Assembly (NCBI RefSeq): GCF_003240565.2
Contig: NZ_CP117255.1
Coordinates: 2,170,001-2,234,000, forward strand
DNA from: Rhizobium tumorigenes
Lineage (GTDB): Bacteria; Pseudomonadota; Alphaproteobacteria; Rhizobiales; Rhizobiaceae
Direction of reading: 5' to 3'
DNA: 64,000 nucleotides
Part shown: one piece after another, positions 1 through 64,000 of the stretch
Layout: the number at the start of each line of letters is the position of its first letter
Numbering within the stretch: position 1 is the stretch's first letter
Program-made: the position numbers and the translations under genes
Notes under the pieces: generated by a model
What the model was told of the DNA's origin: nothing
The model's database searches: none
The model's input: only the letters and a program-made list of their open reading frames with translations

Positions 1-774
1 GTGATTGTCGAGACCTTCGCGGATGAATGGGGTGAAGATCGCCAGGTTCATCAGCATCCAGTTGACGAAATTGGCCGGGAAACGGGTTGGCTTGTTGAAG
101 TCGACGAACAGCACGACGCGGGTCTTGTCAGTATGGTTCCAGGCCTCGTGCTCGTAGGCGTCGTCGAAAATGAGGACTTTGCCTTCCTGCCAGTGGCAAA
201 TCTGGTCCTTGACGCGGATCGCCAGTTTGTCAGCCGGTTCAGGCACGATCAGCCCCAGATGAAGGCGCAACACGCCATTATAGGGGCCGCGATGGGCCGG
301 CAGGTGCTTGCCCGGTTCGAAGATCGAAAACATCGCCGTTTTCATGCCGGGAATTTTCTGCACGACCCGCCACGTATCCGGGCAGGCCTGGATGTTCTGC
401 TCGGATTTCAGCCCGAAGCCGGCGAGGAAGAATGTCCTCCAGTGGCTGTCCGTCGAGATCGTCTTCACATCCGTGGAAATTTCCTGGAAGGTCGGCAATT
501 CGCTTTGGCGCAGCAACACGCGATCGAGTTCGGCGCGGATCAGCGGCCAGTCCTTCTCGATCTCGGCGACCCAGGGAAAGATCGCATTGTCGTAGACGGG
601 GGGATTGCCGAGCTTGGCGTATTTCAGGTTCAGCCGTTCGGCCCAGGCGACGATGCCCATGAAGAAGCGTGTCATGGCTCCCGGGCGCTCCATCGGCGCG
701 ATTCCGGTCGTGGCGAAAGTCTGGTCGGAAGGCTTTGGCTCTACGGAAGAGGAATTGGTCAGGGTATCGGTCAT
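1..774 (-). CDS. Aspartyl/asparaginyl beta-hydroxylase family protein (LpxO-like), 3' end outside window
   Basis: The reading frame starts at an ATG at 774 and is still open at base 1, giving 258 codons with the C-terminus missing. The protein matches the Asp/Asn beta-hydroxylase fold (Fe(II)/2-oxoglutarate dioxygenase): a conserved HLPAHRGPYNG block (about residues 157-167), a DDAYEHEAWN block (about 204-213) whose His209 would be an iron ligand, and Arg219, expected to bind 2-oxoglutarate. Bacterial members include LpxO, which hydroxylates lipid A acyl chains at the inner membrane; hydrophobic stretches near residues 35-45 and 238-252 fit a membrane-associated enzyme. The LpxO assignment is inference from family resemblance; the substrate could differ. 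Confidence 0.75.
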   Translation of the reverse strand, partial: MTDTLTNSSSVEPKPSDQTFATTGIAPMERPGAMTRFFMGIVAWAERLNLKYAKLGNPPVYDNAIFPWVAEIEKDWPLIRAELDRVLLRQSELPTFQEISTDVKTISTDSHWRTFFLAGFGLKSEQNIQACPDTWRVVQKIPGMKTAMFSIFEPGKHLPAHRGPYNGVLRLHLGLIVPEPADKLAIRVKDQICHWQEGKVLIFDDAYEHEAWNHTDKTRVVLFVDFNKPTRFPANFVNWMLMNLAIFTPFIREGLDNH

Positions 775-926
775 ATCTATCAATTTCTGCTGGAAAGACG
801 ATCGTCGAGCGTCCGGAGTTGGGCTTATCGAGCCATTCGGTTTGGGGCTAGTATGTATGCAATCGCCTATGATGCGCAAGCATCGCCTCCCGCGATGCCG
901 GCACACATCACCGCATTCTGATCGCC

Positions 927-1970
927 TTACACTTTCAATTCGCGGCGCTCGAGTTCCGTCACAAGCGCCAGATCCAGAACCTTCTGCAGATTGGCGGCAT
1001 GGCGGAAATTCGGATCCTGAGGCACACCGGTGCGCACAGCCTCTGCAAAGCGCTGGTAGTTGGTCGGCACCGCGGGGACGTCGATGACTTTCCACTCCGC
1101 CGTTTCCACATCGTCTCCGACGCAGGCGCGCAGTTCCGAACCGTCCGGACGGTGGATGACTTCTAGCCCGCCGCGCTCGCCATAGACCCGCAACTTCAGT
1201 TCGTTGAGATGCCCCGTCGCCCAGCGCGTCGCATGCACGACGCCGAGGGCGCCGTTGGCAAAATCCACCGACATCGCAAAGCTGTCATTGGCATCCAGGC
1301 GGTATTCGCCGATCTGGCCGCCCGGGGCCTTGTTGAAGGTCTTCAGCCGCGCAAACACGTGATCGATATCGGTCGCTGCGCCATAGGCGGCAAAATCGAG
1401 AATGTGGATGCCGATATCGCCCAGCACGCCGTTCGAGCCATGGCCGGTCGACAGCCGCCAGAGCCAGGTGGATTCGCTGCGCCAATCTCCCCAGGCCTTG
1501 GAAACGAGCCAGCTCTGCAGGTAGGACGCCTCGACGTGCTTGACTGTGCCGATCTCACCGGCGATCACCATCTCGCGGGCCCGCTGCAGCTGTGCGACGT
1601 TGCGATAGGTCAGGTTGACCATGTTGATGACGCCGGCCCGTTCGGCCGCCTCCGTCATCTCGAGAGCCTTTTCATAGTTCTCGGCGAGCGGCTTTTCACA
1701 AAGCACATGCTTTCCGGCCGCCAGCAGGGCGAGCGTCGTCGGGTGGTGCATGCGATCCGGCGTGACGTTCGTCGCCGCGTCGAATTTTCCCCAGGCGATC
1801 GCCTCCTCCAGCGACGTGAACCGGGTCTTGATATTGAAGCGGTCGGCAAAGGTGGCGAGTCTGGTGGCATCGCTGTCGACAGCCGCGACCACCTCCACGC
1901 CGTCAATGCGCGCGAAATGATCGAGCTGGTTCTTGCCCATGACGCCGGTGCCAACGATGATGAGACGCAT
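927..1970 (-). CDS. Gfo/Idh/MocA family oxidoreductase (ThuB-like)
   Basis: 347-residue NAD(P)-dependent sugar dehydrogenase. The N-terminus MRLIIVGTGVMGKN carries the Rossmann glycine motif, which fixes the start at 1970, and CEKPLAENYEKA holds the family EKP motif with the catalytic Lys. The gene lies 7 bp downstream of the thuA-like gene and is probably co-transcribed with it. In rhizobia ThuB is the dehydrogenase paired with ThuA and oxidises trehalose and related disaccharides to 3-keto derivatives. The pairing here suggests the same chemistry, but the substrate cannot be read from sequence. Confidence 0.8.
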   Translation of the reverse strand: MRLIIVGTGVMGKNQLDHFARIDGVEVVAAVDSDATRLATFADRFNIKTRFTSLEEAIAWGKFDAATNVTPDRMHHPTTLALLAAGKHVLCEKPLAENYEKALEMTEAAERAGVINMVNLTYRNVAQLQRAREMVIAGEIGTVKHVEASYLQSWLVSKAWGDWRSESTWLWRLSTGHGSNGVLGDIGIHILDFAAYGAATDIDHVFARLKTFNKAPGGQIGEYRLDANDSFAMSVDFANGALGVVHATRWATGHLNELKLRVYGERGGLEVIHRPDGSELRACVGDDVETAEWKVIDVPAVPTNYQRFAEAVRTGVPQDPNFRHAANLQKVLDLALVTELERRELKV

Positions 1971-1977
1971 ATTCACC

Positions 1978-2769
1978 TCAGCGGTAACCGGCTTCGCCAG
2001 CCTGGTGCAGTTTCGGGCCACGTTCGGTAATCGGCTCCAGCGCCTGCTCGACGGGAACGTTCGGCGCGTCATGGATGCCGGTCAATGCGGCCTGCGGATT
2101 ATGGGCCCAGGCAACGGCGTTGATCAGCACGGTCTTGATATTCGGATCGTAGTAAGTCGGATAGGTCTCATGACCCGGGCGGAAATAGAAGATGTTGCCG
2201 GCGCCACGCTTCCAGGTCATGCCCGACCGGAAAACCTCCCCGCCTTGGAACCATGATATGAACACCGTTTCGAGGGGTTCCGGCACCGAGAAAGCCTCGC
2301 CGTACATTTCCTCGTTTTCGAGCACGAAATTGTCCGGCAGACCGGCAGCGATGGGATGGCTTGGATTGACGACCCAGACCCGCTCCCGCTCGCCGGCCTC
2401 GCGCCATTTCAACGCACAGGGGGTGCCCATCATCCGCTTGAAGATCTTGGCGAAATGGCCGGAATGCAGGACGATTAGCCCCATGCCCTCCCAGACGCGC
2501 TTGGCGACGCGCTCGACGACCGCGTCATCGACGGCTCCATGGTCGGCATGGCCCCACCAGACGAGGACATCGGTGTCGCGAAGCCGATCCTCGCTCAATC
2601 CGTGTTCCGGCTGCTGCAAGGTGGCGGTCGTTGCCTCGATGCGCGCATCGCTGTTCAGCGCTGCGGCAATCGCCGTGTGCATGCCATCCGGATAGACCTT
2701 TCGAACCACATCGCTGGTCTGCTCGTGGATATTCTCGCCCCAAACTACTGTTCGAATTGTTTTTGCCAT
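1978..2769 (-). CDS. thuA: ThuA family trehalose-utilisation protein
   Basis: 263-residue ThuA-domain protein with a class-I amidotransferase-like fold. The sequence keeps the typical ThuA blocks: VVWGENIHEQ at the start, VLVWWGHADHG, LIVLHSGHFAKIFKR, and GNIFYFRPGHETYPTY near the C-terminus. The ATG at 2769 follows a purine-rich stretch and begins just before the conserved block; upstream in-frame codons do not look conserved. ThuA works with ThuB in catabolism of trehalose, maltitol and sucrose isomers in Sinorhizobium and Agrobacterium. In the known thu operons the ABC genes precede thuAB directly; here a TetR-SMR pair intervenes. Confidence 0.85.
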   Translation of the reverse strand: MAKTIRTVVWGENIHEQTSDVVRKVYPDGMHTAIAAALNSDARIEATTATLQQPEHGLSEDRLRDTDVLVWWGHADHGAVDDAVVERVAKRVWEGMGLIVLHSGHFAKIFKRMMGTPCALKWREAGERERVWVVNPSHPIAAGLPDNFVLENEEMYGEAFSVPEPLETVFISWFQGGEVFRSGMTWKRGAGNIFYFRPGHETYPTYYDPNIKTVLINAVAWAHNPQAALTGIHDAPNVPVEQALEPITERGPKLHQAGEAGYR

Positions 2770-2900
2770 AGCATCTCTCCCGTGAGTCTCTGTTGTATTG
2801 CGGCATTCCCGCCTTTTTCGGGGCACGCCGCCGGCTCGGATATGATGTTGATGCACATAGAGCGGCCATAGGAGTCGAGAAAGGGCTCCGCGCCTTCCGC

Positions 2901-3242
2901 TCAATGCGAAATCGATTTGGAAAACAGGTTGACGACGAGCACTCCGGCGATGATCAGCGCAAGGCCGATGACGGCCGGCAGATCAAGCCGCTGACGGAAG
3001 AACACCAGCCCGACGACCGAAATCAGCACGATGCCGAGCGCGCTCCAGATTGCATAGGCAACGCCCACGGGTATGGCCTTGAGCGTGATCGACAGGCAGT
3101 AGAACGAGGCTGTGTAGCACGCTACGAGGACGACGATCGGCCAGGGTCGCGTGAACTGCTGCGACAGTTGCAGCGCCGTCGTGCCGATCACCTCCAGCAC
3201 GATTGCGACCAGCAGCAGGCCATAAACGGATGCATTCGCCAT
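2901..3242 (-). CDS. Small multidrug resistance (SMR) efflux protein, EmrE/QacE type
   Basis: 113 residues with four predicted membrane helices, the exact size of an SMR subunit. The essential membrane-embedded Glu is present at residue 17 (LLVAIVLEVIGTT) and the GVAYAIWSALG signature of helix 3 is intact. SMR proteins work as dual-topology dimers exporting cationic drugs (EmrE) or guanidinium (Gdx/SugE); the WSALG form fits the drug-exporting branch better, which is inference. It starts 15 bp after the tetR stop, so the two genes form an operon, and the SMR pump is probably the TetR target. Confidence 0.88.
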   Translation of the reverse strand: MANASVYGLLLVAIVLEVIGTTALQLSQQFTRPWPIVVLVACYTASFYCLSITLKAIPVGVAYAIWSALGIVLISVVGLVFFRQRLDLPAVIGLALIIAGVLVVNLFSKSISH

Positions 3243-3257
3243 AGGGCCTTCTTCTTT

Positions 3258-3821
3258 CTATTTGCGCGTGAGACTGACAAGCCGTTCGACGAGCGCCTGC
3301 CGGGATGCGGGTGATGCATCGCCACTGCCGAGAACCTCGGCAAGCCAGATCCCGTCTGTGGCAAACCGTACGATCCGGGCATCGACGGACGAATCCGTAC
3401 CGACGAAATTCTCGCTCTGCTTTTCCACCCAGTCCCGCCAGCGCTGTCGCAGAGCCGGGTCGGTCAGCAGCGTCAGCGTCGCCTGCCCCCAGTCCCCGGG
3501 GGCGTCGGTACGCTCTCTGAGATCGACGACCGCACGCAAATAGCCACGGGTGAAACGGCCATAAGGCACTGGGTCGTTGCGCATCTGACCATCGATAGCC
3601 GCATCAAGCTGGTCCAGCAGGCTGTCGAGCATGCCTTCGAGCAAGCTGGCCTTGGTCGGGAAGTGATGCAGGAGCCCTCCCTTGCTGACGCCGGACGCAG
3701 CCGCCACGGCATCCAGCGTGACGGCGCCGACCCCGCGCTCAGCCGCCAGACGCGCGGCAACCGCGAGCAGTTGCTGGCGGATAAGCAACGGTTGCTTTTT
3801 TCTGTGATGTGCGTCGGACAT
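3258..3821 (-). CDS. TetR family transcriptional regulator
   Basis: 187 residues from the ATG at 3821; an alternative ATG at 3833 would add four residues but lies inside the operator palindrome. The N-terminal helix-turn-helix is clear: GVGAVTLDAVAAASGVSKGG then LLHHFPTKASLLEGML. The rest is a variable ligand-binding domain. An 18-bp palindrome sits directly upstream within the predicted promoter, so the protein probably represses itself and the SMR gene that follows. The likely inducer is a cationic or toxic compound exported by the SMR pump. Confidence 0.87.
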   Translation of the reverse strand: MSDAHHRKKQPLLIRQQLLAVAARLAAERGVGAVTLDAVAAASGVSKGGLLHHFPTKASLLEGMLDSLLDQLDAAIDGQMRNDPVPYGRFTRGYLRAVVDLRERTDAPGDWGQATLTLLTDPALRQRWRDWVEKQSENFVGTDSSVDARIVRFATDGIWLAEVLGSGDASPASRQALVERLVSLTRK

Positions 3822-3826
3822 TCCGC

Positions 3827-3855
3827 ATGACATACCGTCCAGACGGTATTGTCAA
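3827..3855 (-). promoter_or_regulatory. Promoter with embedded TetR operator
   Basis: On the minus strand a TTGACA -35 (3855-3850) is followed after 17 bp by TGTCAT (3832-3827, four of six consensus bases). The spacer is almost filled by the inverted repeat ATACCGTC-CA-GACGGTAT (3832-3849, read on plus). A bound TetR dimer would cover the promoter. The predicted start of transcription falls at or next to the ATG at 3821, so the mRNA may be leaderless. The -35 overlaps the stop codon of the upstream ABC ATPase gene. Confidence 0.7.
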
Positions 3856-4952
3856 TCACTAGAAGTTATCAGCTTACCCGCCTCGATACGCCTTTCCGTT
3901 GCCACATCGAACAAATGCACCTGCGTTGGGTCAATGGACAGGCCGATGCGATCTCCTGGCCGCACGCCCCGGCGCGAGGTCTCGACGATGGTCAGCTCCG
4001 GAACCGTGACTGTCGTCAGGAACGTCGAGGAACCCGTCGATTCGACCGTGTCTATGCGGATATCGAATGTACCCTGCCCTTCGGGCGCGGTGATGAGATG
4101 TTCCGGCCGCAGCCCGGCAAGCACCGGCTGTCCGGATTGCAACTGGCCGGAGATCGGCAGCGTCCGCTGACCCTCTGCGAAATCGAGCACCAGGCTACGT
4201 CCGTCGGCAGCAGCGCGCGCCGGCACGAAATTCATCGCCGGTGAGCCGATGAAACCGGCCACGAAACGATTGACCGGCCGGTCGTAGAGATCGAGCGGCG
4301 CACCCTGCTGCTCGATAACCCCGTCCTTCATGACAACGACATGGTCGGCCATCGTCATGGCCTCGATCTGGTCATGGGTCACGTAGACGAAGGTCGCTTT
4401 CAGCCGCTCGTGCAGCATGCGGATTTCCTTGCGCATGTGGACGCGCAACGCCGCGTCGAGGTTCGACAGGGGCTCGTCGAACAGGAAGGCTTTCGGATGG
4501 CGGACGATGGCGCGGCTCATGGCAACACGCTGCCGCTGGCCGCCGGAGAGCTCGCGCGGGTAGCGTTTCATCAACGGCGTCAGCCCGGTCGTGGCGGCAA
4601 CATCTGCAGCGGCCTTGCGGGCCTCGGCTTTCTTCACGCCACGGATGCGAAGGCTGTAAGTGAGGTTTTGCTCGACCGTCATGTGGGGATAGAGCGCATA
4701 GGACTGGAACACCATGGCGATGTCGCGCTTGCGCGGCGGTACGTTGGTCATCAACTCGCCGGCAATGCGCATGTCTCCCGCAGAGATCTTCTCCAGACCC
4801 GCCAGCGACCGCAGAAGCGTGGACTTGCCGCAGCCGGACGGCCCGACCAGCGCGACGAACGTGCCGTCCTCGATGGCCAAGTTGATATCCTTCAATGCGT
4901 GGAAGGCACCGTAGTACTTGTTGACGCCGCTAAGTTCGATTTGAAGGGTCAT
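3852..4952 (-). CDS. ABC transporter ATP-binding protein, CUT1 family (UgpC/MalK-like)
   Basis: 366 residues, the usual length for a sugar-importer ATPase with a C-terminal TOBE/MalK regulatory domain. Walker A is GPSGCGKST (residues 37-45), the Q-loop MVFQSYALYPH, the signature LSGGQRQRVAMSRAIV, Walker B FLFDEPLSNLD and the switch His in VYVTHDQIEAMTMAD. It energises the two permeases encoded upstream: its ATG overlaps the permease stop by 4 bp, so translation is coupled. Such ATPases are often shared between several sugar importers. Confidence 0.93.
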   Translation of the reverse strand: MTLQIELSGVNKYYGAFHALKDINLAIEDGTFVALVGPSGCGKSTLLRSLAGLEKISAGDMRIAGELMTNVPPRKRDIAMVFQSYALYPHMTVEQNLTYSLRIRGVKKAEARKAAADVAATTGLTPLMKRYPRELSGGQRQRVAMSRAIVRHPKAFLFDEPLSNLDAALRVHMRKEIRMLHERLKATFVYVTHDQIEAMTMADHVVVMKDGVIEQQGAPLDLYDRPVNRFVAGFIGSPAMNFVPARAAADGRSLVLDFAEGQRTLPISGQLQSGQPVLAGLRPEHLITAPEGQGTFDIRIDTVESTGSSTFLTTVTVPELTIVETSRRGVRPGDRIGLSIDPTQVHLFDVATERRIEAGKLITSSD

Positions 4953-5776
4953 TTGAGGGCTCCCGATGTGAGGCCGGAAACGATGCGGCGCTGCAGAAGA
5001 ACGAAGATGGCAAGGATGGGCGTCACATAGATCGTCGAATAGGCCATGATCTTGTTCCAGTCGGTGGTGTTGGGGCCCATGAAACTGTTGAGCCCGACGC
5101 TGGCCGGCTGCAGATCCGCCGCCTGGATCATCGACTTCGAGTAGACGAACTCGCCAAAGGCCTGCATGAAGATGAGGATGGCACTGACGAGGATACCGTT
5201 GCGGGCCAGCGGCAGAACGATGTTGAAGAAGGCACCGATGCGCGAATTGCCATCCACCAGCGCAGCCTCTTCCAGTTCCATCGGCACGCTCATGAACGTG
5301 GCGCGCACGAGCACCACGAAGAACGGCATCTTGTTGGCGGCGATGGCGATGATGACGGACAGACGCGGGTAATCGAGCAGTCCGATCTGCGAGAAACCGA
5401 CGAAAATCGGCGTGATCATCAACGACGGCGGCAGCACCTGCAAAAGCAGGATCAGGAACAGCCCGACATCAATCCAGCGGTTGCGGTACCGCGCGAGCAC
5501 ATAGGCGCATCCGCAGCCGAATATCGAGATCAGCACGACGGCACCGACGGCGATGACCAGCGAGTTCCAGAGATAGCGGGCCATGTTGCGGCTCGCCCAG
5601 ACCTCGCCATAGATGCTCCATTGCGGATCGTGCGGCCAGAAGCTGGGCGGCGTGACATACATCGCAGACCCGCTTTTGAGGCTGGTCACATACATCCAGT
5701 AGAGCGGGAAGAGGTAGATGACGGCAAGCACGATGGCGGCAAACAGCATCAGCCTGTTGCGGAAAGTGTCACTCAT
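4949..5776 (-). CDS. ABC sugar transporter permease, MalG-type (CUT1)
   Basis: 275-residue inner-membrane protein with about six hydrophobic helices, starting LMLFAAIVLAVIYLFPLYWM. The EAA loop for coupling to the ATPase is visible as MELEEAALVDGNSRIGAFF (about residues 167-185). Both ends overlap neighbouring genes by 4 bp (ATGA type), so the two permeases and the ATPase are translationally coupled. MalG-type subunits pair with MalF-type subunits to import mono- or oligosaccharides. Confidence 0.92.
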   Translation of the reverse strand: MSDTFRNRLMLFAAIVLAVIYLFPLYWMYVTSLKSGSAMYVTPPSFWPHDPQWSIYGEVWASRNMARYLWNSLVIAVGAVVLISIFGCGCAYVLARYRNRWIDVGLFLILLLQVLPPSLMITPIFVGFSQIGLLDYPRLSVIIAIAANKMPFFVVLVRATFMSVPMELEEAALVDGNSRIGAFFNIVLPLARNGILVSAILIFMQAFGEFVYSKSMIQAADLQPASVGLNSFMGPNTTDWNKIMAYSTIYVTPILAIFVLLQRRIVSGLTSGALK

Positions 5777-6675
5777 CCCCGCACCTCATGGCGTGTTGAC
5801 CGGACATAAATCACCGAAGCGACAATGACGAAGACCAGCATGATGACCGAAATTGCGGCTCCCTTGGCGAAGTCGTACTGGCGGAACGACAGGTCCCAGG
5901 CCCAGAATTGCGCGACGTTGGACGAGTTGTTCGGCCCCCCGTCGGTAATCGCCGCAAACAGGTCGAATTGCTGCAGCGTGAAGATCAGCCCGAGCGAGAC
6001 GACGGCACCGATGGTCGAGCGCATCATCGGCAGCGTGATCGTCCAGAAGCGCTGGAAGACATTGGCGCCATCGAGTTCGGACGCCTCGAACAGATCCTTC
6101 GGAATAGCGGCAAGGCCGACCGATAGGAGGATCATGTTGAACGCCGCGCCCAGCCAGATGTTGGCGAGAATGACCGCCCACAGAGAGAAGTTGGGGTCCG
6201 AACGCCAGAAGATGTTGCTGCTGATGATGCCGGTTTCGCGGAGCATGAAGTTGAAGATGCCGAAGTCGCCGGACAGCATCCAGTTCCAGACAGCGCCGAC
6301 AACAAGACCGGGCATCACCCACGATACCAGGAACAGCCCGCGCAGCCAGGAGGCACCCGGAAAATTCACCCAGAAAAACAATGCAAGGCCAAAGCCGATG
6401 GCAAACTGGCCGGCAATCGATGCCACGACGAAGATCGCCGTGTTGAAAAGGATGCTGCGCGTCTGCGGCAGCTGGAACAGGTCGATATAGTTCTGAAGAC
6501 CGGCAAACGGCCTGATGACGGTGCCCATGCTGAACATGTCGACCTGCTGGAAGCTCATCAGCACATTGTAGATCAGCGGCAGTCCGGACAGCAGGAACAG
6601 GAAGGACAGCGGAAAGACGACAAGGGTGATGTCGAAACCGCGACCGTCGGTAAGACTGGATAGGATTTTGCGCAT
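5773..6675 (-). CDS. ABC sugar transporter permease, MalF-type (CUT1)
   Basis: 300 residues from the ATG at 6675 (MRKILSSLTDG); in-frame codons further upstream lack any membrane-protein character. Helices are visible from about residue 14 (FDITLVVFPLSFLFLLSGLP). The EAA loop reads IPKDLFEASELDGANVFQRF. It partners the MalG-type subunit encoded next. A 142-bp gap with a stem-loop separates it from the binding-protein gene upstream. Confidence 0.92.
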   Translation of the reverse strand: MRKILSSLTDGRGFDITLVVFPLSFLFLLSGLPLIYNVLMSFQQVDMFSMGTVIRPFAGLQNYIDLFQLPQTRSILFNTAIFVVASIAGQFAIGFGLALFFWVNFPGASWLRGLFLVSWVMPGLVVGAVWNWMLSGDFGIFNFMLRETGIISSNIFWRSDPNFSLWAVILANIWLGAAFNMILLSVGLAAIPKDLFEASELDGANVFQRFWTITLPMMRSTIGAVVSLGLIFTLQQFDLFAAITDGGPNNSSNVAQFWAWDLSFRQYDFAKGAAISVIMLVFVIVASVIYVRSTRHEVRG

Positions 6676-6723
6676 GGTCTCCCTGTGGGTCAGCACGGCG
6701 GTGCTGCCTTGCAATCTCGAAAT

Positions 6724-6757
6724 GGGGCCATCTCTACATTCGCGACGAGACGGCCCC
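6724..6757 (-). other. Intercistronic stem-loop between binding-protein and permease genes
   Basis: GGGGCCATCTC (6724-6734) and GAGACGGCCCC (6747-6757) form an 11-bp stem with one G-U type mismatch around a 12-base loop. No U tract follows. Stem-loops here in sugar ABC operons (the malE-malF case) protect the 5' mRNA part and give more binding protein than permease; the same role is inferred. Confidence 0.5.
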
Positions 6758-6817
6758 TTCCGGGAGGAAACTGTGGGGATGGCGGCTTCGCACCGCCATC
6801 CGGCTAGAGTGCTGGTA

Positions 6818-8047
6818 TCAGCCGAGCGCCTTGATTTTCTGGGCAGCCTGATCCAGCGCATCCTTCGGCGACATCTGGCCGCTCAAGGCTGCCTGGATGG
6901 CATCCTGGATCGCCTTAGAGATCTTTGCCCATTGTGGCGACGGACCGCGCGGCTTGGCATATTTCAGCTGTTCTACGAAGGTCTTCAGAGCCGCGTCTTT
7001 CAGAGCATTGCCGGTCGGCGGAACGGTGATGTCAGAGCGGGCCGGCAACTGGCCGAAATCCTTGAACATCGTCGGGTCCTGGGACACGAAATATTCCACC
7101 ACCTTGAAGGCCTCTTCCGGGTGCTTGCTCTTCGAGAAGATCGCCCAGTTGTAGTCGCCCATGGCCGACGAGCGTTGCGCGCCTTCCTCAGGAACCGGCA
7201 GGAGAGCGGTGCCCCAGTCGAACTTGGCATCCTTCAGCATGCGATCGATTTCCCACGGACCGGAAATGACCATGGCGGCATTGCCGGAGTTGAAGGTGGC
7301 GGTCGAATCCCATTGCCCGCGTGTCAGCGAATCGCGCGAGGCAAGCTTTTCGTCGATGATCTGCTTCCAGATGGTCAGTGCCTTTACAGCGCCATCCGTA
7401 TTGATGTGGTCGTAGGTGGCGCCGCCCATTTGTGCCCAGGGAAGGAACTGGAACGTCCCTTCCTCACCGGCCTTGGCGGAAAAAGCCAGGCCATAGACGT
7501 TCTTTGCCGGATCGGTCAGCTTCTTGGCATCCGCAACCAGCTCGTCCCAAGTCTGCGGCGGCTTGGCAGGATCGAGCCCGGCGGCCTTGAACATGTCCTT
7601 GTTGTAGTAGAGGGCGATGGTGTTCGTCGCTTTCGGAACCCCGTAGTATTTGCCGTCCCACATCACCGACTTCAGCGGACCGGGGAAGTAATTGGCGGGC
7701 TTGACGACCGTCGACTTGGAAATCATGTCGGTGAGATCGAGAAAAGCGCCATGCGAGGCGAACAGTGCATGGTCCGGATTGTCTATGGCAATGATGTCGG
7801 GCGCCTTGCCGGTCGAATAGGCGCGCATCGCCTCGCTGACCACGTCGTCGAACTGGATTTCGCGATATTCGATCTTGATGCCGTTGTTGAGCGCATTGAA
7901 CCGCTTCGCAAGATCGGGGGCCGGTTGCCCATCCTTGTCCAGCGACCAGACGGTGATGACCGTGTCCTCTGCCCTCGCCGACAGGCCGAATGCGGAGACG
8001 CTGGCCAGAGCCAGGACGCCAAGCAACATGATTTTACGGATACCCAT
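6818..8047 (-). CDS. ABC transporter extracellular sugar-binding protein (CUT1)
   Basis: 409 residues. The N-terminus has a Sec signal peptide ([20 protein letters not shown] then ALSARAED-like cleavage region near residue 26), followed by a type-1 sugar-binding protein: [15 protein letters not shown], the [16 protein letters not shown] block, and [11 protein letters not shown] typical of the MalE-like family. It captures the sugar in the periplasm for the permeases encoded downstream. Substrate is unknown; neighbouring ThuA and Gfo/Idh genes suggest a disaccharide or glycoside. Confidence 0.9.
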
Positions 8048-8126
8048 GGTTCTCCTCCTTCTTGGTTATCCATTGGACCGGCGTCCTCCCGCCGGCCTTA
8101 TGCACGTCTTCAGTATCCTGCCAACC

Positions 8127-9029
8127 TCAGGCGGCGATCGCGACGAAATCGCCACCGCGGCTCTTCTTCAGGTAATTCAGACCGTGGACCTGGCCGGTCA
8201 TCTCCAGCTCGTTGCGGTAGACCGGATCATGCCAGCCTTCGATGTCGATCGAGCCGGACCAACCAGCCATCCGCAGCTCGGAGATGATGTCGGTCCAGTT
8301 GCTGTCGCCAAAACCTGGCGTGCGCATGAGGACGAATTCTTCCTTACCGAAAATGCCATGCTCCTTGATGACATCCCAGCGGATCGTCGCGTCTTTGCCG
8401 TGGACATGAAAAATCTTCGACGCCCACTTGCGGATCTGCGGCAGCGGCTCGATCAGGTAGACCATCTGGTGGCAGGGTTCCCATTCCAGCCCGATGTTGT
8501 CATCCGGAGTCTCGTTGAACATAAGCTCCCAGGCATCCGGATTGTGGGCGATGTTCCAGTCGCCGGTTGCCCAGTTGCCTTCCATGGCGCAGTTCTCGAA
8601 GGCGATCTTGACGCCCTTGTCGGCGGCGCGCTTGGCAAGCTCGCTCCAGATCTGCTTGTAGCGCGGCAGGCTGTCGGTCAACGGCTTGTTGCGGACGCGG
8701 CCGGTAAAGCCGGCAACGCAAGTGGCGCCAAAATGATGGGCATTGTCGATACAATCCTTCCAGCCCTGCAGCGTCTGCAGGTCCATGTCGCCCTCCTCAA
8801 GCGGATTGCCGAACATGCCGAGCGTCGACATCGTGATATCGCGATTGCCGATGGCATCAATGCAGCGTTTGCCGAGCTCGGCAAGGTTCTGGCCGTTTGT
8901 CGTTTGCCAGAAGAACGGCTCGAAACTTTCAAAACCGAGATCGGCGATCTTGGAAATGCGCGCGGCAGCGTCCTCGTCGGAGGCCTTGACCATGGTGCCG
9001 ATGCGGATGGAATTGGCTGGATTGTTCAC
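8127..9029 (-). CDS. Sugar phosphate isomerase/epimerase family protein (AP_endonuc_2 TIM barrel)
   Basis: 300 residues from a GTG at 9029 with a purine-rich stretch (AAGGACAGAG) about ten bases upstream. It is a xylose-isomerase-like TIM barrel: the expected metal ligands are Glu in KIAFENCAM, Glu/His in LEWEPCHQM, His in FHVHGKD and Glu in IDIEGWHDP. The family isomerises or epimerises sugars and also includes enzymes acting on 3-keto-sugars and C-glycosides. It lies between the binding-protein gene and a Gfo/Idh/MocA gene, a pairing seen in 3-keto-glycoside pathways. Confidence 0.82.
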   Translation of the reverse strand: MNNPANSIRIGTMVKASDEDAAARISKIADLGFESFEPFFWQTTNGQNLAELGKRCIDAIGNRDITMSTLGMFGNPLEEGDMDLQTLQGWKDCIDNAHHFGATCVAGFTGRVRNKPLTDSLPRYKQIWSELAKRAADKGVKIAFENCAMEGNWATGDWNIAHNPDAWELMFNETPDDNIGLEWEPCHQMVYLIEPLPQIRKWASKIFHVHGKDATIRWDVIKEHGIFGKEEFVLMRTPGFGDSNWTDIISELRMAGWSGSIDIEGWHDPVYRNELEMTGQVHGLNYLKKSRGGDFVAIAA

Positions 9030-9055
9030 GATCTCTGTCCTTGTACTGAAGGTCT

Positions 9056-10090
9056 TCAGGCTGAAATGTCGATGCGTTGGCCGGACCTAGCGCTCTCAAT
9101 GGCGCCAAGCACCATGGCAAGGCTGCGGATATTGTCGCTGCTCACCGTCTCAGGAGGCCGCCCGGTCTTCACGGCCTCGAGGAAGCTGGCGATGACGCTG
9201 GCATGACCGTGGGTCTCCACCTCATGTTCAGGTCCGGGCACCTCGATCGGGGTAAAGCCATGCAGCAGCCCCTCCTCATTGCCGGCGACCGTCGCCTCGA
9301 AGGCGTCCTCGCCATCCCAGGTCAGCATGCCCTTCGAGCCTGTCAGCCGCCATTGGCTTTCCCAGCTCGTCCGCCGCCCCTCGGCACACCAGGAGCCGCG
9401 ATAGGTGAAGGTCACGTTATCCGAAAATTCGAAGATGGCGTGGGCAGATGCACCGTCGCGGTACCATGAGCCCTTCGGATTGGTCTCGACGCAATAGACG
9501 GTCAGCGGCTTGCGGTCGGCAACGAACCGCGCCGCATCGAAGGTGTGGATTGCCATGTCGAGCAGCAGCACATGGTCCATCTCATCGCGGAAACCGCCGA
9601 AATGCGGCCCGAGGAAGAAATCGCAGTGGATGCCGGTCAGTTCGCCGATGGCACCGCTTTCCACAAAGCGCCGCAGGCGCCGGATGCCGGCGATATAGCG
9701 GCGGTTCTGGATGATGGCGTGCACCTTGCCGGTCTCCGCGGCCAGTTCGATCAGTGCCGCACCTTCCGCCAGCGATGTCGCCATCGGCTTTTCCGAGAGC
9801 ACATGGCAGCCGGCTTTCAGCGCCGTCGACACGACGCCGAAGCGCGCAGCCGGAATGACGACGTCGAAAACCATGTCCGCCTTTGTCCGGGCGATGACAT
9901 CGCCGAGATCGGAGCCGATGACGGCACCCTCGAGACCGAACTCCTTGGCGAGGTTCTCAGCCGTCTCGCGGTTGAGATCGACGAGGCCGACAATTTTTAT
10001 GGCAGCGGCTACCGCCGGGTCAGATGCGATGGCGCGCAACCAGCCTTTGGACATAGCTCCGCACCCGCACAAAATGGCATTGAATGTCAA
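9056..10090 (-). CDS. Gfo/Idh/MocA family oxidoreductase (second copy)
   Basis: 344 residues. The start is a TTG at 10090: it has a good GGAGG ribosome site eight bases upstream, and any later start would remove the nucleotide-binding motif LCGCGAMSKG. The EKP motif is present as HVLSEKPMATS. The C-terminal domain includes HCDFFLGPHFGGF and the substrate-side block DHVLLLDMAIHTFDAARF. It is the first gene of the minus-strand sugar operon, divergent from lacI, and differs clearly from the oxidoreductase at 927-1970, so they probably act on different substrates or steps. Confidence 0.83.
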   Translation of the reverse strand: MTFNAILCGCGAMSKGWLRAIASDPAVAAAIKIVGLVDLNRETAENLAKEFGLEGAVIGSDLGDVIARTKADMVFDVVIPAARFGVVSTALKAGCHVLSEKPMATSLAEGAALIELAAETGKVHAIIQNRRYIAGIRRLRRFVESGAIGELTGIHCDFFLGPHFGGFRDEMDHVLLLDMAIHTFDAARFVADRKPLTVYCVETNPKGSWYRDGASAHAIFEFSDNVTFTYRGSWCAEGRRTSWESQWRLTGSKGMLTWDGEDAFEATVAGNEEGLLHGFTPIEVPGPEHEVETHGHASVIASFLEAVKTGRPPETVSSDNIRSLAMVLGAIESARSGQRIDISA

Positions 10091-10136
10091 AATCTTTTCC
10101 TCCGCCGGAGCGCGTCATCTCCCATGACAATGGCTC

Positions 10137-10150
10137 CGTAAACGTTTACG
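10137..10150. promoter_or_regulatory. LacI-family operator in the divergent promoter region
   Basis: CGTAAACGTTTACG is a perfect 14-bp palindrome with the central CG typical of LacI/GalR operators. It lies between the sugar operon (first gene starts at 10090, minus) and the LacI-family gene (starts at 10226, plus). A TTGACA on the minus strand (10180-10175) could be the operon -35, which would place the operator just downstream of the promoter, where it would block transcription. Confidence 0.75.
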
Positions 10151-10225
10151 AGACTAGTCGGAAATGTTTTGCTGTGTCAAGAGAGGGAAAAACGGAATTT
10201 GCCGACCGAAGGAAAAACGCCGCCG

Positions 10226-11263
10226 ATGAAGGGTATCCGACAGCTCGCCAAACACCTCGATATTTCGATCGGCACGGTCTCGCGCGCCCTCAATGGCAAG
10301 GCCGATGTCAATGCCGAGACGCGTCAGCGTGTGCTCGCAGCAGCCGTCGAACTCGGCTACGTCGCCAACCAATCCGGCAGAAGCCTGCGCCAGGGAACGA
10401 CCAACGTCATCGGCCTGATGATGGAATCGAGCAAGGAAACCAACGAGAACGGTGACAACTTCTTCCTCGGCCTGACCAGCGGGCTGCAGAGCGTACTATC
10501 GCGCCATAAGCTTGACCTTATCATGCTGCCCTGCCCCAGCGAGGAGGATCCGACCGAATACCTGCAGCGCATGGTCGCCCGCGGCATCGTCGACGGCATG
10601 ATCATCTCGGCAACGCAGCGAATCGACCACCGTCTGGACTTACTGTCGCGCACCAAGATCCCTTTCGTCACACTTGGCCGCAGCCGGTCTGGCGGCGAAT
10701 ATTCCTGGGTCGATCTCGATTTCGACGGCGTCGCAAACCGCTCCGTCGATAGGTTGATCGCCAAGGGCCACCGCCGCATTGCTGTCGCGGCACCATCCAA
10801 CGACGTCAATCTCGGTTATATCTTTATCGACGCCTATCGGAATGCCCTTAAGCGCCACGGCATCGCGTATGATGCGTCGCTGGTTTTCAGGGTCAAATCC
10901 AGCGAGCAAGGCGGCTACCAGGCGGCACACGAGATGCTGTTGCTCGACGACCGGCCAACGGCGATCATCCTCATCTACGAACTGATGGCGATCGGCCTTT
11001 ACCGCCGGCTGACAGAGGCAGGCGTCATTCCCGGCCGCGACCTCGCCGTCATCGGCTTTCGCGAGGAGCCCCGCGCAAAATTCCTGCAGCCGACGCTGAC
11101 CTGCTTTCGCATGTCCGTGCGCGATCTCGGTGTGGAGCTGGCCGAGACCCTGCTGGCCACCATGCCCGCCTACGCGTCCTTCTATCCGAAAGGCGCCTGC
11201 AACACGATCTGGCCGCTGGAACTGGTGCCGGGCGAAAGCGATGGCTTCGAGCGGAAATCCTGA
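10226..11263 (+). CDS. LacI family transcriptional regulator
   Basis: 345 residues. The start at 10226 opens directly on the LacI headpiece: MKGIRQLAKHLDISIGTVSR, followed by ALNGKADVNAETRQRVLAAA and the hinge-helix region GYVANQSGRSLRQGTTN. The remainder is a periplasmic-binding-protein-like sensor domain, with NVIGLMM at its beginning and PRDLAVIGF-like PGRDLAVIGFREEPRA. It is divergent from the sugar operon and is the obvious candidate to bind the palindrome at 10137. The inducer is probably the imported sugar or a keto-derivative. Confidence 0.92.
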   Translation: MKGIRQLAKHLDISIGTVSRALNGKADVNAETRQRVLAAAVELGYVANQSGRSLRQGTTNVIGLMMESSKETNENGDNFFLGLTSGLQSVLSRHKLDLIMLPCPSEEDPTEYLQRMVARGIVDGMIISATQRIDHRLDLLSRTKIPFVTLGRSRSGGEYSWVDLDFDGVANRSVDRLIAKGHRRIAVAAPSNDVNLGYIFIDAYRNALKRHGIAYDASLVFRVKSSEQGGYQAAHEMLLLDDRPTAIILIYELMAIGLYRRLTEAGVIPGRDLAVIGFREEPRAKFLQPTLTCFRMSVRDLGVELAETLLATMPAYASFYPKGACNTIWPLELVPGESDGFERKS

Positions 11264-11350
11264 CGGCAGCGCCGAAACGCCGCAGCCAGCCATCGAAGCT
11301 TGCGGGATTGTCGACCGCGCGGCATTTAGGATGCAAAGCAGGAGCCGGCC

Positions 11351-11740
11351 GTGAGCGAAGAGACGACCACATTGTATGAAGCCATCGGTGGCGCGCCAAC
11401 GGTGCAGGCGCTGACCGATCGCTTCTATGCGCTGATGGATACGCTTCCCGAGGCCGCCCGCTGCCGCGCCATCCACCCGCCGAGCCTCGACGGCAGCCGG
11501 GAGAAATTCTACGAATACCTGACCGGCTATCTCGGCGGCCCTCCGCTCTACACAGACAAGCGCGGCCATCCCCGCCTGCGCAGCCGCCACTTGCCCGCAG
11601 CTATCGGACCACTTGAGCGCGACGAATGGCTGCTCTGTTTTCGCCGCGCACTGGATGAGACGATTGCCAGCGAGCAACTCAGGGGCATCATCTGGGAACC
11701 AGTCGAGCGCCTTGCCCACCATATGCAGAACAAGGAATAG
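11351..11740 (+). CDS. Truncated haemoglobin, group II
   Basis: 129 residues from a GTG preceded by AGGAG six bases upstream. The short 2-on-2 globin fold is recognisable: TLYEAIGGAPTVQALTDRFY, then YLGGPPLYTDKRGHPRLRSR, whose His in the GHPRLRSRHLP region includes the proximal ligand, and DEWLLCFRRALDE with the Trp (WG8) typical of group II. These cytoplasmic globins bind O2 and NO and are linked with oxidative or nitrosative stress. The next gene follows after 7 bp. Confidence 0.88.
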   Translation: MSEETTTLYEAIGGAPTVQALTDRFYALMDTLPEAARCRAIHPPSLDGSREKFYEYLTGYLGGPPLYTDKRGHPRLRSRHLPAAIGPLERDEWLLCFRRALDETIASEQLRGIIWEPVERLAHHMQNKE

Positions 11741-11747
11741 CAGCCCG

Positions 11748-12122
11748 ATGAACGCCTATGTCCGCCCTACCCTTCTGCTTATGTCCGGTATCTTCGGCTG
11801 CGCAGGCGTTGCCTTGGCCGCAGCCTCCGCGCATGCCGGCGGCGATACGCACCTGTTGGCGTCGGCGTCGGCGATGTGCCTTGCCCACGCGCCGGCCCTG
11901 CTGGCGCTCTACGTCGGGTATCGCAGCCTTCCCACCGCGCCGCTTGGCGGCCTGATGATGGGGCTCGGCACACTGCTGTTCACAGCCGATCTAATGGCGC
12001 TTTACGCACGGGGCGTCGGCCTGTTTCCGATGGCGGCCCCCATCGGCGGCTTCGCCATGATGGGCGGGTGGCTGGTCGTGGCGGCAGGCGCCTTCTTGCG
12101 GACAACACCGACGCCCGATTGA
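11748..12122 (+). CDS. DUF423 family small membrane protein
   Basis: 124 residues with four hydrophobic helices, beginning RPTLLLMSGIFGCAGVALAA. The AASAHAGGDTHLLASASAMCLAHAPALLAL segment fits the DUF423/YgdD family, which has no established function. It starts 7 bp after the truncated-haemoglobin gene and is probably in the same transcript, a neighbourhood that suggests a redox or iron-related setting but does not prove one. Confidence 0.75.
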   Translation: MNAYVRPTLLLMSGIFGCAGVALAAASAHAGGDTHLLASASAMCLAHAPALLALYVGYRSLPTAPLGGLMMGLGTLLFTADLMALYARGVGLFPMAAPIGGFAMMGGWLVVAAGAFLRTTPTPD

Positions 12123-12137
12123 GATCAGCCAGACGGC

Positions 12138-12452
12138 TCAGATGCCTTGGACAACGTTAAAACCCTCGAACACGGGATGGCCGATATAGACCGCCTTGTG
12201 ATCGCCGGCATTGCGGTGCGACTTTCGAAAGCTCTCGGACTTCGTCCAGTTGATGAAATCCGCCTCGTTGGCCCAGGTCGTGTGCGAGGAAAACAGCGTA
12301 TAGCCCTCGTCTTCGTTGGTCTTGCTGCGCAACAGCCGGAACTCGACGAAGCCCGGAACTTCCGGCAGGCTGGAATCGCGATTTCTCCAGATGGATTCGA
12401 ATTCCGCCTCCGAGCCGACGGCTACCTTGAAGCGGTTCATGGCGATATACAT
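12138..12452 (-). CDS. IsdG/HmuQ-like haem-degrading monooxygenase (ABM fold)
   Basis: 104 residues from the ATG at 12452, which has AAAGGGG five bases upstream. The catalytic triad of the IsdG family is in place: Asn6 (MYIAMNRF), Trp69 (FINWTKS) and His79 (RKSHRN), at almost the same spacing as in staphylococcal IsdG (N7, W66-67, H76-77). These enzymes open the haem ring in the cytoplasm and release iron. The gene is the third of a small minus-strand operon next to tonB and hmuPSTUV, which supports a haem-iron role. Confidence 0.82.
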   Translation of the reverse strand: MYIAMNRFKVAVGSEAEFESIWRNRDSSLPEVPGFVEFRLLRSKTNEDEGYTLFSSHTTWANEADFINWTKSESFRKSHRNAGDHKAVYIGHPVFEGFNVVQGI

Positions 12453-12481
12453 GGTCACCCCTTTCGACCCCTACGGGCCTT

Positions 12482-12754
12482 TCAAGCCTTGGAAGAATAT
12501 CGCCGATGTTTGCCCGATGCGCCGGCAAAGGCAACCACATTTCTGCCCGTCGCTGCATCGCGGCCGAAAGCTGCAACTGGCACCTCGCCCGGCGGACGGG
12601 CGGCCTCGCGTGGAAAGACAATGACATCAGGCGCATGGGGTGCTGTCGCCCGCTTTGACATCAGCGCGGAAATCTCCGGCACTGCAGCGCCACCCTCACC
12701 CGGCGCCAGCCTGTGAAGGCCGATCATATTCACGCTGTCGGAGCTATCGGTCAT
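12482..12754 (-). CDS. Small protein of unknown function in the DUF2325-haem monooxygenase operon
   Basis: 90 residues from the ATG at 12754, which overlaps the stop of the DUF2325 gene by 4 bp. I do not recognise the family. It has no signal peptide or membrane helix; the middle is acidic-to-neutral (EGGAAVPEISALMSKRATAP) and the C-terminus is basic (SGKHRRYSSKA). The downstream haem monooxygenase gene begins 29 bp later, so the three genes are probably one transcript. Confidence 0.55.
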   Translation of the reverse strand: MTDSSDSVNMIGLHRLAPGEGGAAVPEISALMSKRATAPHAPDVIVFPREAARPPGEVPVAAFGRDAATGRNVVAFAGASGKHRRYSSKA

Positions 12755-13146
12755 TGCGTCGCAACCCGGTCGTTCATGGTATGAAGGGCGCGCTCGAGGC
12801 TGGATTTGCTGCCGTTGCGCAAGGGGATAAAGATCTTTCCGTAGCGCTTGCAGCCGGTCTTGACCCTGAGGCAGGCATCGTGGCTGATACAGTCGATAGG
12901 GCAGAAGACGCAATCGACCGACTGCAGTGCGGTGTCGATGCGGGATACCGCTTCCCGCAGTCCGCCGTCATGGTGCAGCAGTTCTGCGCCGAAATTGCTG
13001 GCAATCTGGCGGAGATGGGCAACCTGGCAATCGCGGCCGCCGACATAGAGAAAGCTGCGGCCGTCCAGGCGGGATTTGCCCGTAGCCACTGGCGCAGCCT
13101 CGGCGATCGCTACCTCGCGGATATCCCTCTTGCCCTTGCGCGCCAT
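12751..13146 (-). CDS. DUF2325 domain protein
   Basis: 131 residues from the ATG at 13146 (an ATG at 13173 would add nine residues). The C-terminal 100 residues match DUF2325: FLYVGGRDCQVAHLRQIA, AELLHHDGGLREAV, and a Cys-rich block, CVFCPIDCISHDACLRVK followed by TGCKRYGK, ending in SSLERAL. The five to six clustered Cys plus His suggest a metal or haem/iron-sulphur site, which is inference. It leads the operon that ends with an IsdG-like enzyme, and a TGA-N9-TCA motif lies in its promoter region. Confidence 0.8.
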   Translation of the reverse strand: MARKGKRDIREVAIAEAAPVATGKSRLDGRSFLYVGGRDCQVAHLRQIASNFGAELLHHDGGLREAVSRIDTALQSVDCVFCPIDCISHDACLRVKTGCKRYGKIFIPLRNGSKSSLERALHTMNDRVATQ

Positions 13147-13240
13147 GCCATCACTCCGTTTTTCTGGTTTCATCCCTGCCCGATTTCGGCGGGCCTGGAG
13201 CGACCTTATTAAACTGGAGTATTCGAGTAAAGTATAAACT

Positions 13241-13255
13241 TGATTATTTTACTCA
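13241..13255. promoter_or_regulatory. Candidate RirA (IRO-type) iron box
   Basis: The AT-rich stretch between the tonB stop and the DUF2325 start contains TGA-N9-TCA (13241-13243 and 13253-13255), the core spacing of the iron-responsive operator bound by RirA in rhizobia. A longer inverted repeat GAGTAAA (13225-13231) / TTTACTC (13248-13254) overlaps it. The 6-base core is expected by chance every few kilobases, so position and AT-richness carry most of the weight. Confidence 0.4.
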
Positions 13256-13268
13256 TCTTATTTTCCCG

Positions 13269-14618
13269 TTAGTTGCCGGTGACCTGCACCTCCTGCGTGA
13301 AGGTCCAGCTGGGCTTTCCCCACTCCGGCGGCAGCGATGGAAACGGTGCGGCACGGCGAACGCCGTCGAGCACGGCGGCATCCAGATCGGGGACGCCGGA
13401 ACTGCGGGCGAGCGACACGGCACTCAGTTCGCCGCTGGCGCCGACCGTCAGCCGAACGCGTACGGTCATCGCTGCCGTCATTCGCCGGTATTCGGAGGGC
13501 ACGCGCACCGAGCGGCGGATGCGCGACTGTACCTTGCCGGGATAATTCGCGACGGCAGCGCTGCCTGATCCCTGGCGATTGCCGACTGCCGCCGAATTGC
13601 TGTCAGAGCGGGCCGTTTCAGTGCCTTCCGATGACCCTCGCTTGGAATCCTGCTCGTTTTCGCCCTTCGAGCCAGACTTCAGCTTCGCAGCTTTCGGCGG
13701 CGGCTTTTTCACCACTTCCTTCGGCTTCTGCACCTTCGGCGGTGGCGTCGGCTTCTCGATCGGCTTCACAGTCTCCTCTGGCGGAATGATTTCCGCTGGA
13801 GACGCGGGCACCGGCGGGACAGGCGTGGTCGCCGCATCGCTCGGAGGTGCCGCCGGGGGCTTCGTCTCCTCGAGCGGGACCTCGGTCGCTTGCGGCTGGA
13901 TAACAGTCGGTTCGGCCGGCACTTGCGCCGCAAGCACCTCCGGTTCCGGAGAAACGACGGTCTCGGGAGAGACCTGGCTCAACGCCTGAGTCGGCTGCGC
14001 CGGATCGGGCTGGATAGCCTCAGGCACCGGTTCAGACGGCTGGACAGCGGGTGCGGGTTCGGTCTGTTGCGGCTCGACCGGCGTGACTTCGGCCGTTTCA
14101 GTCTTGCTCGGCTGGACGGCCTCGGCAACGATCTCGTCGGGCTTGGGAGGTTCCTTGTTCTCTTCGCCCGAGGCCTGCTGGTCTGCGTCGCCGTTTCCAA
14201 GCATGACGACACTGACGCTGTCGCCGGCATCCTCGACAGGATTTTCCGGCAACGTCACGACGGCCGTCATCAGCGCCGAAAACACCGCTACGTGAAAAAG
14301 CAGCGAGCAAAGGCTTGCCGCAAGACTAGCCGTCCTCGTTCCCGCGCGGACCGACCTTGGCACGTCCGGCAGCGGATCGATCGGCGGCGCTGCGGTGCCG
14401 GCTTCTGCGGCCGCGTCGGGATGCGCCGGATAGGACGCGATGCGGGTAAGGCGCGCATAGTGGACGACCGCCTCGGCAGCGGGCGGACGCGGGAGCTCGT
14501 CCAGTCCCAACAGCTCGTGGGCCGGAAAGGTCGGCGGCGTGTTGTCGTTGACAACGGCTCCCATGCGCGGATCGATGCCGGCAAATGGTCTGGATCGGGA
14601 CTTGGCTGGACTGGTCAT
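13269..14618 (-). CDS. tonB: TonB energy-transducing protein
   Basis: 449 residues from the ATG at 14618 (an ATG at 14627 is also possible). After an unusually long cytoplasmic N-terminus of about 95 residues comes one membrane helix (about 97-121) containing the Ser105-x3-His109 pair that corresponds to the functional S/H motif of E. coli TonB. A long Pro/Glu/Lys-rich periplasmic spanner follows, then the C-terminal TonB domain with YPGKVQSRIRRSVRVP and DLDAAVLDGVRRAAPFPSLP. It couples proton-motive force to outer-membrane haem and siderophore receptors. The upstream secreted-protein gene and the divergent hmuPSTUV operon match the R. leguminosarum arrangement. Confidence 0.9.
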   Translation of the reverse strand: MTSPAKSRSRPFAGIDPRMGAVVNDNTPPTFPAHELLGLDELPRPPAAEAVVHYARLTRIASYPAHPDAAAEAGTAAPPIDPLPDVPRSVRAGTRTASLAASLCSLLFHVAVFSALMTAVVTLPENPVEDAGDSVSVVMLGNGDADQQASGEENKEPPKPDEIVAEAVQPSKTETAEVTPVEPQQTEPAPAVQPSEPVPEAIQPDPAQPTQALSQVSPETVVSPEPEVLAAQVPAEPTVIQPQATEVPLEETKPPAAPPSDAATTPVPPVPASPAEIIPPEETVKPIEKPTPPPKVQKPKEVVKKPPPKAAKLKSGSKGENEQDSKRGSSEGTETARSDSNSAAVGNRQGSGSAAVANYPGKVQSRIRRSVRVPSEYRRMTAAMTVRVRLTVGASGELSAVSLARSSGVPDLDAAVLDGVRRAAPFPSLPPEWGKPSWTFTQEVQVTGN

Positions 14619-14680
14619 GCGCTGCATCCGCCGTTCGGGGAGTAGGCGGGCGGCCGGGATCAACCCCGACGCCCGGGATT

Positions 14681-15109
14681 TCAACCCTCGAAGGGGATTG
14701 ACGTCTGCGACCGGGTCGTCAGCGCTGCCTTGCATTCTCCGGCGGCCGGCCCGTCACAAACCGGCGTGTCGTTGACGATGACCCGGGTGACCGCCTCGCA
14801 CTTGAGGTTCGGCATATCGAATTGCCGCACCCGCTTCTTGCCGACCGGCAGATCGCGGAAATCGAGCACGGTACCTTTGTCGACGGCGTTCTTTTCGTTG
14901 AAAAATGCCAGTTCAAAGGAGATCTTCGCAATCGGCGTCGCCATGTCGTTTTCGGCGACGAAGGTCATCATGCACCCCTTGGCCGATGGCGTAAGGGCAT
15001 TGAGCTCGACATTCAGGCGAGCGGCAACCGGTGTCTGTTGCTGGGCCGACGCGGAACCCGCGATGACAGCATTGCAGACAAATAAACAGACGATCGTCTT
15101 CAAGCGCAT
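14681..15109 (-). CDS. Secreted protein of unknown function preceding tonB
   Basis: 142 residues from the ATG at 15109, which has an AGGAGAG ribosome site. Residues 1-23 form a Sec signal peptide (VCLFVCNAVIAGSASAQ). The mature part has four Cys at KGCMM, LKCEA, PVCDG and GECKA, likely two disulphides, and beta-rich segments. It corresponds in position to the small gene upstream of tonB in other rhizobia. Its 62-bp distance to tonB and shared direction suggest one iron-regulated transcript; no biochemical role can be read from sequence. Confidence 0.72.
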   Translation of the reverse strand: MRLKTIVCLFVCNAVIAGSASAQQQTPVAARLNVELNALTPSAKGCMMTFVAENDMATPIAKISFELAFFNEKNAVDKGTVLDFRDLPVGKKRVRQFDMPNLKCEAVTRVIVNDTPVCDGPAAGECKAALTTRSQTSIPFEG

Positions 15110-15211
15110 AGGGCTCTCCTGCACCGGTTCAGGGCGGCAACGACCTTGAGGTGCGTCGCCTGCAAATTTAAACTTGACTCAGTTAGTATCCTATTGCGTC
15201 TTTAGGAAACC

Positions 15212-15457
15212 ATGACTATGAGAGTCAAGATAAAACTCCGGGTAGACCGGCCCGATCCCATGATTTTGCAGGCAAAAATAAGCCAGATGATTGCTGATAA
15301 GACGCCAGCGACCCCACCGCCGCATACGGTGCAGACGGTCAGGACGATCGAGAGCGCGGAGATCTTTCGCGGTCAGAACGAGATCGTCATTCGGCATGAA
15401 GATTTCACTTACCGACTGAAAATCACCCGACAGGGCAAACTGATACTCAACAAATAG
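15212..15457 (+). CDS. hmuP: Haemin uptake protein HmuP
   Basis: 81 residues; ATG codons at 15212 and 15218 are both possible after the AGGAAA ribosome site. The C-terminal half has the HmuP signature: SAEIFRGQNEIVIRHEDFTY then RLKITRQGKLILNK. HmuP is a small cytoplasmic protein required for haem uptake; in Bradyrhizobium it acts with Irr as a co-activator of the outer-membrane haem receptor gene. It heads hmuPSTUV, divergent from the secreted protein-tonB genes. Confidence 0.88.
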   Translation: MTMRVKIKLRVDRPDPMILQAKISQMIADKTPATPPPHTVQTVRTIESAEIFRGQNEIVIRHEDFTYRLKITRQGKLILNK

Positions 15458-15468
15458 GGCATTTGACG

Positions 15469-16527
15469 ATGACGACCCCCACCCGACCAAGCCCCGCCGA
15501 AATCCGCAGCTTCCGCGCCGAGAACCCGAAGATGCGCGAACGCGATATCGCAGCCCGCCTCGGCATCTCCGAGGCCGCCCTCGTGGCCGCCGAAGTAGGC
15601 CTCACGGCCATCCGTATCGACGCCAGCGCCAATCGCTTTCTGGAGCATGTGGAAAGTCTCGGCGAAGTGCTCGCCCTGTCGCGAAACGAAAGCGCCGTGC
15701 ACGAAAAGATCGGCATCTACGAGAACATCAAGACCGGCAAGCATTCCGCCATCGTGCTGGGCGAAAACATCGATCTCCGGATTTTCCCGTCCCGCTGGGT
15801 GCACGGCTTTGCAGTCACCAAGACGGACGGTACCGACGTCAAGCTGAGCCTGCAGTTCTTCGACAAGGCCGGCAGCGCCGTCCACAAGGTCCATCTGCGC
15901 CCCGCCTCCGATGTTGCCGCCTATCATGCGATGGTGGCGGCACTCCGTATCGAGGACCAGTCCCAGGAACTCGTCGAGGACATGTCCGGCTATGACAAGG
16001 GAAGCATCGACGGCGAGGTCAGCCGCGACGAATTGCGCGACCACTGGGGCCAGATGAGGGATACCCATGAGTTCATCGGCCTGCTGAAGAAGCTGAAGAT
16101 TGGCCGCCAGTCTGCCCTCCGGACAGTCGGCGATGATTACGCCTGGAAGCTAGACGGCAGCGCCGTCGAAACCATGCTGGAGGCTGCCGCCGCAGATGGC
16201 CTGCCCATCATGTGCTTCGTCGGCAATGACGGCATCATCCAGATCCATTCCGGCCCGGTCGCCAGCATCAAGACGATGGGTCCGTGGATCAACGTGATGG
16301 ACCCCACCTTCCATCTTCACCTGCGTCTCGACCACATCGCCGAGGCATGGGCGGTGCGCAAGCCGACCGCCGACGGCCATGTGAGCTCGCTTGAGGCCTA
16401 TGGCGCCGATGGCGAGATGATCATCCAGTTCTTCGGCAAGCGCAAGGAAGGCTCCGACGAGCGTCCAGAATGGCGCAATATCATCGAGGCCTTGCCGAAA
16501 ATGGCAGCCGAAAGCGTTGCAGCCTGA
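15469..16527 (+). CDS. hmuS: Haemin-degrading factor HmuS
   Basis: 352 residues from the ATG at 15469; a TTG two codons earlier is less likely. HmuS/ChuS proteins are built from two similar halves, visible here as ENIDLRIFPSRWVHGFAV and NDGIIQIHSGPVASIKTMG with the following NVMDPTFHLHLRLDHIAEAW. The protein binds haem in the cytoplasm and helps release its iron. The gene follows hmuP after 11 bp. Confidence 0.93.
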   Translation: MTTPTRPSPAEIRSFRAENPKMRERDIAARLGISEAALVAAEVGLTAIRIDASANRFLEHVESLGEVLALSRNESAVHEKIGIYENIKTGKHSAIVLGENIDLRIFPSRWVHGFAVTKTDGTDVKLSLQFFDKAGSAVHKVHLRPASDVAAYHAMVAALRIEDQSQELVEDMSGYDKGSIDGEVSRDELRDHWGQMRDTHEFIGLLKKLKIGRQSALRTVGDDYAWKLDGSAVETMLEAAAADGLPIMCFVGNDGIIQIHSGPVASIKTMGPWINVMDPTFHLHLRLDHIAEAWAVRKPTADGHVSSLEAYGADGEMIIQFFGKRKEGSDERPEWRNIIEALPKMAAESVAA

Positions 16528-16537
16528 GGATCAGACG

Positions 16538-17464
16538 ATGAAGTCCATTCGGAATTTGCACCGGATCAAGACCTGGCAGGCAGCCCTCACCCTAAGCGTC
16601 ATGCTGATGCCGATCGTCCCTGAAGCGACGACGTTCTACCAGTTCGCTGGTGAGGCCCGTGCCGAGGAAGCACGCAAGCTGGACACATCGCGGCTGGTGT
16701 CGATCGGCGGCGACATCACCGAAATCGTGTATGCGCTTGGCGAGGAACATCGGCTGATCGCCCGTGATTCCACCAGCGTCTACCCGGAAGCAGCCACGAA
16801 GCTTCCGAATGTCGGCTACATGCGGGCACTGTCGCCGGAGGGCATCCTCGCGGTCAATCCCACTGCCATCATCGCCGTCGAAGGCTCCGGCCCGCCGGAG
16901 GCCGTCGCCGTGTTGCGCAATGCCAGCCTGCCATTCGAAACCGTGCCGCAGGGCTACGACCGGGATGGCATCCTGAAAAAGATCGCTGCTGTCGGCACGC
17001 TTCTCGGCGTTCCAGACAAGGCCCGTGCGCTGGATGAGAAGGTTGCCGCCGATCTCGACGCCGCCATAGCGGCATCGGAAAAGCGACCACTTACGGAGCG
17101 CAAGCGGGTCCTGTTCATCCTCAATGCGCAGGGCGGCAAGATCATGGCATCGGGCACCGGGACCGCCGCCGACGGCATCATCACGCTCGCCGGCGCTATC
17201 AACGCCGTCGGCGTCTTTCCCGGCTACAAACCGCTGACAGACGAGGCGATCATCGAAGCCAAGCCCGACGTGATCCTGATCATGAACGGCGGCGGCGGAC
17301 ACGCTTTGAGCGACGAGGACCTGCTGAAGCAGCCGGCACTCGCCCTGACCCCGGCCGCCGAACACAAGGCGATCGTCCACATGGACGGCCTGCACCTTCT
17401 CGGTTTCGGTCCGCGGACGGCCAGCGCGATCCGCGACCTCAACCGCGCAATCTACGGAGGCTGA
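16538..17464 (+). CDS. hmuT: Haem ABC transporter periplasmic binding protein HmuT
   Basis: 308 residues. A hydrophobic stretch at about 16-28 (ALTLSVMLMPIVPEA) with RAEEARK downstream acts as signal peptide. The mature part is a cluster-A (BtuF/HmuT-like) binding protein: RLVSIGGDITEIVYALGEEH, PNVGYMRALSPEGILAVNP, and PGYKPLTDEAIIEAKPDVI. It delivers haem to HmuUV. It starts 10 bp after the hmuS stop. Confidence 0.92.
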   Translation: MKSIRNLHRIKTWQAALTLSVMLMPIVPEATTFYQFAGEARAEEARKLDTSRLVSIGGDITEIVYALGEEHRLIARDSTSVYPEAATKLPNVGYMRALSPEGILAVNPTAIIAVEGSGPPEAVAVLRNASLPFETVPQGYDRDGILKKIAAVGTLLGVPDKARALDEKVAADLDAAIAASEKRPLTERKRVLFILNAQGGKIMASGTGTAADGIITLAGAINAVGVFPGYKPLTDEAIIEAKPDVILIMNGGGGHALSDEDLLKQPALALTPAAEHKAIVHMDGLHLLGFGPRTASAIRDLNRAIYGG

Positions 17465-17467
17465 ACC

Positions 17468-18592
17468 ATGGCGATCAGCGATACCGCCGGACACTCCCTG
17501 GGGATCGCGGCACGGGGTCGTGATTGCCTGGCCCGTTATCGTGCCGGCGATCGGTCGCAGATCGCCATCGTGGTCATCGCCACGCTGGCCATCCTTTCCG
17601 TCTTCGCGCTGCTGTTCTCGATCACGACCGGCGCATCCGATGCCTCCGCATTCGATGTGGTCCACGATCTCTTTCGCGGGACCGGAGCCGCCACCGCGCT
17701 CAGCATGCGCGACCACATCATCGTCTTTGATATCCGCCTCCCACGCGCCATCCTGGGCTTTCTGATCGGCGCCTCCCTTGCCGTCTCCGGTGCCATCATG
17801 CAGGGCCTGTTTCGCAATCCGCTGGCAGACCCGGGCCTCGTCGGCGTGTCCTCCGGCGCAAGTTTCGGGGCGGTGGTGATGATCGTTCTCGGTGGTACGC
17901 TGGCGGCACCGATCTATGCCGTGCTCGGCATCTACGCCCTGCCGCTCGCAGCCTTTGCCGGCGGCCTTGTTACCACCCTGTTTCTCTACCGCATCGCCAC
18001 CCGGGACGGTCAGACATCCGTTGCAACCATGCTGCTTGCCGGCATCGCGCTTGGCGCGCTGGCGATGGCGGCCACCGGCGTGCTTGTCTACATGGCCGAC
18101 GACAGGCAACTGCGCGACCTCACCTTCTGGAGCATGGGCTCGCTTGCCGGCGCCACCTGGACGAAGATCGCTGCCGCCGGCCCGATCATCTTACTGTCGC
18201 TTCTCGCCATCCCTGTGATCGCCAGGGGACTCAATGCGATTACGCTGGGAGAAGCCGCAGCCTTTCACATGGGCGTGCCGGTGCAGCGGCTGAAGACGGT
18301 CGCCATCCTCGTCGTCGCTGCGGCAACCGGCGCATCCGTCGCCGTCAGCGGTGGCATCGGCTTCGTCGGCATCGTCGTGCCCCATGCCCTGCGCATGGTG
18401 ATTGGCCCCGACCACCGCTACCTGCTTCCAGCCTCCGCACTGCTTGGCGGAACCTTGCTGATTTTCGCCGACATGCTCGCCCGCACCATCGTCTCGCCGG
18501 CGGAAATGCCGATCGGCATCATCACTGCAGCTGTCGGCGGTCCCTTCTTCCTGTGGATCCTGCTGCGCAATCGCACCCGGCTCAGCCTGTAA
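17468..18592 (+). CDS. hmuU: Haem ABC transporter permease HmuU
   Basis: 374 residues, a FecCD/BtuC-type permease with about ten helices. Typical blocks are FDIRLPRAILGFLIGASLAV, GLFRNPLADPGLVGVSSGA and GIGFVGIVVPHALRMVIGPD. The N-terminal cytoplasmic segment of about 30 residues before the first helix is ordinary for rhizobial HmuU. The start is 3 bp after the hmuT stop. Confidence 0.94.
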   Translation: MAISDTAGHSLGIAARGRDCLARYRAGDRSQIAIVVIATLAILSVFALLFSITTGASDASAFDVVHDLFRGTGAATALSMRDHIIVFDIRLPRAILGFLIGASLAVSGAIMQGLFRNPLADPGLVGVSSGASFGAVVMIVLGGTLAAPIYAVLGIYALPLAAFAGGLVTTLFLYRIATRDGQTSVATMLLAGIALGALAMAATGVLVYMADDRQLRDLTFWSMGSLAGATWTKIAAAGPIILLSLLAIPVIARGLNAITLGEAAAFHMGVPVQRLKTVAILVVAAATGASVAVSGGIGFVGIVVPHALRMVIGPDHRYLLPASALLGGTLLIFADMLARTIVSPAEMPIGIITAAVGGPFFLWILLRNRTRLSL

Positions 18593-18599
18593 GGACAAC

Positions 18600-19403
18600 A
18601 TGGCCATCGATGTTTCCAACCTCTCCGTCCGGCTTGCGGGCAAATGCGTGGTCGATGGCATGAGCTTCACCGCCCACCCGGGCCAGCTGACGGCAATCTG
18701 TGGGCCGAACGGCTCCGGCAAGACGACGGTGATGAAAGCGATCTCCGGCGAGCTTGCCTATGGCGGTTCGATCCGGCTTGGCGAGCACGAGGTCAAGACG
18801 ATGAAGCCCTGGGCGCTCGCTCTCTCACGGGGCGTCCTGCCGCAGGCGAGCACTCTCTCCTTCGCCTTCTCGGTGCGCGAAATCGTCCTGATGGGCCTTA
18901 CTGCAGGCGCCAACAGCAAGCCGCAGCACGCGGAGAGGATCGCCATGGAGGCTCTTCGCGCCGTCGATCTCGCCGGTTTTGAGGGGCGGCTCTACGAACA
19001 GCTGTCCGGCGGCGAGCAACAGCGCGTACAGTTTGCCCGCGTGCTCTGTCAGATCCCGCAGCCGGTCGTTGACGGCAAGCCCTGCTGGCTGCTGCTCGAT
19101 GAACCTGTGTCCAGTCTCGATATCAGCCACCAGTTGGCGATCATGCAGCTGTCGCGCGCCTTCTGTGCGGCCGGAGGTGGCGTCATCGCGATCATGCACG
19201 ATCTCAATCTGACGGCCCTGTTTGCCGACCGGATCGTACTTCTGAAGGCAGGCCGGCTGGCTGCCACCGGCGCGGTCTCATCGGTTCTTACCGACGAAAA
19301 CCTGCATGCCGTGTTCGGCTGCGAGCTCCGCGTGAACCGGGTGCCTGAGAAGGCGATCCCGTTTGTCCTGCCTCACAGTGTGTTCGCCGCGGCAGGCGTC
19401 TGA
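18600..19403 (+). CDS. hmuV: Haem ABC transporter ATP-binding protein HmuV
   Basis: 267 residues. Walker A is GPNGSGKTT (about residues 37-45), the signature LSGGEQQRVQFARVL, Walker B WLLLDEPVSSLD, and the switch His in IAIMHDLNLTALFAD. It powers haem import through HmuU. It closes hmuPSTUV; the next gene begins after 130 bp and has its own stress promoter. Confidence 0.94.
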   Translation: MAIDVSNLSVRLAGKCVVDGMSFTAHPGQLTAICGPNGSGKTTVMKAISGELAYGGSIRLGEHEVKTMKPWALALSRGVLPQASTLSFAFSVREIVLMGLTAGANSKPQHAERIAMEALRAVDLAGFEGRLYEQLSGGEQQRVQFARVLCQIPQPVVDGKPCWLLLDEPVSSLDISHQLAIMQLSRAFCAAGGGVIAIMHDLNLTALFADRIVLLKAGRLAATGAVSSVLTDENLHAVFGCELRVNRVPEKAIPFVLPHSVFAAAGV

Positions 19404-19406
19404 GAT

Positions 19407-19431
19407 GGAACTTTTCGACCATCGTCGCGTT
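19407..19431 (+). promoter_or_regulatory. EcfG-type (general stress sigma factor) promoter
   Basis: GGAAC (19407-19411), 16 bases, CGTT (19428-19431): an exact match to the alphaproteobacterial EcfG/RpoE2 promoter GGAAC-N16-17-CGTT. It starts right after the hmuV stop and reads toward the DUF883-type gene at 19534. Confidence 0.82.
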
Positions 19432-19533
19432 CAGCTGTCAACGACACAGGTAAATGCCGACACCTCAGTTTTACCGTTGGTATTGACCTCCACAAAAAGA
19501 CGCATTGGCGCGTTGACAATAAGGAGAACAAAA

Positions 19534-19878
19534 ATGGCAAACTCCCTCCTCGACACCATCCGCAGCAAGCGCAACGGTGCTATGAGCGACATAGAAGACA
19601 CCATCGAAGATCAGATGGATAACCTGCGCGGCGAGATCGCTGCGCTCACAAAGCTCATCAGCAAGAACGGTGCAAGCCAAAGCAAGCGCATCCGCGCTCA
19701 GGCAGAATCCGGCTATGAAGACCTGCTTGCCCGCAGCGAAGATCTGATGCAGCAGCTGCAGGATGGATACGCTCGCAGCGCCAAGGAAGTCCGTGCGACC
19801 GTACGCGCGCACCCGACGGCCTCGATCGGCGCAGTGGCTGCCATCGGCCTGCTGTTCGTCTTGCTCGCACGCCGCTAA
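19534..19878 (+). CDS. DUF883/YqjD-ElaB-like membrane-anchored stress protein
   Basis: 114 residues with an AAGGAGAA ribosome site. The first 85 residues are polar and helical (EDTIEDQMDNLRGEIAALTK, SGYEDLLARSEDLMQQLQDG), then one C-terminal helix, ASIGAVAAIGLLFVLLARR, as in E. coli YqjD/ElaB tail-anchored proteins, which bind ribosomes in stationary phase. The RAHP motif before the helix is typical of the family. The EcfG promoter upstream fits a general stress role; the next gene, a small membrane protein, follows after 9 bp like yqjD-yqjE. Confidence 0.82.
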   Translation: MANSLLDTIRSKRNGAMSDIEDTIEDQMDNLRGEIAALTKLISKNGASQSKRIRAQAESGYEDLLARSEDLMQQLQDGYARSAKEVRATVRAHPTASIGAVAAIGLLFVLLARR

Positions 19879-19887
19879 GGAGCATCA

Positions 19888-20289
19888 ATGCTGGGTCCCA
19901 TCCTTGGCTTGCTGCTATCTGGCTCCGTGAAGAACACCGTTGCGCGAACCAAGCGCAACGGTATTTTCATTGCTATCGCAGCGGTCTTTATCCTCACCAC
20001 ATACGTGTTCGGCCTGTCTGCCCTGGCGCTCTGGCTCGGTACGATTTACGGCGCGCTCCACGCATCGTTGATCATAGGCGGCGGCTGCCTGCTGATCGCA
20101 GTTGCCATCCTCATCGTGATGGCCAGCATCAATGCGCAGGAAGCCCGCCGTGTGCGCGAAAAGCGACTGGCCGCGCAATCCATGGCAACTGTTGGCCTCG
20201 GACTGTTGCGCTCGCAGCCGATGCTCGCCGCCGCTGTTGCCGGCGCGTTCCTGCTCAGCACCGTGATGGGCTCGCGCGACGACGATTGA
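19888..20289 (+). CDS. Phage-holin-3-6/YqjE-like small membrane protein
   Basis: 133 residues with two strong helices (GIFIAIAAVFILTTYVFGLS and SLIIGGGCLLIAVAILIVMA) and a weaker third near the C-terminus (PMLAAAVAGAFLLSTVMG). It matches the Phage_holin_3_6/YqjE family that usually follows a YqjD-type gene. Despite the family name it is unlikely to be a phage lysis protein: no phage genes are near and it shares the stress promoter of the gene before it. Confidence 0.72.
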   Translation: MLGPILGLLLSGSVKNTVARTKRNGIFIAIAAVFILTTYVFGLSALALWLGTIYGALHASLIIGGGCLLIAVAILIVMASINAQEARRVREKRLAAQSMATVGLGLLRSQPMLAAAVAGAFLLSTVMGSRDDD

Positions 20290-20322
20290 GCGGATTGGTT
20301 CTGCAAAGCGCTCTAGACAATA

Positions 20323-20356
20323 AAACCCGCCGCACTTTTTAAAGTGCGGCGGGTTT
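20323..20356. terminator. Bidirectional rho-independent terminator
   Basis: A perfect 16-bp inverted repeat (20323-20338 and 20341-20356), core CCCGCCGCAC, with a two-base loop and T-rich flanks on both strands (TTTCTTTT after it on plus). It separates the convergent YqjE-like gene and ecfG. Confidence 0.92.
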
Positions 20357-20387
20357 CTTTTGTAGCATGTAGACGCTGGTCGGACGA

Positions 20388-20942
20388 TTAAAACGCGAAC
20401 GCCCTTGAGGTCAGCGGCGAAGACGTTGCATCCGGCCCGAAGTCGGCCTCGCCGGTAATCTGCAACAGTTCCTGCAGACGCTGGCGGGCACGATTGACGC
20501 GGCTCTTGATGGTGCCGACTGCGCATTCGCATATCTCGGCGGCTTCTTCATAGGAAAAGCCGGAGGCGCCGACCAGAATGATTGCTTCGCGCTGATCTGC
20601 AGGAAGCTGTTCTAGAGCCTTCCGGAAGTCCTGAAGATCTAATGCACCGTACTGCGACGGATGGGTGGCCATCGATTCCGTGAACAGGCCGTCGCTGTCT
20701 TGGATTTCCCGACCACTTTTGCGCATCTGGCTGTAAAGCTCATTACGCAGGATGGTGAAGAGCCAGGCCTTCATGTTGGTGCCCATCTCGAAGTGGTCCT
20801 GCTTGGCCCACGCCTTCATGATGGTGTCCTGCACCAGGTCGTCTGCACGGTCATGGCGACCGATGAGCGAGATCGCAAATGCACGCAGGCTGGGCAGCGC
20901 GGACAGCATCTCGCGTTTGAAACTTGGTTGGACCTTATCCAT
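20388..20942 (-). CDS. ecfG: EcfG/RpoE2-type ECF sigma factor (general stress response)
   Basis: 184 residues from the ATG at 20942, 4 bp after the nepR stop. Region 2 reads LRAFAISLIGRHDRADDLVQ then DTIMKAWAKQDHFEMGTN and WLFTILRN; region 4 reads LPADQREAIILVGASGFSYE followed by EAAEICECAVGTIKSRVNRA. This is the EcfG group, the sigma factor directing the general stress response of alphaproteobacteria (RpoE2 in Sinorhizobium). It is held by NepR and released when phosphorylated PhyR binds NepR. The nepR-ecfG pair is preceded by a GGAAC-type promoter, so it is autoregulated. Confidence 0.94.
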   Translation of the reverse strand: MDKVQPSFKREMLSALPSLRAFAISLIGRHDRADDLVQDTIMKAWAKQDHFEMGTNMKAWLFTILRNELYSQMRKSGREIQDSDGLFTESMATHPSQYGALDLQDFRKALEQLPADQREAIILVGASGFSYEEAAEICECAVGTIKSRVNRARQRLQELLQITGEADFGPDATSSPLTSRAFAF

Positions 20943-20946
20943 AAGC

Positions 20947-21156
20947 CTACTCCCGCTCGACCGACTTTGCGGACGCCATTTCAACCTGGTCGAGCTTCTC
21001 AAGCAAATCGAGGAAGCGGTTCGGGATGGCTTCGTCTTGTGCAGCGGCATAAAGGCTGCGGAGACGGCTGCCTATCTGGCTGTTTGGATCGAGGAGGTCC
21101 GCAACTCTAACATCGGGCCTTGGCTGTTCCGTGTCTTCCTGATGGGACGCTGTCAT
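20947..21156 (-). CDS. nepR: Anti-sigma factor NepR
   Basis: 69 residues from the ATG at 21156; a GTG at 21207 would add 17. The NepR core is intact: DPNSQIGSRLRSLYAAAQDE followed by AIPNRFLDLLEKLDQVE, the two helices that grip EcfG and are captured by PhyR. The N-terminal tail is polar and disordered, as usual. It is encoded directly before ecfG and divergently from phyR. Confidence 0.94.
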   Translation of the reverse strand: MTASHQEDTEQPRPDVRVADLLDPNSQIGSRLRSLYAAAQDEAIPNRFLDLLEKLDQVEMASAKSVERE

Positions 21157-21293
21157 ATAAATTTCACTCTCGGACGTGTTGGCGTTAGGCTTGTTTCCGG
21201 GCGACACCGGAAACGCGGATTGGGGTTGTCAAGGACCGCATTTACGTTGTCATCGAGGCTGGACATGCTAGATCCAATAACACGTGGACGCAT

Positions 21294-21318
21294 AATGCAT
21301 GCAGCGAAAAAAAGTTCC
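21294..21318 (-). promoter_or_regulatory. EcfG-type promoter of nepR-ecfG
   Basis: On the minus strand GGAAC (21318-21314) is followed by 18 bases and TT (21295-21294), matching the Sinorhizobium RpoE2 form GGAAC-N18-TT; the -10 core is CATT rather than CGTT. It predicts a leader of roughly 130 bases before nepR. Confidence 0.6.
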
Positions 21319-21326
21319 AGCACCTC

Positions 21327-21351
21327 GGAACATTTCTGGTTGCCGCCTGTT
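21327..21351 (+). promoter_or_regulatory. EcfG-type promoter of phyR
   Basis: GGAAC (21327-21331), 16 bases, TGTT (21348-21351): one base from the GGAAC-N16-CGTT consensus, about 53 bp upstream of the phyR ATG. It is back-to-back with the nepR-ecfG promoter. Confidence 0.7.
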
Positions 21352-21404
21352 ATAATCCTATTAAAGACGGTTAAACATGCCATGGCACTGACGGGAGCTA
21401 TTTT

Positions 21405-22199
21405 ATGACACTTTCCACTCGAATCGCTCCGCATCTCCCTTACTTGCGTCGCTATTCCCGGGCACTTACAGGCACTCAGACCTCCGGCGACGCTTACGTA
21501 GCAGCCGTTCTGGAAGCCATTATCGCCGATATCTCCATCTTTCCAGACACTTCGAACGACCGAGTGGCGCTCTATAAGCTTTTCACCACCCTGTTCGGTT
21601 CCAGCTCGGTGCAGGTTCCTGAACCGACTTCGCCTTACGCCTGGGAAAAACGCGCCTCCGCAAACTTGTCGAAGGTCTCCCCGGTAGCCCGGCAGGCCTT
21701 CATCCTGGCATCCGTCGAAAATTTCCGCATGCCGGAGATCGCTGAAATTCTTAGCCTCGACGAAGCGGAAACGGCCGGTCTGCTCGACAGGGCGTCTACC
21801 GAGATCTCCCGTCAGGTCGCCACCGACATCATGATCATCGAGGATGAGCCGCTCATCGCCATGGACATCGAGCAGATGGTAGAAAGCCTCGGTCATCGCG
21901 TGACCGGGATCGCTCGCACCCACGCAGAAGCCGTCGCGCTCTATAATGCGACCAAGCCGAGCATGGTTCTTGCCGACATCCAGCTGGCTGACGGCAGCTC
22001 TGGAATTGATGCCGTCAACGACATTCTGAAGAACGCCAGTGTGCCCGTCATCTTTATCACCGCTTTCCCGGAACGTCTGCTGACAGGCGAACGCCCGGAA
22101 CCAACATTCCTGGTGACGAAGCCATTCAACCCGGACATGGTGAAGGCACTGATCAGTCAGGCGCTGTTCTTCAACGAATCGACGAAAGTCGCGGCCTGA
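21405..22199 (+). CDS. phyR: Response regulator PhyR (sigma-factor mimic)
   Basis: 264 residues. Residues 1-135 form the sigma-like output domain (region-2-like start, then VSPVARQAFILASVENFRMP and EIAEILSLDEAETAGLLDRA, a region-4 mimic). Residues 141-257 form the receiver: acidic pair in IIEDEPLIAMD, phospho-acceptor Asp191 (VLADIQL), Thr in VIFITAF and Lys in FLVTKPF. On phosphorylation the sigma-like domain binds NepR and frees EcfG. It is divergent from nepR-ecfG, the standard layout in this order. Confidence 0.95.
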   Translation: MTLSTRIAPHLPYLRRYSRALTGTQTSGDAYVAAVLEAIIADISIFPDTSNDRVALYKLFTTLFGSSSVQVPEPTSPYAWEKRASANLSKVSPVARQAFILASVENFRMPEIAEILSLDEAETAGLLDRASTEISRQVATDIMIIEDEPLIAMDIEQMVESLGHRVTGIARTHAEAVALYNATKPSMVLADIQLADGSSGIDAVNDILKNASVPVIFITAFPERLLTGERPEPTFLVTKPFNPDMVKALISQALFFNESTKVAA

Positions 22200-22211
22200 T
22201 ATTCGAGCCAC

Positions 22212-22236
22212 GGAACAATAGAAAAGTGAAAGCGTT
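22212..22236 (+). promoter_or_regulatory. EcfG-type promoter of the HWE kinase gene
   Basis: GGAAC (22212-22216), 16 bases, CGTT (22233-22236): an exact consensus match 12 bp after the phyR stop. Because CGTTCC follows, a GGAAC also reads on the opposite strand, but no matching -10 was sought there. Confidence 0.82.
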
Positions 22237-22343
22237 CCGTCAGCCCGGAGCGCTTTCATAAAGCGACTTGCGATTTGGCTGATGTGACCGCCTTGTCGGA
22301 CACCCCGGGTTTTAATCCGGTTAGGCGAAGGAAAGGCATCTTG

Positions 22344-23354
22344 GTGAATAACGTTGATCCATCGTCCAGCTCACCGCTCGGGTTCGAGGGTAAGGCTGCT
22401 ATGATGGAACGCGCACTTGGAAGTGCGGGCGTTTCGATCATCCATCAGGACGCCTGGCTTCTGGTGTCCTATTTCGAGAATCTCCCCGAACATCTGACCG
22501 GCATTGCAGCCCTCGGTATGGACGACATAGCGTTGTTCGGCGAGAAGGATGGCAATCACATCCTCGAACTGAAGCGCGACGTGCTTAGCAGCGGCAAACA
22601 GGCCAAGGCGGAAATCTCCATTCCCTCGGCCGAAGGCGTAAAGATCTATGAAATCAAGATGGAGCGGACCGATGGTGCCAGCCACGGTATCCTCTCCGTG
22701 ATCTTCGAGGTGACCGAAAGCCGTCATCGCGAAAAGGTTCTGAAATCGCTACTGCGCGAACTATCGCATCGCTCCAAGAACCTGCTTGCCATCATCCAGG
22801 GTATCGCGACCCAGACTGCGCGCAACACCCTGTCGCTCGATAACTTCCTGATCAAGTTCCGGGGACGCCTGCAGTCGCTGTCGAACTCTCAGGACCTTAT
22901 CACCGATTCGAGCTGGCGCGGCGCCTACCTCTTCGAACTCGCCCAGAAGCAGTTTGCGCCCTACTGGCCGGATGCGAGCATCCCTGTTCCGATCCATGGC
23001 ATTAATGCCCACCTGACGCCGAACGCCGCCGTGCATCTCGGATTGGCGCTGCACGAACTCATCGTCAATTCCGCCACCCATGGCGCGATCGCCGCCGGCA
23101 CGACCAGCATTACGCTCGACTGTCGGGCCGTTGAATGGGAGGGCAAGCAGGCCGTCGAAATCGTCTGGTCGGAAACGATCGTGACACCTGGCGCTGCGAA
23201 TGATTTTGAAGACAACAGTTTCAGCAAGACGGTGCTGGAGCGCGTCGTACCGACGTCGATGAATGGCCGCGCCAAGCTCGGCGTCAGCCCTGAGCATCTC
23301 GACTACCGTTTGACCATTCCGGAAACGGAATACGAGATCCTGAAGCAATCGTGA
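22344..23354 (+). CDS. HWE/HisKA_2-family sensor histidine kinase (RsiC-like)
   Basis: 336 residues from the GTG at 22344, chosen because AGGAAAGG lies seven bases upstream; a TTG at 22275 would add 23 residues. The N-terminal 120 residues look like a degenerate PAS sensor (SVIFEVTESRHREK at its end). The dimerisation box LLRELSHRSKNLLAIIQGIA carries the phospho-His (about 142), and HLGLALHELIVNSATHGAI is the N box. No membrane helices are visible, so it is cytosolic. HWE kinases feed phosphate to PhyR in this order; its position after phyR corresponds to rsiC in Sinorhizobium. An EcfG promoter makes it part of the feedback loop. Confidence 0.85.
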   Translation: MNNVDPSSSSPLGFEGKAAMMERALGSAGVSIIHQDAWLLVSYFENLPEHLTGIAALGMDDIALFGEKDGNHILELKRDVLSSGKQAKAEISIPSAEGVKIYEIKMERTDGASHGILSVIFEVTESRHREKVLKSLLRELSHRSKNLLAIIQGIATQTARNTLSLDNFLIKFRGRLQSLSNSQDLITDSSWRGAYLFELAQKQFAPYWPDASIPVPIHGINAHLTPNAAVHLGLALHELIVNSATHGAIAAGTTSITLDCRAVEWEGKQAVEIVWSETIVTPGAANDFEDNSFSKTVLERVVPTSMNGRAKLGVSPEHLDYRLTIPETEYEILKQS

Positions 23355-23395
23355 TCTCACCGACCCCTTCGAAATACGGCCTCGGAAGACGCAAA

Positions 23396-23431
23396 AAATC
23401 AGCCGTTGCGAGGGCGCGCAACGGCTGATTT
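23396..23431. terminator. Terminator-like hairpin after the HWE kinase gene
   Basis: Perfect 15-bp inverted repeat (23396-23410 and 23417-23431), core AATCAGCCGTTGCG, with a six-base loop. The downstream T run on plus is short (TTTATAA), so termination efficiency is uncertain. Confidence 0.75.
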
Positions 23432-23730
23432 ATAACTCACCGGGAGGGGGACCGTGAGTAGACGTCCGACGACGCTTTGAAGGGGCGCGCACCTGGGTGG
23501 GTGCATTCATCATCAGGACACACCGATAACTGCCCAACGTCCCGCCGGTTCCACGGTGTTCGAAATAATTCTGTCTTTTTGACAAGAACCGCCTCAGCGT
23601 GTCTTCCGTGGGGGAGCCACGCTTGCGCGCCGGCAGTGCAACGCAGAAAATATTCAAAATATAGTCCAATAAAATCATATATTTAGAGAGACCCCCCCCC
23701 TACCGGCAGCCTGAACAGAAGCTCCAAAAA
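23432..23730. other. Intergenic stretch without a convincing gene
   Basis: About 300 bases between the kinase terminator and the preT promoter region. It contains G-rich and AT-rich blocks and a run of nine C (23692-23700). An 82-codon minus-strand frame (23430-23678) has no recognisable protein character. I see no RNA gene here. Confidence 0.5.
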
Positions 23731-23746
23731 TTTACCGTTTGATAAA
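23731..23746. promoter_or_regulatory. Candidate RutR-type operator upstream of preT
   Basis: TTTACC-GTTT-GATAAA has the spacing of the RutR box TTGACC-N4-GGTCAA with nine of twelve half-site bases matching. It lies 56 bp before the preT start. A second, better copy is found upstream of the hydrolase gene at 30667. The same bases form an AT-rich hairpin (23726-23751) that could instead act as a weak terminator. Confidence 0.45.
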
Positions 23747-23801
23747 TTTTTTTTCCTGAGTTAGCTTTTGCAGACTGGCCGTAGATAAGAGGGAACTTAA
23801 A

Positions 23802-25163
23802 ATGGGACGACTGGAAGCTGGGATCAAAAGTGGCCGACTGACCGCGGCGGAGTACGGTCAAAACTTTTCCGACCTTCATCCGCGGCTCGGCAACCACGAG
23901 GCGCTCGTCGAATCCGATCGCTGTTATTTTTGTTACGATGCGCCCTGCATGACAGCCTGTCCCACCTCGATCGATATTCCCCTGTTTATCCGGCAGATAT
24001 CGACGGGCAACCCGATCGGCTCTGCCAAAACCATCTTCGACCAGAATATTTTGGGCGGCATGTGCGCCCGCGTCTGTCCCACCGAGCAACTCTGCGAGGA
24101 CGTGTGCGTCCGCAACACGGCCGAGGAACGGCCTGTGGCAATCGGCCGGCTGCAGCGCTATGCGACCGATGCGGCGATGGCGGCTGAAAAACAGTTCTAC
24201 ACGCGCGCCGAGCCCACCGGCAAAACCATCGCCGTGGTCGGTGCGGGCCCCGCCGGTCTCGCCTGCGCCCACCGACTTGCGGTCAACGGCCATGCTGTCG
24301 TGATCTTTGATGGCCGCGAGAAGGCTGGCGGCCTCAATGAATACGGCATAGCCACCTACAAGGCTGTCGATGATTTCGCCCAGCAGGAGGTCGATTACGT
24401 CCTGTCGATCGGCGGCATAGAAGTCCGCAACGGCCAGATGCTCGGCCGCGATTTCACGCTCGGCGAACTCAGCGCCAAATACGACGCCGTCTTCCTGGGC
24501 CTCGGCCTCACCGGCGTCAATGCCTTGAGGGCTGAAGGCGAAGACCTCGAGGGCGTGACGGACGCCATTTCCTATATCTCGGACCTCCGCCAGATCGCCG
24601 ACAAGGCCGACATCGCCATCGGGCGCCGTGTCGTCGTCATCGGCGGCGGCATGACGGCGATCGACGTTGCGGTACAGGCCAAGCTGCTCGGCGCCGAAGA
24701 GGTGACGATCTGCTATCGGCGCGGCAAGGAACACATGAATGCGTCCGAGTGGGAGCAGGATCTCGCAGCCTCGAAGGGCGTCATGATCCGCCATTGGCTG
24801 GCACCAAAGCGCATCATCGAAAAGGACGGCAAGGTCGCCGGGATCGAAGTTGAATATACCGAGCTTCGCGATGGTCGCCTCTCCGGCACCGGCGATACCG
24901 GCGTCATCGCTGCCGACCAGATTTTCAAGGCCATCGGCCAGACGCTTGTGGCGTCCGGCATCGACACGCTGCAAATGGAAGCCGGACGCATTGCCACCGA
25001 CGCTGACGGAAAAACCTCGGTCGACGGCATCTGGGCCGGCGGCGACTGCATTGTTGGGGGAGACGACCTGACGGTGTCAGCCGTGGCACAGGGCCGCGAC
25101 GCTGCCGAATCCATCAACCGCACGCTGGCTGCCGTTGTGCACCCCGCCGCTGCCGTCGCCTAA
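23802..25163 (+). CDS. preT: NAD-dependent dihydropyrimidine dehydrogenase subunit PreT
   Basis: 453 residues. The N-terminal domain carries the Fe-S cysteines of the glutamate-synthase-small-subunit family (CYFCYDAPCMTACPTSIDIP, then CARVCPTEQLCEDVCVR). An FAD site follows (IAVVGAGPAGLACAHRLA), an NAD(P) site (VVIGGGMTAIDVAVQ), and the closing GGDCIVGGDDLTVSAVAQGR motif. PreT passes electrons to PreA, which reduces uracil and thymine to dihydropyrimidines, the first step of reductive pyrimidine breakdown. preA follows after 14 bp. Confidence 0.93.
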   Translation: MGRLEAGIKSGRLTAAEYGQNFSDLHPRLGNHEALVESDRCYFCYDAPCMTACPTSIDIPLFIRQISTGNPIGSAKTIFDQNILGGMCARVCPTEQLCEDVCVRNTAEERPVAIGRLQRYATDAAMAAEKQFYTRAEPTGKTIAVVGAGPAGLACAHRLAVNGHAVVIFDGREKAGGLNEYGIATYKAVDDFAQQEVDYVLSIGGIEVRNGQMLGRDFTLGELSAKYDAVFLGLGLTGVNALRAEGEDLEGVTDAISYISDLRQIADKADIAIGRRVVVIGGGMTAIDVAVQAKLLGAEEVTICYRRGKEHMNASEWEQDLAASKGVMIRHWLAPKRIIEKDGKVAGIEVEYTELRDGRLSGTGDTGVIAADQIFKAIGQTLVASGIDTLQMEAGRIATDADGKTSVDGIWAGGDCIVGGDDLTVSAVAQGRDAAESINRTLAAVVHPAAAVA

Positions 25164-25177
25164 GGGGAGAGTGAACA

Positions 25178-26491
25178 ATGGCTGATTTGCGCAACAATTT
25201 CGTCGGCATCAAATCCCCCAACCCGTTTTGGCTGGCCTCTGCGCCACCGACGGACAAGGCCTATAATGTCAACCGCGCCTTCGAGGCCGGCTGGGGTGGA
25301 GTCGTCTGGAAGACACTCGGCGAAGACGGCCCACCGGTGGTCAACGTCAACGGACCGCGCTACGGCGCCATCTGGGGCGCCGACCGCCGCCTGCTCGGGC
25401 TCAACAACATCGAACTCATCACAGACCGCGACCTCCATACCAACCTGCGGGAGATGAAGGAGATCAAGATGAAATGGCCGGATCGGGCGCTGATCGCCTC
25501 GATCATGGTTCCCTGCGAGGAGCAGGCCTGGAAGGCGATATTGCCGCTTGTCGAGGAAACCGGCTCCGACGGCATCGAGCTCAACTTCGGCTGTCCGCAC
25601 GGGATGTCGGAGCGCGGCATGGGTGCAGCGGTCGGACAGGTGCCGGAATATATCGAGATGGTCGTTCGCTGGTGCAAGCAGTACACCCGCATGCCGGTCA
25701 TCACCAAGCTGACGCCGAATATCACCGATATCCGCAACCCCGCCCGCGCCGCCAAATCCGGCGGAACCGACGCGGTATCGCTGATCAACACCATCAACTC
25801 CATCGCCTCGGTAGATCTGGACAATTTCGCGCCGAACCCGACTGTCGGCGGCAAGGGCAGCCACGGCGGCTATTGCGGCCCGGCGGTCAAACCGATTGCG
25901 CTCAACATGGTGGCTGAGATCGCCCGCGATCCGCAGACCCACGGCCTGCCGATTTCCGGCATCGGCGGCATTACCACATGGCGCGACGCTGCAGAATTTC
26001 TGGCACTTGGCGCCGGCAACGTCCAGGTCTGCACCGCCGTCATGACCTACGGCTTCAAGATCGTGCAGGAAATGATTACCGGCCTCTCAGACTGGATGGA
26101 CGAAAAGGGCCACCGTACGCTCGACGATGTCATCGGCCGTGCCGTTCCGAATGTCTCCGACTGGCAGTATCTCAACCTCAACTACATCGCCAAGGCCAAG
26201 ATCGATCAGGATGCCTGTATCAAGTGCGGCCGCTGCTACATCGCCTGCGAAGATACCTCCCACCAGGCGATCACCAACATCGTCGATGGCATCAGGCATT
26301 TCGAGGTGAAAAACGAGGAATGCGTTGGCTGCAATCTCTGCGTCAGCGTCTGTCCGGTCGAAAATTGCATCACCATGGAAGAGCTCCCGGCTGGCGCTCT
26401 CGACACGCGGACCGGCAGGATTGTCGACCCGAACTATGCCAACTGGACGACGCATCCAAACAACCCGATGGCACGCCAAGCCGCCGAATAG
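25178..26491 (+). CDS. preA: NAD-dependent dihydropyrimidine dehydrogenase subunit PreA
   Basis: 437 residues. The dihydroorotate-dehydrogenase-like FMN barrel shows NPFWLASAPPTDKAYNVNRA, GIELNFGCPHGMSERGMGAA (with the active-site Cys) and ISGIGGITTWRDAAEFLALG. The C-terminus has two [4Fe-4S] motifs, CIKCGRCYIACED and CVGCNLCVSVCPVENC. With PreT it reduces uracil/thymine using NADH. Later pathway enzymes are encoded at 30821 and 32697, after the phytochrome module. Confidence 0.94.
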   Translation: MADLRNNFVGIKSPNPFWLASAPPTDKAYNVNRAFEAGWGGVVWKTLGEDGPPVVNVNGPRYGAIWGADRRLLGLNNIELITDRDLHTNLREMKEIKMKWPDRALIASIMVPCEEQAWKAILPLVEETGSDGIELNFGCPHGMSERGMGAAVGQVPEYIEMVVRWCKQYTRMPVITKLTPNITDIRNPARAAKSGGTDAVSLINTINSIASVDLDNFAPNPTVGGKGSHGGYCGPAVKPIALNMVAEIARDPQTHGLPISGIGGITTWRDAAEFLALGAGNVQVCTAVMTYGFKIVQEMITGLSDWMDEKGHRTLDDVIGRAVPNVSDWQYLNLNYIAKAKIDQDACIKCGRCYIACEDTSHQAITNIVDGIRHFEVKNEECVGCNLCVSVCPVENCITMEELPAGALDTRTGRIVDPNYANWTTHPNNPMARQAAE

Positions 26492-26530
26492 GCTTCGGTC
26501 GCCAGCCAGTTGCCATCGATCTTCGCCCTG

Positions 26531-26563
26531 GCCCCGCCACATCGTTCTACAAGGTGGCGGGGC
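26531..26563. terminator. Hairpin downstream of preA
   Basis: GCCCCGCCAC (26531-26540) and GTGGCGGGGC (26554-26563) form a 10-bp GC-rich stem with a 13-base loop, 40 bp after preA. No U tract follows, so it is a likely but not certain terminator. Confidence 0.5.
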
Positions 26564-26754
26564 ACTCGCTATCGGGTCGCCCCACATGGGAATGCCAAGC
26601 CGCCGATCGAGACCGGTAAGGCCGGCGTAATAAAATTGGCGACTCATGAAAAATAAAAGAAACTCGGCTTTCAACTGGCAATATTTCAACCCTGAGGTAT
26701 ACCGGGCTCTTGGTGCTCTCGCTGGGCAGTAAAAATACTGTTCGGGCCGACTGA

Positions 26755-27294
26755 ATGACCTTTCGAAATGCCCTCCGTGCCGGCACTGCCGAGTACCATG
26801 ATGTTGTCGACCATCTGTTTGGTCGCTTCGACATGACTGATCGTGTTCAATATACAGCATTTCTGGCAGGCCACGCGCGTGCCCTGCCCGCAGCCGAGCA
26901 AGCCCTCGAGGCCGCCGGCATTGCCCGCATCTTCCCGGACTGGCCAGAGCGTCGCCGCAGCCATCTCTTGCGCGCCGACATGGCGACACTCGACCTAGTC
27001 ATGCCGCCGCCCGTCGCCATTGTCGCTTTCGCCTCCGACGATGAGGTCTGGGGTGCAGCTTATGTCATCGAAGGTTCGAAATTGGGCGGCGCCATGCTTG
27101 CAAAGCGCGTACCGGGCCATTTCCCATCCGCATATCTTTCTTACCAGGGACCCAAAGGCGCGATGAAAGCGTTTATGGATAGGCTTGATGCCGCGGCACC
27201 CATTGACAGCGATCGCGCGATAGCGGCGGCTAGATCGGTATTTGCCGCCTTCCGGGCCGCAGCCGAACTCGAATTGGAGAAATCCGCCTTTTGA
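26755..27294 (+). CDS. bphO: Bacterial haem oxygenase (BphO type)
   Basis: 179 residues of the biliverdin-producing haem oxygenase family. The proximal haem His is expected in the N-terminal helix (TAEYHDVVDHLFGRFD), and the distal-side helix appears as WGAAYVIEGSKLGGAMLAKR. It opens haem to biliverdin, the phytochrome chromophore. The stop overlaps the start of the bacteriophytochrome gene by 4 bp, so both are made together. It is a different fold from the IsdG-like enzyme at 12138. Confidence 0.9.
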   Translation: MTFRNALRAGTAEYHDVVDHLFGRFDMTDRVQYTAFLAGHARALPAAEQALEAAGIARIFPDWPERRRSHLLRADMATLDLVMPPPVAIVAFASDDEVWGAAYVIEGSKLGGAMLAKRVPGHFPSAYLSYQGPKGAMKAFMDRLDAAAPIDSDRAIAAARSVFAAFRAAAELELEKSAF

Positions 27295-29861
27295 CCGATG
27301 AATTGCAGCGTATCGATCTCACCAATTGCGACCGTGAGCCGATCCACCAGCTCGGCACGATACAACCCTTCGGCTTCCTCCTCGCATTGTCGTCCGACTG
27401 GTTGATTGCACGAGCCTCTGTCAATCTCGGAAAGTTCACCGGCGTCGAACACGAGCAGATCCTAGGCCGCCCGCTGACGGAATTGTTTACGCCGGACGCC
27501 GTGCACACGTTGCGCAACCGGACCGCTGTGATCCGCGGACAGGATACAGTCGAACGCGTTTTCGGCGTCGTGTTGCGTGAAGGCGGCGCCCTCTTCGACA
27601 TCGCCCTGCACATTTCAGACGGACAGATCGTCATCGAGGCTGAGCCATCTCCTGCAGCGGACGAGAGCACTGCGATATCCATACGCAGCATGACCGCACG
27701 CCTCGACCAGACGGACACACAGCAGGCCTTCTTCCGCGAGGGCGCCCGGCAGGCGCGCGCACTGACTGGCTTCGACCGCGTCATGATCTATCGTTTCGAC
27801 GAAACAGGCGCAGGTGAGGTCGTGGCGGAGGCGGCACGATCGGGCATCGGATCATTTCTAGGACTGCACTATCCGGCCTCCGACATTCCAGTGCAGGCGC
27901 GGGCACTCTATCTCCGCAATCTTTTCCGGATCATCTCCGACGTCGATGCTGTTCCCGTGTCGATCGCACCGCAACTCACGGAACACGGGCAACCGCTGGA
28001 TCTTTCAATGTCGGTTCTGCGCTCGGTGTCGCCGGTCCATATCGAATATCTGAAGAATATGGGTGTGGAAGCATCGATGTCGATTTCCATCGTGGTCGAA
28101 GGCGCCCTGTGGGGCTTGTTTGCCTGCCACCACTACAGCCCTCGCCTGCCCTCGCTGGAACGCCGCGCCAATGCCGAGTTGTTCGGACAGATGTTCGCTT
28201 CGCGCCTGGAAAGCCGTGAAAGACGTATCGCCCTCGAATACGAGCGCAAGGCAAAGCAGATCGGCGATCGCCTGCTGACATCCGTTGCCGGCAATACAAG
28301 CTTGCTCGATGACCCAGCTTGGCTGATCGACGCTCTCGCCGATGTCATTCCGGCAGACGGGGTCGGCGTCTGGATCGACGGGCGCATGGCATTGAGCGGC
28401 GCCACCGTCTCGGAAGAGCAGGTTTTGGAACTGAAGTCTCTTCTCAATCGAAATGCGGCAGGGAGGGTCTTTGCGACGGACAGCATTCGCAGCTGGTATC
28501 CCGATTGGGACGAGAGCACGCATGTCTGCGGCCTTTTGGCTATCCCGATTTCCCGCTCTCCGCGCGACTACGTCATCCTTTTCCGTCAAGAGATAATTCG
28601 CTCCGTGCGCTGGGCAGGCGACCCAAACAAACCTGCCGAGTATGGTCCGGGTGGCCTACACCTGTCACCGCGCAAGAGCTTCGAGAGCTGGTCGGAAATG
28701 GTGCGGGGCCACTCCCTCGCCTTCACACCTCCGCAACTGCGTGTCGCCGAGACGATCAGGGTGGCCCTGATCGAGGTCATCCTGCGCCTCTCCGAGGAGG
28801 CAAACGCGGAACGGCGTGCTGCAAGCGAGCGTCAGGAACTGCTGATTGCCGAGCTCAACCACCGTGTCCGAAACATTCTCAGCCTGATCGGCGGGTTGAT
28901 TCGTCACTCGAAATCCGCCGATTTGTCCGTCGATGGCTACATCGAGCAGCTTCAGGGACGTGTGCAATCGCTTGGCCGCGCCCATGACCAGCTGACGCAA
29001 GACCAGTGGGCGCCGGCTTCATTCAGGCAGTTGCTGGAAGCAGAAAGTGCCGCGTATCTCGGCAAGACCTCCGGCCGGCTGGATATCAGCGGCCAGGAGG
29101 TGCTGCTGGACCCGAAGGCCTTCACGACATCGTCGCTGGTCTTCCACGAACTCGTTACCAACAGCGTCAAATACGGCAGCCTTTCGGCTGCAGGCGTTGT
29201 GGCGATCAACTGGGAGCGGAACGCCGAAGGTAATCTGCACATCCAGTGGCGTGAACGCGGCGGCCCTGCCGTGACGACACCCACACGCGTCGGTTTCGGC
29301 TCGACAATCATCCGACGCTCGTTCATCTACGATCTGGACGGAGAGACCGACATCCGCTTTGCCGAAGGCGGACTGGAAGCCGATTTTGTCATTCCGGCGA
29401 AATTCGTAACCTTCGTCAGAGCAGCCGTCCTCACGGCTCCTCAGAAGGAAATGATCGACAGCCAGATTGCCTCGGCGCCGCTCGGCCAGCAACCGCTGGC
29501 CGGAATGTCGGTGCTGCTGGTGGAAGACAATCTGATCATCGCCATGAACGGGGAGGATATTCTGAAAAGCCTCGGCGCTGCGGAGGTCATTGCCGTCCCC
29601 AACGTGTCGCAGGGGCTTGCGGCCATCGAGCAGCAGCCGCTTCAGATGGCGCTGCTGGACGTCAATCTCGGCGTGGAGACGAGCTTTCCCATCGCCGACC
29701 GGTTGATCAGCATGAACATCCCGTTCGGCTTCGTGACCGGCTACGGAGACAGCATTCCCCAGGGCGACAGCTACGCGGACATCTCCGTCTTGCAGAAGCC
29801 CTACACCTGGGAAAGCATCGAGGCCTTCCTGCCGGTTGTCCTCAGGCCGCGCGACGAGTAA
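27291..29861 (+). CDS. bphP: Bacteriophytochrome with HWE histidine kinase and C-terminal receiver (Agp2-like architecture)
   Basis: 856 residues from a TTG overlapping the bphO stop. Order: PAS with the biliverdin-binding Cys13 (TNCDREPIHQLGTIQPFG), GAF with PASDIPVQARALYLRN and the CHHYSP His motif, PHY, then an HWE kinase (IAELNHRVRNILSLIGGL, phospho-His about 524; FHELVTNSVKYG), and a receiver (LLVEDNLIIAMNG, phospho-Asp about 790 in LLDVNLG). The receiver end FGFVTGYGDS...QKPY resembles the FAT GUY receivers linked with alphaproteobacterial stress signalling. It senses red/far-red light in the cytosol. This architecture is that of Agrobacterium Agp2; which form is the dark state cannot be told. 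IQPFG replaces the common IQPHG. Confidence 0.92.
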   Translation: MTDELQRIDLTNCDREPIHQLGTIQPFGFLLALSSDWLIARASVNLGKFTGVEHEQILGRPLTELFTPDAVHTLRNRTAVIRGQDTVERVFGVVLREGGALFDIALHISDGQIVIEAEPSPAADESTAISIRSMTARLDQTDTQQAFFREGARQARALTGFDRVMIYRFDETGAGEVVAEAARSGIGSFLGLHYPASDIPVQARALYLRNLFRIISDVDAVPVSIAPQLTEHGQPLDLSMSVLRSVSPVHIEYLKNMGVEASMSISIVVEGALWGLFACHHYSPRLPSLERRANAELFGQMFASRLESRERRIALEYERKAKQIGDRLLTSVAGNTSLLDDPAWLIDALADVIPADGVGVWIDGRMALSGATVSEEQVLELKSLLNRNAAGRVFATDSIRSWYPDWDESTHVCGLLAIPISRSPRDYVILFRQEIIRSVRWAGDPNKPAEYGPGGLHLSPRKSFESWSEMVRGHSLAFTPPQLRVAETIRVALIEVILRLSEEANAERRAASERQELLIAELNHRVRNILSLIGGLIRHSKSADLSVDGYIEQLQGRVQSLGRAHDQLTQDQWAPASFRQLLEAESAAYLGKTSGRLDISGQEVLLDPKAFTTSSLVFHELVTNSVKYGSLSAAGVVAINWERNAEGNLHIQWRERGGPAVTTPTRVGFGSTIIRRSFIYDLDGETDIRFAEGGLEADFVIPAKFVTFVRAAVLTAPQKEMIDSQIASAPLGQQPLAGMSVLLVEDNLIIAMNGEDILKSLGAAEVIAVPNVSQGLAAIEQQPLQMALLDVNLGVETSFPIADRLISMNIPFGFVTGYGDSIPQGDSYADISVLQKPYTWESIEAFLPVVLRPRDE

Positions 29862-29868
29862 TTGACCG

Positions 29869-30522
29869 TCATTGCGCCTTCTTCTGCGCGATCATCAGCC
29901 CGTTGACGAAAAGCTGCTCGAGATAGCGGGCGGCATCCTCGAACCGGCCCTCGCCGGAACTCGCCTGTCCGAGGACGGCGCGCACCTGGACATCAAAGTC
30001 GGCATAGTGCTGTGTGGTTGACCAGATGGAGAAAATCAGGTGGTAGGGGTCGCATTTGGCGATCTTGCCGGCCTTCGCCCAGGCGCGGATCACAGCCGCC
30101 TTCTCGTCGACAAGGCTCTTGAGTGGCCCCCTCAATTCGTCCTCGACATGCGGTGCACCCTGCAGCATCTCGTTGGCAAACAGCCGGCTCTCGCGCGGAA
30201 AATCCCGGGCCATTTCAAGCTTGCGGCGGATATAGCTGCGGATCTCGCTTTCGGGGTTTCCCTCCGGGTTGAAGACGCGCAGCGGCTCGAGCCAGGTGGA
30301 CAATACGCGGTCGATGAGTGCCCGGTGGATCGCCTCCTTGGTGCGGAAATAATAGAGCAGATTGGGCTTCGACATGCCGGCCACCTCGGCAATCTGGTCG
30401 ATGGTGGAACCGCGAAAACCATGAACTGAAAAGACATCGAGAGCCGCCTCGAGAATGACCTCTTCTTTCACTTCCTGGATGCGGGTGCGACGCTGCGTCT
30501 TCGCCGCTCTGGGGGTCGTCAT
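29869..30522 (-). CDS. rutR: TetR family regulator of pyrimidine catabolism (RutR-like)
   Basis: 217 residues from the ATG at 30522. The DNA-binding domain reads ILEAALDVFSVHGFRGSTID then QIAEVAGMSKPNLLYYFRTK, very close to RutR. The ligand domain contains WSTTQHYADFDVQVRAVLG, typical of RutR proteins that sense uracil or thymine. It is divergent from the hydrolase gene, and a RutR-type palindrome lies between them at 30667. Confidence 0.88.
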   Translation of the reverse strand: MTTPRAAKTQRRTRIQEVKEEVILEAALDVFSVHGFRGSTIDQIAEVAGMSKPNLLYYFRTKEAIHRALIDRVLSTWLEPLRVFNPEGNPESEIRSYIRRKLEMARDFPRESRLFANEMLQGAPHVEDELRGPLKSLVDEKAAVIRAWAKAGKIAKCDPYHLIFSIWSTTQHYADFDVQVRAVLGQASSGEGRFEDAARYLEQLFVNGLMIAQKKAQ

Positions 30523-30666
30523 GTCGATTTCGCTTCTCCTTGAAACCCGCGCAGTTGTCACATGTGCTATGCGCCGGCACCAAATCGGATCGCCCGGGTA
30601 TCTGCCTGTATTTTGTCGCCGCTTTTCGCGATTTTCATCTTGAGCACCGGCGTGGAAGCTGTAATG

Positions 30667-30682
30667 TTTACCAATCGGTCAA
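30667..30682. promoter_or_regulatory. RutR-type operator between rutR and the hydrolase operon
   Basis: TTTACC-AATC-GGTCAA matches the RutR consensus TTGACC-N4-GGTCAA at eleven of twelve half-site bases. It lies about 140 bp before the rutR-divergent hydrolase start and 145 bp from the rutR start, in a 298-bp divergent region without any other gene. Confidence 0.7.
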
Positions 30683-30820
30683 ATTATCGATGAGTTGCTA
30701 CGCAAAGGCAACCGCCGATTTTCCGGAGCAAGAAAAACAAAAAACGCTCCGCAGCAAGACCAAGGGAACCACCGGTCATGCCATCAGCATGGCCGCGACA
30801 AAACGGGCGAGGATTATCTT

Positions 30821-32074
30821 ATGGTGGCCGCACCAGGCGAAAACATGCGTATCAATGGCGACCGCCTTTGGGATGCGCTGATGGATATGGCGAAGGTCGG
30901 ACCAGGCATTGCCGGCGGCAACAACCGCCAGACGCTGACCGATTCCGATGGCGAAGGCCGCCATCTCTTCCAGCAATGGTGCGAAGCAGCTGGAATGACT
31001 GTCAGCGTAGACCGCATGGGCACGATGTTTGCCACCCGGCCAGGCACCGATCCGGACGCACTTCCGGTCTATGTCGGCTCGCATCTCGACACCCAACCGA
31101 CCGGCGGCAAATACGACGGCGTTCTCGGCGTGTTGGCTGGTCTCGAAGTCGTGCGCACCATGAACGACCTCGGCATCAGGACAAAGCATCCAATCGTCGT
31201 CACCAACTGGGCGAACGAAGAAGGCGCCCGCTTTGCTCCGGCGATGCTGGCCTCTGGCGTTTTTGCCGGCGTCCACGATCTCGACTACGCCTACAGCCGC
31301 AAGGATCCGGACGGAAAGACCTATGGCGACGAACTGAAGCGCATTGGATGGCTCGGCGCCGAGGAAGTCGGCGCCCGCAAGATGCACGCCTACTTCGAAT
31401 ACCATATTGAGCAAGGCCCGATCCTCGAAGCCGAAAAAAAGGCGATCGGCGTTGTCACCCACTGTCAGGGCCTGTGGTGGCTGGAGATCACCCTCACTGG
31501 CCGCGAAGCCCATACGGGCTCGACACCGATGGCGCTGCGCGTCAACGCCGGCCTTGCCATGTCGCGAATCATCGAGATGGTCCAGGCCGTCGCGATGGAA
31601 AGCCAGCCCGGCGCTGTCGGCGGCATCGGCCAGGTATTCTTCTCTCCCAATTCCCGGAACGTGCTGCCCGGCAAGGTCGTCTTCACCGTCGACATCCGCA
31701 CACCGGATCTGGCCAAACTCGACCGGATGCGCGAAAGGATCGAGGCCGAGGCGGCAGGCATCGCCGAAGCCCTCGGCGTCGGCTGCTCGATAGAGGCCGT
31801 CGGTCATTTCGATCCGGTCACCTTCGACGCGACACTGGTATCGGCCGTCCGCAACGCCGCCGAAAGGCTTGGCCTCAGCCACATGAACATCATCTCTGGC
31901 GCCGGCCACGACGCCTGCTGGGCCGCAAAGGTGGCCCCGGCCACGATGATCATGTGCCCCTGCGTCGGCGGCCTCAGCCACAACGAGGCGGAAGAGATTT
32001 CCAAGGAATGGGCATCAGCCGGCGCCGACGTACTGTTCCACGCGGTGGTGGAGACGGCGGGGATCGTGGAGTAG
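30821..32074 (+). CDS. Zn-dependent hydrolase (beta-ureidopropionase / N-carbamoyl amino acid amidohydrolase family)
   Basis: 417 residues from the ATG at 30821, with GAGG eight bases upstream. It is an M20-type amidohydrolase: metal ligands in VGSHLDTQPTGGKYDGVLG (His, Asp), TNWANEEGARFAPAM (Glu-Glu), the EYHIEQGPILE block, and the C-terminal His in GGLSHNEAEE. In context it performs the last step of reductive pyrimidine catabolism, splitting N-carbamoyl-beta-alanine into beta-alanine, CO2 and ammonia. Related enzymes act on allantoate or hydantoin products, so substrate assignment rests on the neighbours (preTA, dihydropyrimidinase, RutR). Confidence 0.88.
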   Translation: MVAAPGENMRINGDRLWDALMDMAKVGPGIAGGNNRQTLTDSDGEGRHLFQQWCEAAGMTVSVDRMGTMFATRPGTDPDALPVYVGSHLDTQPTGGKYDGVLGVLAGLEVVRTMNDLGIRTKHPIVVTNWANEEGARFAPAMLASGVFAGVHDLDYAYSRKDPDGKTYGDELKRIGWLGAEEVGARKMHAYFEYHIEQGPILEAEKKAIGVVTHCQGLWWLEITLTGREAHTGSTPMALRVNAGLAMSRIIEMVQAVAMESQPGAVGGIGQVFFSPNSRNVLPGKVVFTVDIRTPDLAKLDRMRERIEAEAAGIAEALGVGCSIEAVGHFDPVTFDATLVSAVRNAAERLGLSHMNIISGAGHDACWAAKVAPATMIMCPCVGGLSHNEAEEISKEWASAGADVLFHAVVETAGIVE

Positions 32075-32110
32075 AATAGCTCAAGTACCTCGGAGACAGG
32101 GAAACGGACG

Positions 32111-32323
32111 ATGGGAAGGCCTAGAGAGATTTCACCCGAAGAGCGCGCCGAGCTGGTCAGTCAGGGATATCGTCCAGTGGAAATCTGGGTTCCCGATTTG
32201 AGCAATGAGATCTTCAGGAGGCAGGTTCAGAAAGAGATGCAGTCCATTGCGGCAGCGGCCGAGACGGATGATGTCTCCCAATGGACTGTCGCCGTCGGCC
32301 CCACGGATTGGGACAAGCCGTGA
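32111..32323 (+). CDS. MazE-type antitoxin (DUF3018-like)
   Basis: 70 residues. The family look is MGRPREISPEERAELVSQGY, then RPVEIWVPDLSNEIFRRQVQ, a ribbon-helix-helix-like DNA-binding N-terminus, and an acidic C-terminus ending TVAVGPTDWDKP that would thread onto the toxin. It begins 36 bp after the hydrolase stop, and its own stop overlaps the toxin GTG start by 4 bp, the usual antitoxin-toxin coupling. Confidence 0.82.
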   Translation: MGRPREISPEERAELVSQGYRPVEIWVPDLSNEIFRRQVQKEMQSIAAAAETDDVSQWTVAVGPTDWDKP

Positions 32324-32700
32324 AGATAAGTCGAGGAGATGTGGTGGTGGCAGTTTTCCCTGGAGAGCTTGGCAAGCCGCGACCGGCCGTCGTCCTCCAG
32401 GCGAATGAACTCCTCGATATCTACACGACGGTACTCGCCTGTCCTCTTACCACGCATTTGCTCGACGCCCCTCTCCTCCGACCCACGATCGAACCCAGTA
32501 TGGAAAACGGACTTCAGCAGAGGTCTCAAGCCATGGTTGAAAAGATCACGCCGGTGAGGAAGGACGTCATCGGTCAGCTGATCGGCCGTCTGACGGATGA
32601 AGATCTTGCTCGGATCGAAGTAGCTTTGGTTCAGGTCATCGGTCTTCATCACACCATAGCGCCTCCAAGAATAACGCCAGATAGGGAACGAAAGCCATGA
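32320..32700 (+). CDS. MazF/PemK-type toxin endoribonuclease
   Basis: 126 residues from a GTG that overlaps the antitoxin stop. The MazF/PemK fold is recognisable: ISRGDVVVAVFPGELGKPRP at the start (RGDVV and KPRPAVV motifs), CPLTTHLLDAPLLRPTIEPS, and VEKITPVRKDVIGQLIGRLT. MazF toxins cut mRNA at short sequences. The C-terminal 20 residues are a polar tail. Its stop overlaps the ATG of the dihydropyrimidinase gene by 4 bp, which couples a toxin to a metabolic enzyme. Confidence 0.85.
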   Translation: MKISRGDVVVAVFPGELGKPRPAVVLQANELLDIYTTVLACPLTTHLLDAPLLRPTIEPSMENGLQQRSQAMVEKITPVRKDVIGQLIGRLTDEDLARIEVALVQVIGLHHTIAPPRITPDRERKP

Positions 32701-34151
32701 GCACAGTCATCAAGAACGGCACCGTTGTCACGGCGGACCTGACCTACAAGGCCGACGTCAAGATCGCGGACGGTGTGATCGTCGAGATCGGGCCGAACCT
32801 TTTGGGCAACGAAGTGCTCGACGCCACCGGCTGTTATGTCATGCCGGGCGGCATCGACCCGCATGTGCATCTCGAGATGCCGTTCATGGGCACCTACTCG
32901 GCCGACAATTTCGAAAGCGGCACGCGCGCGGCGCTCGCGGGGGGCACGACGATGGTCGTTGATTTCTGCCTGCCGGAGCCCGGCCAGTCACTGCTCGATG
33001 CGCTGAACCGCTGGGACAATAAGTCCGCCAGCGCCAATTGCGACTATGCTTTCCACATGGCGGTGACCTGGTGGGGCGAGCAGGTCTTCAACGAGATGGA
33101 GACTGTCGTCAAGGACAGGGGCATCAACTCCTTCAAGCACTTCATGGCATACAAGGGTGCCCTGATGGTCGACGACGACGAGATGTTCCACTCGTTCTCG
33201 CGCTGCGCCGAGCTTGGCGCCTTGCCGATGGTGCATGCCGAAAACGGCGATATTGTCGCCCAGATGCAGGCTAAGCTGATGGCGGCAGGTAACAATGGCC
33301 CCGAGGCCCACGCCTATTCGCGGCCTGCCGCTGTCGAGGGCGAAGCGACCAACCGCGCTATCATCATCGCCGATATGGCCGGCGCCCCGCTCTATGTCGT
33401 CCACACCTCCTGCGAGCAGGCACACGAGGCGATCCGCCGCGCCCGCCAGAATGGCATGCGCGTCTATGGCGAGCCGCTGATCCAGCACCTGACGCTCGAC
33501 GAAACAGAGTATTTCGACAAGGATTGGGACCACGCCGCCCGTCGCGTCATGTCGCCACCGTTCCGCTCGAAGCTGCATCAGGACAGCCTGTGGGCGGGTC
33601 TGCAGTCAGGCTCGCTGCAATGCGTCGCGACCGACCACTGCGCCTTCACCACCGAGCAGAAACGCTTCGGCGTCGGCGACTTCACCAAGATCCCCAACGG
33701 CACGGGCGGCCTCGAAGACCGTCTGCCGATGCTGTGGACCCATGGCGTCGCCACTGGTCGCCTGACGATGAACGAGTTCGTCGCGGTCACCTCTACCAAC
33801 ATTGCCAAGATCCTGAACATGTATCCGAAAAAGGGCGCGATCCTGGTCGGTGCGGACGCCGATATCGTCGTCTGGGATCCCACCCGCGCCAAGACGATCT
33901 CGGCTGGAAACCAGCAGTCGGCCATCGACTACAACGTCTTCGAGGGCAAGCAGGTCATCGGCCTGCCGCGCTATACGCTGACCCGCGGTGTCGTTGCCAT
34001 CGAGGAGACGACGGTGAAAACCCAGGAAGGCCACGGCAAGTTTGTGAAGCGCGAACCCTTCGCCGCCGTCAACAAGGCCCTCTCCACCTGGAAAGACGTC
34101 GTCGCGCCCCGCAAGGTCCAGCGTACCGGCATCCCGGCAAGCGGGGTGTAA
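32697..34151 (+). CDS. hydA: Dihydropyrimidinase (D-hydantoinase)
   Basis: 484 residues, normal family length. The binuclear zinc site is complete: His56 and His58 in GGIDPHVHLEMPF, carbamylated Lys153 in FMAYKGALM, further His in MVHAENG and VHTSCEQAHEAI, and Asp in VATDHCAF. It hydrolyses dihydrouracil/dihydrothymine to the N-carbamoyl beta-amino acids used by the hydrolase encoded at 30821. Its start lies inside the stop of the toxin gene. Confidence 0.94.
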   Translation: MSTVIKNGTVVTADLTYKADVKIADGVIVEIGPNLLGNEVLDATGCYVMPGGIDPHVHLEMPFMGTYSADNFESGTRAALAGGTTMVVDFCLPEPGQSLLDALNRWDNKSASANCDYAFHMAVTWWGEQVFNEMETVVKDRGINSFKHFMAYKGALMVDDDEMFHSFSRCAELGALPMVHAENGDIVAQMQAKLMAAGNNGPEAHAYSRPAAVEGEATNRAIIIADMAGAPLYVVHTSCEQAHEAIRRARQNGMRVYGEPLIQHLTLDETEYFDKDWDHAARRVMSPPFRSKLHQDSLWAGLQSGSLQCVATDHCAFTTEQKRFGVGDFTKIPNGTGGLEDRLPMLWTHGVATGRLTMNEFVAVTSTNIAKILNMYPKKGAILVGADADIVVWDPTRAKTISAGNQQSAIDYNVFEGKQVIGLPRYTLTRGVVAIEETTVKTQEGHGKFVKREPFAAVNKALSTWKDVVAPRKVQRTGIPASGV

Positions 34152-34153
34152 CT

Positions 34154-34531
34154 GTGCGCGCCCGCCACCTTCTGGTCACCACCATTCTGCTCGTCCCGAC
34201 CTATGCCGATGCCGATGGCCTGGGACTGGCCATCGGCGGCAACTATGGCAGCAAGGAAGGATGCATCTATGCAAAGACCGGAGAATCGAGCGGCGCCGAT
34301 ACATTCCTGCTACTGACGCCGGATGCCGTAACGACGTCCGTTTCCAGTTGCGAGTTCAAGAAGATCGTCAAGACCAGCAGCGACGGATTCACCGTCACGG
34401 CAGCCTGCCAGGCAGAAGGTGAAGACAGCGCTGGAGACGAGAGGATTGATATCATCCGTATCGACAAGAGCAGTTACCGCATCCTTTTCGAGGACGGGAC
34501 AAAATTGGGACCCGTGAAGAAATGTCGGTAA
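34154..34531 (+). CDS. Small secreted protein of unknown function
   Basis: 125 residues from a GTG 2 bp after the hydA stop. The first 20 residues are a signal peptide (RHLLVTTILLVPTYADA). The mature part has four Cys (EGCIYA, SSCEFK, AACQAE, KKCR), probably two disulphides, and alternating strands. No family recognised. Its last 10 bp overlap the start of the ABC ATPase gene, so it is locked into the transporter operon; a periplasmic role near the transporter is possible but unproven. Confidence 0.6.
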   Translation: MRARHLLVTTILLVPTYADADGLGLAIGGNYGSKEGCIYAKTGESSGADTFLLLTPDAVTTSVSSCEFKKIVKTSSDGFTVTAACQAEGEDSAGDERIDIIRIDKSSYRILFEDGTKLGPVKKCR

Positions 34532-35337
34532 TCGCATCCAACCCCGAACAGAAGATTGCGGCATCCGTCGTGTCTGCCCGCAATCTCTGTCTCACCTACC
34601 AGACGAGCGATGGTCCGGTGCATGCGCTGAGCAACGTCGATCTCGATGTCCGCAAGGGCGATTTCATCTCCTTTATCGGTCCTTCCGGCTGCGGCAAGAC
34701 GACCTTTCTGCGCTGCATCGCCGATCTCGAAAAGAAGACCTCCGGCGAAATCGACGTCAACGGCATGACGCCTGAAGAAGCCCGAAAGGCGCGTGCCTAT
34801 GGCTATGTCTTCCAGGCTCCAGCGCTCTATCCGTGGCGCACCATCGAGAAGAATATCTCCCTGCCGCTGGAGATCATGGGATACGCCAAGGACGAGCGCG
34901 ACAAGCGCATCGCCCGGACGCTGGACCTCGTCAACCTCACCGGCTTCGAGAAGAAGCATCCCTGGCAACTGTCGGGCGGCATGCAGCAGCGCGCCTCGAT
35001 CGCGCGCGCACTCGCCTTCGACGCCGACCTCCTGCTGATGGACGAGCCTTTCGGCGCACTCGACGAGATCGTTCGCGATCATCTGAACGAGCAACTGCTG
35101 AAACTCTGGGCCCGCACCAACAAGACGATCTGCTTCGTCACTCACTCGATCCCCGAAGCGGTCTACCTGTCGACGAGGATCGTCGTGATGTCGCCCCGCC
35201 CCGGCCGGGTGACCGATATCATCGAGTCCACCCTGCCGGCGGAGCGCCCGCTCGGCATTCGCGAAACCCCGGAATTCCTGGCCATCGCCCATCGCGTCCG
35301 CGAAGGCCTGCGCGCCGGCCACTCCTATGAGGAATAG
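34522..35337 (+). CDS. ABC transporter ATP-binding protein, NitT/TauT family
   Basis: 271 residues. Walker A is GPSGCGKTT, followed by the Q-loop YVFQAPALYPWRTI, signature LSGGMQQRASIARAL, Walker B LLLMDEPFGALDE and the switch His in CFVTHSIPEAVYLS. The closest general type is the SsuB/TauB/ThiZ group. Together with two permeases and an NMT1/THI5-like binding protein it forms an importer, very probably for a pyrimidine or related precursor judging from the operon. Confidence 0.92.
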   Translation: MSVIASNPEQKIAASVVSARNLCLTYQTSDGPVHALSNVDLDVRKGDFISFIGPSGCGKTTFLRCIADLEKKTSGEIDVNGMTPEEARKARAYGYVFQAPALYPWRTIEKNISLPLEIMGYAKDERDKRIARTLDLVNLTGFEKKHPWQLSGGMQQRASIARALAFDADLLLMDEPFGALDEIVRDHLNEQLLKLWARTNKTICFVTHSIPEAVYLSTRIVVMSPRPGRVTDIIESTLPAERPLGIRETPEFLAIAHRVREGLRAGHSYEE

Positions 35338-35340
35338 GCC

Positions 35341-35676
35341 ATGAACGGCACCTTCCTCCTCTGGCTCGGCGGCGCCATGGTGATCTTCCTCGGCGGCGCC
35401 ACCGCATCGCGGGCCTATATCGCCACCAGCAATGTCCTGATCCTCGTGCTGTCGCTCGGGCTTTACTGCGTCGGCAACCTGATGATGGTGAGGCTGATGC
35501 GCGAGGGCGGCCTCGGGCTTGCAATATCGGCCTCGGCCATCGTGCAACTGGTCATGGTCAACATCATCGCCTTTGTGGTCTTCGGCGAACGCCTCAGCTT
35601 GGCGCAGATGGCAGGCGTCGGGCTCGGCGTCGTCTCGATGGCGCTGATGCTGCTACCTTTGCAGGGAAAGGCGTGA
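35341..35676 (+). CDS. Small four-helix DMT/EamA-like membrane protein
   Basis: 111 residues with four hydrophobic helices (FLLWLGGAMVIFLGGATASR, LILVLSLGLYCVGNLMMVRL, and two more), ending FGERLSLAQMAGVGLGVVSM, which is the closing motif of drug/metabolite-transporter halves. The size is that of an SMR-like half-transporter. It sits between the ATPase and the first permease, 3 bp and -4 bp from them, so it is an integral operon member. Function unknown. Confidence 0.65.
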   Translation: MNGTFLLWLGGAMVIFLGGATASRAYIATSNVLILVLSLGLYCVGNLMMVRLMREGGLGLAISASAIVQLVMVNIIAFVVFGERLSLAQMAGVGLGVVSMALMLLPLQGKA

Positions 35677-36566
35677 GCATGGAGAACGAACAGTTCTTCC
35701 GGCACAAGTTCATTCCGGTGACGACGGTTCTCCTCGCCATCGTGGCGATCTGGTATATTGCCACCGTTATCATGAACGCCCCTTTCCAGATCGACCTCGA
35801 CAGCCGCGCCGGCGTCTCCACAGGTACGCTTGAGTTCATCGGAAGGACTATGGCGCAGCCGAAGCCGACGCTTCCGGCGCCGCACCAGGTGGCAATTGCG
35901 GTTTTCGACAACACCTTCCTGCGTGCCATCGATAGCAACCGCAGCCTCGTCTACAACGCCTGGATCACGCTGACATCCACCGCCGTCGGCTTCGTCTTCG
36001 GCACGCTCCTCGGTATCCTCATCGCCATCGGCATCGTCCACGTCATGACGCTCGACCGCAGCCTGATGCCCTGGGTCATCGCCTCCCAGACCGTGCCGGT
36101 GCTCGCCATCGCACCGATGGTCATCGTCGTGCTCGCTGCCGTTGACATCACCGGGCTGATCCCGAAGGCACTGATTTCGACCTACCTGTCGTTTTTCCCG
36201 GTGACGGTCGGCATGGTCAAGGGCCTGCGCTCGCCCGAAGCCATGCACCTCGACCTCATGCGCACCTACAAGGCGACAGCCAGCCAGACCTTCTGGAAGC
36301 TGCGCCTGCCAGCCTCCGTGCCTTACCTGTTCACCTCGATGAAGGTCGGTATTGCGGCGAGCCTGGTCGGCGCCATCGTCGCAGAATTGCCGACCGGCGC
36401 GGTCGCCGGCATCGGCGCAAAGCTGCTTGCGGGCTCCTATTACAGCCAGACGATCGACATCTGGGCCGCGCTCGTTGCGGGCTCGGTGCTGGCGGCCCTG
36501 CTCGTCGGGATCGTCAGCATTGCCGCCCGCATCGTCGACCGTGCGATGGGGACGCGACGGTCATGA
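35673..36566 (+). CDS. ABC transporter permease, NitT/TauT family (first)
   Basis: 297 residues from a GTG that overlaps the previous stop by 4 bp (an ATG two codons later is also possible). About six helices; the coupling loop is LDLMRTYKATASQTFWKLRL, typical of SsuC/TauC proteins. The first 70 residues form an N-terminal helix and a periplasmic insert. It forms a heterodimer with the next gene product. Confidence 0.9.
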   Translation: MSMENEQFFRHKFIPVTTVLLAIVAIWYIATVIMNAPFQIDLDSRAGVSTGTLEFIGRTMAQPKPTLPAPHQVAIAVFDNTFLRAIDSNRSLVYNAWITLTSTAVGFVFGTLLGILIAIGIVHVMTLDRSLMPWVIASQTVPVLAIAPMVIVVLAAVDITGLIPKALISTYLSFFPVTVGMVKGLRSPEAMHLDLMRTYKATASQTFWKLRLPASVPYLFTSMKVGIAASLVGAIVAELPTGAVAGIGAKLLAGSYYSQTIDIWAALVAGSVLAALLVGIVSIAARIVDRAMGTRRS

Positions 36567-37690
36567 AGAATGTGCAGTATTCCTGGCAAAGCCTGATAGC
36601 GATCCTGCTTTGCATCGGCGCCGCTCTCACCTTCCCGCTGATCGAGCCGAGCAGCGGAGATCCTATCCTGCCCGGTATCAGCGCCCTGATCTTCTTCATG
36701 ATCATCATCTCCTGCTTTTTGTCGCAGCTGACCCTGCCGCCGGCGATCAGCGCCGCCATCCTGTTTCTAGCCGCCCATGAAGTGGCCTGGCTGCTGTTGA
36801 CCGCAATCGGCGGCAATGAGGGCGCCGCCCGCCCGGCGTTCTTCCTGTTGCTGGCATCGGCATGGCTGCTCGCCTGGCGCTGCGTCAGCATCCTGTCGGA
36901 TATCCGGCCCCACTCCCGCTTTTCCGGGACGGTCCTGCGGATGCTGATCCCGGCGATTTTCGGTGCCTGGATCCTGATCATCTGGGAGGCCGCCACCCGT
37001 GGCGCCGGTGTGCCGTTCATCATCCTGCCACCGCCGAGCGCCATCGCCGTCCGAATTGCCGGCTCCCTGCCGATCCTTGCCGCCGACGTCCGCCAGACGA
37101 TCTTCAAGGCAGTGATCGCCGGCTATGCGATCGGCTGCATCAGCGGATTTCTTGTGGCGATCCTCGCCGACCGCTTCGCGTTCCTGAGGCGCGGCCTGAT
37201 GCCGATTGCCAACCTCGCCTCCGCCCTGCCGATCATCGGCGTCGCGCCGATCATGGTCATGTGGTTCGGCTTCGACTGGCAGTCGAAGGCTGCCGTGGTC
37301 GTCATCATGACGTTTTTCCCGATGCTGGTGAACACGGTCGCCGGCCTTGCCGCATCGGGCGCAATGGAGCGCGACCTGATGCGCACCTACGCCTCGAGCT
37401 ACACCCAGACCCTGTGGAAGCTCCGGCTTCCGGCAGCGGCACCCTTCATCTTCAACGCATTGAAGATCAACTCGACGCTGGCGCTGATCGGTGCCATCGT
37501 CGCGGAATTCTTCGGCACCCCCATCGTCGGCATGGGCTTTCGCATCTCGACCGAAATCGGCCGGATGAACGTCGACATGGTGTGGGCGGAAATCACGGTG
37601 GCGGCGATTGCCGGCTCCGTCTTCTATGGCGTCGTGGCCCTCCTCGAAAGGGCGACGACTTTCTGGCATCCGTCGAGCCGTGGTGGCTAG
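36563..37690 (+). CDS. ABC transporter permease, NitT/TauT family (second)
   Basis: 375 residues, about 80 longer than the usual family member. The extra N-terminus adds three or four hydrophobic helices (LIAILLCIGAALTFPL, LIFFMIIISCFLSQL, PAFFLLLASAWLLAWR) before the core domain. The coupling loop reads RDLMRTYASSYTQTLWKLRL. Its start overlaps the first permease stop by 4 bp. Confidence 0.9.
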   Translation: MKNVQYSWQSLIAILLCIGAALTFPLIEPSSGDPILPGISALIFFMIIISCFLSQLTLPPAISAAILFLAAHEVAWLLLTAIGGNEGAARPAFFLLLASAWLLAWRCVSILSDIRPHSRFSGTVLRMLIPAIFGAWILIIWEAATRGAGVPFIILPPPSAIAVRIAGSLPILAADVRQTIFKAVIAGYAIGCISGFLVAILADRFAFLRRGLMPIANLASALPIIGVAPIMVMWFGFDWQSKAAVVVIMTFFPMLVNTVAGLAASGAMERDLMRTYASSYTQTLWKLRLPAAAPFIFNALKINSTLALIGAIVAEFFGTPIVGMGFRISTEIGRMNVDMVWAEITVAAIAGSVFYGVVALLERATTFWHPSSRGG

Positions 37691-37749
37691 GCGGCCTGAT
37701 ATCCCGGCCAGGGATTGCAGGTTGAACTTCAGAGGGAAAAGGGAAGAAA

Positions 37750-38718
37750 ATGAAAAAAATAATCATGACATTGATGGCCAGCACCATCGCACTTGCCGCA
37801 GCCCAATCGGCACTGGCTGCCGACAAGGTGACGCTGCAGCTGAAATGGGTCGCACAGGCCCAGTTCGGCGGCTATTACGTCGCCAAGGACAAGGGTTTCT
37901 ACAAGGCGGAAGGCCTCGACGTCGACATCAAACCGGGCGGCCCTGACGTCGCCCCTGAGCAGATCATCGCCGGCGGCGGCGCCGACGTCATCGTCGACTG
38001 GATGGGCGGTGCCCTGGTTGCCCGCGAAAAGGGCGTGCCGCTGATCAACATCGCCCAGCCCTTCGAGAAGTCCGGCCTTGAAATGGTCTGCCGCAAGGAC
38101 GGCCCGGTCAAGACCGAAGCCGACTTCAAGGGCCACACGCTCGGCGTCTGGTTCTACGGCAACGAATATCCGTTCTTTGCCTGGATGAACAAGCTGAAGA
38201 TCCCGACATCGGGCGGCACGGACGGCGTCACCGTCCTGAAGCAGAGTTTCGACGTCCAGCCGCTGATCCAGAAGCAGGCCGACTGCATCTCGGTCATGAC
38301 CTACAACGAATACGGCCAGGTACTCGACGCAGGCTTCAAGCCGGAAGACCTCACCGTCTTCAATTACACCAAACTCGGCGTCAACCTGCTGGAAGACGGC
38401 CTCTACGCCAGCGAGACGAAGCTGAAGGACGCCGCCTTCAAGGAGAAGATGGTCAAGTTCGTCCGCGCCTCCATGAAGGGCTGGAAATATGCCGTCGAGC
38501 ATCCTGACGAAGCCGCTGAAATCGTCGTCGACAACGGTGGGCAGGACGAAGCCCACCAGAAGTTCATGGCCGGCGAAGTCGCCAAGCTGATCGGCTCCGG
38601 CAAGCTCGACAAGGCACTCTACGAACGCACCGAAAAGGCCCTGCTGGATCAGAAGATCATCACGAAGGAGCCCAAGGACGCCTGGACGCACGCCATCACC
38701 GATGCCGCGCTGAAGTAG
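37750..38718 (+). CDS. ABC transporter substrate-binding protein (NMT1/THI5-like)
   Basis: 322 residues with a Sec signal peptide (IMTLMASTIALAAAQSALAA). The mature protein has the NMT1/THI5 look: LQLKWVAQAQFGGYYVAKDK, GFYKAEGLDVDIKPGGPDVA and VKTEADFKGHTLGVWFYGNE. Family members bind thiamine or pyrimidine precursors such as HMP-like compounds and N-formyl aminopyrimidine. The operon context suggests a pyrimidine, ureido or hydantoin-type ligand. It is separated from the permeases by 59 bp. Confidence 0.9.
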   Translation: MKKIIMTLMASTIALAAAQSALAADKVTLQLKWVAQAQFGGYYVAKDKGFYKAEGLDVDIKPGGPDVAPEQIIAGGGADVIVDWMGGALVAREKGVPLINIAQPFEKSGLEMVCRKDGPVKTEADFKGHTLGVWFYGNEYPFFAWMNKLKIPTSGGTDGVTVLKQSFDVQPLIQKQADCISVMTYNEYGQVLDAGFKPEDLTVFNYTKLGVNLLEDGLYASETKLKDAAFKEKMVKFVRASMKGWKYAVEHPDEAAEIVVDNGGQDEAHQKFMAGEVAKLIGSGKLDKALYERTEKALLDQKIITKEPKDAWTHAITDAALK

Positions 38719-38739
38719 TTTTGACGCTCGAATAGTCCT

Positions 38740-38771
38740 GAAACGCGCGGGCTCTCATGCCTGCGCGTTTC
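38740..38771. terminator. Hairpin ending the pyrimidine transporter operon
   Basis: GAAACGCGC (38740-38748) and GCGCGTTTC (38763-38771) form a 9-bp stem, 22 bp after the binding-protein stop, with an inner GGC/GCC extension. Downstream bases are only weakly T-rich. Confidence 0.6.
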
Positions 38772-39078
38772 TGCGTTTGAGGGGGCAGTGAAATTGTCGA
38801 GTCAGATCCGAAGACGACCGATATCCCGCGATCCAAGACGAAAAAAAGGCTCCGGACCGATCGGGTCGTCACCACTTTCGCCCAAACCTGCCAAAATAAA
38901 AGCGTACGGGCTGTAAACTGATTGTCACCCGCAGCAGCTATCGTGGCGATATCTGGGTCCTTCGACCTGCAGATTTTCAGCTCGCGTTGGAGCGTCCGCG
39001 CGGTAGCGGACTGCGTGTTGCCAGCCGCGCTATTTCCAGCGACACTCGCTTTGATCGCAGCCGAACGAGGAGAACGAT
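38772..39078. other. Intergenic stretch without a convincing gene
   Basis: About 300 bases before the gene at 39079. It holds a purine-rich part (GACGAAAAAAAGGC) and an AGGAGAACG ribosome site at its end. No coding frame, RNA gene or GGAAC-type promoter was recognised. Confidence 0.5.
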
Positions 39079-39495
39079 ATGAACACCATCTCCAGTGAAA
39101 ACGACCCGGATTTCCACCCGGCGTCCGCCTGCACGCTCTCAGCGATCTTCGACAGGAGGAGCGAAGCAGCGTCTGCAGTCGCCCGCCTGCAAGACGCAGG
39201 CATTCCGTCCGAAGCAGTCCATTTCCTCCCTAGTATCGCCAGCGAAGGCGACAAGCCGGCGACTGCAGCGGAGCCGGTGGACTTCTGGCACCAGCTCGAA
39301 AAGTGGTTCTTCGCCGATCACGAGCGGGCCGCCTATTCCGAAGGCCTTCGACGCGGCGGTTTCCTGGTGTCGGTGATCGACGTCGACAAGGCGCAGTACG
39401 ACATCGCCCGCAATATCCTCGACGACGAAGGCTCCATCGACATCGACGAGCGTGCGGACCAGTGGCGTCGGGAAGGCTGGAGCGGCAAGCCTTAA
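39079..39495 (+). CDS. General stress protein 17M-like protein
   Basis: 138 residues with AGGAGAACG before the ATG. Residues 18-45 (TLSAIFDRRSEAASAVARLQ, DAGIPSEAVHFLPS) have the ferredoxin-like beta-alpha-beta start of the GSP17M/SPOR-like domain that senses nothing known but occurs in stress proteins. A second segment, FADHERAAYSEGLRRGGFLVSVI, completes the fold. No signal peptide. Function is unknown; the CYTH-CHAD gene follows after 41 bp. Confidence 0.6.
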   Translation: MNTISSENDPDFHPASACTLSAIFDRRSEAASAVARLQDAGIPSEAVHFLPSIASEGDKPATAAEPVDFWHQLEKWFFADHERAAYSEGLRRGGFLVSVIDVDKAQYDIARNILDDEGSIDIDERADQWRREGWSGKP

Positions 39496-39536
39496 CACTT
39501 GAGGGCTATGGCGTGTTGCAACCTGGAGAATGACAT

Positions 39537-41000
39537 TTGACACGCGAAATCGAACTGAAGCTGGAATTATCGCAGGAAGCCAAGGACAGGCTTCTGAACT
39601 CGCCATTGCTGGGCGAGCCATCGGCGGTCTTCCAGCAGCGCGCGCTCTACTTCGACACTGCTGACCAGACGCTCCGCAAGGCCGGTTTCTCGCTTCGCAT
39701 CCGGCAGGCAGGCGATGTCCGCACCCAGACGATCAAGGCAACGCACCAGAGCACTGCCGGCCTGTTTGCAAGGCCCGAATGGGAATCGATCGTCCAGACG
39801 GACATCCCTGTTCTCGATCATACAGCGCCCATATCCACCGACCTATGGCCCGATCTCGATGCCGATGAACTGGTGGTCCAGTTCATCGTGCAGGTGCAGC
39901 GAAAGAAGTGGCTGCACAGGGAGGACAGCTCCGAAATCGAAATCGTCGTCGACGAGGGCATCGTCATCGCCGGAGACCGTCGCAGCCCAGTGTGCGAGGT
40001 CGAACTGGAATTGAAGGACGGCCACACCCTCGATCTCTTCCGCGCCGCGCGCAAGATCCAGGATATCGACGCCTTGCGCCTCGGAGTGCTTTCCAAATCC
40101 GAACGCGGCTACGCCCTGATCGCGCCGTTGCAGAATTTCTTTAAAGCCGAGCCCGTGCAACTCGACCGAACCGCCAACGCCGTGACGGCCTTCCAAACCA
40201 TTGCCCAATCGTGCTTCCGCCAATTTCGCCTGAACGAGACGGTGCTTGCCGATCGACGAAATCCGGAAGCGCTGCATCAGGGCCGCGTCGCACTGCGAAG
40301 GCTCCGTTCGGCCGTGTCCATCTTCAAGCCGATCCTCGTCGATCCCGAAGCAGGCAGAATTGCCGCAGAGCTGAAATGGCTGGCCTCGATCATGGGCGAC
40401 GCCCGCAACTTCGACATCCTCGTATCGACTGCGGACAACGGCGAGCTTCGCGACCGCCTGAAGGTTCTGCGCACCGAAAAATACGATCTCGCAATAGAGG
40501 CGATGGCATCTCTGCGCGCACGGCAGATGGCCATGGATTTCATGGAGTGGCTATGGTGCGGAGCCTATCTGGAGACGGAGGAAACCCGGGAAGCGCGCCA
40601 CGCGCCGGCCTCGGAGTTCGCCTCCCATGCCCTCGACCGCCTGCGCAAGACCATCAGGCGAAATGCGAAACTTCTGGCTGATGGCACCGACACGGAGCGC
40701 CATGAGGTCAGAAAGGATGCGAAGAAACTCCGATACGGAGCCGAGTTTTTCGCGTCCTTGTTCAGCGACAAGCAGGGACGAAGGCGCCACAGGGAGTTCG
40801 TCAAAGCTCTGGAGAAAGTTCAGGAACACCTGGGCGACGTCAACGATCTCGCTACCGCGCCATCTGTCCTTCGTGATCACGGCCTGGAAGGCCACCCGGA
40901 TGCCGGCAGGCTATCGCCGACGGGAAAGAAGACCAAGTTGCTCCAAGCCTCCGCGGATGCGCTGGACGATCTGCTCGATGTCAAAAGGTTCTGGCGATGA
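39537..41000 (+). CDS. CYTH and CHAD domain protein
   Basis: 487 residues from a TTG with GGAG eight bases upstream; it begins exactly at the CYTH ExExK motif (REIELKLEL). Residues 1-200 are the CYTH tunnel domain (triphosphate binding; ALYFDTADQTLRKAGFSLRI). Residues 210-487 form the CHAD helical bundle with conserved basic/His motifs (RNPEALHQGRVALRRLRSAV, RHEVRKDAKKLRYGAEFFAS). CHAD domains bind polyphosphate and CYTH enzymes hydrolyse triphosphates, so a role in polyphosphate or triphosphate metabolism is likely. Confidence 0.9.
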   Translation: MTREIELKLELSQEAKDRLLNSPLLGEPSAVFQQRALYFDTADQTLRKAGFSLRIRQAGDVRTQTIKATHQSTAGLFARPEWESIVQTDIPVLDHTAPISTDLWPDLDADELVVQFIVQVQRKKWLHREDSSEIEIVVDEGIVIAGDRRSPVCEVELELKDGHTLDLFRAARKIQDIDALRLGVLSKSERGYALIAPLQNFFKAEPVQLDRTANAVTAFQTIAQSCFRQFRLNETVLADRRNPEALHQGRVALRRLRSAVSIFKPILVDPEAGRIAAELKWLASIMGDARNFDILVSTADNGELRDRLKVLRTEKYDLAIEAMASLRARQMAMDFMEWLWCGAYLETEETREARHAPASEFASHALDRLRKTIRRNAKLLADGTDTERHEVRKDAKKLRYGAEFFASLFSDKQGRRRHREFVKALEKVQEHLGDVNDLATAPSVLRDHGLEGHPDAGRLSPTGKKTKLLQASADALDDLLDVKRFWR

Positions 41001-41048
41001 CGTCATCATCGGTGTGTGCCCCGCTGAAGGCTCCAGGAGCGCGCTGCC

Positions 41049-41522
41049 ATGGATGAGCCGACGGTGAAGCTGCAGACGGGCGGGCCTGCCCTGAAGCAGA
41101 CCGCGCAGCCGCTGTTTGAGCAGGCGGGCGCGATATGCTATCGCCGGATTTCGCGCGAGGTGCTGCTGATCACCAGTCGTCGGAGCGGGCGATGGGGTAT
41201 CCCCAAAGGCAATATAGAAGCTGGCGAGACAACCGCACAGGCGGCGGAACGTGAAGCGTTCGAGGAGGCCGGCATACGAGGCACATGCGCGCCCGAGATA
41301 CTTGGAGCCTTCGCCTACCGCAAGGAGGGAGCAAGCGCGTCTTACCGTGTGTCGGTCCACCTTCTCGACGTCCGCCTTGCCGTTACGGAGTTTCCGGAGA
41401 AAGGTCAGCGCATAATGAGATGGGTGCCCTTTCCGGAGGCGATTGAAGCCGTGCATCAGCCCGGATTGAAAATGCTGCTCGGTGTCCTCGGAAAGACCAG
41501 TCTTTTCGGCGAAAATTCGTAG
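41049..41522 (+). CDS. Nudix hydrolase
   Basis: 157 residues. The Nudix box is complete: GNIEAGETTAQAAEREAFEE then AGI, matching G-x5-E-x7-REVxEExG. The preamble ICYRRISREVLLITSRRSG and WGIPKGNIE resembles diphosphoinositol-polyphosphate/diadenosine-polyphosphate hydrolases (DIPP/Aps1 type). It starts 48 bp after the CYTH-CHAD gene, which suggests joint handling of phosphate polymers or Ap(n)A. The N-terminal 25 residues are a non-conserved leader. Confidence 0.85.
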   Translation: MDEPTVKLQTGGPALKQTAQPLFEQAGAICYRRISREVLLITSRRSGRWGIPKGNIEAGETTAQAAEREAFEEAGIRGTCAPEILGAFAYRKEGASASYRVSVHLLDVRLAVTEFPEKGQRIMRWVPFPEAIEAVHQPGLKMLLGVLGKTSLFGENS

Positions 41523-41806
41523 AACCGGAACAGCATCCGATGCCTTGAGGAAGTCCAACGGAGTGTCGTCACTTCCGATTCGGAAGGCGATCGCAGGAAC
41601 TTTGAAACAAGGCGCTTTTAAAACTTATTTTTGCTAGTATTGAACTTCATGATCCGAAGCTCGGAACGGGTCGTAACCTCGGACACAGGTCTACGGCGTG
41701 CCTTCACAGGTGAGAGCGCTATTGTAGATGGCGAATAAACCGAGCATCGAGAACTGCCGCATTTTCCAAACGCCTGAACATTGATCGCAACATTCGAAAG
41801 AACAGT

Positions 41807-42997
41807 ATGTTCCGCACGCCGCTCAAAGCCCAGACCGCCGCATTCCTGCTCTTGAGCTTGCTGCCCGCCTTTGCCGCACGCGCGGAGGAAACTGCTGTCG
41901 CGGCTCCCAAGCAGAACCTTCCGGCCATCGTCGTTACGCAGGCCGTGAAGCGCAACATGGTCGAAAAGATCGTCGCCACCGGAACGGTCAAGGCAGTCGA
42001 GGAAGTCTATATCCAGCCGCTCGTGGATGGCCTGCCGATCAAGACGTTGCATGCCGACGTCGGCGACAAGGTGACGGCCGACAGCACGCTGGCGACGCTG
42101 AGTGACGATGCGCTGGTGCTCCAGAAGGCCGAGACGCAGGCAACGCGCGCCAAGGGTCAGGCGACGCTTGCCCAGTTGCACGCCCAGCTGATCGAGGCGC
42201 AGGCCAACGACGCCCAGACCGAATTGCAGCGCGCACGCTCCGTCGCCATGGGTGAAAAGGGCACAGTCTCGGTATCCACCGTCGAGCAGGCAACGGCGTC
42301 TGCAGCAGCCAACAAGGCAAGGGTAACATCGGCCGAACAGGCGATCGCCGTCGAGGAGGCCGATCTCAAGGTGGTCGACAGCCAGATCGCCGACATCGAC
42401 CTCAAGCTTGCCCGCACCGGCGTCAAGACGCCTGTCAGCGGTACCGTCGCGTCGCGCAATGCCCGCGTCGGCGCCATTGCCAACGGCTCCGGCGATCCGC
42501 TGTTCACCATCATCCGGGACAGCGCCCTCGAGTTGGTCACCGACGTCTCCGAGAGCGACATCATCAAGATCCAGGCGGGGCAGAAGGCCACCGTCTCGCT
42601 CTCCGGCGGTCGCGAAAAGCTGACCGGCTCGGTGCGCCTCGTTTCCCCGACCGTCGATGCCGTCACCCGGCTCGGCGCGGTCCACATTTATATCGACGAC
42701 GGCAGCAAGGCACGCGCCGGCATGTACGGCAGCACCGAGATCGTCATCAACCAGACGGACGGCATTGCCTTGCCGCTGACGGCTGTCAACAACGAACCCC
42801 AGGGATCGTCCGCCCGCAGGGTCGAGAACGGGATCGTCAAGTTCGTCAGCGTTGAAACCGGCATCCAGGACGGCGCCTACATCCAGATCGTCAAGGGCCT
42901 GAATGCCGGCGACCAGGTGGTGGCCAAGGCGGGTGCCTACGTGCGCGACGGCGACCACATCACGCCGGTGCACGATATGCCCGCTGCAACGAACTGA
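41807..42997 (+). CDS. RND efflux periplasmic adaptor (HlyD/AcrA family)
   Basis: 396 residues. Signal peptide at residues 1-24 (AAFLLLSLLPAFAARAEE). The mature part shows the membrane-fusion layout: VTQAVKRNMVEKIVATGTVK, the lipoyl half QPLVDGLPIKTLHADVGDKV, a long helical hairpin (about 95-200, AETQATRAKGQATLAQLHAQ), the second lipoyl half TPVSGTVASRNARVGAIA, and the beta-barrel end. It links the inner-membrane pump encoded 11 bp downstream to an outer-membrane channel. A 284-bp region upstream holds the promoter. Confidence 0.92.
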   Translation: MFRTPLKAQTAAFLLLSLLPAFAARAEETAVAAPKQNLPAIVVTQAVKRNMVEKIVATGTVKAVEEVYIQPLVDGLPIKTLHADVGDKVTADSTLATLSDDALVLQKAETQATRAKGQATLAQLHAQLIEAQANDAQTELQRARSVAMGEKGTVSVSTVEQATASAAANKARVTSAEQAIAVEEADLKVVDSQIADIDLKLARTGVKTPVSGTVASRNARVGAIANGSGDPLFTIIRDSALELVTDVSESDIIKIQAGQKATVSLSGGREKLTGSVRLVSPTVDAVTRLGAVHIYIDDGSKARAGMYGSTEIVINQTDGIALPLTAVNNEPQGSSARRVENGIVKFVSVETGIQDGAYIQIVKGLNAGDQVVAKAGAYVRDGDHITPVHDMPAATN

Positions 42998-43008
42998 ACG
43001 AGGCTCAG

Positions 43009-46000
43009 ATGAATTTCTCCGCCTGGTCCATCCGCAATCCCGTCGCACCGCTGCTGGCGTTCGTTCTGCTGCTGTTCGTCGGCGTGCAAGCTTTCAACAA
43101 GCTGCCGATCACCCGTTTTCCGAACATCGACGTGCCCGTCGTCAACATCACCGTCACCCAGAACGGCGCCTCTCCGGCCGAACTGGAAATGCAGGTGACC
43201 AAGGAGATCGAGGACGCCGTCGCCAGCATCAATGGCATCGACGAAATCCAATCGACGATCAATGACGGCGTTTCCCAGACGGTCGTGGTATTCCGTCTCG
43301 AAGTGCCGACCCAGCAGGCCGTCCAGGACACCAAGGACGCCGTCGACCGTATCCGCGGCAACCTGCCGGGCAACGTGGACGAACCGATCGTATCCAAGGT
43401 CGATGTCGAAGGCCAGGCGATCCAGACCTTTGCGGTCTCCTCTCCCAATATGACGCTCGAGGAACTCTCGTGGTTCGTCGACGACACCGTGAAGCGTTCG
43501 CTTCAGGGCCAGAAGGGCATCGGCCGCGTCGACCGATACGGCGGTGCGAACCGCGAGGTGCGGATCGAGCTCGATCCCGACAAGCTGAACGCCCATGGCA
43601 TCACCGCGCTCAGCGTCAACCAGCAACTGCGCGGCACCAACATCGATCTCGGCTCAGGCCGTGGCCAAGTGGCCGGATCAGAGCAGGCAATCCGCGTGCT
43701 CGGCGATGCCCGCGACGTGGCCCAGCTTGCGGATACCACGATTGCGCTTTCAAACGGGCGCTTCGTCAAGCTGTCCGACCTCGGCGCGATCAAGGATACC
43801 TATGAGGAGCCGAAATCCTTCTCGCGCTTCAACAACAATCCGGTGGTCACGTTCGGCGTCTTCCGCGCCAAGGGTGCCAGCGAAGTCAGCGTCGCCAAGA
43901 CCGTGTCCGAAAGCCTTGCCAAGGTCAGGACGGAAAACCCGAACGTCAGCATCGAGCTGATCGACGATTCGGTCTACTTCACCTTTGGCAACTACGAGGC
44001 GGCCATCGACACGTTGATGGAAGGCGCGCTGCTCGCCGTCATCGTCGTGTTCCTGTTCCTGAAGAACTGGCGCGCAACGCTGATCTCGGCCATCGCCCTC
44101 CCCCTGTCGGCCATTCCCACCTTCTGGATCATGGACCTGATGGGCTTCTCGCTCAATCTGGTGAGCTTCCTCGCACTGACGCTGGCGACCGGTATCCTCG
44201 TCGACGACGCCATCGTCGAGATCGAAAATATTGCCCGCCACATCAAGATGGGCAAGACACCATATCGTGCGGCTATCGAGGCGGCCGATGAAATTGGCCT
44301 GGCGGTCATTGCCACCACCTTCACCATCATCGCCGTGTTTGTGCCCGTCTCCTTCATGCCGGGGATCCCCGGCCAGTATTTCATCCAGTTCGGCCTCACC
44401 GTCGCCTTCTCCGTGTTCTTCTCGCTGCTGGTCGCCCGGCTCATCACGCCGATGATGGCGGCCTACCTGATGCGTGCCGAAGACGGCATGGACGATCATC
44501 ACGACAATGACGGGCGCATGATGCGCGGCTACACGCGGATGATCCGGGTTACGACGCGCTGGCGCTACACGACGCTGCTGGCGGCCATCGCCTTCCTGAT
44601 CGGGTCCGTCTATTTTCTCTTCCAGGTGCCGGGCAGCTTCCTGCCGCCGGACGATGCCTCGCGGATCGTGCTCTCCGTCGAACTGCCACCGAATGCCCGC
44701 CTCGACGACACCGACAAGGCAACCGACGCCGTCTACAAGCGGGTCAAGGACATCGCCGGCGTCGAAAGTGTCTTCGTGCTCGGCGGAGCGTCTCCGAAGG
44801 GCGACCTGGAACTGCGCCGCGCGACCGTGACGCTCGGGCTTTTCAAGCGCGACCAGTCGCTGGTAACGAGGCTGGTCAACGACGTCGTCGGCTCCATACC
44901 GGTTATCGGCCCGCATTTGCCAAAGGTAACACCAAAGGGCCGCGTCCGTCCGCAGTGGGATATCGAGAAGGAAGTCTTTGCCAAGCTGCGCGATATCCCG
45001 GATGTCCGGATCACCAAGCTGAACGACCGCGGCGAACGCGACCTGTCGTTCAACTTCCTATCACGCAGCGCAACCGATCTCAACGGCGCCATCGCCACGC
45101 TGGAATCGAAGCTGCGCGCCGATCCGCTTTTGGCAAACGTCAGCCCCGATGGCGCCTTGCCGCGTCCGGAACTGCAGATCCATCCGCGCAAGGACGAGGC
45201 TGCCCGGCTCGGCATCACGCCGCAGGCGATATCCGACACCTTGCGGGTAGCGACCATCGGTGACAGCGATTCGCTGCTTGCGAAGATCTCGCTCGACGAC
45301 CGCCAGATTCCGATCCGCGTCCAGGCATCTCTCGACATGCGGCGCGATCTCGCCGCCATCCGCGCACTCAGGATCCAGACGGCAACCGGTGGCACAGTGC
45401 CGCTATCGACCGTGGCCGACATCGACTATTCCGAAGGCCTGAGCTCGATCAAGCGCAACAACCGTTACCGCGTCGTCTCCATCGGCGCCGACCTGCCGCA
45501 GGGGGTCGCGCTGAACAGTGCGTCAGACCGTTTCCGTCAGATTGTCGCCGACGCGAAAATTCCGGCAAGTGTCCATCTCGCCGAAAGCGGCGACGCGAAG
45601 GTACAGAACGAAATGCAGCAAGGCTTCATCAATGCCATGCTGCTCGGGCTGCTGCTGGTGCTTTCTGTGCTGATCCTGCTGTTCAAGGATGTCATCCAGC
45701 CCTTCACCATCCTGTTCTCGCTGCCGCTCGCCATCGGCGGCGTCGCAGCCGCGCTGATCGTCACCCACAACCCGCTGTCGATGCCGGTGCTGATCGGTAT
45801 TCTCATGCTGATGGGCATCGTCACCAAAAACGCCATCCTGCTCGTCGATTTCGCCATTGAGATGATGCACAAGGGCATGCCCCGCGTCGAAGCCATGGTC
45901 GAAGCCGGACGCAAGCGCGCGCGGCCGATCATCATGACCTCGATTGCCATGTCGGCCGGCATGCTGCCCTCGGCGTTGGGCGTCGGCGAAGGCGGCTCGT

Positions 46001-46323
46001 TCCGCGCACCGATGGCGATTGCCGTCATCGGCGGCATCATCGTCTCGACCGTGCTGAGCCTGATCGTCGTCCCGTCCTTCTTCCTGATCATGGACGATCT
46101 GTCGCGCCTGCTCGGCTGGATCTTCGGACGGCTGGTTGGTCGCAGGGACGCCGATGACGTGGTCGTTACCCAGGAAAGCCTCGCAGCTGACATGGCGGCG
46201 AACCGGGCGGAACTCACCGATCTGGAGCGGCGTTTCGAGCGGCTGGAGCAGAAGGATCGCTCCCACCGGGCGGGCGACGATAAACGGAATATCCTGAACT
46301 TACCGCCTCACGCCGCTGAATAA
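43009..46323 (+). CDS. RND multidrug efflux pump (HAE1/MdtB-AcrB type)
   Basis: 1104 residues with the RND plan: 12 helices and two large periplasmic loops. The first helix is followed by FPNIDVPVVNITVTQNGASP; helix 4 holds the proton-relay Asp pair (GILVDDAIVEIENI); the second half repeats with GIVTKNAILLVDFAIEMMHK. About 60 C-terminal residues after the last helix include a charged coiled coil (AANRAELTDLERRFERLEQK). No outer-membrane TolC-like gene or dedicated regulator is adjacent, so the pump must use a channel encoded elsewhere. Confidence 0.93.
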   Translation: MNFSAWSIRNPVAPLLAFVLLLFVGVQAFNKLPITRFPNIDVPVVNITVTQNGASPAELEMQVTKEIEDAVASINGIDEIQSTINDGVSQTVVVFRLEVPTQQAVQDTKDAVDRIRGNLPGNVDEPIVSKVDVEGQAIQTFAVSSPNMTLEELSWFVDDTVKRSLQGQKGIGRVDRYGGANREVRIELDPDKLNAHGITALSVNQQLRGTNIDLGSGRGQVAGSEQAIRVLGDARDVAQLADTTIALSNGRFVKLSDLGAIKDTYEEPKSFSRFNNNPVVTFGVFRAKGASEVSVAKTVSESLAKVRTENPNVSIELIDDSVYFTFGNYEAAIDTLMEGALLAVIVVFLFLKNWRATLISAIALPLSAIPTFWIMDLMGFSLNLVSFLALTLATGILVDDAIVEIENIARHIKMGKTPYRAAIEAADEIGLAVIATTFTIIAVFVPVSFMPGIPGQYFIQFGLTVAFSVFFSLLVARLITPMMAAYLMRAEDGMDDHHDNDGRMMRGYTRMIRVTTRWRYTTLLAAIAFLIGSVYFLFQVPGSFLPPDDASRIVLSVELPPNARLDDTDKATDAVYKRVKDIAGVESVFVLGGASPKGDLELRRATVTLGLFKRDQSLVTRLVNDVVGSIPVIGPHLPKVTPKGRVRPQWDIEKEVFAKLRDIPDVRITKLNDRGERDLSFNFLSRSATDLNGAIATLESKLRADPLLANVSPDGALPRPELQIHPRKDEAARLGITPQAISDTLRVATIGDSDSLLAKISLDDRQIPIRVQASLDMRRDLAAIRALRIQTATGGTVPLSTVADIDYSEGLSSIKRNNRYRVVSIGADLPQGVALNSASDRFRQIVADAKIPASVHLAESGDAKVQNEMQQGFINAMLLGLLLVLSVLILLFKDVIQPFTILFSLPLAIGGVAAALIVTHNPLSMPVLIGILMLMGIVTKNAILLVDFAIEMMHKGMPRVEAMVEAGRKRARPIIMTSIAMSAGMLPSALGVGEGGSFRAPMAIAVIGGIIVSTVLSLIVVPSFFLIMDDLSRLLGWIFGRLVGRRDADDVVVTQESLAADMAANRAELTDLERRFERLEQKDRSHRAGDDKRNILNLPPHAAE

Positions 46324-46383
46324 TGTGCGATAGTGACAGGCTGCTGCGAAAGCAGCCGTGATGACTGGCCGACAAGGGCATCC

Positions 46384-46397
46384 TTGATCCAGGTCAA
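46384..46397. promoter_or_regulatory. FNR/Dnr-type box upstream of the Crp/Fnr gene
   Basis: TTGAT-CCAG-GTCAA differs by one base from the FNR-family consensus TTGAT-N4-ATCAA. It is centred about 64 bp before the start of the Crp/Fnr-family gene at 46455, whose recognition helix has the E-x2-SR motif that reads TTGAT. Confidence 0.65.
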
Positions 46398-46454
46398 GTT
46401 GGCGACACCCACGGGTGGCTATGATGAACATGATATTGTTGGAGGGCTTCGTGC

Positions 46455-47138
46455 ATGAGCAGTCTGCTGCCGATGGGCGAGCGGGAGAAGTCGCTTCTCC
46501 GAACAATGCCGTTTATCAGTTCACTGATCGGAGAGGCCTCGGACCAGATGGTCGAGAGCGCCTCCGGCGTCCACTGTGAAGCGCGCGATATCATATTCCG
46601 CCAAGACGAACCGTCTGACTTCTTCTACTGTGTGCTGAGCGGCTATGTTCGCCTCTACCGCCTGAATAGGGACGGCAGGGAGGCGGATATCCGTCTATGC
46701 GGCCCCGAAGACACATTTGCAGAGTGCGTGCTCTATGCGGAAGGCGGCTACCGCTACAATGCGCAGGCGACCGACACGACGCTCCTCTGCCGGTTCGAGA
46801 CGCGCTCTGTGCGGCGTCTTGCAGAGCGGTATGGCGCGATCGACAAGGCGATGGTGGGCGTTATCTCGGGCCACTTTCTCGAAAGCATGGATTGCATCGC
46901 CAATGATAGGCTGCAGACCGCCCCGCAGAGGGTCGCCAACTACCTCCTTAATGCCTGTGAAGGCAGTGTAGAAACCGCACAGCTCCGCCTGCCTTTCCCG
47001 AAAAGCCTGCTTGCCGGGAAACTCGGCCTGGCGCCGGAAGCCTTGTCGCGGGCGTTCTCGACACTGCGGGGCTCCGGCGTAACGGTCCACGGCCGCCTGA
47101 TCGAGATCAGCGACCCGGAGGCGCTCAGAAACGTCTGA
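46455..47138 (+). CDS. Crp/Fnr family transcriptional regulator (Dnr/FixK-like, no N-terminal Fe-S cysteines)
   Basis: 227 residues with GGAGG nine bases before the ATG. The cyclic-nucleotide-like sensor domain shows DIIFRQDEPSDFFYCVLSGY; the dimer helix ends near IANDRLQTAPQRVANYLL; the HTH reads KLGLAPEALSRAFSTLRGSG, with the Glu-x2-Ser-Arg pair expected to bind TTGAT. The four-Cys N-terminal cluster of true FNR is absent, though seven Cys are scattered in the protein. It may respond to NO, redox or oxygen indirectly. The box at 46384 suggests autoregulation. Confidence 0.87.
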   Translation: MSSLLPMGEREKSLLRTMPFISSLIGEASDQMVESASGVHCEARDIIFRQDEPSDFFYCVLSGYVRLYRLNRDGREADIRLCGPEDTFAECVLYAEGGYRYNAQATDTTLLCRFETRSVRRLAERYGAIDKAMVGVISGHFLESMDCIANDRLQTAPQRVANYLLNACEGSVETAQLRLPFPKSLLAGKLGLAPEALSRAFSTLRGSGVTVHGRLIEISDPEALRNV

Positions 47139-47141
47139 GCC

Positions 47142-47753
47142 TCAAAGGCCACCGTGGAGCTTGAGGAAATCAACGATCGTACCGACGCCGTCGCCGCGCT
47201 TCATGTCGGCGAACACAAAGGGCAGATCGGCCCGCATGCGGGTCGCGTCCCGGCCCATGACCTCGAGATCGGCACCGACATGCGGCGCAAGGTCCTTCTT
47301 GTTGATGACCAGCATGTCCGATTTCGTGATGCCGGGCCCACCCTTGCGCGGGATTTCCTCCCCCTGGCAGACCGAGATCACATAGATGGTGATGTCGGCA
47401 AGATCCGGCGAAAATGTTGCGGCGAGGTTGTCGCCACCGGATTCAATGAAGACGATGTCGAGATCCGGAATTCGAGCATTCAGCCCGGCTATCGCCTGAA
47501 GGTTGATTGTCGCATCCTCGCGGATGGCGGTGTGCGGACAACCGCCGGTCTCGACGCCGACAATTCGATCCGACGGCAGCGCCTGCATCCGCACCAGCGC
47601 CTCGGCATCTTCCGTCGTGTAGATGTCGTTGGTGACGACGGCGACGGAATACTCGTCGCGCAGCGCCTTGCACAGCTTCTCAGTCAGCGCCGTCTTGCCG
47701 GAGCCAACAGGACCGCCGATACCGACGCGCAAGGGACCGTTTCTGGATTTCAT
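47142..47753 (-). CDS. ureG: Urease accessory GTPase UreG
   Basis: 203 residues. The P-loop is [17 protein letters not shown], followed by the UreG marks [38 protein letters not shown] (with the nickel-binding CPH motif) and [15 protein letters not shown]. UreG hydrolyses GTP to deliver nickel to the urease active site with UreD, UreE and UreF. It is the last of the ureE-F-G group and converges with the Crp/Fnr gene, 3 bp away. Confidence 0.96.
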
Positions 47754-47862
47754 GGTTCGAACTCCGATAAAACAACAGGATAGTGAAACGCGACGATGGC
47801 GGATAGAGGCAAATGACGTAGTCGCGGCCCGCCCCGCCGGGATGGAAGTGGCCGAGCAGCGA

Positions 47863-48531
47863 TCACGACCGGAACAGCCTCACTCGTTGCGTCTCATGCC
47901 TGAGCGCGACGATGTCCGCCTGGACAGCGGCCGAACCAAGATCGTCCAGGGTGGAGGATGCTGCTTTTCCAGCGGTAGTCGCAACCAGCGTTTCAAGCCC
48001 TGCAAGCACCCCGACGCCGTCGCTCTGGCCACAGACACTCAGCCGGATGGACGCCGAAACGCCCTGCGACACGAACGCGTGCAGGTAGGCAGCAATCGCC
48101 TCCCCGGCTCCGATCCCATGAGCTGCTGCCACCGCGCCGACGGCAACGGGATAGGCAAGCTTTTCTGGAACAGACACCGGCATCTGCGGCCATGCGCCGG
48201 CAGTCGCCAGGAAAGCTTCCCCCAGTAGCATTGTTTCCTGATGCCGCTCCCGCGAACCGGCCAAAGCTTCTGCGAGTTCGGCGCAGGCAGCAAGCCGCTC
48301 GGGATCAGATGCCGAAGTATGCGCCTCCGCCATCAACACCGCATCGTTCCAGACAGCGCCATGGGTAAGGACCGAGGACAACCATGCATCGAGATCCCGG
48401 GCATTGGTCACCAGTCCGTCATGCACCGCTTTTTCGAGGCCTCCGGAATAAGCAAACGAACCAATCGGGAAGGCCGGCGACAGCCAGGCCATCAGCCGTA
48501 GCGAGGCGATTGTTTCACTCACGTCACCCAT
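47863..48531 (-). CDS. ureF: Urease accessory protein UreF
   Basis: 222 residues, all-helical. Recognisable by [20 protein letters not shown] then [11 protein letters not shown], and by [20 protein letters not shown] near the end. UreF gates the UreG GTPase in the UreD-F-G activation complex. It starts 5 bp after ureE; ureG follows after an unusual 109-bp spacer without another gene. Confidence 0.93.
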
Positions 48532-48536
48532 GACGG

Positions 48537-49001
48537 TCAGTCGTGTGCCGGATGGCCGTGGCCGTGACCATGCGAATGGTAGGCGCCTCGCGCCGGCTGG
48601 AAAGGCTCGGTGACATCGGCAACATCAGCACCCAGGCCTTCGAGCATCGAGCGAATGACGTGATCGCGCAGGATGAGGATACGGTCCTCCTCGATCTGTG
48701 CCGGCAGATGCCGGTTACCGAGGTGCCAGGCGAGCTCGATCAGATGCAGCCGGTTACGCGGCTTGATCTCGAACAGCTTTTCGGGCGCAGCAACGATCTC
48801 GATGAGTTCGCCGTCCTCGCGCACCAGAAGATCACCGTGGGCCAGCAGAACCGCTTCCTTGAGGTCGAGCATGACCATGTCGCCGCTCTCCAGATGCAGA
48901 AGCTTGCGGCGCAAATGGCGCAGATCATGCGGCAGGACGACCTTTTCGATCGGATGGGAAGATGGGGTGCCAGCCGGAAGATAGGAGGTGATGCGTTGCA
49001 T
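48537..49001 (-). CDS. ureE: Urease nickel metallochaperone UreE
   Basis: 154 residues. Two-domain UreE: N-terminal peptide-binding part ([20 protein letters not shown]) and C-terminal nickel part with [20 protein letters not shown]. It ends in a His-rich tail ([14 protein letters not shown]) able to bind nickel. It starts the ureEFG group and is cut off from ureC by a diguanylate cyclase, a peroxiredoxin and two small genes. Confidence 0.94.
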
Positions 49002-49048
49002 GGAAGGTTCCGTTTCTGTGAAGCGTGACCATGCAAAATAGTCATCGT

Positions 49049-49939
49049 CTATGCAACAGGAATGCGACCGCGACGTTTGGTTTCCCAGGCGCCAAACCCG
49101 CGCTGGGGCATCGCGGCGAGGAAAGTCATGTCAGCCTCAGGCAGACTGGAACAGTGCACAGCGTTCTGAGATTGGTCGTTTTCATGCACGACCCGGTTCC
49201 GGCCCAGCGCTTTTGCCAGATAAAGCGCGTTGTCGGCAGCTGCATAGACAGCCTCCGGGCTGCGTCCAGTGGTGAAGTCGGCAATGCCGGCCGAGATGGT
49301 GACTGCAATTCCGCCAGATTCGATCAGGATGCTGGTGTTGCAGACTATTGCCTTCGCCGCCTCGATCCGCGCGATACGATCCGCGACGCTGCCTCCTGAC
49401 AACAAGACACCGAACTCCTCCCCGCCGAGACGACCGACCACGGCCTGCTCGCTGAAAATTGTCGACAGGACCCCTGAGATGGCGACGATCACCGCGTCGC
49501 CGGCTGCATGGCCAAAGCGGTCGTTGACGGACTTGAAGCGATCGACATCGAAGATGACCAGTGACGCTTCGGTATCCGCACCCGCCATGAATTCGGCAAA
49601 GGCGCGGCGGTTGAATAATCCTGAAAGAGTGTCGGTGCGACTTAAGCGCTCGAACTCGGCGCGCGAAACCGAAATTTCGTGGATGGAGTAGCCCGTCAGC
49701 ATCGCAAGAATGGCGGACACCGTTCCCCCGATCAGCCAGGAAAGCATGATGCCGAGCCGGATGGAGTCAGCCAGCGGCAGGGTCACGATCCCGAGCCACG
49801 ACATGACCGGCAAGGCCGTCACGACCACCATGAGAGAAAGGAGAACCGACAGAAAACTCGCCTTTAAGGCGAAGATATAGATCGTTCGGCGTTGATGAAA
49901 GTTACCGAGCTCGACCTGTAGCGGTATCCATTTAGACAT
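49049..49939 (-). CDS. Membrane-bound diguanylate cyclase (GGDEF domain)
   Basis: 296 residues from the ATG at 49939. Two membrane helices ([40 protein letters not shown]) precede the GGDEF domain at about 105-265: [35 protein letters not shown], and the catalytic [11 protein letters not shown]. The GGEEF form is active-type. No RxxD inhibitory site is seen at the usual position five residues before it ([11 protein letters not shown]). It makes c-di-GMP from GTP. Although it lies within the urease region, it has its own upstream spacer and is probably unrelated functionally. Confidence 0.9.
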
Positions 49940-50222
49940 GCGAACCGCCCTCCCAACCCCCGGAACACCCGCATTTGGGATAGCCGCCGTTCTCATTCCA
50001 GAGGGTTAAGGAAATCGATAAAATGCGACGTATGGAGAAGTTGTGAACGATGAAATAACAAACCATAAGCAATTGATTACAATCGTCTAATTTAGATAGC
50101 TTCGTTGTGGTCGACAACGGGAATGCGTAACGAAATCGCTGCCGGATTTCTGTCTCTATACGGCACGCAATCGTATCAAAACCAGGCAGGGGCGTTCCCG
50201 CTGCCACGGCGACGCTAACAAA
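49940..50222. other. Intergenic stretch upstream of the diguanylate cyclase
   Basis: About 280 bases, AT-rich in the middle (GAAATAACAAACC..CAATTGATTACAATCG region, 50050-50095). It must hold the cyclase promoter. No gene, RNA or clear operator was recognised. Confidence 0.45.
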
Positions 50223-50246
50223 TTGAGCCCCGAAATCGGGGCTCAA
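50223..50246 (-). terminator. Rho-independent terminator of the peroxiredoxin gene
   Basis: TTGAGCCCCGA (50223-50233) and TCGGGGCTCAA (50236-50246) make a perfect 11-bp stem with a two-base centre, 20 bp after the peroxiredoxin stop; on the minus strand a T-rich TTTGTT follows. Confidence 0.85.
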
Positions 50247-50266
50247 CCAATGCCGCACTTTTGGTG

Positions 50267-50809
50267 TTAGGCAGCGACCTGGAGCGACTTCAGGTTCTCC
50301 AGGATATTCTGCGGCGAGGATATCCCGTAGGGATCGTTCTCGGCGTTGTCCGAATAGCCCTCTTCTTCAAACCACTGCTCGACGACGCCGTCGTTGATGA
50401 CGGCAGCGTAGCGCCAGGAGCGCATGCCGAAGCCGACATTGTCCTTGCAGACGAGCATGCCCATCTTGCGGGTGAATTCGCCGGAACCGTCTGGAATGAG
50501 CTTGATATTGACGAGGTTCTGCGACTTGCCCCAAGCATTCATGACGAAGGCGTCGTTGACCGAGATACAGTAGATATCGTCGATGCCCGCGGCCTTGAAC
50601 TCACCGTACAGCTTTTCGAAATCAGGGAGCTGGAAGGTCGAGCAGGTCGGTGTGAACGCACCCGGCAGTGAAAACACGATGACGCGCTTGCCGGCGAAAT
50701 AGTCGGCCGATGTCATGTCCTGCCAGCGGAAGGGGTTGGAGCCACCAACAGATTCATCGCGAACGCGGGTGCGGAAGGTGACGGAGGGTACTTTTTTCCC
50801 GATCATCAT
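50267..50809 (-). CDS. Peroxiredoxin (PrxII/PrxV type)
   Basis: 180 residues from the ATG at 50809; GGAGACATGATT places a good ribosome site for this ATG, while the ATG at 50815 is too close. The peroxidatic Cys56 is in SLPGAFTPTCSTFQLPDF with the Thr-x2-Cys motif; a possible resolving Cys is in IDDIYCISVND. It reduces peroxides using glutaredoxin or thioredoxin in the cytosol. The gene has its own terminator and lies among urease genes without an evident link. Confidence 0.93.
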   Translation of the reverse strand: MMIGKKVPSVTFRTRVRDESVGGSNPFRWQDMTSADYFAGKRVIVFSLPGAFTPTCSTFQLPDFEKLYGEFKAAGIDDIYCISVNDAFVMNAWGKSQNLVNIKLIPDGSGEFTRKMGMLVCKDNVGFGMRSWRYAAVINDGVVEQWFEEEGYSDNAENDPYGISSPQNILENLKSLQVAA

Positions 50810-50995
50810 AATCATGTCTCCTTGGAAGGATGGGTCAGCAGCAAGTCTTGGGAGAAAATCTACTGGCCCGATTGAATACCCTTCCGTAGCGAAGAAATTG
50901 CGGCAGTGCAGCATAAAAATGGGCGTCCACCGGCCCGCACGACAGTCATGCGGGAAGCGCATGGCATGCTTGTCAATGGATAGGCTGTGACGGCT

Positions 50996-51280
50996 TCAGG
51001 ACGTCTGGAGCGACTGCCATTCCCTTAGATCGTCCGTCTGAATCCAGATCGTATCGTCCTCGCCGGCGCGGCCATGCTCCAGCTTGAAGGCTGCAACCTC
51101 GAGAAACAGGGACTGATATTCAAGCAACCGCGAAAGGGACGCATCCGCAGGCTCGGCGACATCCTCGAGCGCCTCGTGGGTGACAATTACCAGCCAGTTC
51201 TGGCTTTCGTCGCACACCGAGATATGGCCGTTCTCATCCGACAGAAAGGGTGGGAAACCGTCCCTCATCGACAGCGTCAT
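50996..51280 (-). CDS. Conserved-looking hypothetical protein
   Basis: 94 residues, acidic, no signal or membrane helix. Visible segments: FLSDENGHISVCDESQNWLV, VTHEALEDVAEPADASLSRL and a helical part LEYQSLFLEVAAFKLEHG. It may belong to the DUF1488-type small proteins, but I am not sure of this. It is 39 bp from the secreted-protein gene upstream. Confidence 0.5.
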   Translation of the reverse strand: MTLSMRDGFPPFLSDENGHISVCDESQNWLVIVTHEALEDVAEPADASLSRLLEYQSLFLEVAAFKLEHGRAGEDDTIWIQTDDLREWQSLQTS

Positions 51281-51319
51281 GACTTCTCCTCCCTCTTGGC
51301 CGGCAGTTCCCGGGTACTA

Positions 51320-51571
51320 TTATTGGCGATTGGGTTTGCCGCCCGCGCCGTGCAGCTTGATATCGCCATTGTCGGGGAAGAACTGTGGACCGACCACACG
51401 CACCACCCTGCTAGGACGGACTTCGTCGCTGGACACGCTCGTGTCGGCCTGGCCTGTCGTCGGCCGCTCCAGTACAGCACTGCCGCCCGCGGAAGCCCCG
51501 TAAACGCCGACAGAGGTTACAGCCGCGAGAAGCCCCAGGATGATGACGGTTGTTTTCGGAAAAGTTTTCAT
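51320..51571 (-). CDS. Small secreted protein of unknown function
   Basis: 83 residues with GAGG five bases before the ATG at 51571. Residues 1-27 are a signal peptide (TTVIILGLLAAVTSVGVYGA). The mature part is short and polar, containing SRVVRVVGPQFFPDNGDIKL, a motif often seen in small rhizobial secreted proteins whose role is unknown. Confidence 0.55.
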   Translation of the reverse strand: MKTFPKTTVIILGLLAAVTSVGVYGASAGGSAVLERPTTGQADTSVSSDEVRPSRVVRVVGPQFFPDNGDIKLHGAGGKPNRQ

Positions 51572-52044
51572 GTGAACCTCGCCAGGGTTGGTGTGTTGCT
51601 GGCGAAATGGTTGAGCGCTCCATAAGTTCCCGCGAAGAGCGACTTAAGCGAGAGACAGCCAGGCGCATGCGGAAATACTTAGCGAAGCAGCCGAAATTCG
51701 CGTCGTTATTGCACTGTCCACCCAGCCCCGCCCGCGTTTGCAATCGTCAACCCACGCATTTTGCATAGCTGCAGTGAAATATGAAGGTATTGTGACAAGG
51801 CTCCACGGGGCGTACACGCGGCCTCCTCGGAACAAAAGTACACGCAAATCACATGCTCAACATCAAAACTTTTTTAAGCGCCAAGATAGTCAGGCGCGCG
51901 ATCTGTCGTGCAAACGTCGTTGGCAGACGCCGTCGACGCGCTGAACTGCTGGCGAAGAACGCCGTGCATCCATCGATGTTCGGAGACAGCCTCGGCTGAT
52001 AGCGGCACGCGTCCGCCTGCCGATACGCTTTCGTTGAAAATCAA
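51572..52044. other. Intergenic stretch between the secreted-protein gene and ureC
   Basis: About 470 bases, the longest gene-free part of the urease region. A 48-codon plus frame at 51853-51999 and a few longer antisense frames were considered but show no family features. The segment probably holds the promoter of the minus-strand small genes (near 51760-51850, AT-rich). Confidence 0.45.
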
Positions 52045-52075
52045 GGCCCGCCAGCATTTGCGATGCTGGCGGGCC
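52045..52075. terminator. Rho-independent terminator downstream of ureC
   Basis: GGCCCGCCAGCAT (52045-52057) and ATGCTGGCGGGCC (52063-52075) form a perfect 13-bp stem with a five-base loop. T-rich bases follow on both strands. It ends the ureDABC transcript 14 bp after the ureC stop. Confidence 0.9.
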
Positions 52076-52089
52076 GATTTGTTTGTAGC

Positions 52090-53802
52090 CTAGAACAGGA
52101 AGTAGCGCTGCGCCATCGGCAGCACCGTCGCCGGCTCGCAGGTGAGAAGCTCGCCGTCCGCCCGCACCTCGTAGGTTTCCGGATCGACCTCGATATGCGG
52201 CAACAGGTCGTTGTGGATCATCGATGCCTTGGAGATGCCGCCGCGGGTGTTCTTGACTGCAACAAGCTTCTTGGCGACACCCAGCCTGTCCTGAAGTCCG
52301 GCATCCAGCGACGCCTGCGACACGAATGTCACCGAGGAATTCGTCAGGCTCTTGCCGAAGGCGCCGAACATCGGTCGGTAGTGGACCGGCTGCGGGGTCG
52401 GGATCGAGGCATTCGGATCGCCCATCGGAGCAGCCGCAATCGTGCCGCCGATGATGACCATGTCCGGCTTGACGCCGAAAAACGCCGGGCTCCACATGAC
52501 GAGATCGGCGCGCTTGCCGACTTCGATAGAGCCGATCTCGTGGCTCAACCCCTGCGCAATCGCCGGATTGATGGTATATTTGGCAATGTAGCGCTTGACC
52601 CTGAAATTGTCGTTTTCGCCGATTTCCTGCGCCAGCCTGCCGCGCTGGCGCTTCATCTTGTCGGCTGTCTGCCAGGTGCGGATGGCCACCTCCCCGACGC
52701 GACCCATGGCCTGGCTGTCCGAAGAGATGATCGAAAAGGCGCCGATGTCGTGCAGGATATCTTCCGCCGCAATGGTTTCCTTGCGGATGCGGCTCTCGGC
52801 AAAGGCAATGTCTTCCGGGATCGACGACGACAGGTGATGGCAGACCATCAGCATGTCGAGGTGCTCGGCAATCGTGTTGACCGTGTAGGGCCGCGTCGGG
52901 TTCGTCGACGACGGAATGACATTCGGCTGGCCGCAGATCTTGATGATGTCTGGCGCATGCCCGCCACCCGCACCCTCGGTATGGAAGGCGTGGATCGTCC
53001 GGCCCTTGATCGATCCGATGGTATCCTCGACAAAGCCGCTTTCGTTCAGCGTGTCCGTGTGGATCATCACCTGCACGTCGTACTCGTCGGCAACCGTCAG
53101 GCAGCAGTCGATGGCCGCCGGCGTCGTACCCCAGTCTTCGTGCAGCTTCAGCGCACAGGCGCCGCCCAGCACCATTTCCTCGAGCGCGCCCGGCAGCGAG
53201 GCATTGCCCTTGCCGGCAAAGGCGAGGTTCATCGGAAACGCGTCGGCAGCCTCGATCATCCGCGCGATATGCCAGGGACCGGGCGTGCAGGTGGTGGCGA
53301 GCGTGCCGTGCGCCGGGCCGGTACCGCCGCCCAGCATGCAGGTGATGCCGGACATCAGCGCTTCTTCGATCTGCTGCGGCGCGATGAAGTGGATGTGGCT
53401 GTCCATGCCGCCGGCGGTGATGATCTTGCCTTCGGCGGCAATCGCCTCCGTGCCCGGTCCGACAATGATGTTGACGCCAGGCTGCATGTCGGGATTACCG
53501 GCCTTGCCGATGGCCACGATGCGTCCATCCTTAAGGCCGATATCTGCCTTGACGATGCCCCAGGTGTCGATGATCAGCGCATTGGTGATGACCGTATCGA
53601 CGGCACCGTCGGCGCGCGTCACCTGGCTCTGCCCCATGCCGTCGCGGATGACTTTGCCACCGCCGAACTTCACCTCTTCGCCATAGGTGGTGAAATCCTT
53701 CTCGACCTCGATGAACAGTTCGGTGTCGGCAAGCCGCACCTTGTCGCCGGTGGTCGGCCCGAACATGTTGGCATAGGCGGCGCGGGAGATCTTGTAGGCC
53801 AT
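52090..53802 (-). CDS. ureC: Urease alpha subunit UreC
   Basis: 570 residues, the standard length. All nickel-site residues are seen at +2 relative to Klebsiella: His136 and His138 (SHIHFI), carbamylated Lys219 ([11 protein letters not shown]), His248 (MIHTD), His274 (AFHTEG) and Asp362 (ISSDSQ). The mobile-flap Cys321-His322 (LMVCHHLS) is intact. It hydrolyses urea to ammonia and carbamate together with UreA and UreB, in the cytoplasm. Confidence 0.97.
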
Positions 53803-53990
53803 CGTCTTTTTACCTCTGGAGCTCGGATAGTTGCGTGTCTCTGGCTTATGCTTTGTCTAGGTCGTCGCTGTCGGTCGATGTGTTACCGTGCCATCCGGGG
53901 AACGAATCCGGGATATCGGCGGCTTGCTTTGCTGGAAGAAGGAGCCGAGGCGTGGTCACCAGCGGGGCCGGCGGCATCGTTCGACGAAGC

Positions 53991-54407
53991 TCAATTTCCC
54001 GACCCTTCCGCCATTTCCTTCAGTTCCTTTGTCCGCAGCCGGGTCATCGTCGCCTTGCAACTTGAGACGAGCATTGGCTCCATCGATCCGCCGCGCGCCT
54101 GGAAGCCCTCTGCCTCGCATTGACCGTCCCGGTAGGCGATCCAGCCGCGCTGTCCGGCAAGCAGTGCCTTCTCAGCGCCCTTCATCTCTCCTTCGAGATC
54201 GGCATCGACTGCCTGCAGGGCCGCCCGGGTCTTCTTGTATTGCGCGTTCAGCTCGGCATCCGCCGTATCGAAATCCTGTTCCGCGCAGATGTTCATATCC
54301 ATTTGCGTTTCGGCCTTGCTGCAGTCGGGCGTTTCGTCGGCCAAGGCTAGACCGTGGGCCATCGCCATCATCATGCCTGCCGCAGCCATCATCAGGTTCA
54401 AACGCAT
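53991..54407 (-). CDS. LprI/DUF1311-family secreted protein in the urease operon
   Basis: 138 residues. Signal peptide at 1-23 (MMAAAGMMMAMAHGLALADE). The mature domain is the DUF1311/LprI type with four conserved Cys: DCSKAETQMDMNICAEQDFD and a later GQCEAEGF and SSCKATMTRL, plus the WIAYRDGQCEAE core motif. Homologues include a mycobacterial lysozyme inhibitor. It lies between ureB and ureC in the same direction, 23 bp after ureB, a position kept in other rhizobia; its connection with urease is unknown. Confidence 0.82.
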   Translation of the reverse strand: MRLNLMMAAAGMMMAMAHGLALADETPDCSKAETQMDMNICAEQDFDTADAELNAQYKKTRAALQAVDADLEGEMKGAEKALLAGQRGWIAYRDGQCEAEGFQARGGSMEPMLVSSCKATMTRLRTKELKEMAEGSGN

Positions 54408-54430
54408 CAGCTGTCCTCAGTGGGGTGGGA

Positions 54431-54736
54431 TCAGAGCTTGCCCATGACCAGCTGGCGAAAACCGTAGACCTCGCGCTTGCCGGAAAGGGGAATGAGCGTC
54501 ACAGAGCGGGTCTGGCCTGGCTCGAACCTAACGGCCGTCCCGGCTGGAATATCGAGCCGCATGCCCCTCGCCTGCTCGCGGTCGAAGGCGAGCCCGCCGT
54601 TTGTCTCAGCGAAATGGTAGTGGCTGCCGACCTGCACCGGCCTGTCGCCGGTATTGGACACGTCGATGGAGATCGTCGGGGCGCCGGCGTTCAATTCGAT
54701 ATCGCCGCTGGCGGCAATGATTTCACCGGGGATCAT
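54431..54736 (-). CDS. ureB: Urease beta subunit UreB
   Basis: 101 residues, a complete Ure[41 protein letters not shown], and [20 protein letters not shown]. It forms the urease structural core with UreA and UreC. The DUF1272 gene precedes it by 13 bp. Confidence 0.96.
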
Positions 54737-54749
54737 CGGATGCTCCTCT

Positions 54750-55004
54750 TCATGCGGCCTCGGCGGGCGGGCAGCCCCCGGCCTTCAATATACGTTTCGT
54801 CGAGGCCGGATTGGCCGCAAGTTTTGCTGCCGGCCGTACCGGACGACGGACCAGCTCACCACCGCAGTTCGGGCATATGCCGGAAAGCGTGCCGGAGGCG
54901 CAATCGGCACAATAGGTGCATTCGAAGCTGCACATCATCGCCTCGCGGCTATCCGCCGGCAGGTCGCGATCGCAGCATTCGCAATTGGGCCTGAGCTCGA
55001 GCAT
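54750..55004 (-). CDS. DUF1272 zinc-ribbon-like small protein in the urease operon
   Basis: 84 residues with eight or more Cys arranged as metal-binding pairs: [30 protein letters not shown] and [13 protein letters not shown]. This is the DUF1272 family, probably zinc-binding. It lies 6 bp after ureA and 13 bp before ureB. Such genes recur in rhizobial urease operons. No role is established. Confidence 0.85.
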
Positions 55005-55010
55005 GACAGG

Positions 55011-55313
55011 TTACCGGATAGGTTCGTGGACGGTGACAAGCTTGGTGCCATCCGGGAAGGTCGCCTCGACCTGCACATCGTGGATCATCTCGGCAATGCC
55101 TTCCATCACCTGGTCGCGACCGATGACATGGGCGCCGGCGGACATGAGGTCGGCAACGGATCGGCCGTCGCGTGCGCCCTCGACGACAAAGTCGCTGATC
55201 AGCGCGATGGCCTCGGGATAATTGAGCTTGACGCCGCGCTCAAGCCGCCGGCGCGCCACCATCGCCGCCATGGAAATCAACAGCTTGTCTTTTTCTCTCG
55301 GAGTGAGGTTCAT
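55011..55313 (-). CDS. ureA: Urease gamma subunit UreA
   Basis: 100 residues from the ATG at 55313, preceded by GGAGTGAGG. The UreA signature is present: [40 protein letters not shown], and [20 protein letters not shown]. It follows ureD by 19 bp. Confidence 0.96.
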
Positions 55314-55332
55314 CGTCTGCCTATCGCTTGAA

Positions 55333-56157
55333 CTAGAGATTCCAGACTTTCGGCACTGGCGCGCCATTGCGCAAGGCCGAAATGATCGGGATAAGGATTT
55401 TTCTGAGCGCAAAGCCATCTGCCGCCGCAAGCCGGATCACCAGCTTGCCGTTCCAGTGGCTGACGCCCCCGTTGCGCCCCTCCAGCATCGGCCGAACGGT
55501 CGAGAGATAGCGCTCCGCCGAGGGGCCTGCGTAGAGAACCGTGACGAAGGCAACCTGCCCGCCCAGCACCGCCCGCTCGGCAGTCAGCGCCGCCACATCG
55601 CCGTCGAGCCGCAAGTCCTCGGCATGGATCAGCCGGCCGGCCCGGCGAATACGCCAGCGGTCGCGAAAAAGCCCGGTCAGCATCGCCTCGCCCATCGCCT
55701 TGCGGCCCAGCAATACGGCTTCGACAGCGAGGAATTCTGCCGTCCCGTCGAGGTCGACATCGAGCGTGCGCGACAGCGCAGCACGGTCGAAGAGGATCGT
55801 TTCCTGCGGCAACCAGTCCACCCGCGCTCCGGCACCGACCTCGATCCGCGTCCTGATTTCGGCAATACCGGCGGATGCCTTGTAGATCTTCTCGCAGGCC
55901 TGCGTTGTCACGTCGATGCGTGTCTGCGCCGCCGCCGTGACGCTCCAGTCCATGCGGTCTCCACCGGTCAGCCCGCCGGCCGTGTTGATGATGACGGCTT
56001 CCATCGAGTTGTCGAAGGTGTCGGGCAGGCGGATCTTGGCAGCCCCTTCCTGGAAGAATTCGGCCAGCCGGGTACGTCCGTCGAGCCACTTCGCTGCCAG
56101 GTGGCCGCGTCCCTCGGCCCTTTGCGGCCTGGTGCTCGCTGCCATCGTCGTCATCAT
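55333..56157 (-). CDS. ureD: Urease accessory protein UreD
   Basis: 274 residues. UreD family marks: [52 protein letters not shown] and [13 protein letters not shown]. It is the scaffold of the UreD-F-G complex that inserts nickel. It begins the urease gene series just after urtE, with a 100-bp spacer. Confidence 0.95.
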
Positions 56158-56257
56158 GCGATCCTTGCGATAAACTTACACAATAGCCGCCATTCAACCT
56201 CGCAAGCGTCTGAATGCAAGCTCTTTTTCGTTTCGCCGTATTTCTGCGAAGTGTCCA

Positions 56258-56953
56258 TCATACCGTCAGGTGGCGGCGGGCTTCCGGCGTATCCAGCGTT
56301 TCGGCCAGCCCTTCATGAACGATCTCGCCGCGGTCCATGATGTAGACATAGTCGGCAAGCTCCCGGCAGAAATCGAGATATTGCTCGACCAACAGGATCG
56401 CCATGCCGGTGGAATCCCGCAAGTACTGGATGGCGCGGCCAATGTCCTTGATGATCGAGGGCTGGATACCTTCCGTCGGCTCGTCGAGCACGAGGATCTT
56501 CGGCCGCGTCACCAGCGCCCGGCCGATGGCTAACTGCTGCTGCTGCCCGCCCGAGAGATCGCCGCCCCGCCGCGACAGCATGGATTTCAGCACCGGAAAC
56601 AATTGGAAGATATCCTCCGGCACCGTCCGGTCGCGGCGCGCCAGCGGCGCAAAGCCGGTCTCGAGATTTTCCTTCACCGTCAGCAGCGGAAAAATCTCGC
56701 GCCCCTGCGGCACATAGCCGATACCCTGCTTTGCCCGCGCATAGGGCGCCAGGCCGTCAAGCTTATGATCGTTGAAGCTGATACTGCCGGCACTCAGCGC
56801 ATGCTGGCCGGTGACAGCCCGCAGCAGCGAGCTCTTGCCGACGCCGTTGCGCCCCAGTACGCAGGTGATCTTCCCCATCTCCGCCTTGATCGAAATGCCC
56901 CGGAGTGCTTGGGCGGCGCCGTAATGGAGATTTGCGTTTTCGACGGTCAGCAT
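56258..56953 (-). CDS. urtE: Urea ABC transporter ATP-binding subunit UrtE
   Basis: 231 residues, LivF-like. Walker A is GRNGVGKSS, signature LSGGQQQQLAIGRALV, Walker B ILVLDEPTEGIQPS, and the TEGIQPSIIKDIG block typical of UrtE. It is the second ATPase of the urea importer. A palindromic repeat separates it from urtD. Confidence 0.93.
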   Translation of the reverse strand: MLTVENANLHYGAAQALRGISIKAEMGKITCVLGRNGVGKSSLLRAVTGQHALSAGSISFNDHKLDGLAPYARAKQGIGYVPQGREIFPLLTVKENLETGFAPLARRDRTVPEDIFQLFPVLKSMLSRRGGDLSGGQQQQLAIGRALVTRPKILVLDEPTEGIQPSIIKDIGRAIQYLRDSTGMAILLVEQYLDFCRELADYVYIMDRGEIVHEGLAETLDTPEARRHLTV

Positions 56954-56983
56954 GGTGCGGGTTCCTCATTCATCGGGGCGGGC

Positions 56984-57113
56984 ACCCCCCTCTGTCCCTC
57001 CGGGACATCTCCCCCACAAGGGGGGAGATCAGCCGAGACCTTTTGGCCAGAAAGGGAAAAGAAGGATCTCCCCCCTTGTGGGGGAGATGTCAGCGAAGCT
57101 GACAGAGGGGGGT
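56984..57113. repeat. Rhizobial palindromic intergenic repeat (RIME-like) between urtD and urtE
   Basis: About 130 bp bounded by inverted ends (ACCCCCCTCTGTC at 56984 and GACAGAGGGGGGT ending at 57113). Each half contains further hairpins: CTCCCCCACAAGGGGGGAG in the first and its mirror in the second, plus short nested stems (GTCCC/GGGAC; GTCAGC/GCTGAC). Such mosaic palindromes are scattered between genes in many rhizobial genomes. When transcribed it would fold strongly and could influence urtE mRNA. Confidence 0.85.
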
Positions 57114-57146
57114 AAGCCCACCCCAAGCTGTGGATCATCCCGTTCA

Positions 57147-57902
57147 TCATCGCCCCAGATAATTCTCGATCACCTTCGGATCGCTGCTGACGAAATCGAT
57201 CGAGCCTTCGGCCAGCACGGAGCCTTCAGCGAGACACGTCACCTTGACGCCGAGATCGCGGATGAAGCCCATGTCGTGCTCGACGACAACCACCGAGCGG
57301 GTCTTGGCGATTTCCTTTAGCAGGATCGCCGTTTCCGCCGTCTCCGCGTCCGTCATCCCGGCCACCGGCTCGTCGACCAGCAGCAGCTTCGGCTCCTGCG
57401 CCAGCAGCATGCCGATCTCAAGCCACTGCTTCTGGCCATGGCTGAGGTTGGCCGCCAGCTCGTCGCGCCGATGGTGCAGCCGGACGGTATCGAGGATCTC
57501 GTCGATGCGGGCGCGGTCGGTCGGGGTCATCCTGTAGAACAGCGTCGCGAACACGCCGCGACTGCGGTTCAGTGCCAGTTCCAGATTGTCCCAGACCGTA
57601 TGGCTCTCGAACACCGTCGGCTTCTGGAATTTACGTCCGATGCCGAGAAGCGCAATGTCGGCCTCGTCCTTCTTGGTGAGATCGACGGCGCCGTTGAAGA
57701 ACACCTCGCCCGAATCCGGCTTGGTCTTGCCGGTGATGATGTCCATCATCGTCGTCTTGCCGGCACCGTTCGGGCCGATGATCGCCCTGAGTTCGCCGGG
57801 CTCGATGACCATCGACAGCGAATTCAGCGCCTTGAACCCGTCAAAGGAGACAGACACGTTGTTGAGGTAGAGCATGCTTGTGGGTTTGCCGTCCGTGATC
57901 AT
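57147..57902 (-). CDS. urtD: Urea ABC transporter ATP-binding subunit UrtD
   Basis: 251 residues from the ATG at 57902. LivG-like ATPase: Walker A GPNGAGKTT, signature LSHGQKQWLEIGMLLAQ, which is the distinctive UrtD form, Walker B LLLVDEPVAGM and the switch His in VVVEHDMGF. It starts 4 bp after urtC. Confidence 0.94.
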   Translation of the reverse strand: MITDGKPTSMLYLNNVSVSFDGFKALNSLSMVIEPGELRAIIGPNGAGKTTMMDIITGKTKPDSGEVFFNGAVDLTKKDEADIALLGIGRKFQKPTVFESHTVWDNLELALNRSRGVFATLFYRMTPTDRARIDEILDTVRLHHRRDELAANLSHGQKQWLEIGMLLAQEPKLLLVDEPVAGMTDAETAETAILLKEIAKTRSVVVVEHDMGFIRDLGVKVTCLAEGSVLAEGSIDFVSSDPKVIENYLGR

Positions 57903-57906
57903 GCTC

Positions 57907-59067
57907 TTACTCCGCCGCCTGAATGGGTTCGTCGCTCTCGCCTTTTTCCGCCGCCGCGGACGCCCGCCGCGACCTGCCGCCGCCGGTGCCGTAATGGGCA
58001 ATCGTGCCGACCACGCCACGTGGCAGGAACAGCGTCACGGCGACGAATAGCCCGCCGAGCGCAAACAACCACACTTCGGGAAACAGGCCGGTAAAGATCG
58101 TCTTGCTGCCGTTGACGAGGATCGCCCCGATGATCGGACCGATCAGCGTGCCTCGCCCGCCGACAGCCGTCCAGATGACCACTTCGATGGAGTTGGCCGG
58201 TGCGAATTCGCCGGGGTTGATGATGCCGACCTGCGGCACGTAGAGTGCACCGGCAATGCCAGCCATCATCGCCGAGACCACGAAGGTGAACAGCTTGATG
58301 TTCTCGACACGGTAGCCGAGGAAGCGGGTCCGGCTTTCGGCATCGCGAACACCGACCAGCACCTTGCCGAACTTGGAGCGCACGATACCCGACGCGATCA
58401 GCAGGGCCAGCGCCAGAAACAGCGCGGTCAGCGCGAACAGCGCCGCACGGGTGCCGTCGGCCTGAATGTTGTAGCCGAGGATCTCCTTGAAGTCGGTGAG
58501 GCCGTTGTTGCCGCCGAAACCCATGTCGTTGCGGAAGAAGGCCAGCAGCAGCGCGTAGGTCATCGCCTGGGTGATGATCGAGAGATAGACGCCGTTGACG
58601 CGCGAGCGGAAGGCTAACCAGCCGAATACATAGGCGAGCAGCCCCGGCACCAGCAGCACCATCAGTGCTGCAAACCAGAAATGGTCGAACCCGTACCAGA
58701 ACCACGGCAGCGCCTTGTAGTTCAGGAACACCATGAAATCGGGCAGGATCGCGTTGCCGTAGGAGCCGCGGGCACCGATCTGGCGCATCAGGTACATGCC
58801 CATGGCATAGCCGCCGAGCGCGAAGAAGGCGCCGTGGCCGAGCGACAGGATGCCGCAAAAACCCCAAACGAGATCGAGCGCCAGCGCCAGTAGCGCGTAG
58901 GTCAGGTATTTGCCGAACAGCGACATGATGTAGGTCGGCACATGCAATGCGCTCTGCGGGCTGGTCAGGAGGTTGGACGCCGGGACGAGGATTGCCACTG
59001 CAATCAGCAGCAGGATTGCAATGATGATCTTGCGGTCGAGAGACCGGAGCAGGAAGGCCGTTATCAT
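57907..59067 (-). CDS. urtC: Urea ABC transporter permease UrtC
   Basis: 386 residues, LivM-like with about ten helices. Typical blocks are DLVWGFCGILSLGHGAFFAL, FGGNNGLTDFKEILGYNIQA and VGGRGTLIGPIIGAILVNG. The C-terminus has a basic tail (GGGRSRRASAAAEKGESD). Its start overlaps the urtB stop by 4 bp. Confidence 0.94.
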   Translation of the reverse strand: MITAFLLRSLDRKIIIAILLLIAVAILVPASNLLTSPQSALHVPTYIMSLFGKYLTYALLALALDLVWGFCGILSLGHGAFFALGGYAMGMYLMRQIGARGSYGNAILPDFMVFLNYKALPWFWYGFDHFWFAALMVLLVPGLLAYVFGWLAFRSRVNGVYLSIITQAMTYALLLAFFRNDMGFGGNNGLTDFKEILGYNIQADGTRAALFALTALFLALALLIASGIVRSKFGKVLVGVRDAESRTRFLGYRVENIKLFTFVVSAMMAGIAGALYVPQVGIINPGEFAPANSIEVVIWTAVGGRGTLIGPIIGAILVNGSKTIFTGLFPEVWLFALGGLFVAVTLFLPRGVVGTIAHYGTGGGRSRRASAAAEKGESDEPIQAAE

Positions 59068-60680
59068 GCTTCCACCGCCCTTCCTTTGAGTGCGAAGAGC
59101 CCACGCGGTCGCTTCTGGATGAACAGGATGATGAGGACGAGCACCAGGATCTTGCCGAGCACGGCGCCGGCATAGGGCTCGAGGAACTTGTTGAGGATGC
59201 CGAGCGACATGGCGCCGACCAGCGTCCCCCAGAGACTGCCGACACCGCCGAAGACGACGACCATGAAGCTGTCGATAATGTAGGCCTGGCCGAGATTGGG
59301 CGAGACATTATCGATCTGACTGAGCGCGACGCCAGCCATGCCGGCAACGCCCGAGCCAAGCGCGAAGGTGAAGGCATCGACCCAGGCGGTGCGGATACCC
59401 ATCGAGGACGCCATACGCCGGTTCTGGGTTACCGCCCGCATCTGCAGCCCGAACGACGAGCGCTTCAACAGCAGCAACAGGGCGACAAAGACGACCAGCG
59501 CAAAAGCGATGATCCAGAGCCGGTTCCAGGTGATATCGAGGCCGCCAAGGTCGAACGAGCCGGACATCCAAGAGGGATTGCGGACTTCCCGGTTGGTCGG
59601 GCCGAAGATCGATCGCACCGTCTGCTGCAGGATGAGCGAGATACCCCAGGTGGCGAGCAGCGTTTCGAGCGGCCGCTTGTAGAGGAAGCGGATGACCGTG
59701 CGCTCGATCAGGAAGCCGACGGCGCCAGTGAACAGGAAGGCGGCGGGCACTGCAAAGGCCAGGGAGTAGTCCGCAAGTCCCGGCGCATATCGGGTGATGG
59801 ACTCCTGCACGACATAGGTCGTGTAGGCGCCGAGCATCACCATTTCGCCATGCGCCATGTTGACGACGCCCATGACGCCAAAAGTGATGGAGAGGCCGAT
59901 GGCGGCCAGCATCAGCACCGAGCTCAGCGACAGGCCGTACCAGATATTTTGCGCCACATCCCAGAGCGCCAGATTGTCCTTGATCGCATCCATATCCTTC
60001 TGGATGGCAGGCTGCAGCTCGGCGGATGCCGTCTGCATGGCTGCCGTCAGGATTGTCAGCGCATCGCGGTCGCCACGGGCCGCGATCATGTCGATGGCAG
60101 CCTTCTTGTCGGCCGGGCTGGCATCGGTCTTCAAAAGCACGACAGCGCGCGCCGCTTCCATGGTTTTCTTGACCTGCGGATCTTTTTCCTCGGCCAGCGC
60201 GGAATTAAGCAGATCTATATTGCTGGGGTCGGCATCCTTCAGCATGCCCTCGGCTGCCGCCAGGCGGGCGCCGCGATCCGGGCTCAGCAATGTCAGTTGG
60301 CCGATTGAGGCGCTGATTACGCCGCGCAGAGAATTGTTGACCTTGACCTTAGTCATCGTGTCCGGATCGATGTCGGCCACCGCCTCGCCGGTGACCGGAT
60401 CGGCAAAGGTCGGCGCATCGTCGGTGCCGCCCTGCAGCAACACCGGACCGCCGTCCTGGTTGACGAACAGCAGGCCGTCGCTCAGTTCCTGCAGAATCTT
60501 GCCGACATGCGGGTCCTTGGAGGCAACCAGCGCCTTGATCGCCGCTTCGCGTTCCGGAAAATCGCCGACGCCGAGTGCATCGACCAGCGGGTGAATGGTG
60601 TCTTCGGCCTTCAGCACCGGCGCAAAAGCCGGCATGGCGAGGCAGAGGGTCACAAGGAAAATCTTGATGGCGCGATACAT
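59064..60680 (-). CDS. urtB: Urea ABC transporter permease UrtB with N-terminal periplasmic domain
   Basis: 538 residues from the ATG at 60680. Residues 1-25 form a signal peptide (IFLVTLCLAMPAFAPVLKAE). About 200 residues follow with HEAT-like repeats (FPEREAAIKALVASKDPHVG, SPDRGARLAAAEGMLKDADP), expected in the periplasm. The rest is a LivH-like permease of eight helices (SITFGVMGVVNMAHGEMVML; GVGSLWGTLVGAMSLGILNK). UrtB proteins commonly carry this extra domain, unlike amino-acid LivH. Confidence 0.94.
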   Translation of the reverse strand: MYRAIKIFLVTLCLAMPAFAPVLKAEDTIHPLVDALGVGDFPEREAAIKALVASKDPHVGKILQELSDGLLFVNQDGGPVLLQGGTDDAPTFADPVTGEAVADIDPDTMTKVKVNNSLRGVISASIGQLTLLSPDRGARLAAAEGMLKDADPSNIDLLNSALAEEKDPQVKKTMEAARAVVLLKTDASPADKKAAIDMIAARGDRDALTILTAAMQTASAELQPAIQKDMDAIKDNLALWDVAQNIWYGLSLSSVLMLAAIGLSITFGVMGVVNMAHGEMVMLGAYTTYVVQESITRYAPGLADYSLAFAVPAAFLFTGAVGFLIERTVIRFLYKRPLETLLATWGISLILQQTVRSIFGPTNREVRNPSWMSGSFDLGGLDITWNRLWIIAFALVVFVALLLLLKRSSFGLQMRAVTQNRRMASSMGIRTAWVDAFTFALGSGVAGMAGVALSQIDNVSPNLGQAYIIDSFMVVVFGGVGSLWGTLVGAMSLGILNKFLEPYAGAVLGKILVLVLIILFIQKRPRGLFALKGRAVEA

Positions 60681-60818
60681 CGGCTCTTTCGCCTCGGTTA
60701 TCGTAAAGCTGCGGGCCGGTTTGGCCAGGCGAAGGTTTGTTTTCTGGTGTCGTTGCATCGTGTCTGCCGTCTCCTCGGGCCAGCGTCGCTGCTGTCATCC
60801 TTGGGGCATCGTCTCTGT

Positions 60819-60895
60819 CGTCATCCTCGGGCTTGACCCGAGGATCCAACCCAGTCGTGCGATCGCAGATGCTCGGGACAAGCCCGAGCATGACG
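60819..60895. repeat. Double-hairpin intergenic repeat between urtA and urtB
   Basis: Outer arms CGTCAT (60819-60824) and ATGACG (60890-60895) enclose two 9-bp hairpins: ATCCTCGGG/CCCGAGGAT (60823-60845) and ATGCTCGGG/CCCGAGCAT (60869-60891). This dyad type is frequent between genes in rhizobial genomes. It lies 68 bp upstream of the end of urtA and could stabilise or attenuate the transcript after urtA. Confidence 0.8.
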
Positions 60896-60963
60896 CCGGA
60901 GAGGCTTAGGCAAAGTCTTGGCGGATGATGCCCGGGAATGTGACCTCCCGGGCATCGATCGAA

Positions 60964-62259
60964 TTACATGCCCTTGCCGCCGCACTTGCCGGTGGCAACG
61001 TTGAAGTTGCCGCAGGACATCGGCTTGCGCCAATCGGAGATCAGGTCCTTGGAGTCGGGCAGGTAGTCCGACCATTCGTCGCCAACGACAGCAGGCGTCT
61101 GCTGGACAATGTCGAACTGGCCGTTGCCCTGGATTTCGCCGATCAGTACAGGCTTGGTGATGTGGTGGTTCGGCATGACGGTCGCATAGCCGCCTGACAG
61201 GTTTGGAACGGTAGTGCCGATGATCGAGTCCAGCACCTTGTCGGTATCGGTCGAACCGGCAGCCTGGACAGCCTTAACCCAGGCGTTGAAGCCGATATAG
61301 GCAGCTTCCATCGGGTCGTTGGTGACGCGCTTGTCATTCTTGGTGTAGGCGTGCCACTGCTTGATAAAGGCCTTGTTGGCAGGCGTTTCAACGGATTCGA
61401 AGTAGTTCCAGGCAGCGAGATGGCCGACCAGTGGCTTGGTGTCGAGACCGGCAAGCTCTTCCTCGCCGACCGAGAAGGCGATGACCGGGATGTCGGTGGC
61501 CTTGATGCCCTTGTTGCCGAGTTCCTTGTAGAACGGCACGTTGGCGTCGCCGTTGATTGTCGAGACGACGGCGGTCTTCTTGCCGGCCGAACCGAAATCC
61601 TTGATCTTCGACACTTCCGTCTGCCAATCGGAGAAGCCGAAAGGCGTATAGTTGGTGATGATGTCTTCCTTCGGAATACCCTTGGAAATCAGGTAGGCCT
61701 CAAGGATCTTGTTGGTGGTGCGCGGATAGACGTAGTCGGTGCCTTCGAGAACGAAGCGCTTCACGCCTTCCTTCTGCATCAGGTAGTCGACGGCAGGGAT
61801 CGCCTGCTGGTTCGGCGCTGCGCCGGTGTAGATGATGTTACGCGAAGATTCTTCGCCTTCATACTGGACCGGGTAGAACAGCAGCGAGTTCAGCTCTTCG
61901 AATACCGGCAGGACAGACTTGCGCGACGAGGACGTCCAGCAACCGAAGACGGCGGCAACCTTGTCCTTCTGGATCAGCTCGCGGGCCTTTTCGGCAAACA
62001 GCGGCCAATCGGAGGCGGGATCGACGACGACGGCCTCGAGCTTCTTGCCGAGAAGGCCGCCCTTCTTGTTCTGCTCGTCGATGAGCATCAGCATGGCATC
62101 CTTGAGAGTAGTCTCGGAGATGGCCATGGTGCCGGAAAGCGAATGAAGAATGCCGACCTTGATCGTGTCGTCCGCAGCATAGGCGGCGCCGTTGAACAAA
62201 GCCGACGTCGACAGGACGGTACCGATAACGGCACCCGTGACGTAGTTCTTGAAATTCAT
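60964..62259 (-). CDS. urtA: Urea ABC transporter substrate-binding protein UrtA
   Basis: 431 residues. Signal peptide 1-28 (GAVIGTVLSTSALFNGAAYA). The mature part is a LivJ-like urea-binding protein with IKVGILHSLSGTMAISETTL, VAAVFGCWTSSSRKSVLPVF and NNLLFYPVQYEGEES-like LLFYPVQYEGEESSRNIIYT, which identify the UrtA group. It captures urea in the periplasm. It is the promoter-proximal gene of urtABCDE and is divergent from the NCS1-like gene. Confidence 0.95.
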   Translation of the reverse strand: MNFKNYVTGAVIGTVLSTSALFNGAAYAADDTIKVGILHSLSGTMAISETTLKDAMLMLIDEQNKKGGLLGKKLEAVVVDPASDWPLFAEKARELIQKDKVAAVFGCWTSSSRKSVLPVFEELNSLLFYPVQYEGEESSRNIIYTGAAPNQQAIPAVDYLMQKEGVKRFVLEGTDYVYPRTTNKILEAYLISKGIPKEDIITNYTPFGFSDWQTEVSKIKDFGSAGKKTAVVSTINGDANVPFYKELGNKGIKATDIPVIAFSVGEEELAGLDTKPLVGHLAAWNYFESVETPANKAFIKQWHAYTKNDKRVTNDPMEAAYIGFNAWVKAVQAAGSTDTDKVLDSIIGTTVPNLSGGYATVMPNHHITKPVLIGEIQGNGQFDIVQQTPAVVGDEWSDYLPDSKDLISDWRKPMSCGNFNVATGKCGGKGM

Positions 62260-62473
62260 TGTTTTATCCCCTCTTCGAATTCGACAACACTGGCGAAAAC
62301 CCGCCGTTAACTGTTGCTTGAGGGACTATGGTTTGGCGCGGGAGAAAACCGTATACGCAATTTGACGTAGGCGGTGGGCGAAACGTGCATCCTTTGCGTC
62401 GCGCCGCTTTAAGGCCGGCGATGAACCGTGTTAGCTATCCTCACAGCAAATCGCAGAGGACGTCGACAAAGGC

Positions 62474-64000
62474 ATGGCCGCACGCCAACGCATCATTCCC
62501 GTCAGGCGGGAGTATAATCGCTGGGTCGCCAACCAGACGCTCGAAGACTACGCGCTGCGCTTTACCGCCAAGAGCGCCCGGCAGTTTTCATCGCAGCGCA
62601 TTTCGCAGACAGCCATCGGCGCCATCTCGTTCCTGGCGCTGGAGGCAATCGGCGGCGCCATCACGCTGTCATACGGCACCACCAACGCGTTCTATGCGAT
62701 CATCGTCGCCAGTCTGGTGATGCTGGGCGTCGGGCTGCCGATCAGTCGCTACGCCATCCGCCACGGCGTCGATATCGACCTCCTGACCCGTGGTGCCAGC
62801 TTCGGATACATCGGGTCGACCGTGACCTCGCTGATCTATGCCAGCTTCACCTTCATGCTGTTTGCCATCGAGGCGTCGATCATGTCCGGTGCGCTGGAGC
62901 TGACGCTCGGGATACCGCTGTGGATCGGCTATATCATCAGCGCCTGCATGGTCATTCCGCTGGTGACCCACGGGGTCCGCCTGATCAGCCGTTTCCAGCT
63001 GCTCACCCAGCCCTTCTGGATCGTCCTCAATGTCCTGCCCTTCGTGTTCATTGCCTTTTCCGACTGGGAAAAATTCGATATCTGGCGGGCCTTTGCCGGC
63101 CTCGACCGGCCATCCTCTTCCGGCACCCTTGCTCCCTTCAACCTCATCGATTTCGGCGCCGCCTCGGCTGTCATCCTCGCCTTGATCTCGCAGATCGGCG
63201 AGCAGGCCGACTTCCTGCGCTTTCTGCCGCCGGAAGGCCATCGCAAGCTTCGCCACCGGCTGGCGATCTTTCTGGCCGGTCCCGGCTGGGTGATCATCGG
63301 CGCGCCGAAGCTGCTGGCCGGTTCGTTCCTCGTCGTGCTGACGCTGAGCGCCGGCGTTCCGGCCGACCGTGCCGCCGACCCGGCACAGATGTATCTCACA
63401 GCATTTGGCTACATGATCCCCTGGCACAATGCAGCGTTGCTGCTGATGGTCGCCTTCGTGATGGTCTCGCAGCTGAAGATCAACGTCATGAACGCCTATG
63501 CCGGCTCGCTGGCGTGGTCGAATTTCTTCTCGCGCCTGACCCATAGCCATCCCGGCCGCGTCATCTGGCTGGTGTTCAACGTCGCCATCGCGCTGCTACT
63601 GATGGAGCTTGGCATTTACCGGCTGCTGGAAGAGACGCTTGGCATCTTCTCGATCATCTCCATGGCCTGGCTCTGCACGATTTCGGCGGACCTGTTCATC
63701 AACAAGCCGCTCGGCCTCGCCCCAGAAGGCATCGAGTTCAAGCGCGCCCATCTCTACGACATTAACCCAGTCGGCCTTGGCGCCATGACCCTGTCGGCCG
63801 GCATCGCACTGACGGCGCATTTCGGCCTGTTCGGCGCGGTTGCCGCATCTCTTGCGCCCTACATCACCCTGATCGTAGCGCTGGTCGCCTCGCCTGCCAT
63901 CGCCTGGGCCACCAAGGGCAAGTTCTACCTCGCACGCAAGCCGCGTCAGAGCTGGAAGAACCTCACCGATATCACCTGCTCGATCTGCGAGCACCCGTTC
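62474..64000 (+). CDS. NCS1-like (purine-cytosine permease family) membrane protein with C-terminal extension, 3' end outside window
   Basis: 509 codons are open to the end of the window from the ATG at 62474. About 12 hydrophobic segments are visible, beginning TAIGAISFLALEAIGGAITL; blocks such as GASFGYIGSTVTSLIYASFT, INVMNAYAGSLAWSNFFSRL and CTISADLFINKPLG place it in the NCS1 nucleobase:cation symporter type. After the last helix (ITLIVALVASPAIAWATKGK) a soluble part starts with a Cys-x2-Cys motif (TCSICEHPF). Plain NCS1 permeases end about here, so a further domain is expected; a fused sensor kinase is my inference, by analogy with CbrA-type transporter-kinases. It is divergent from urtA and may sense or carry urea or a nucleobase. 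Confidence 0.7.
   Translation, partial: MAARQRIIPVRREYNRWVANQTLEDYALRFTAKSARQFSSQRISQTAIGAISFLALEAIGGAITLSYGTTNAFYAIIVASLVMLGVGLPISRYAIRHGVDIDLLTRGASFGYIGSTVTSLIYASFTFMLFAIEASIMSGALELTLGIPLWIGYIISACMVIPLVTHGVRLISRFQLLTQPFWIVLNVLPFVFIAFSDWEKFDIWRAFAGLDRPSSSGTLAPFNLIDFGAASAVILALISQIGEQADFLRFLPPEGHRKLRHRLAIFLAGPGWVIIGAPKLLAGSFLVVLTLSAGVPADRAADPAQMYLTAFGYMIPWHNAALLLMVAFVMVSQLKINVMNAYAGSLAWSNFFSRLTHSHPGRVIWLVFNVAIALLLMELGIYRLLEETLGIFSIISMAWLCTISADLFINKPLGLAPEGIEFKRAHLYDINPVGLGAMTLSAGIALTAHFGLFGAVAASLAPYITLIVALVASPAIAWATKGKFYLARKPRQSWKNLTDITCSICEHPF

Follow-up and report, generated by a model that had tools for sequence, protein, structure and literature searches.

Chromosomal toxin-antitoxin modules are often patchy in distribution and mobile, and their benefit to the host has long been debated. 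In the relA-mazEF-mazG operon of Escherichia coli, mazEF adjoins a nucleotide-metabolism gene, as does the pair described here, although the E. coli module has an antitoxin of another family and belongs with another pathway. The closest precedent is staphylococcal mazEF-Sa, which, according to the accessible part of the report, is a chromosomal mazEF fixed at one locus in 99.82% of strains, where it precedes the rsbUVW-sigB stress sigma factor operon, is cotranscribed with the downstream genes, and has a phylogeny that follows that of the genomes (PMC5647390). Unlike mazEF-Sa, the Rhizobiaceae pair lies in a catabolic operon, has a PF11455 antitoxin, and is patchily present. Thermus thermophilus HB8 also carries a toxin-antitoxin-like pair within a metabolic operon, in that an MNT-HEPN module lies within its lysine biosynthesis operon; the module is absent from strain HB27, a strain specificity presented there as a sign of mobility (PMC2701414), whereas the Rhizobiaceae pair is found in 27 genera. 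Finally, DUF3018-MazF pairs are known from plasmids, among them Skermanella plasmids and Pseudomonas syringae pPsv48B, for which the available part of the paper gives a putative TA5 pair, PF11455 (DUF3018)-MazF (PMC6354349). These pairs share the toxin family and, where annotated, the antitoxin family with ours but are plasmid borne, with MazF proteins <60% identical to the one studied here. A literature search, with subscription papers mostly outside its reach, returned no report of mazEF in a pyrimidine degradation operon and nothing joining mazEF with dihydropyrimidinase; papers on toxin-antitoxin systems and hydantoinase were off subject by title and the start of the abstract, and the available part of PMC3616915 held nothing on mazEF in a pyrimidine operon.

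The pair described here lies in Rhizobium tumorigenes (NZ_CP117255.1), in a 64,000-nucleotide stretch of DNA that was analyzed as a whole and is referred to as the window. The features of the locus are as follows.

29869-30561, minus strand: gene for a TetR regulator similar to RutR, in divergent orientation to the operon (PF08362, E = 1.6e-50)
30667-30682, plus strand: RutR-box-like palindrome TTTACCAATCGGTCAA, a candidate operator with 2 mismatches to the consensus that we take to be that of RutR
30821-32074, plus strand: gene for an amaB-like N-carbamoyl amidohydrolase (NF006769, 688 bits; cutoff, 452)
32075-32110, plus strand: 36-bp gap with the mazE leader
32111-32323, plus strand: mazE-like antitoxin gene, 70 amino acids (PF11455 [DUF3018], E = 2.4e-11)
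32320-32700, plus strand: mazF toxin gene with a GTG start codon, 126 amino acids (PF02452 PemK/MazF, E = 3.5e-17, over the cutoff)
32676-32696, plus strand: hydA leader with a Shine-Dalgarno (SD)-like AGGGAA
32697-34151, plus strand: hydA, dihydropyrimidinase, 484 amino acids (TIGR02033, 602 bits; cutoff, 393)

An initial annotation of this DNA had described a MazE/MazF-type pair joined by two 4-base overlaps into a pyrimidine operon, and its coordinates, the 36-bp gap, and both overlaps proved exact to the base against the sequence and its open reading frames. The mazE stop codon (TGA, 32321-32323) shares 4 bases with the mazF GTG at 32320 (GTGA), and the mazF stop codon (TGA, 32698-32700) shares 4 bases with the hydA ATG at 32697 (ATGA); the hydA leader doubles as coding sequence for the final residues of MazF. 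The nature of the pair and of the operon was likewise borne out by the PF11455 and PF02452 matches and by hydrolase and dihydropyrimidinase models that scored over their cutoffs, even though NCBIfam models at a threshold of 0.001 gave no match for either the MazE-like or the MazF protein and PADLOC gave no match. The hydrolase, which runs from an ATG at 30821 to a TAG ending at 32074 in both the sequence and the open reading frame list, is a probable β-ureidopropionase, and its start region is similar to a Rhizobium etli amaB primer given in the available part of PMC7142369. The RutR-like protein scored 245 bits against TIGR03613 (RutR), under the cutoff of 368. The mazE leader had also been considered as a possible duplicate of the hydA leader, an idea that was abandoned because AGGGAAACGGACG in the window gap is similar to AGGAAACGGAC in the mazE leaders of three other loci (L091, L070, and L071).

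We put at roughly 55% the probability that this is an old, locus-bound MazEF of the Rhizobiaceae uracil degradation operon that works as a resident addiction module or guard. The arrangement is found again in many related genera and is maintained by selection, so mazEF has probably long resided in the operon instead of having been inserted there by chance. The same conservation makes a chance arrangement of the genes unlikely, and cotranscription with the operon, which the initial annotation had assumed, is probable.

This recurrence is not apparent from the genus. Among genus loci chosen on hydA similarity alone, 29 (the window included) had both the hydrolase gene and hydA in view; 14 had a gap of <250 bp without a recognized gene, 14 had other content, and mazEF was present only in the window. 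MazF matches were found in 37 of 148 genus genomes, at 43 listed places; the window place matched at 99% identity and the 42 others at 30 to 47%, and neither hydA nor the hydrolase gene lay near any of these 42. The genus data suggested a recent one-off insertion, an explanation that was dropped once the family search showed recurrence. When the window MazF was searched against 394 sampled Rhizobiaceae genomes (E <= 1e-10), 85 had matches, the contexts of which were read from loci and fetched regions, with the remainder that had a listed hydA judged by coordinates alone. The order hydrolase-mazF-hydA was found in 51 of the 394, including L159, in which mazF is truncated and mazE is missing; with Neorhizobium sp. 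SHOUNA12A (L091), which has the same order, this makes 52 rows from 27 genera plus Neorhizobium. One more family genome (G418) has mazEF immediately 5' of hydA, the upstream part lying beyond the fetched stretch, so that mazF lies between the hydrolase gene and hydA or directly 5' of hydA in 52 of 394 genomes (51 plus G418). Four further genomes have mazF in the same neighborhood without an adjacent hydA: G237 and G212 carry mazEF 3' of the hydrolase gene with no hydA beside it, in G329 a frame-disturbed mazF, unaccompanied by a mazE match, lies between the hydrolase gene and an ABC gene, and G250 carries mazEF close to an ABC gene. In all, mazF is at the uracil operon locus in 56 of the 85 MazF-matching family genomes, Mycoplana dimorpha DSM 7138 (L092) and G377 being treated as one genome and counted once. 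Since matches depend on similarity to the window MazF, the family counts are lower bounds.

The slot fetches were steered by MazF and therefore give no estimate of frequency. Among 56 loci picked on hydA alone, with duplicates dropped, only the window scored mazEF; G217 and G377 had been picked in this way too but were left out because they duplicated MazF loci. A close hydA is present in 342 of the 394 family genomes, compared with mazF beside it in 52, and mazF was at this locus in none of the 42 other genus places, so the arrangement is dispensable and any addiction leaky. Outside the Rhizobiaceae, none of 28 fetched MazF loci lay beside hydA or the hydrolase gene. A genome-contig search with the window MazF found no relative, and one with P0014 found two named loci; relatives <60% identical to the window MazF sit on 304 plasmid records, and no match was found in the phage records searched.

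By sequence, the pair has the marks of a MazEF/PemIK module: a PemK/MazF family toxin, the catalytic Arg and Thr, and a small, overlapping antitoxin gene upstream. The catalytic residues of Bacillus subtilis MazF, which we take to be R25 and T48, correspond to R21 and T44 of the window protein, of which the former is invariant and the latter nearly so among 17 sequences; both aligned with the solved MazF structures, which the window MazF also matched in a profile search. A low-confidence model (pLDDT, 61.5) had B. subtilis MazF as its top match (E = 8.6e-06). Furthermore, for close pairs chosen by hand (n = 19, some of them not independent), dN/dS was 0.04 to 0.23 for mazE (15 pairs with a value) and 0.05 to 0.38 for mazF (18 pairs with a value), compared with 0.04 to 0.22 for hydA in the same set. 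These ratios indicate that mazE and mazF are under purifying selection. Some copies at the same locus are decaying: mazF of L159 is truncated with an in-frame stop codon and has no mazE, the mazF start is disturbed in L147, and in L169 the mazF frame is disturbed and mazE is unmatched. Such copies would fit a MazF that is dead or repurposed, having lost RNA cleavage and being kept as a MazE partner or for translational spacing, but given the conserved Arg21 and Thr44 and the low mazF ratios, we consider this very improbable.

The hydrolase-hydA slot is, by gene content, an insertion hotspot in the Rhizobiaceae. Elsewhere it holds genes for DUF559, LysE, class II aldolase, CdiI_3, and GH114 proteins, a 65-amino-acid coiled-coil-like protein, and unknown open reading frames (L009, L010, L020, L021, L028, L029, L031, L094, L095, L098, L103, L105, L113, L117, and L179); ten representatives were run against Pfam, five of them without a match, and the others were classed by eye or by pattern. 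Several of the DUF559-type open reading frames (e.g., L009 and L029) carry a repeat-like sequence at their start (SSALRAPSPRGEKG or a variant of it), which looks as though interspersed repeats had been translated into them. In L122, the slot holds two mazEF pairs separated by a 155-amino-acid open reading frame; by eye, with one of the two in the tree described below, the pairs resemble different branches.

The spacing within the slot bears on two further claims. The overlap of mazE with mazF is 4 nt long in 43 of 50 slot pairs measured and 1 nt long in 5, and mazE starts 29 to 54 nt after the hydrolase stop codon in 40 of 50 slots. Among the same 50 slots, mazF and hydA share 4 nt in 19 cases and 1 nt in 2; mazF ends 3 to 59 nt before hydA in 27 and at a greater distance in 2. 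The initial annotation took the flush junction of the toxin gene with hydA as telling, and this did not hold up, since 19 of 51 mazEF slots have the 4-nt overlap, and so do 17 of 40 whose cargo is unrelated (classes assigned by pattern). We therefore rejected the overlap as evidence of coupling. hydA starts with ATGA in 117 of 140 loci, so an open reading frame that continues into the leader in the corresponding frame meets its stop codon at this point. Nor does hydA appear to need translation of the toxin gene, as had been suggested, because, by a loose pattern, 51 of the 52 slots with mazEF and 86 of the 88 others have an SD-like leader before hydA, and many relatives have hydA without mazF.

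A slot with so many kinds of small cargo, often joined to hydA by the same 4-nt overlap, raises the idea that MazEF is a plain selfish passenger with no functional link to the operon. Repeated independent landings should, however, mix the MazF proteins of the slot with those from elsewhere. In a MazF tree of 135 domain rows and 109 columns, built by a quick method, 56 rows were labeled as locus bound (L091 included, L159 excluded) and 79 as from elsewhere (28 of these from other families). The two labels required only 2 changes on the tree. A tree that constrained the locus-bound MazFs together had a log likelihood 25.8 above that of the free search (AU P = 0.873), and with nine long rows dropped (126 left), the one-clade P value was 0.781. 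With so few columns and a quick method, the data are compatible with, and do not prove, a single clade of 56 locus-bound MazFs apart from the 79 elsewhere. An earlier version of the tree with 7 changes had suggested three independent arrivals of MazEF, which was discarded because five rows had been mislabeled and the corrected labels gave 2 changes with one clade not rejected; these rows were reexamined because of their tree position and relabeled on gene context. The 79 other rows have no operon gene nearby except for one 37% ABC match, and a MazE-like open reading frame accompanies MazF in 66 of them. The locus-bound MazFs thus lack the scattered locations of a mobile or plasmid addiction module. 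This pattern, together with strong purifying selection, makes an unlinked passenger an unlikely explanation of the locus.

Both flanking genes of the window fall among mazEF-bearing lineages, in favor of a locus-bound module. The hydrolase shares a group (support, 98) with five mazEF-bearing rows that come from two genera, and three rows from the window's genus are sisters of that group (support, 88). The window hydA groups with four mazEF-bearing rows and a Shinella locus without mazEF, L031 (support, 95), so that the two flanks point to different mazEF-bearing genera. Distances of MazF and hydA were correlated weakly to moderately (rho = 0.22 overall and 0.44 in clade A), compared with 0.45 and 0.69, respectively, for the hydrolase and hydA, which indicates that exchange occurs. 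These sequence comparisons suggest that the operon, together with the module, has been moved or retained in the form of a mosaic block.

A separate promoter with full termination before hydA had been named in the initial annotation as evidence that would count against its reading, and no such signals stood out here. The one sigma-70-like promoter match, at 32049-32077, is within expectation (2 in the region versus 1.1 expected), no terminator-like site was found between mazE and hydA, and the inverted repeats around the start of the antitoxin gene (32010-32130) are of 6 bp only. Scoring against the assumed RutR consensus gave 6 matches in the window at ≤3 mismatches versus 1.5 expected, one of them the palindrome at the operon head (30667-30682); a second palindrome with 2 mismatches lies within the RutR-like gene itself (30018-30033). 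Upstream of the hydrolase gene, a RutR-box-like site (≤3 mismatches to the same consensus) was found in 11 of 20 distinct genomes, namely, the window, L091, and half (9) of the 18 loci fetched, ~165 to 270 nt 5' of the gene, with 0 to 5 of 300 shuffles being as good, and in the remaining nine genomes no such palindrome above chance was found there. RutR is a TetR regulator of pyrimidine catabolism whose motif changes are taxon specific, according to the accessible part of PMC5343134.

The position of mazEF behind such a site, its conservation, and purifying selection could also mean that it was recruited as a regulatory brake or switch that ties growth to the uracil supply. Once uracil is gone, RutR would shut the operon, MazE would decay first, and MazF would slow translation and clear the operon mRNA. 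By analogy, the staphylococcal module, fixed before and cotranscribed with the sigB operon with mutual effects in the part of the report available (PMC5647390), shows that such recruitment can happen. Many relatives, however, have the hydrolase gene and hydA without mazEF, mazF is retained at the locus even without hydA beside it, and the palindrome was not found in 9 of the 20 genomes; we therefore doubt this explanation. The frequent absence in relatives and the persistence of mazF without an adjacent hydA speak against an obligatory brake and less against a guard. A combined possibility, which we regard as speculative and rather unlikely, is that the MazEF lineage has been domesticated family-wide as both a metabolic checkpoint and an allele guard; transcription of antitoxin and toxin would track uracil through RutR and go together with the β-alanine/coenzyme A supply, and shutoff or loss of the operon would free MazF and slow growth.

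Reductive uracil degradation can supply β-alanine. In R. etli, amaB is a β-ureidopropionase gene, and a mutant requires β-alanine, as stated in the available part of the source (PMC7142369). We searched the window's genome for panD and did not find it; amaB is probably the β-alanine source in this genome. The absence of panD is not specific to mazEF carriers, as first considered, because panD is equally rare without mazEF (3 of 30 noncarriers versus 3 of 50 carriers).

In the old resident guard module that we favor, mazEF would share a transcript with the hydrolase gene and hydA that starts at the operon head under RutR-type control, with MazE made first and MazF translationally coupled to it. 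MazF would act as a sequence-specific mRNA endonuclease restrained by MazE. With the antitoxin gene fixed behind amaB and no panD detected in the genome, cells that lose or replace the operon allele would keep the toxin and be penalized; the module would be tolerated because coexpression keeps MazE in excess. On occasion, mazEF would be lost or replaced by other small genes. A module that many genera carry in the same metabolic operon, and that their relatives lack, offers a natural with/without comparison that could separate a guard from a brake and from a selfish passenger.

Two other genes of the window were noted beside the operon. Between the RutR-like gene and a gene at 25178-26491 that by eye resembles one for dihydropyrimidine dehydrogenase lies a bacteriophytochrome gene with an HWE histidine kinase and a receiver-like domain (27291-29861). 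On the other side, 3' of hydA, a small open reading frame of 125 amino acids without a Pfam match (34154-34531) has counterparts with 33 to 49% identity in several relatives and is still close to mazEF in L090 and L133.
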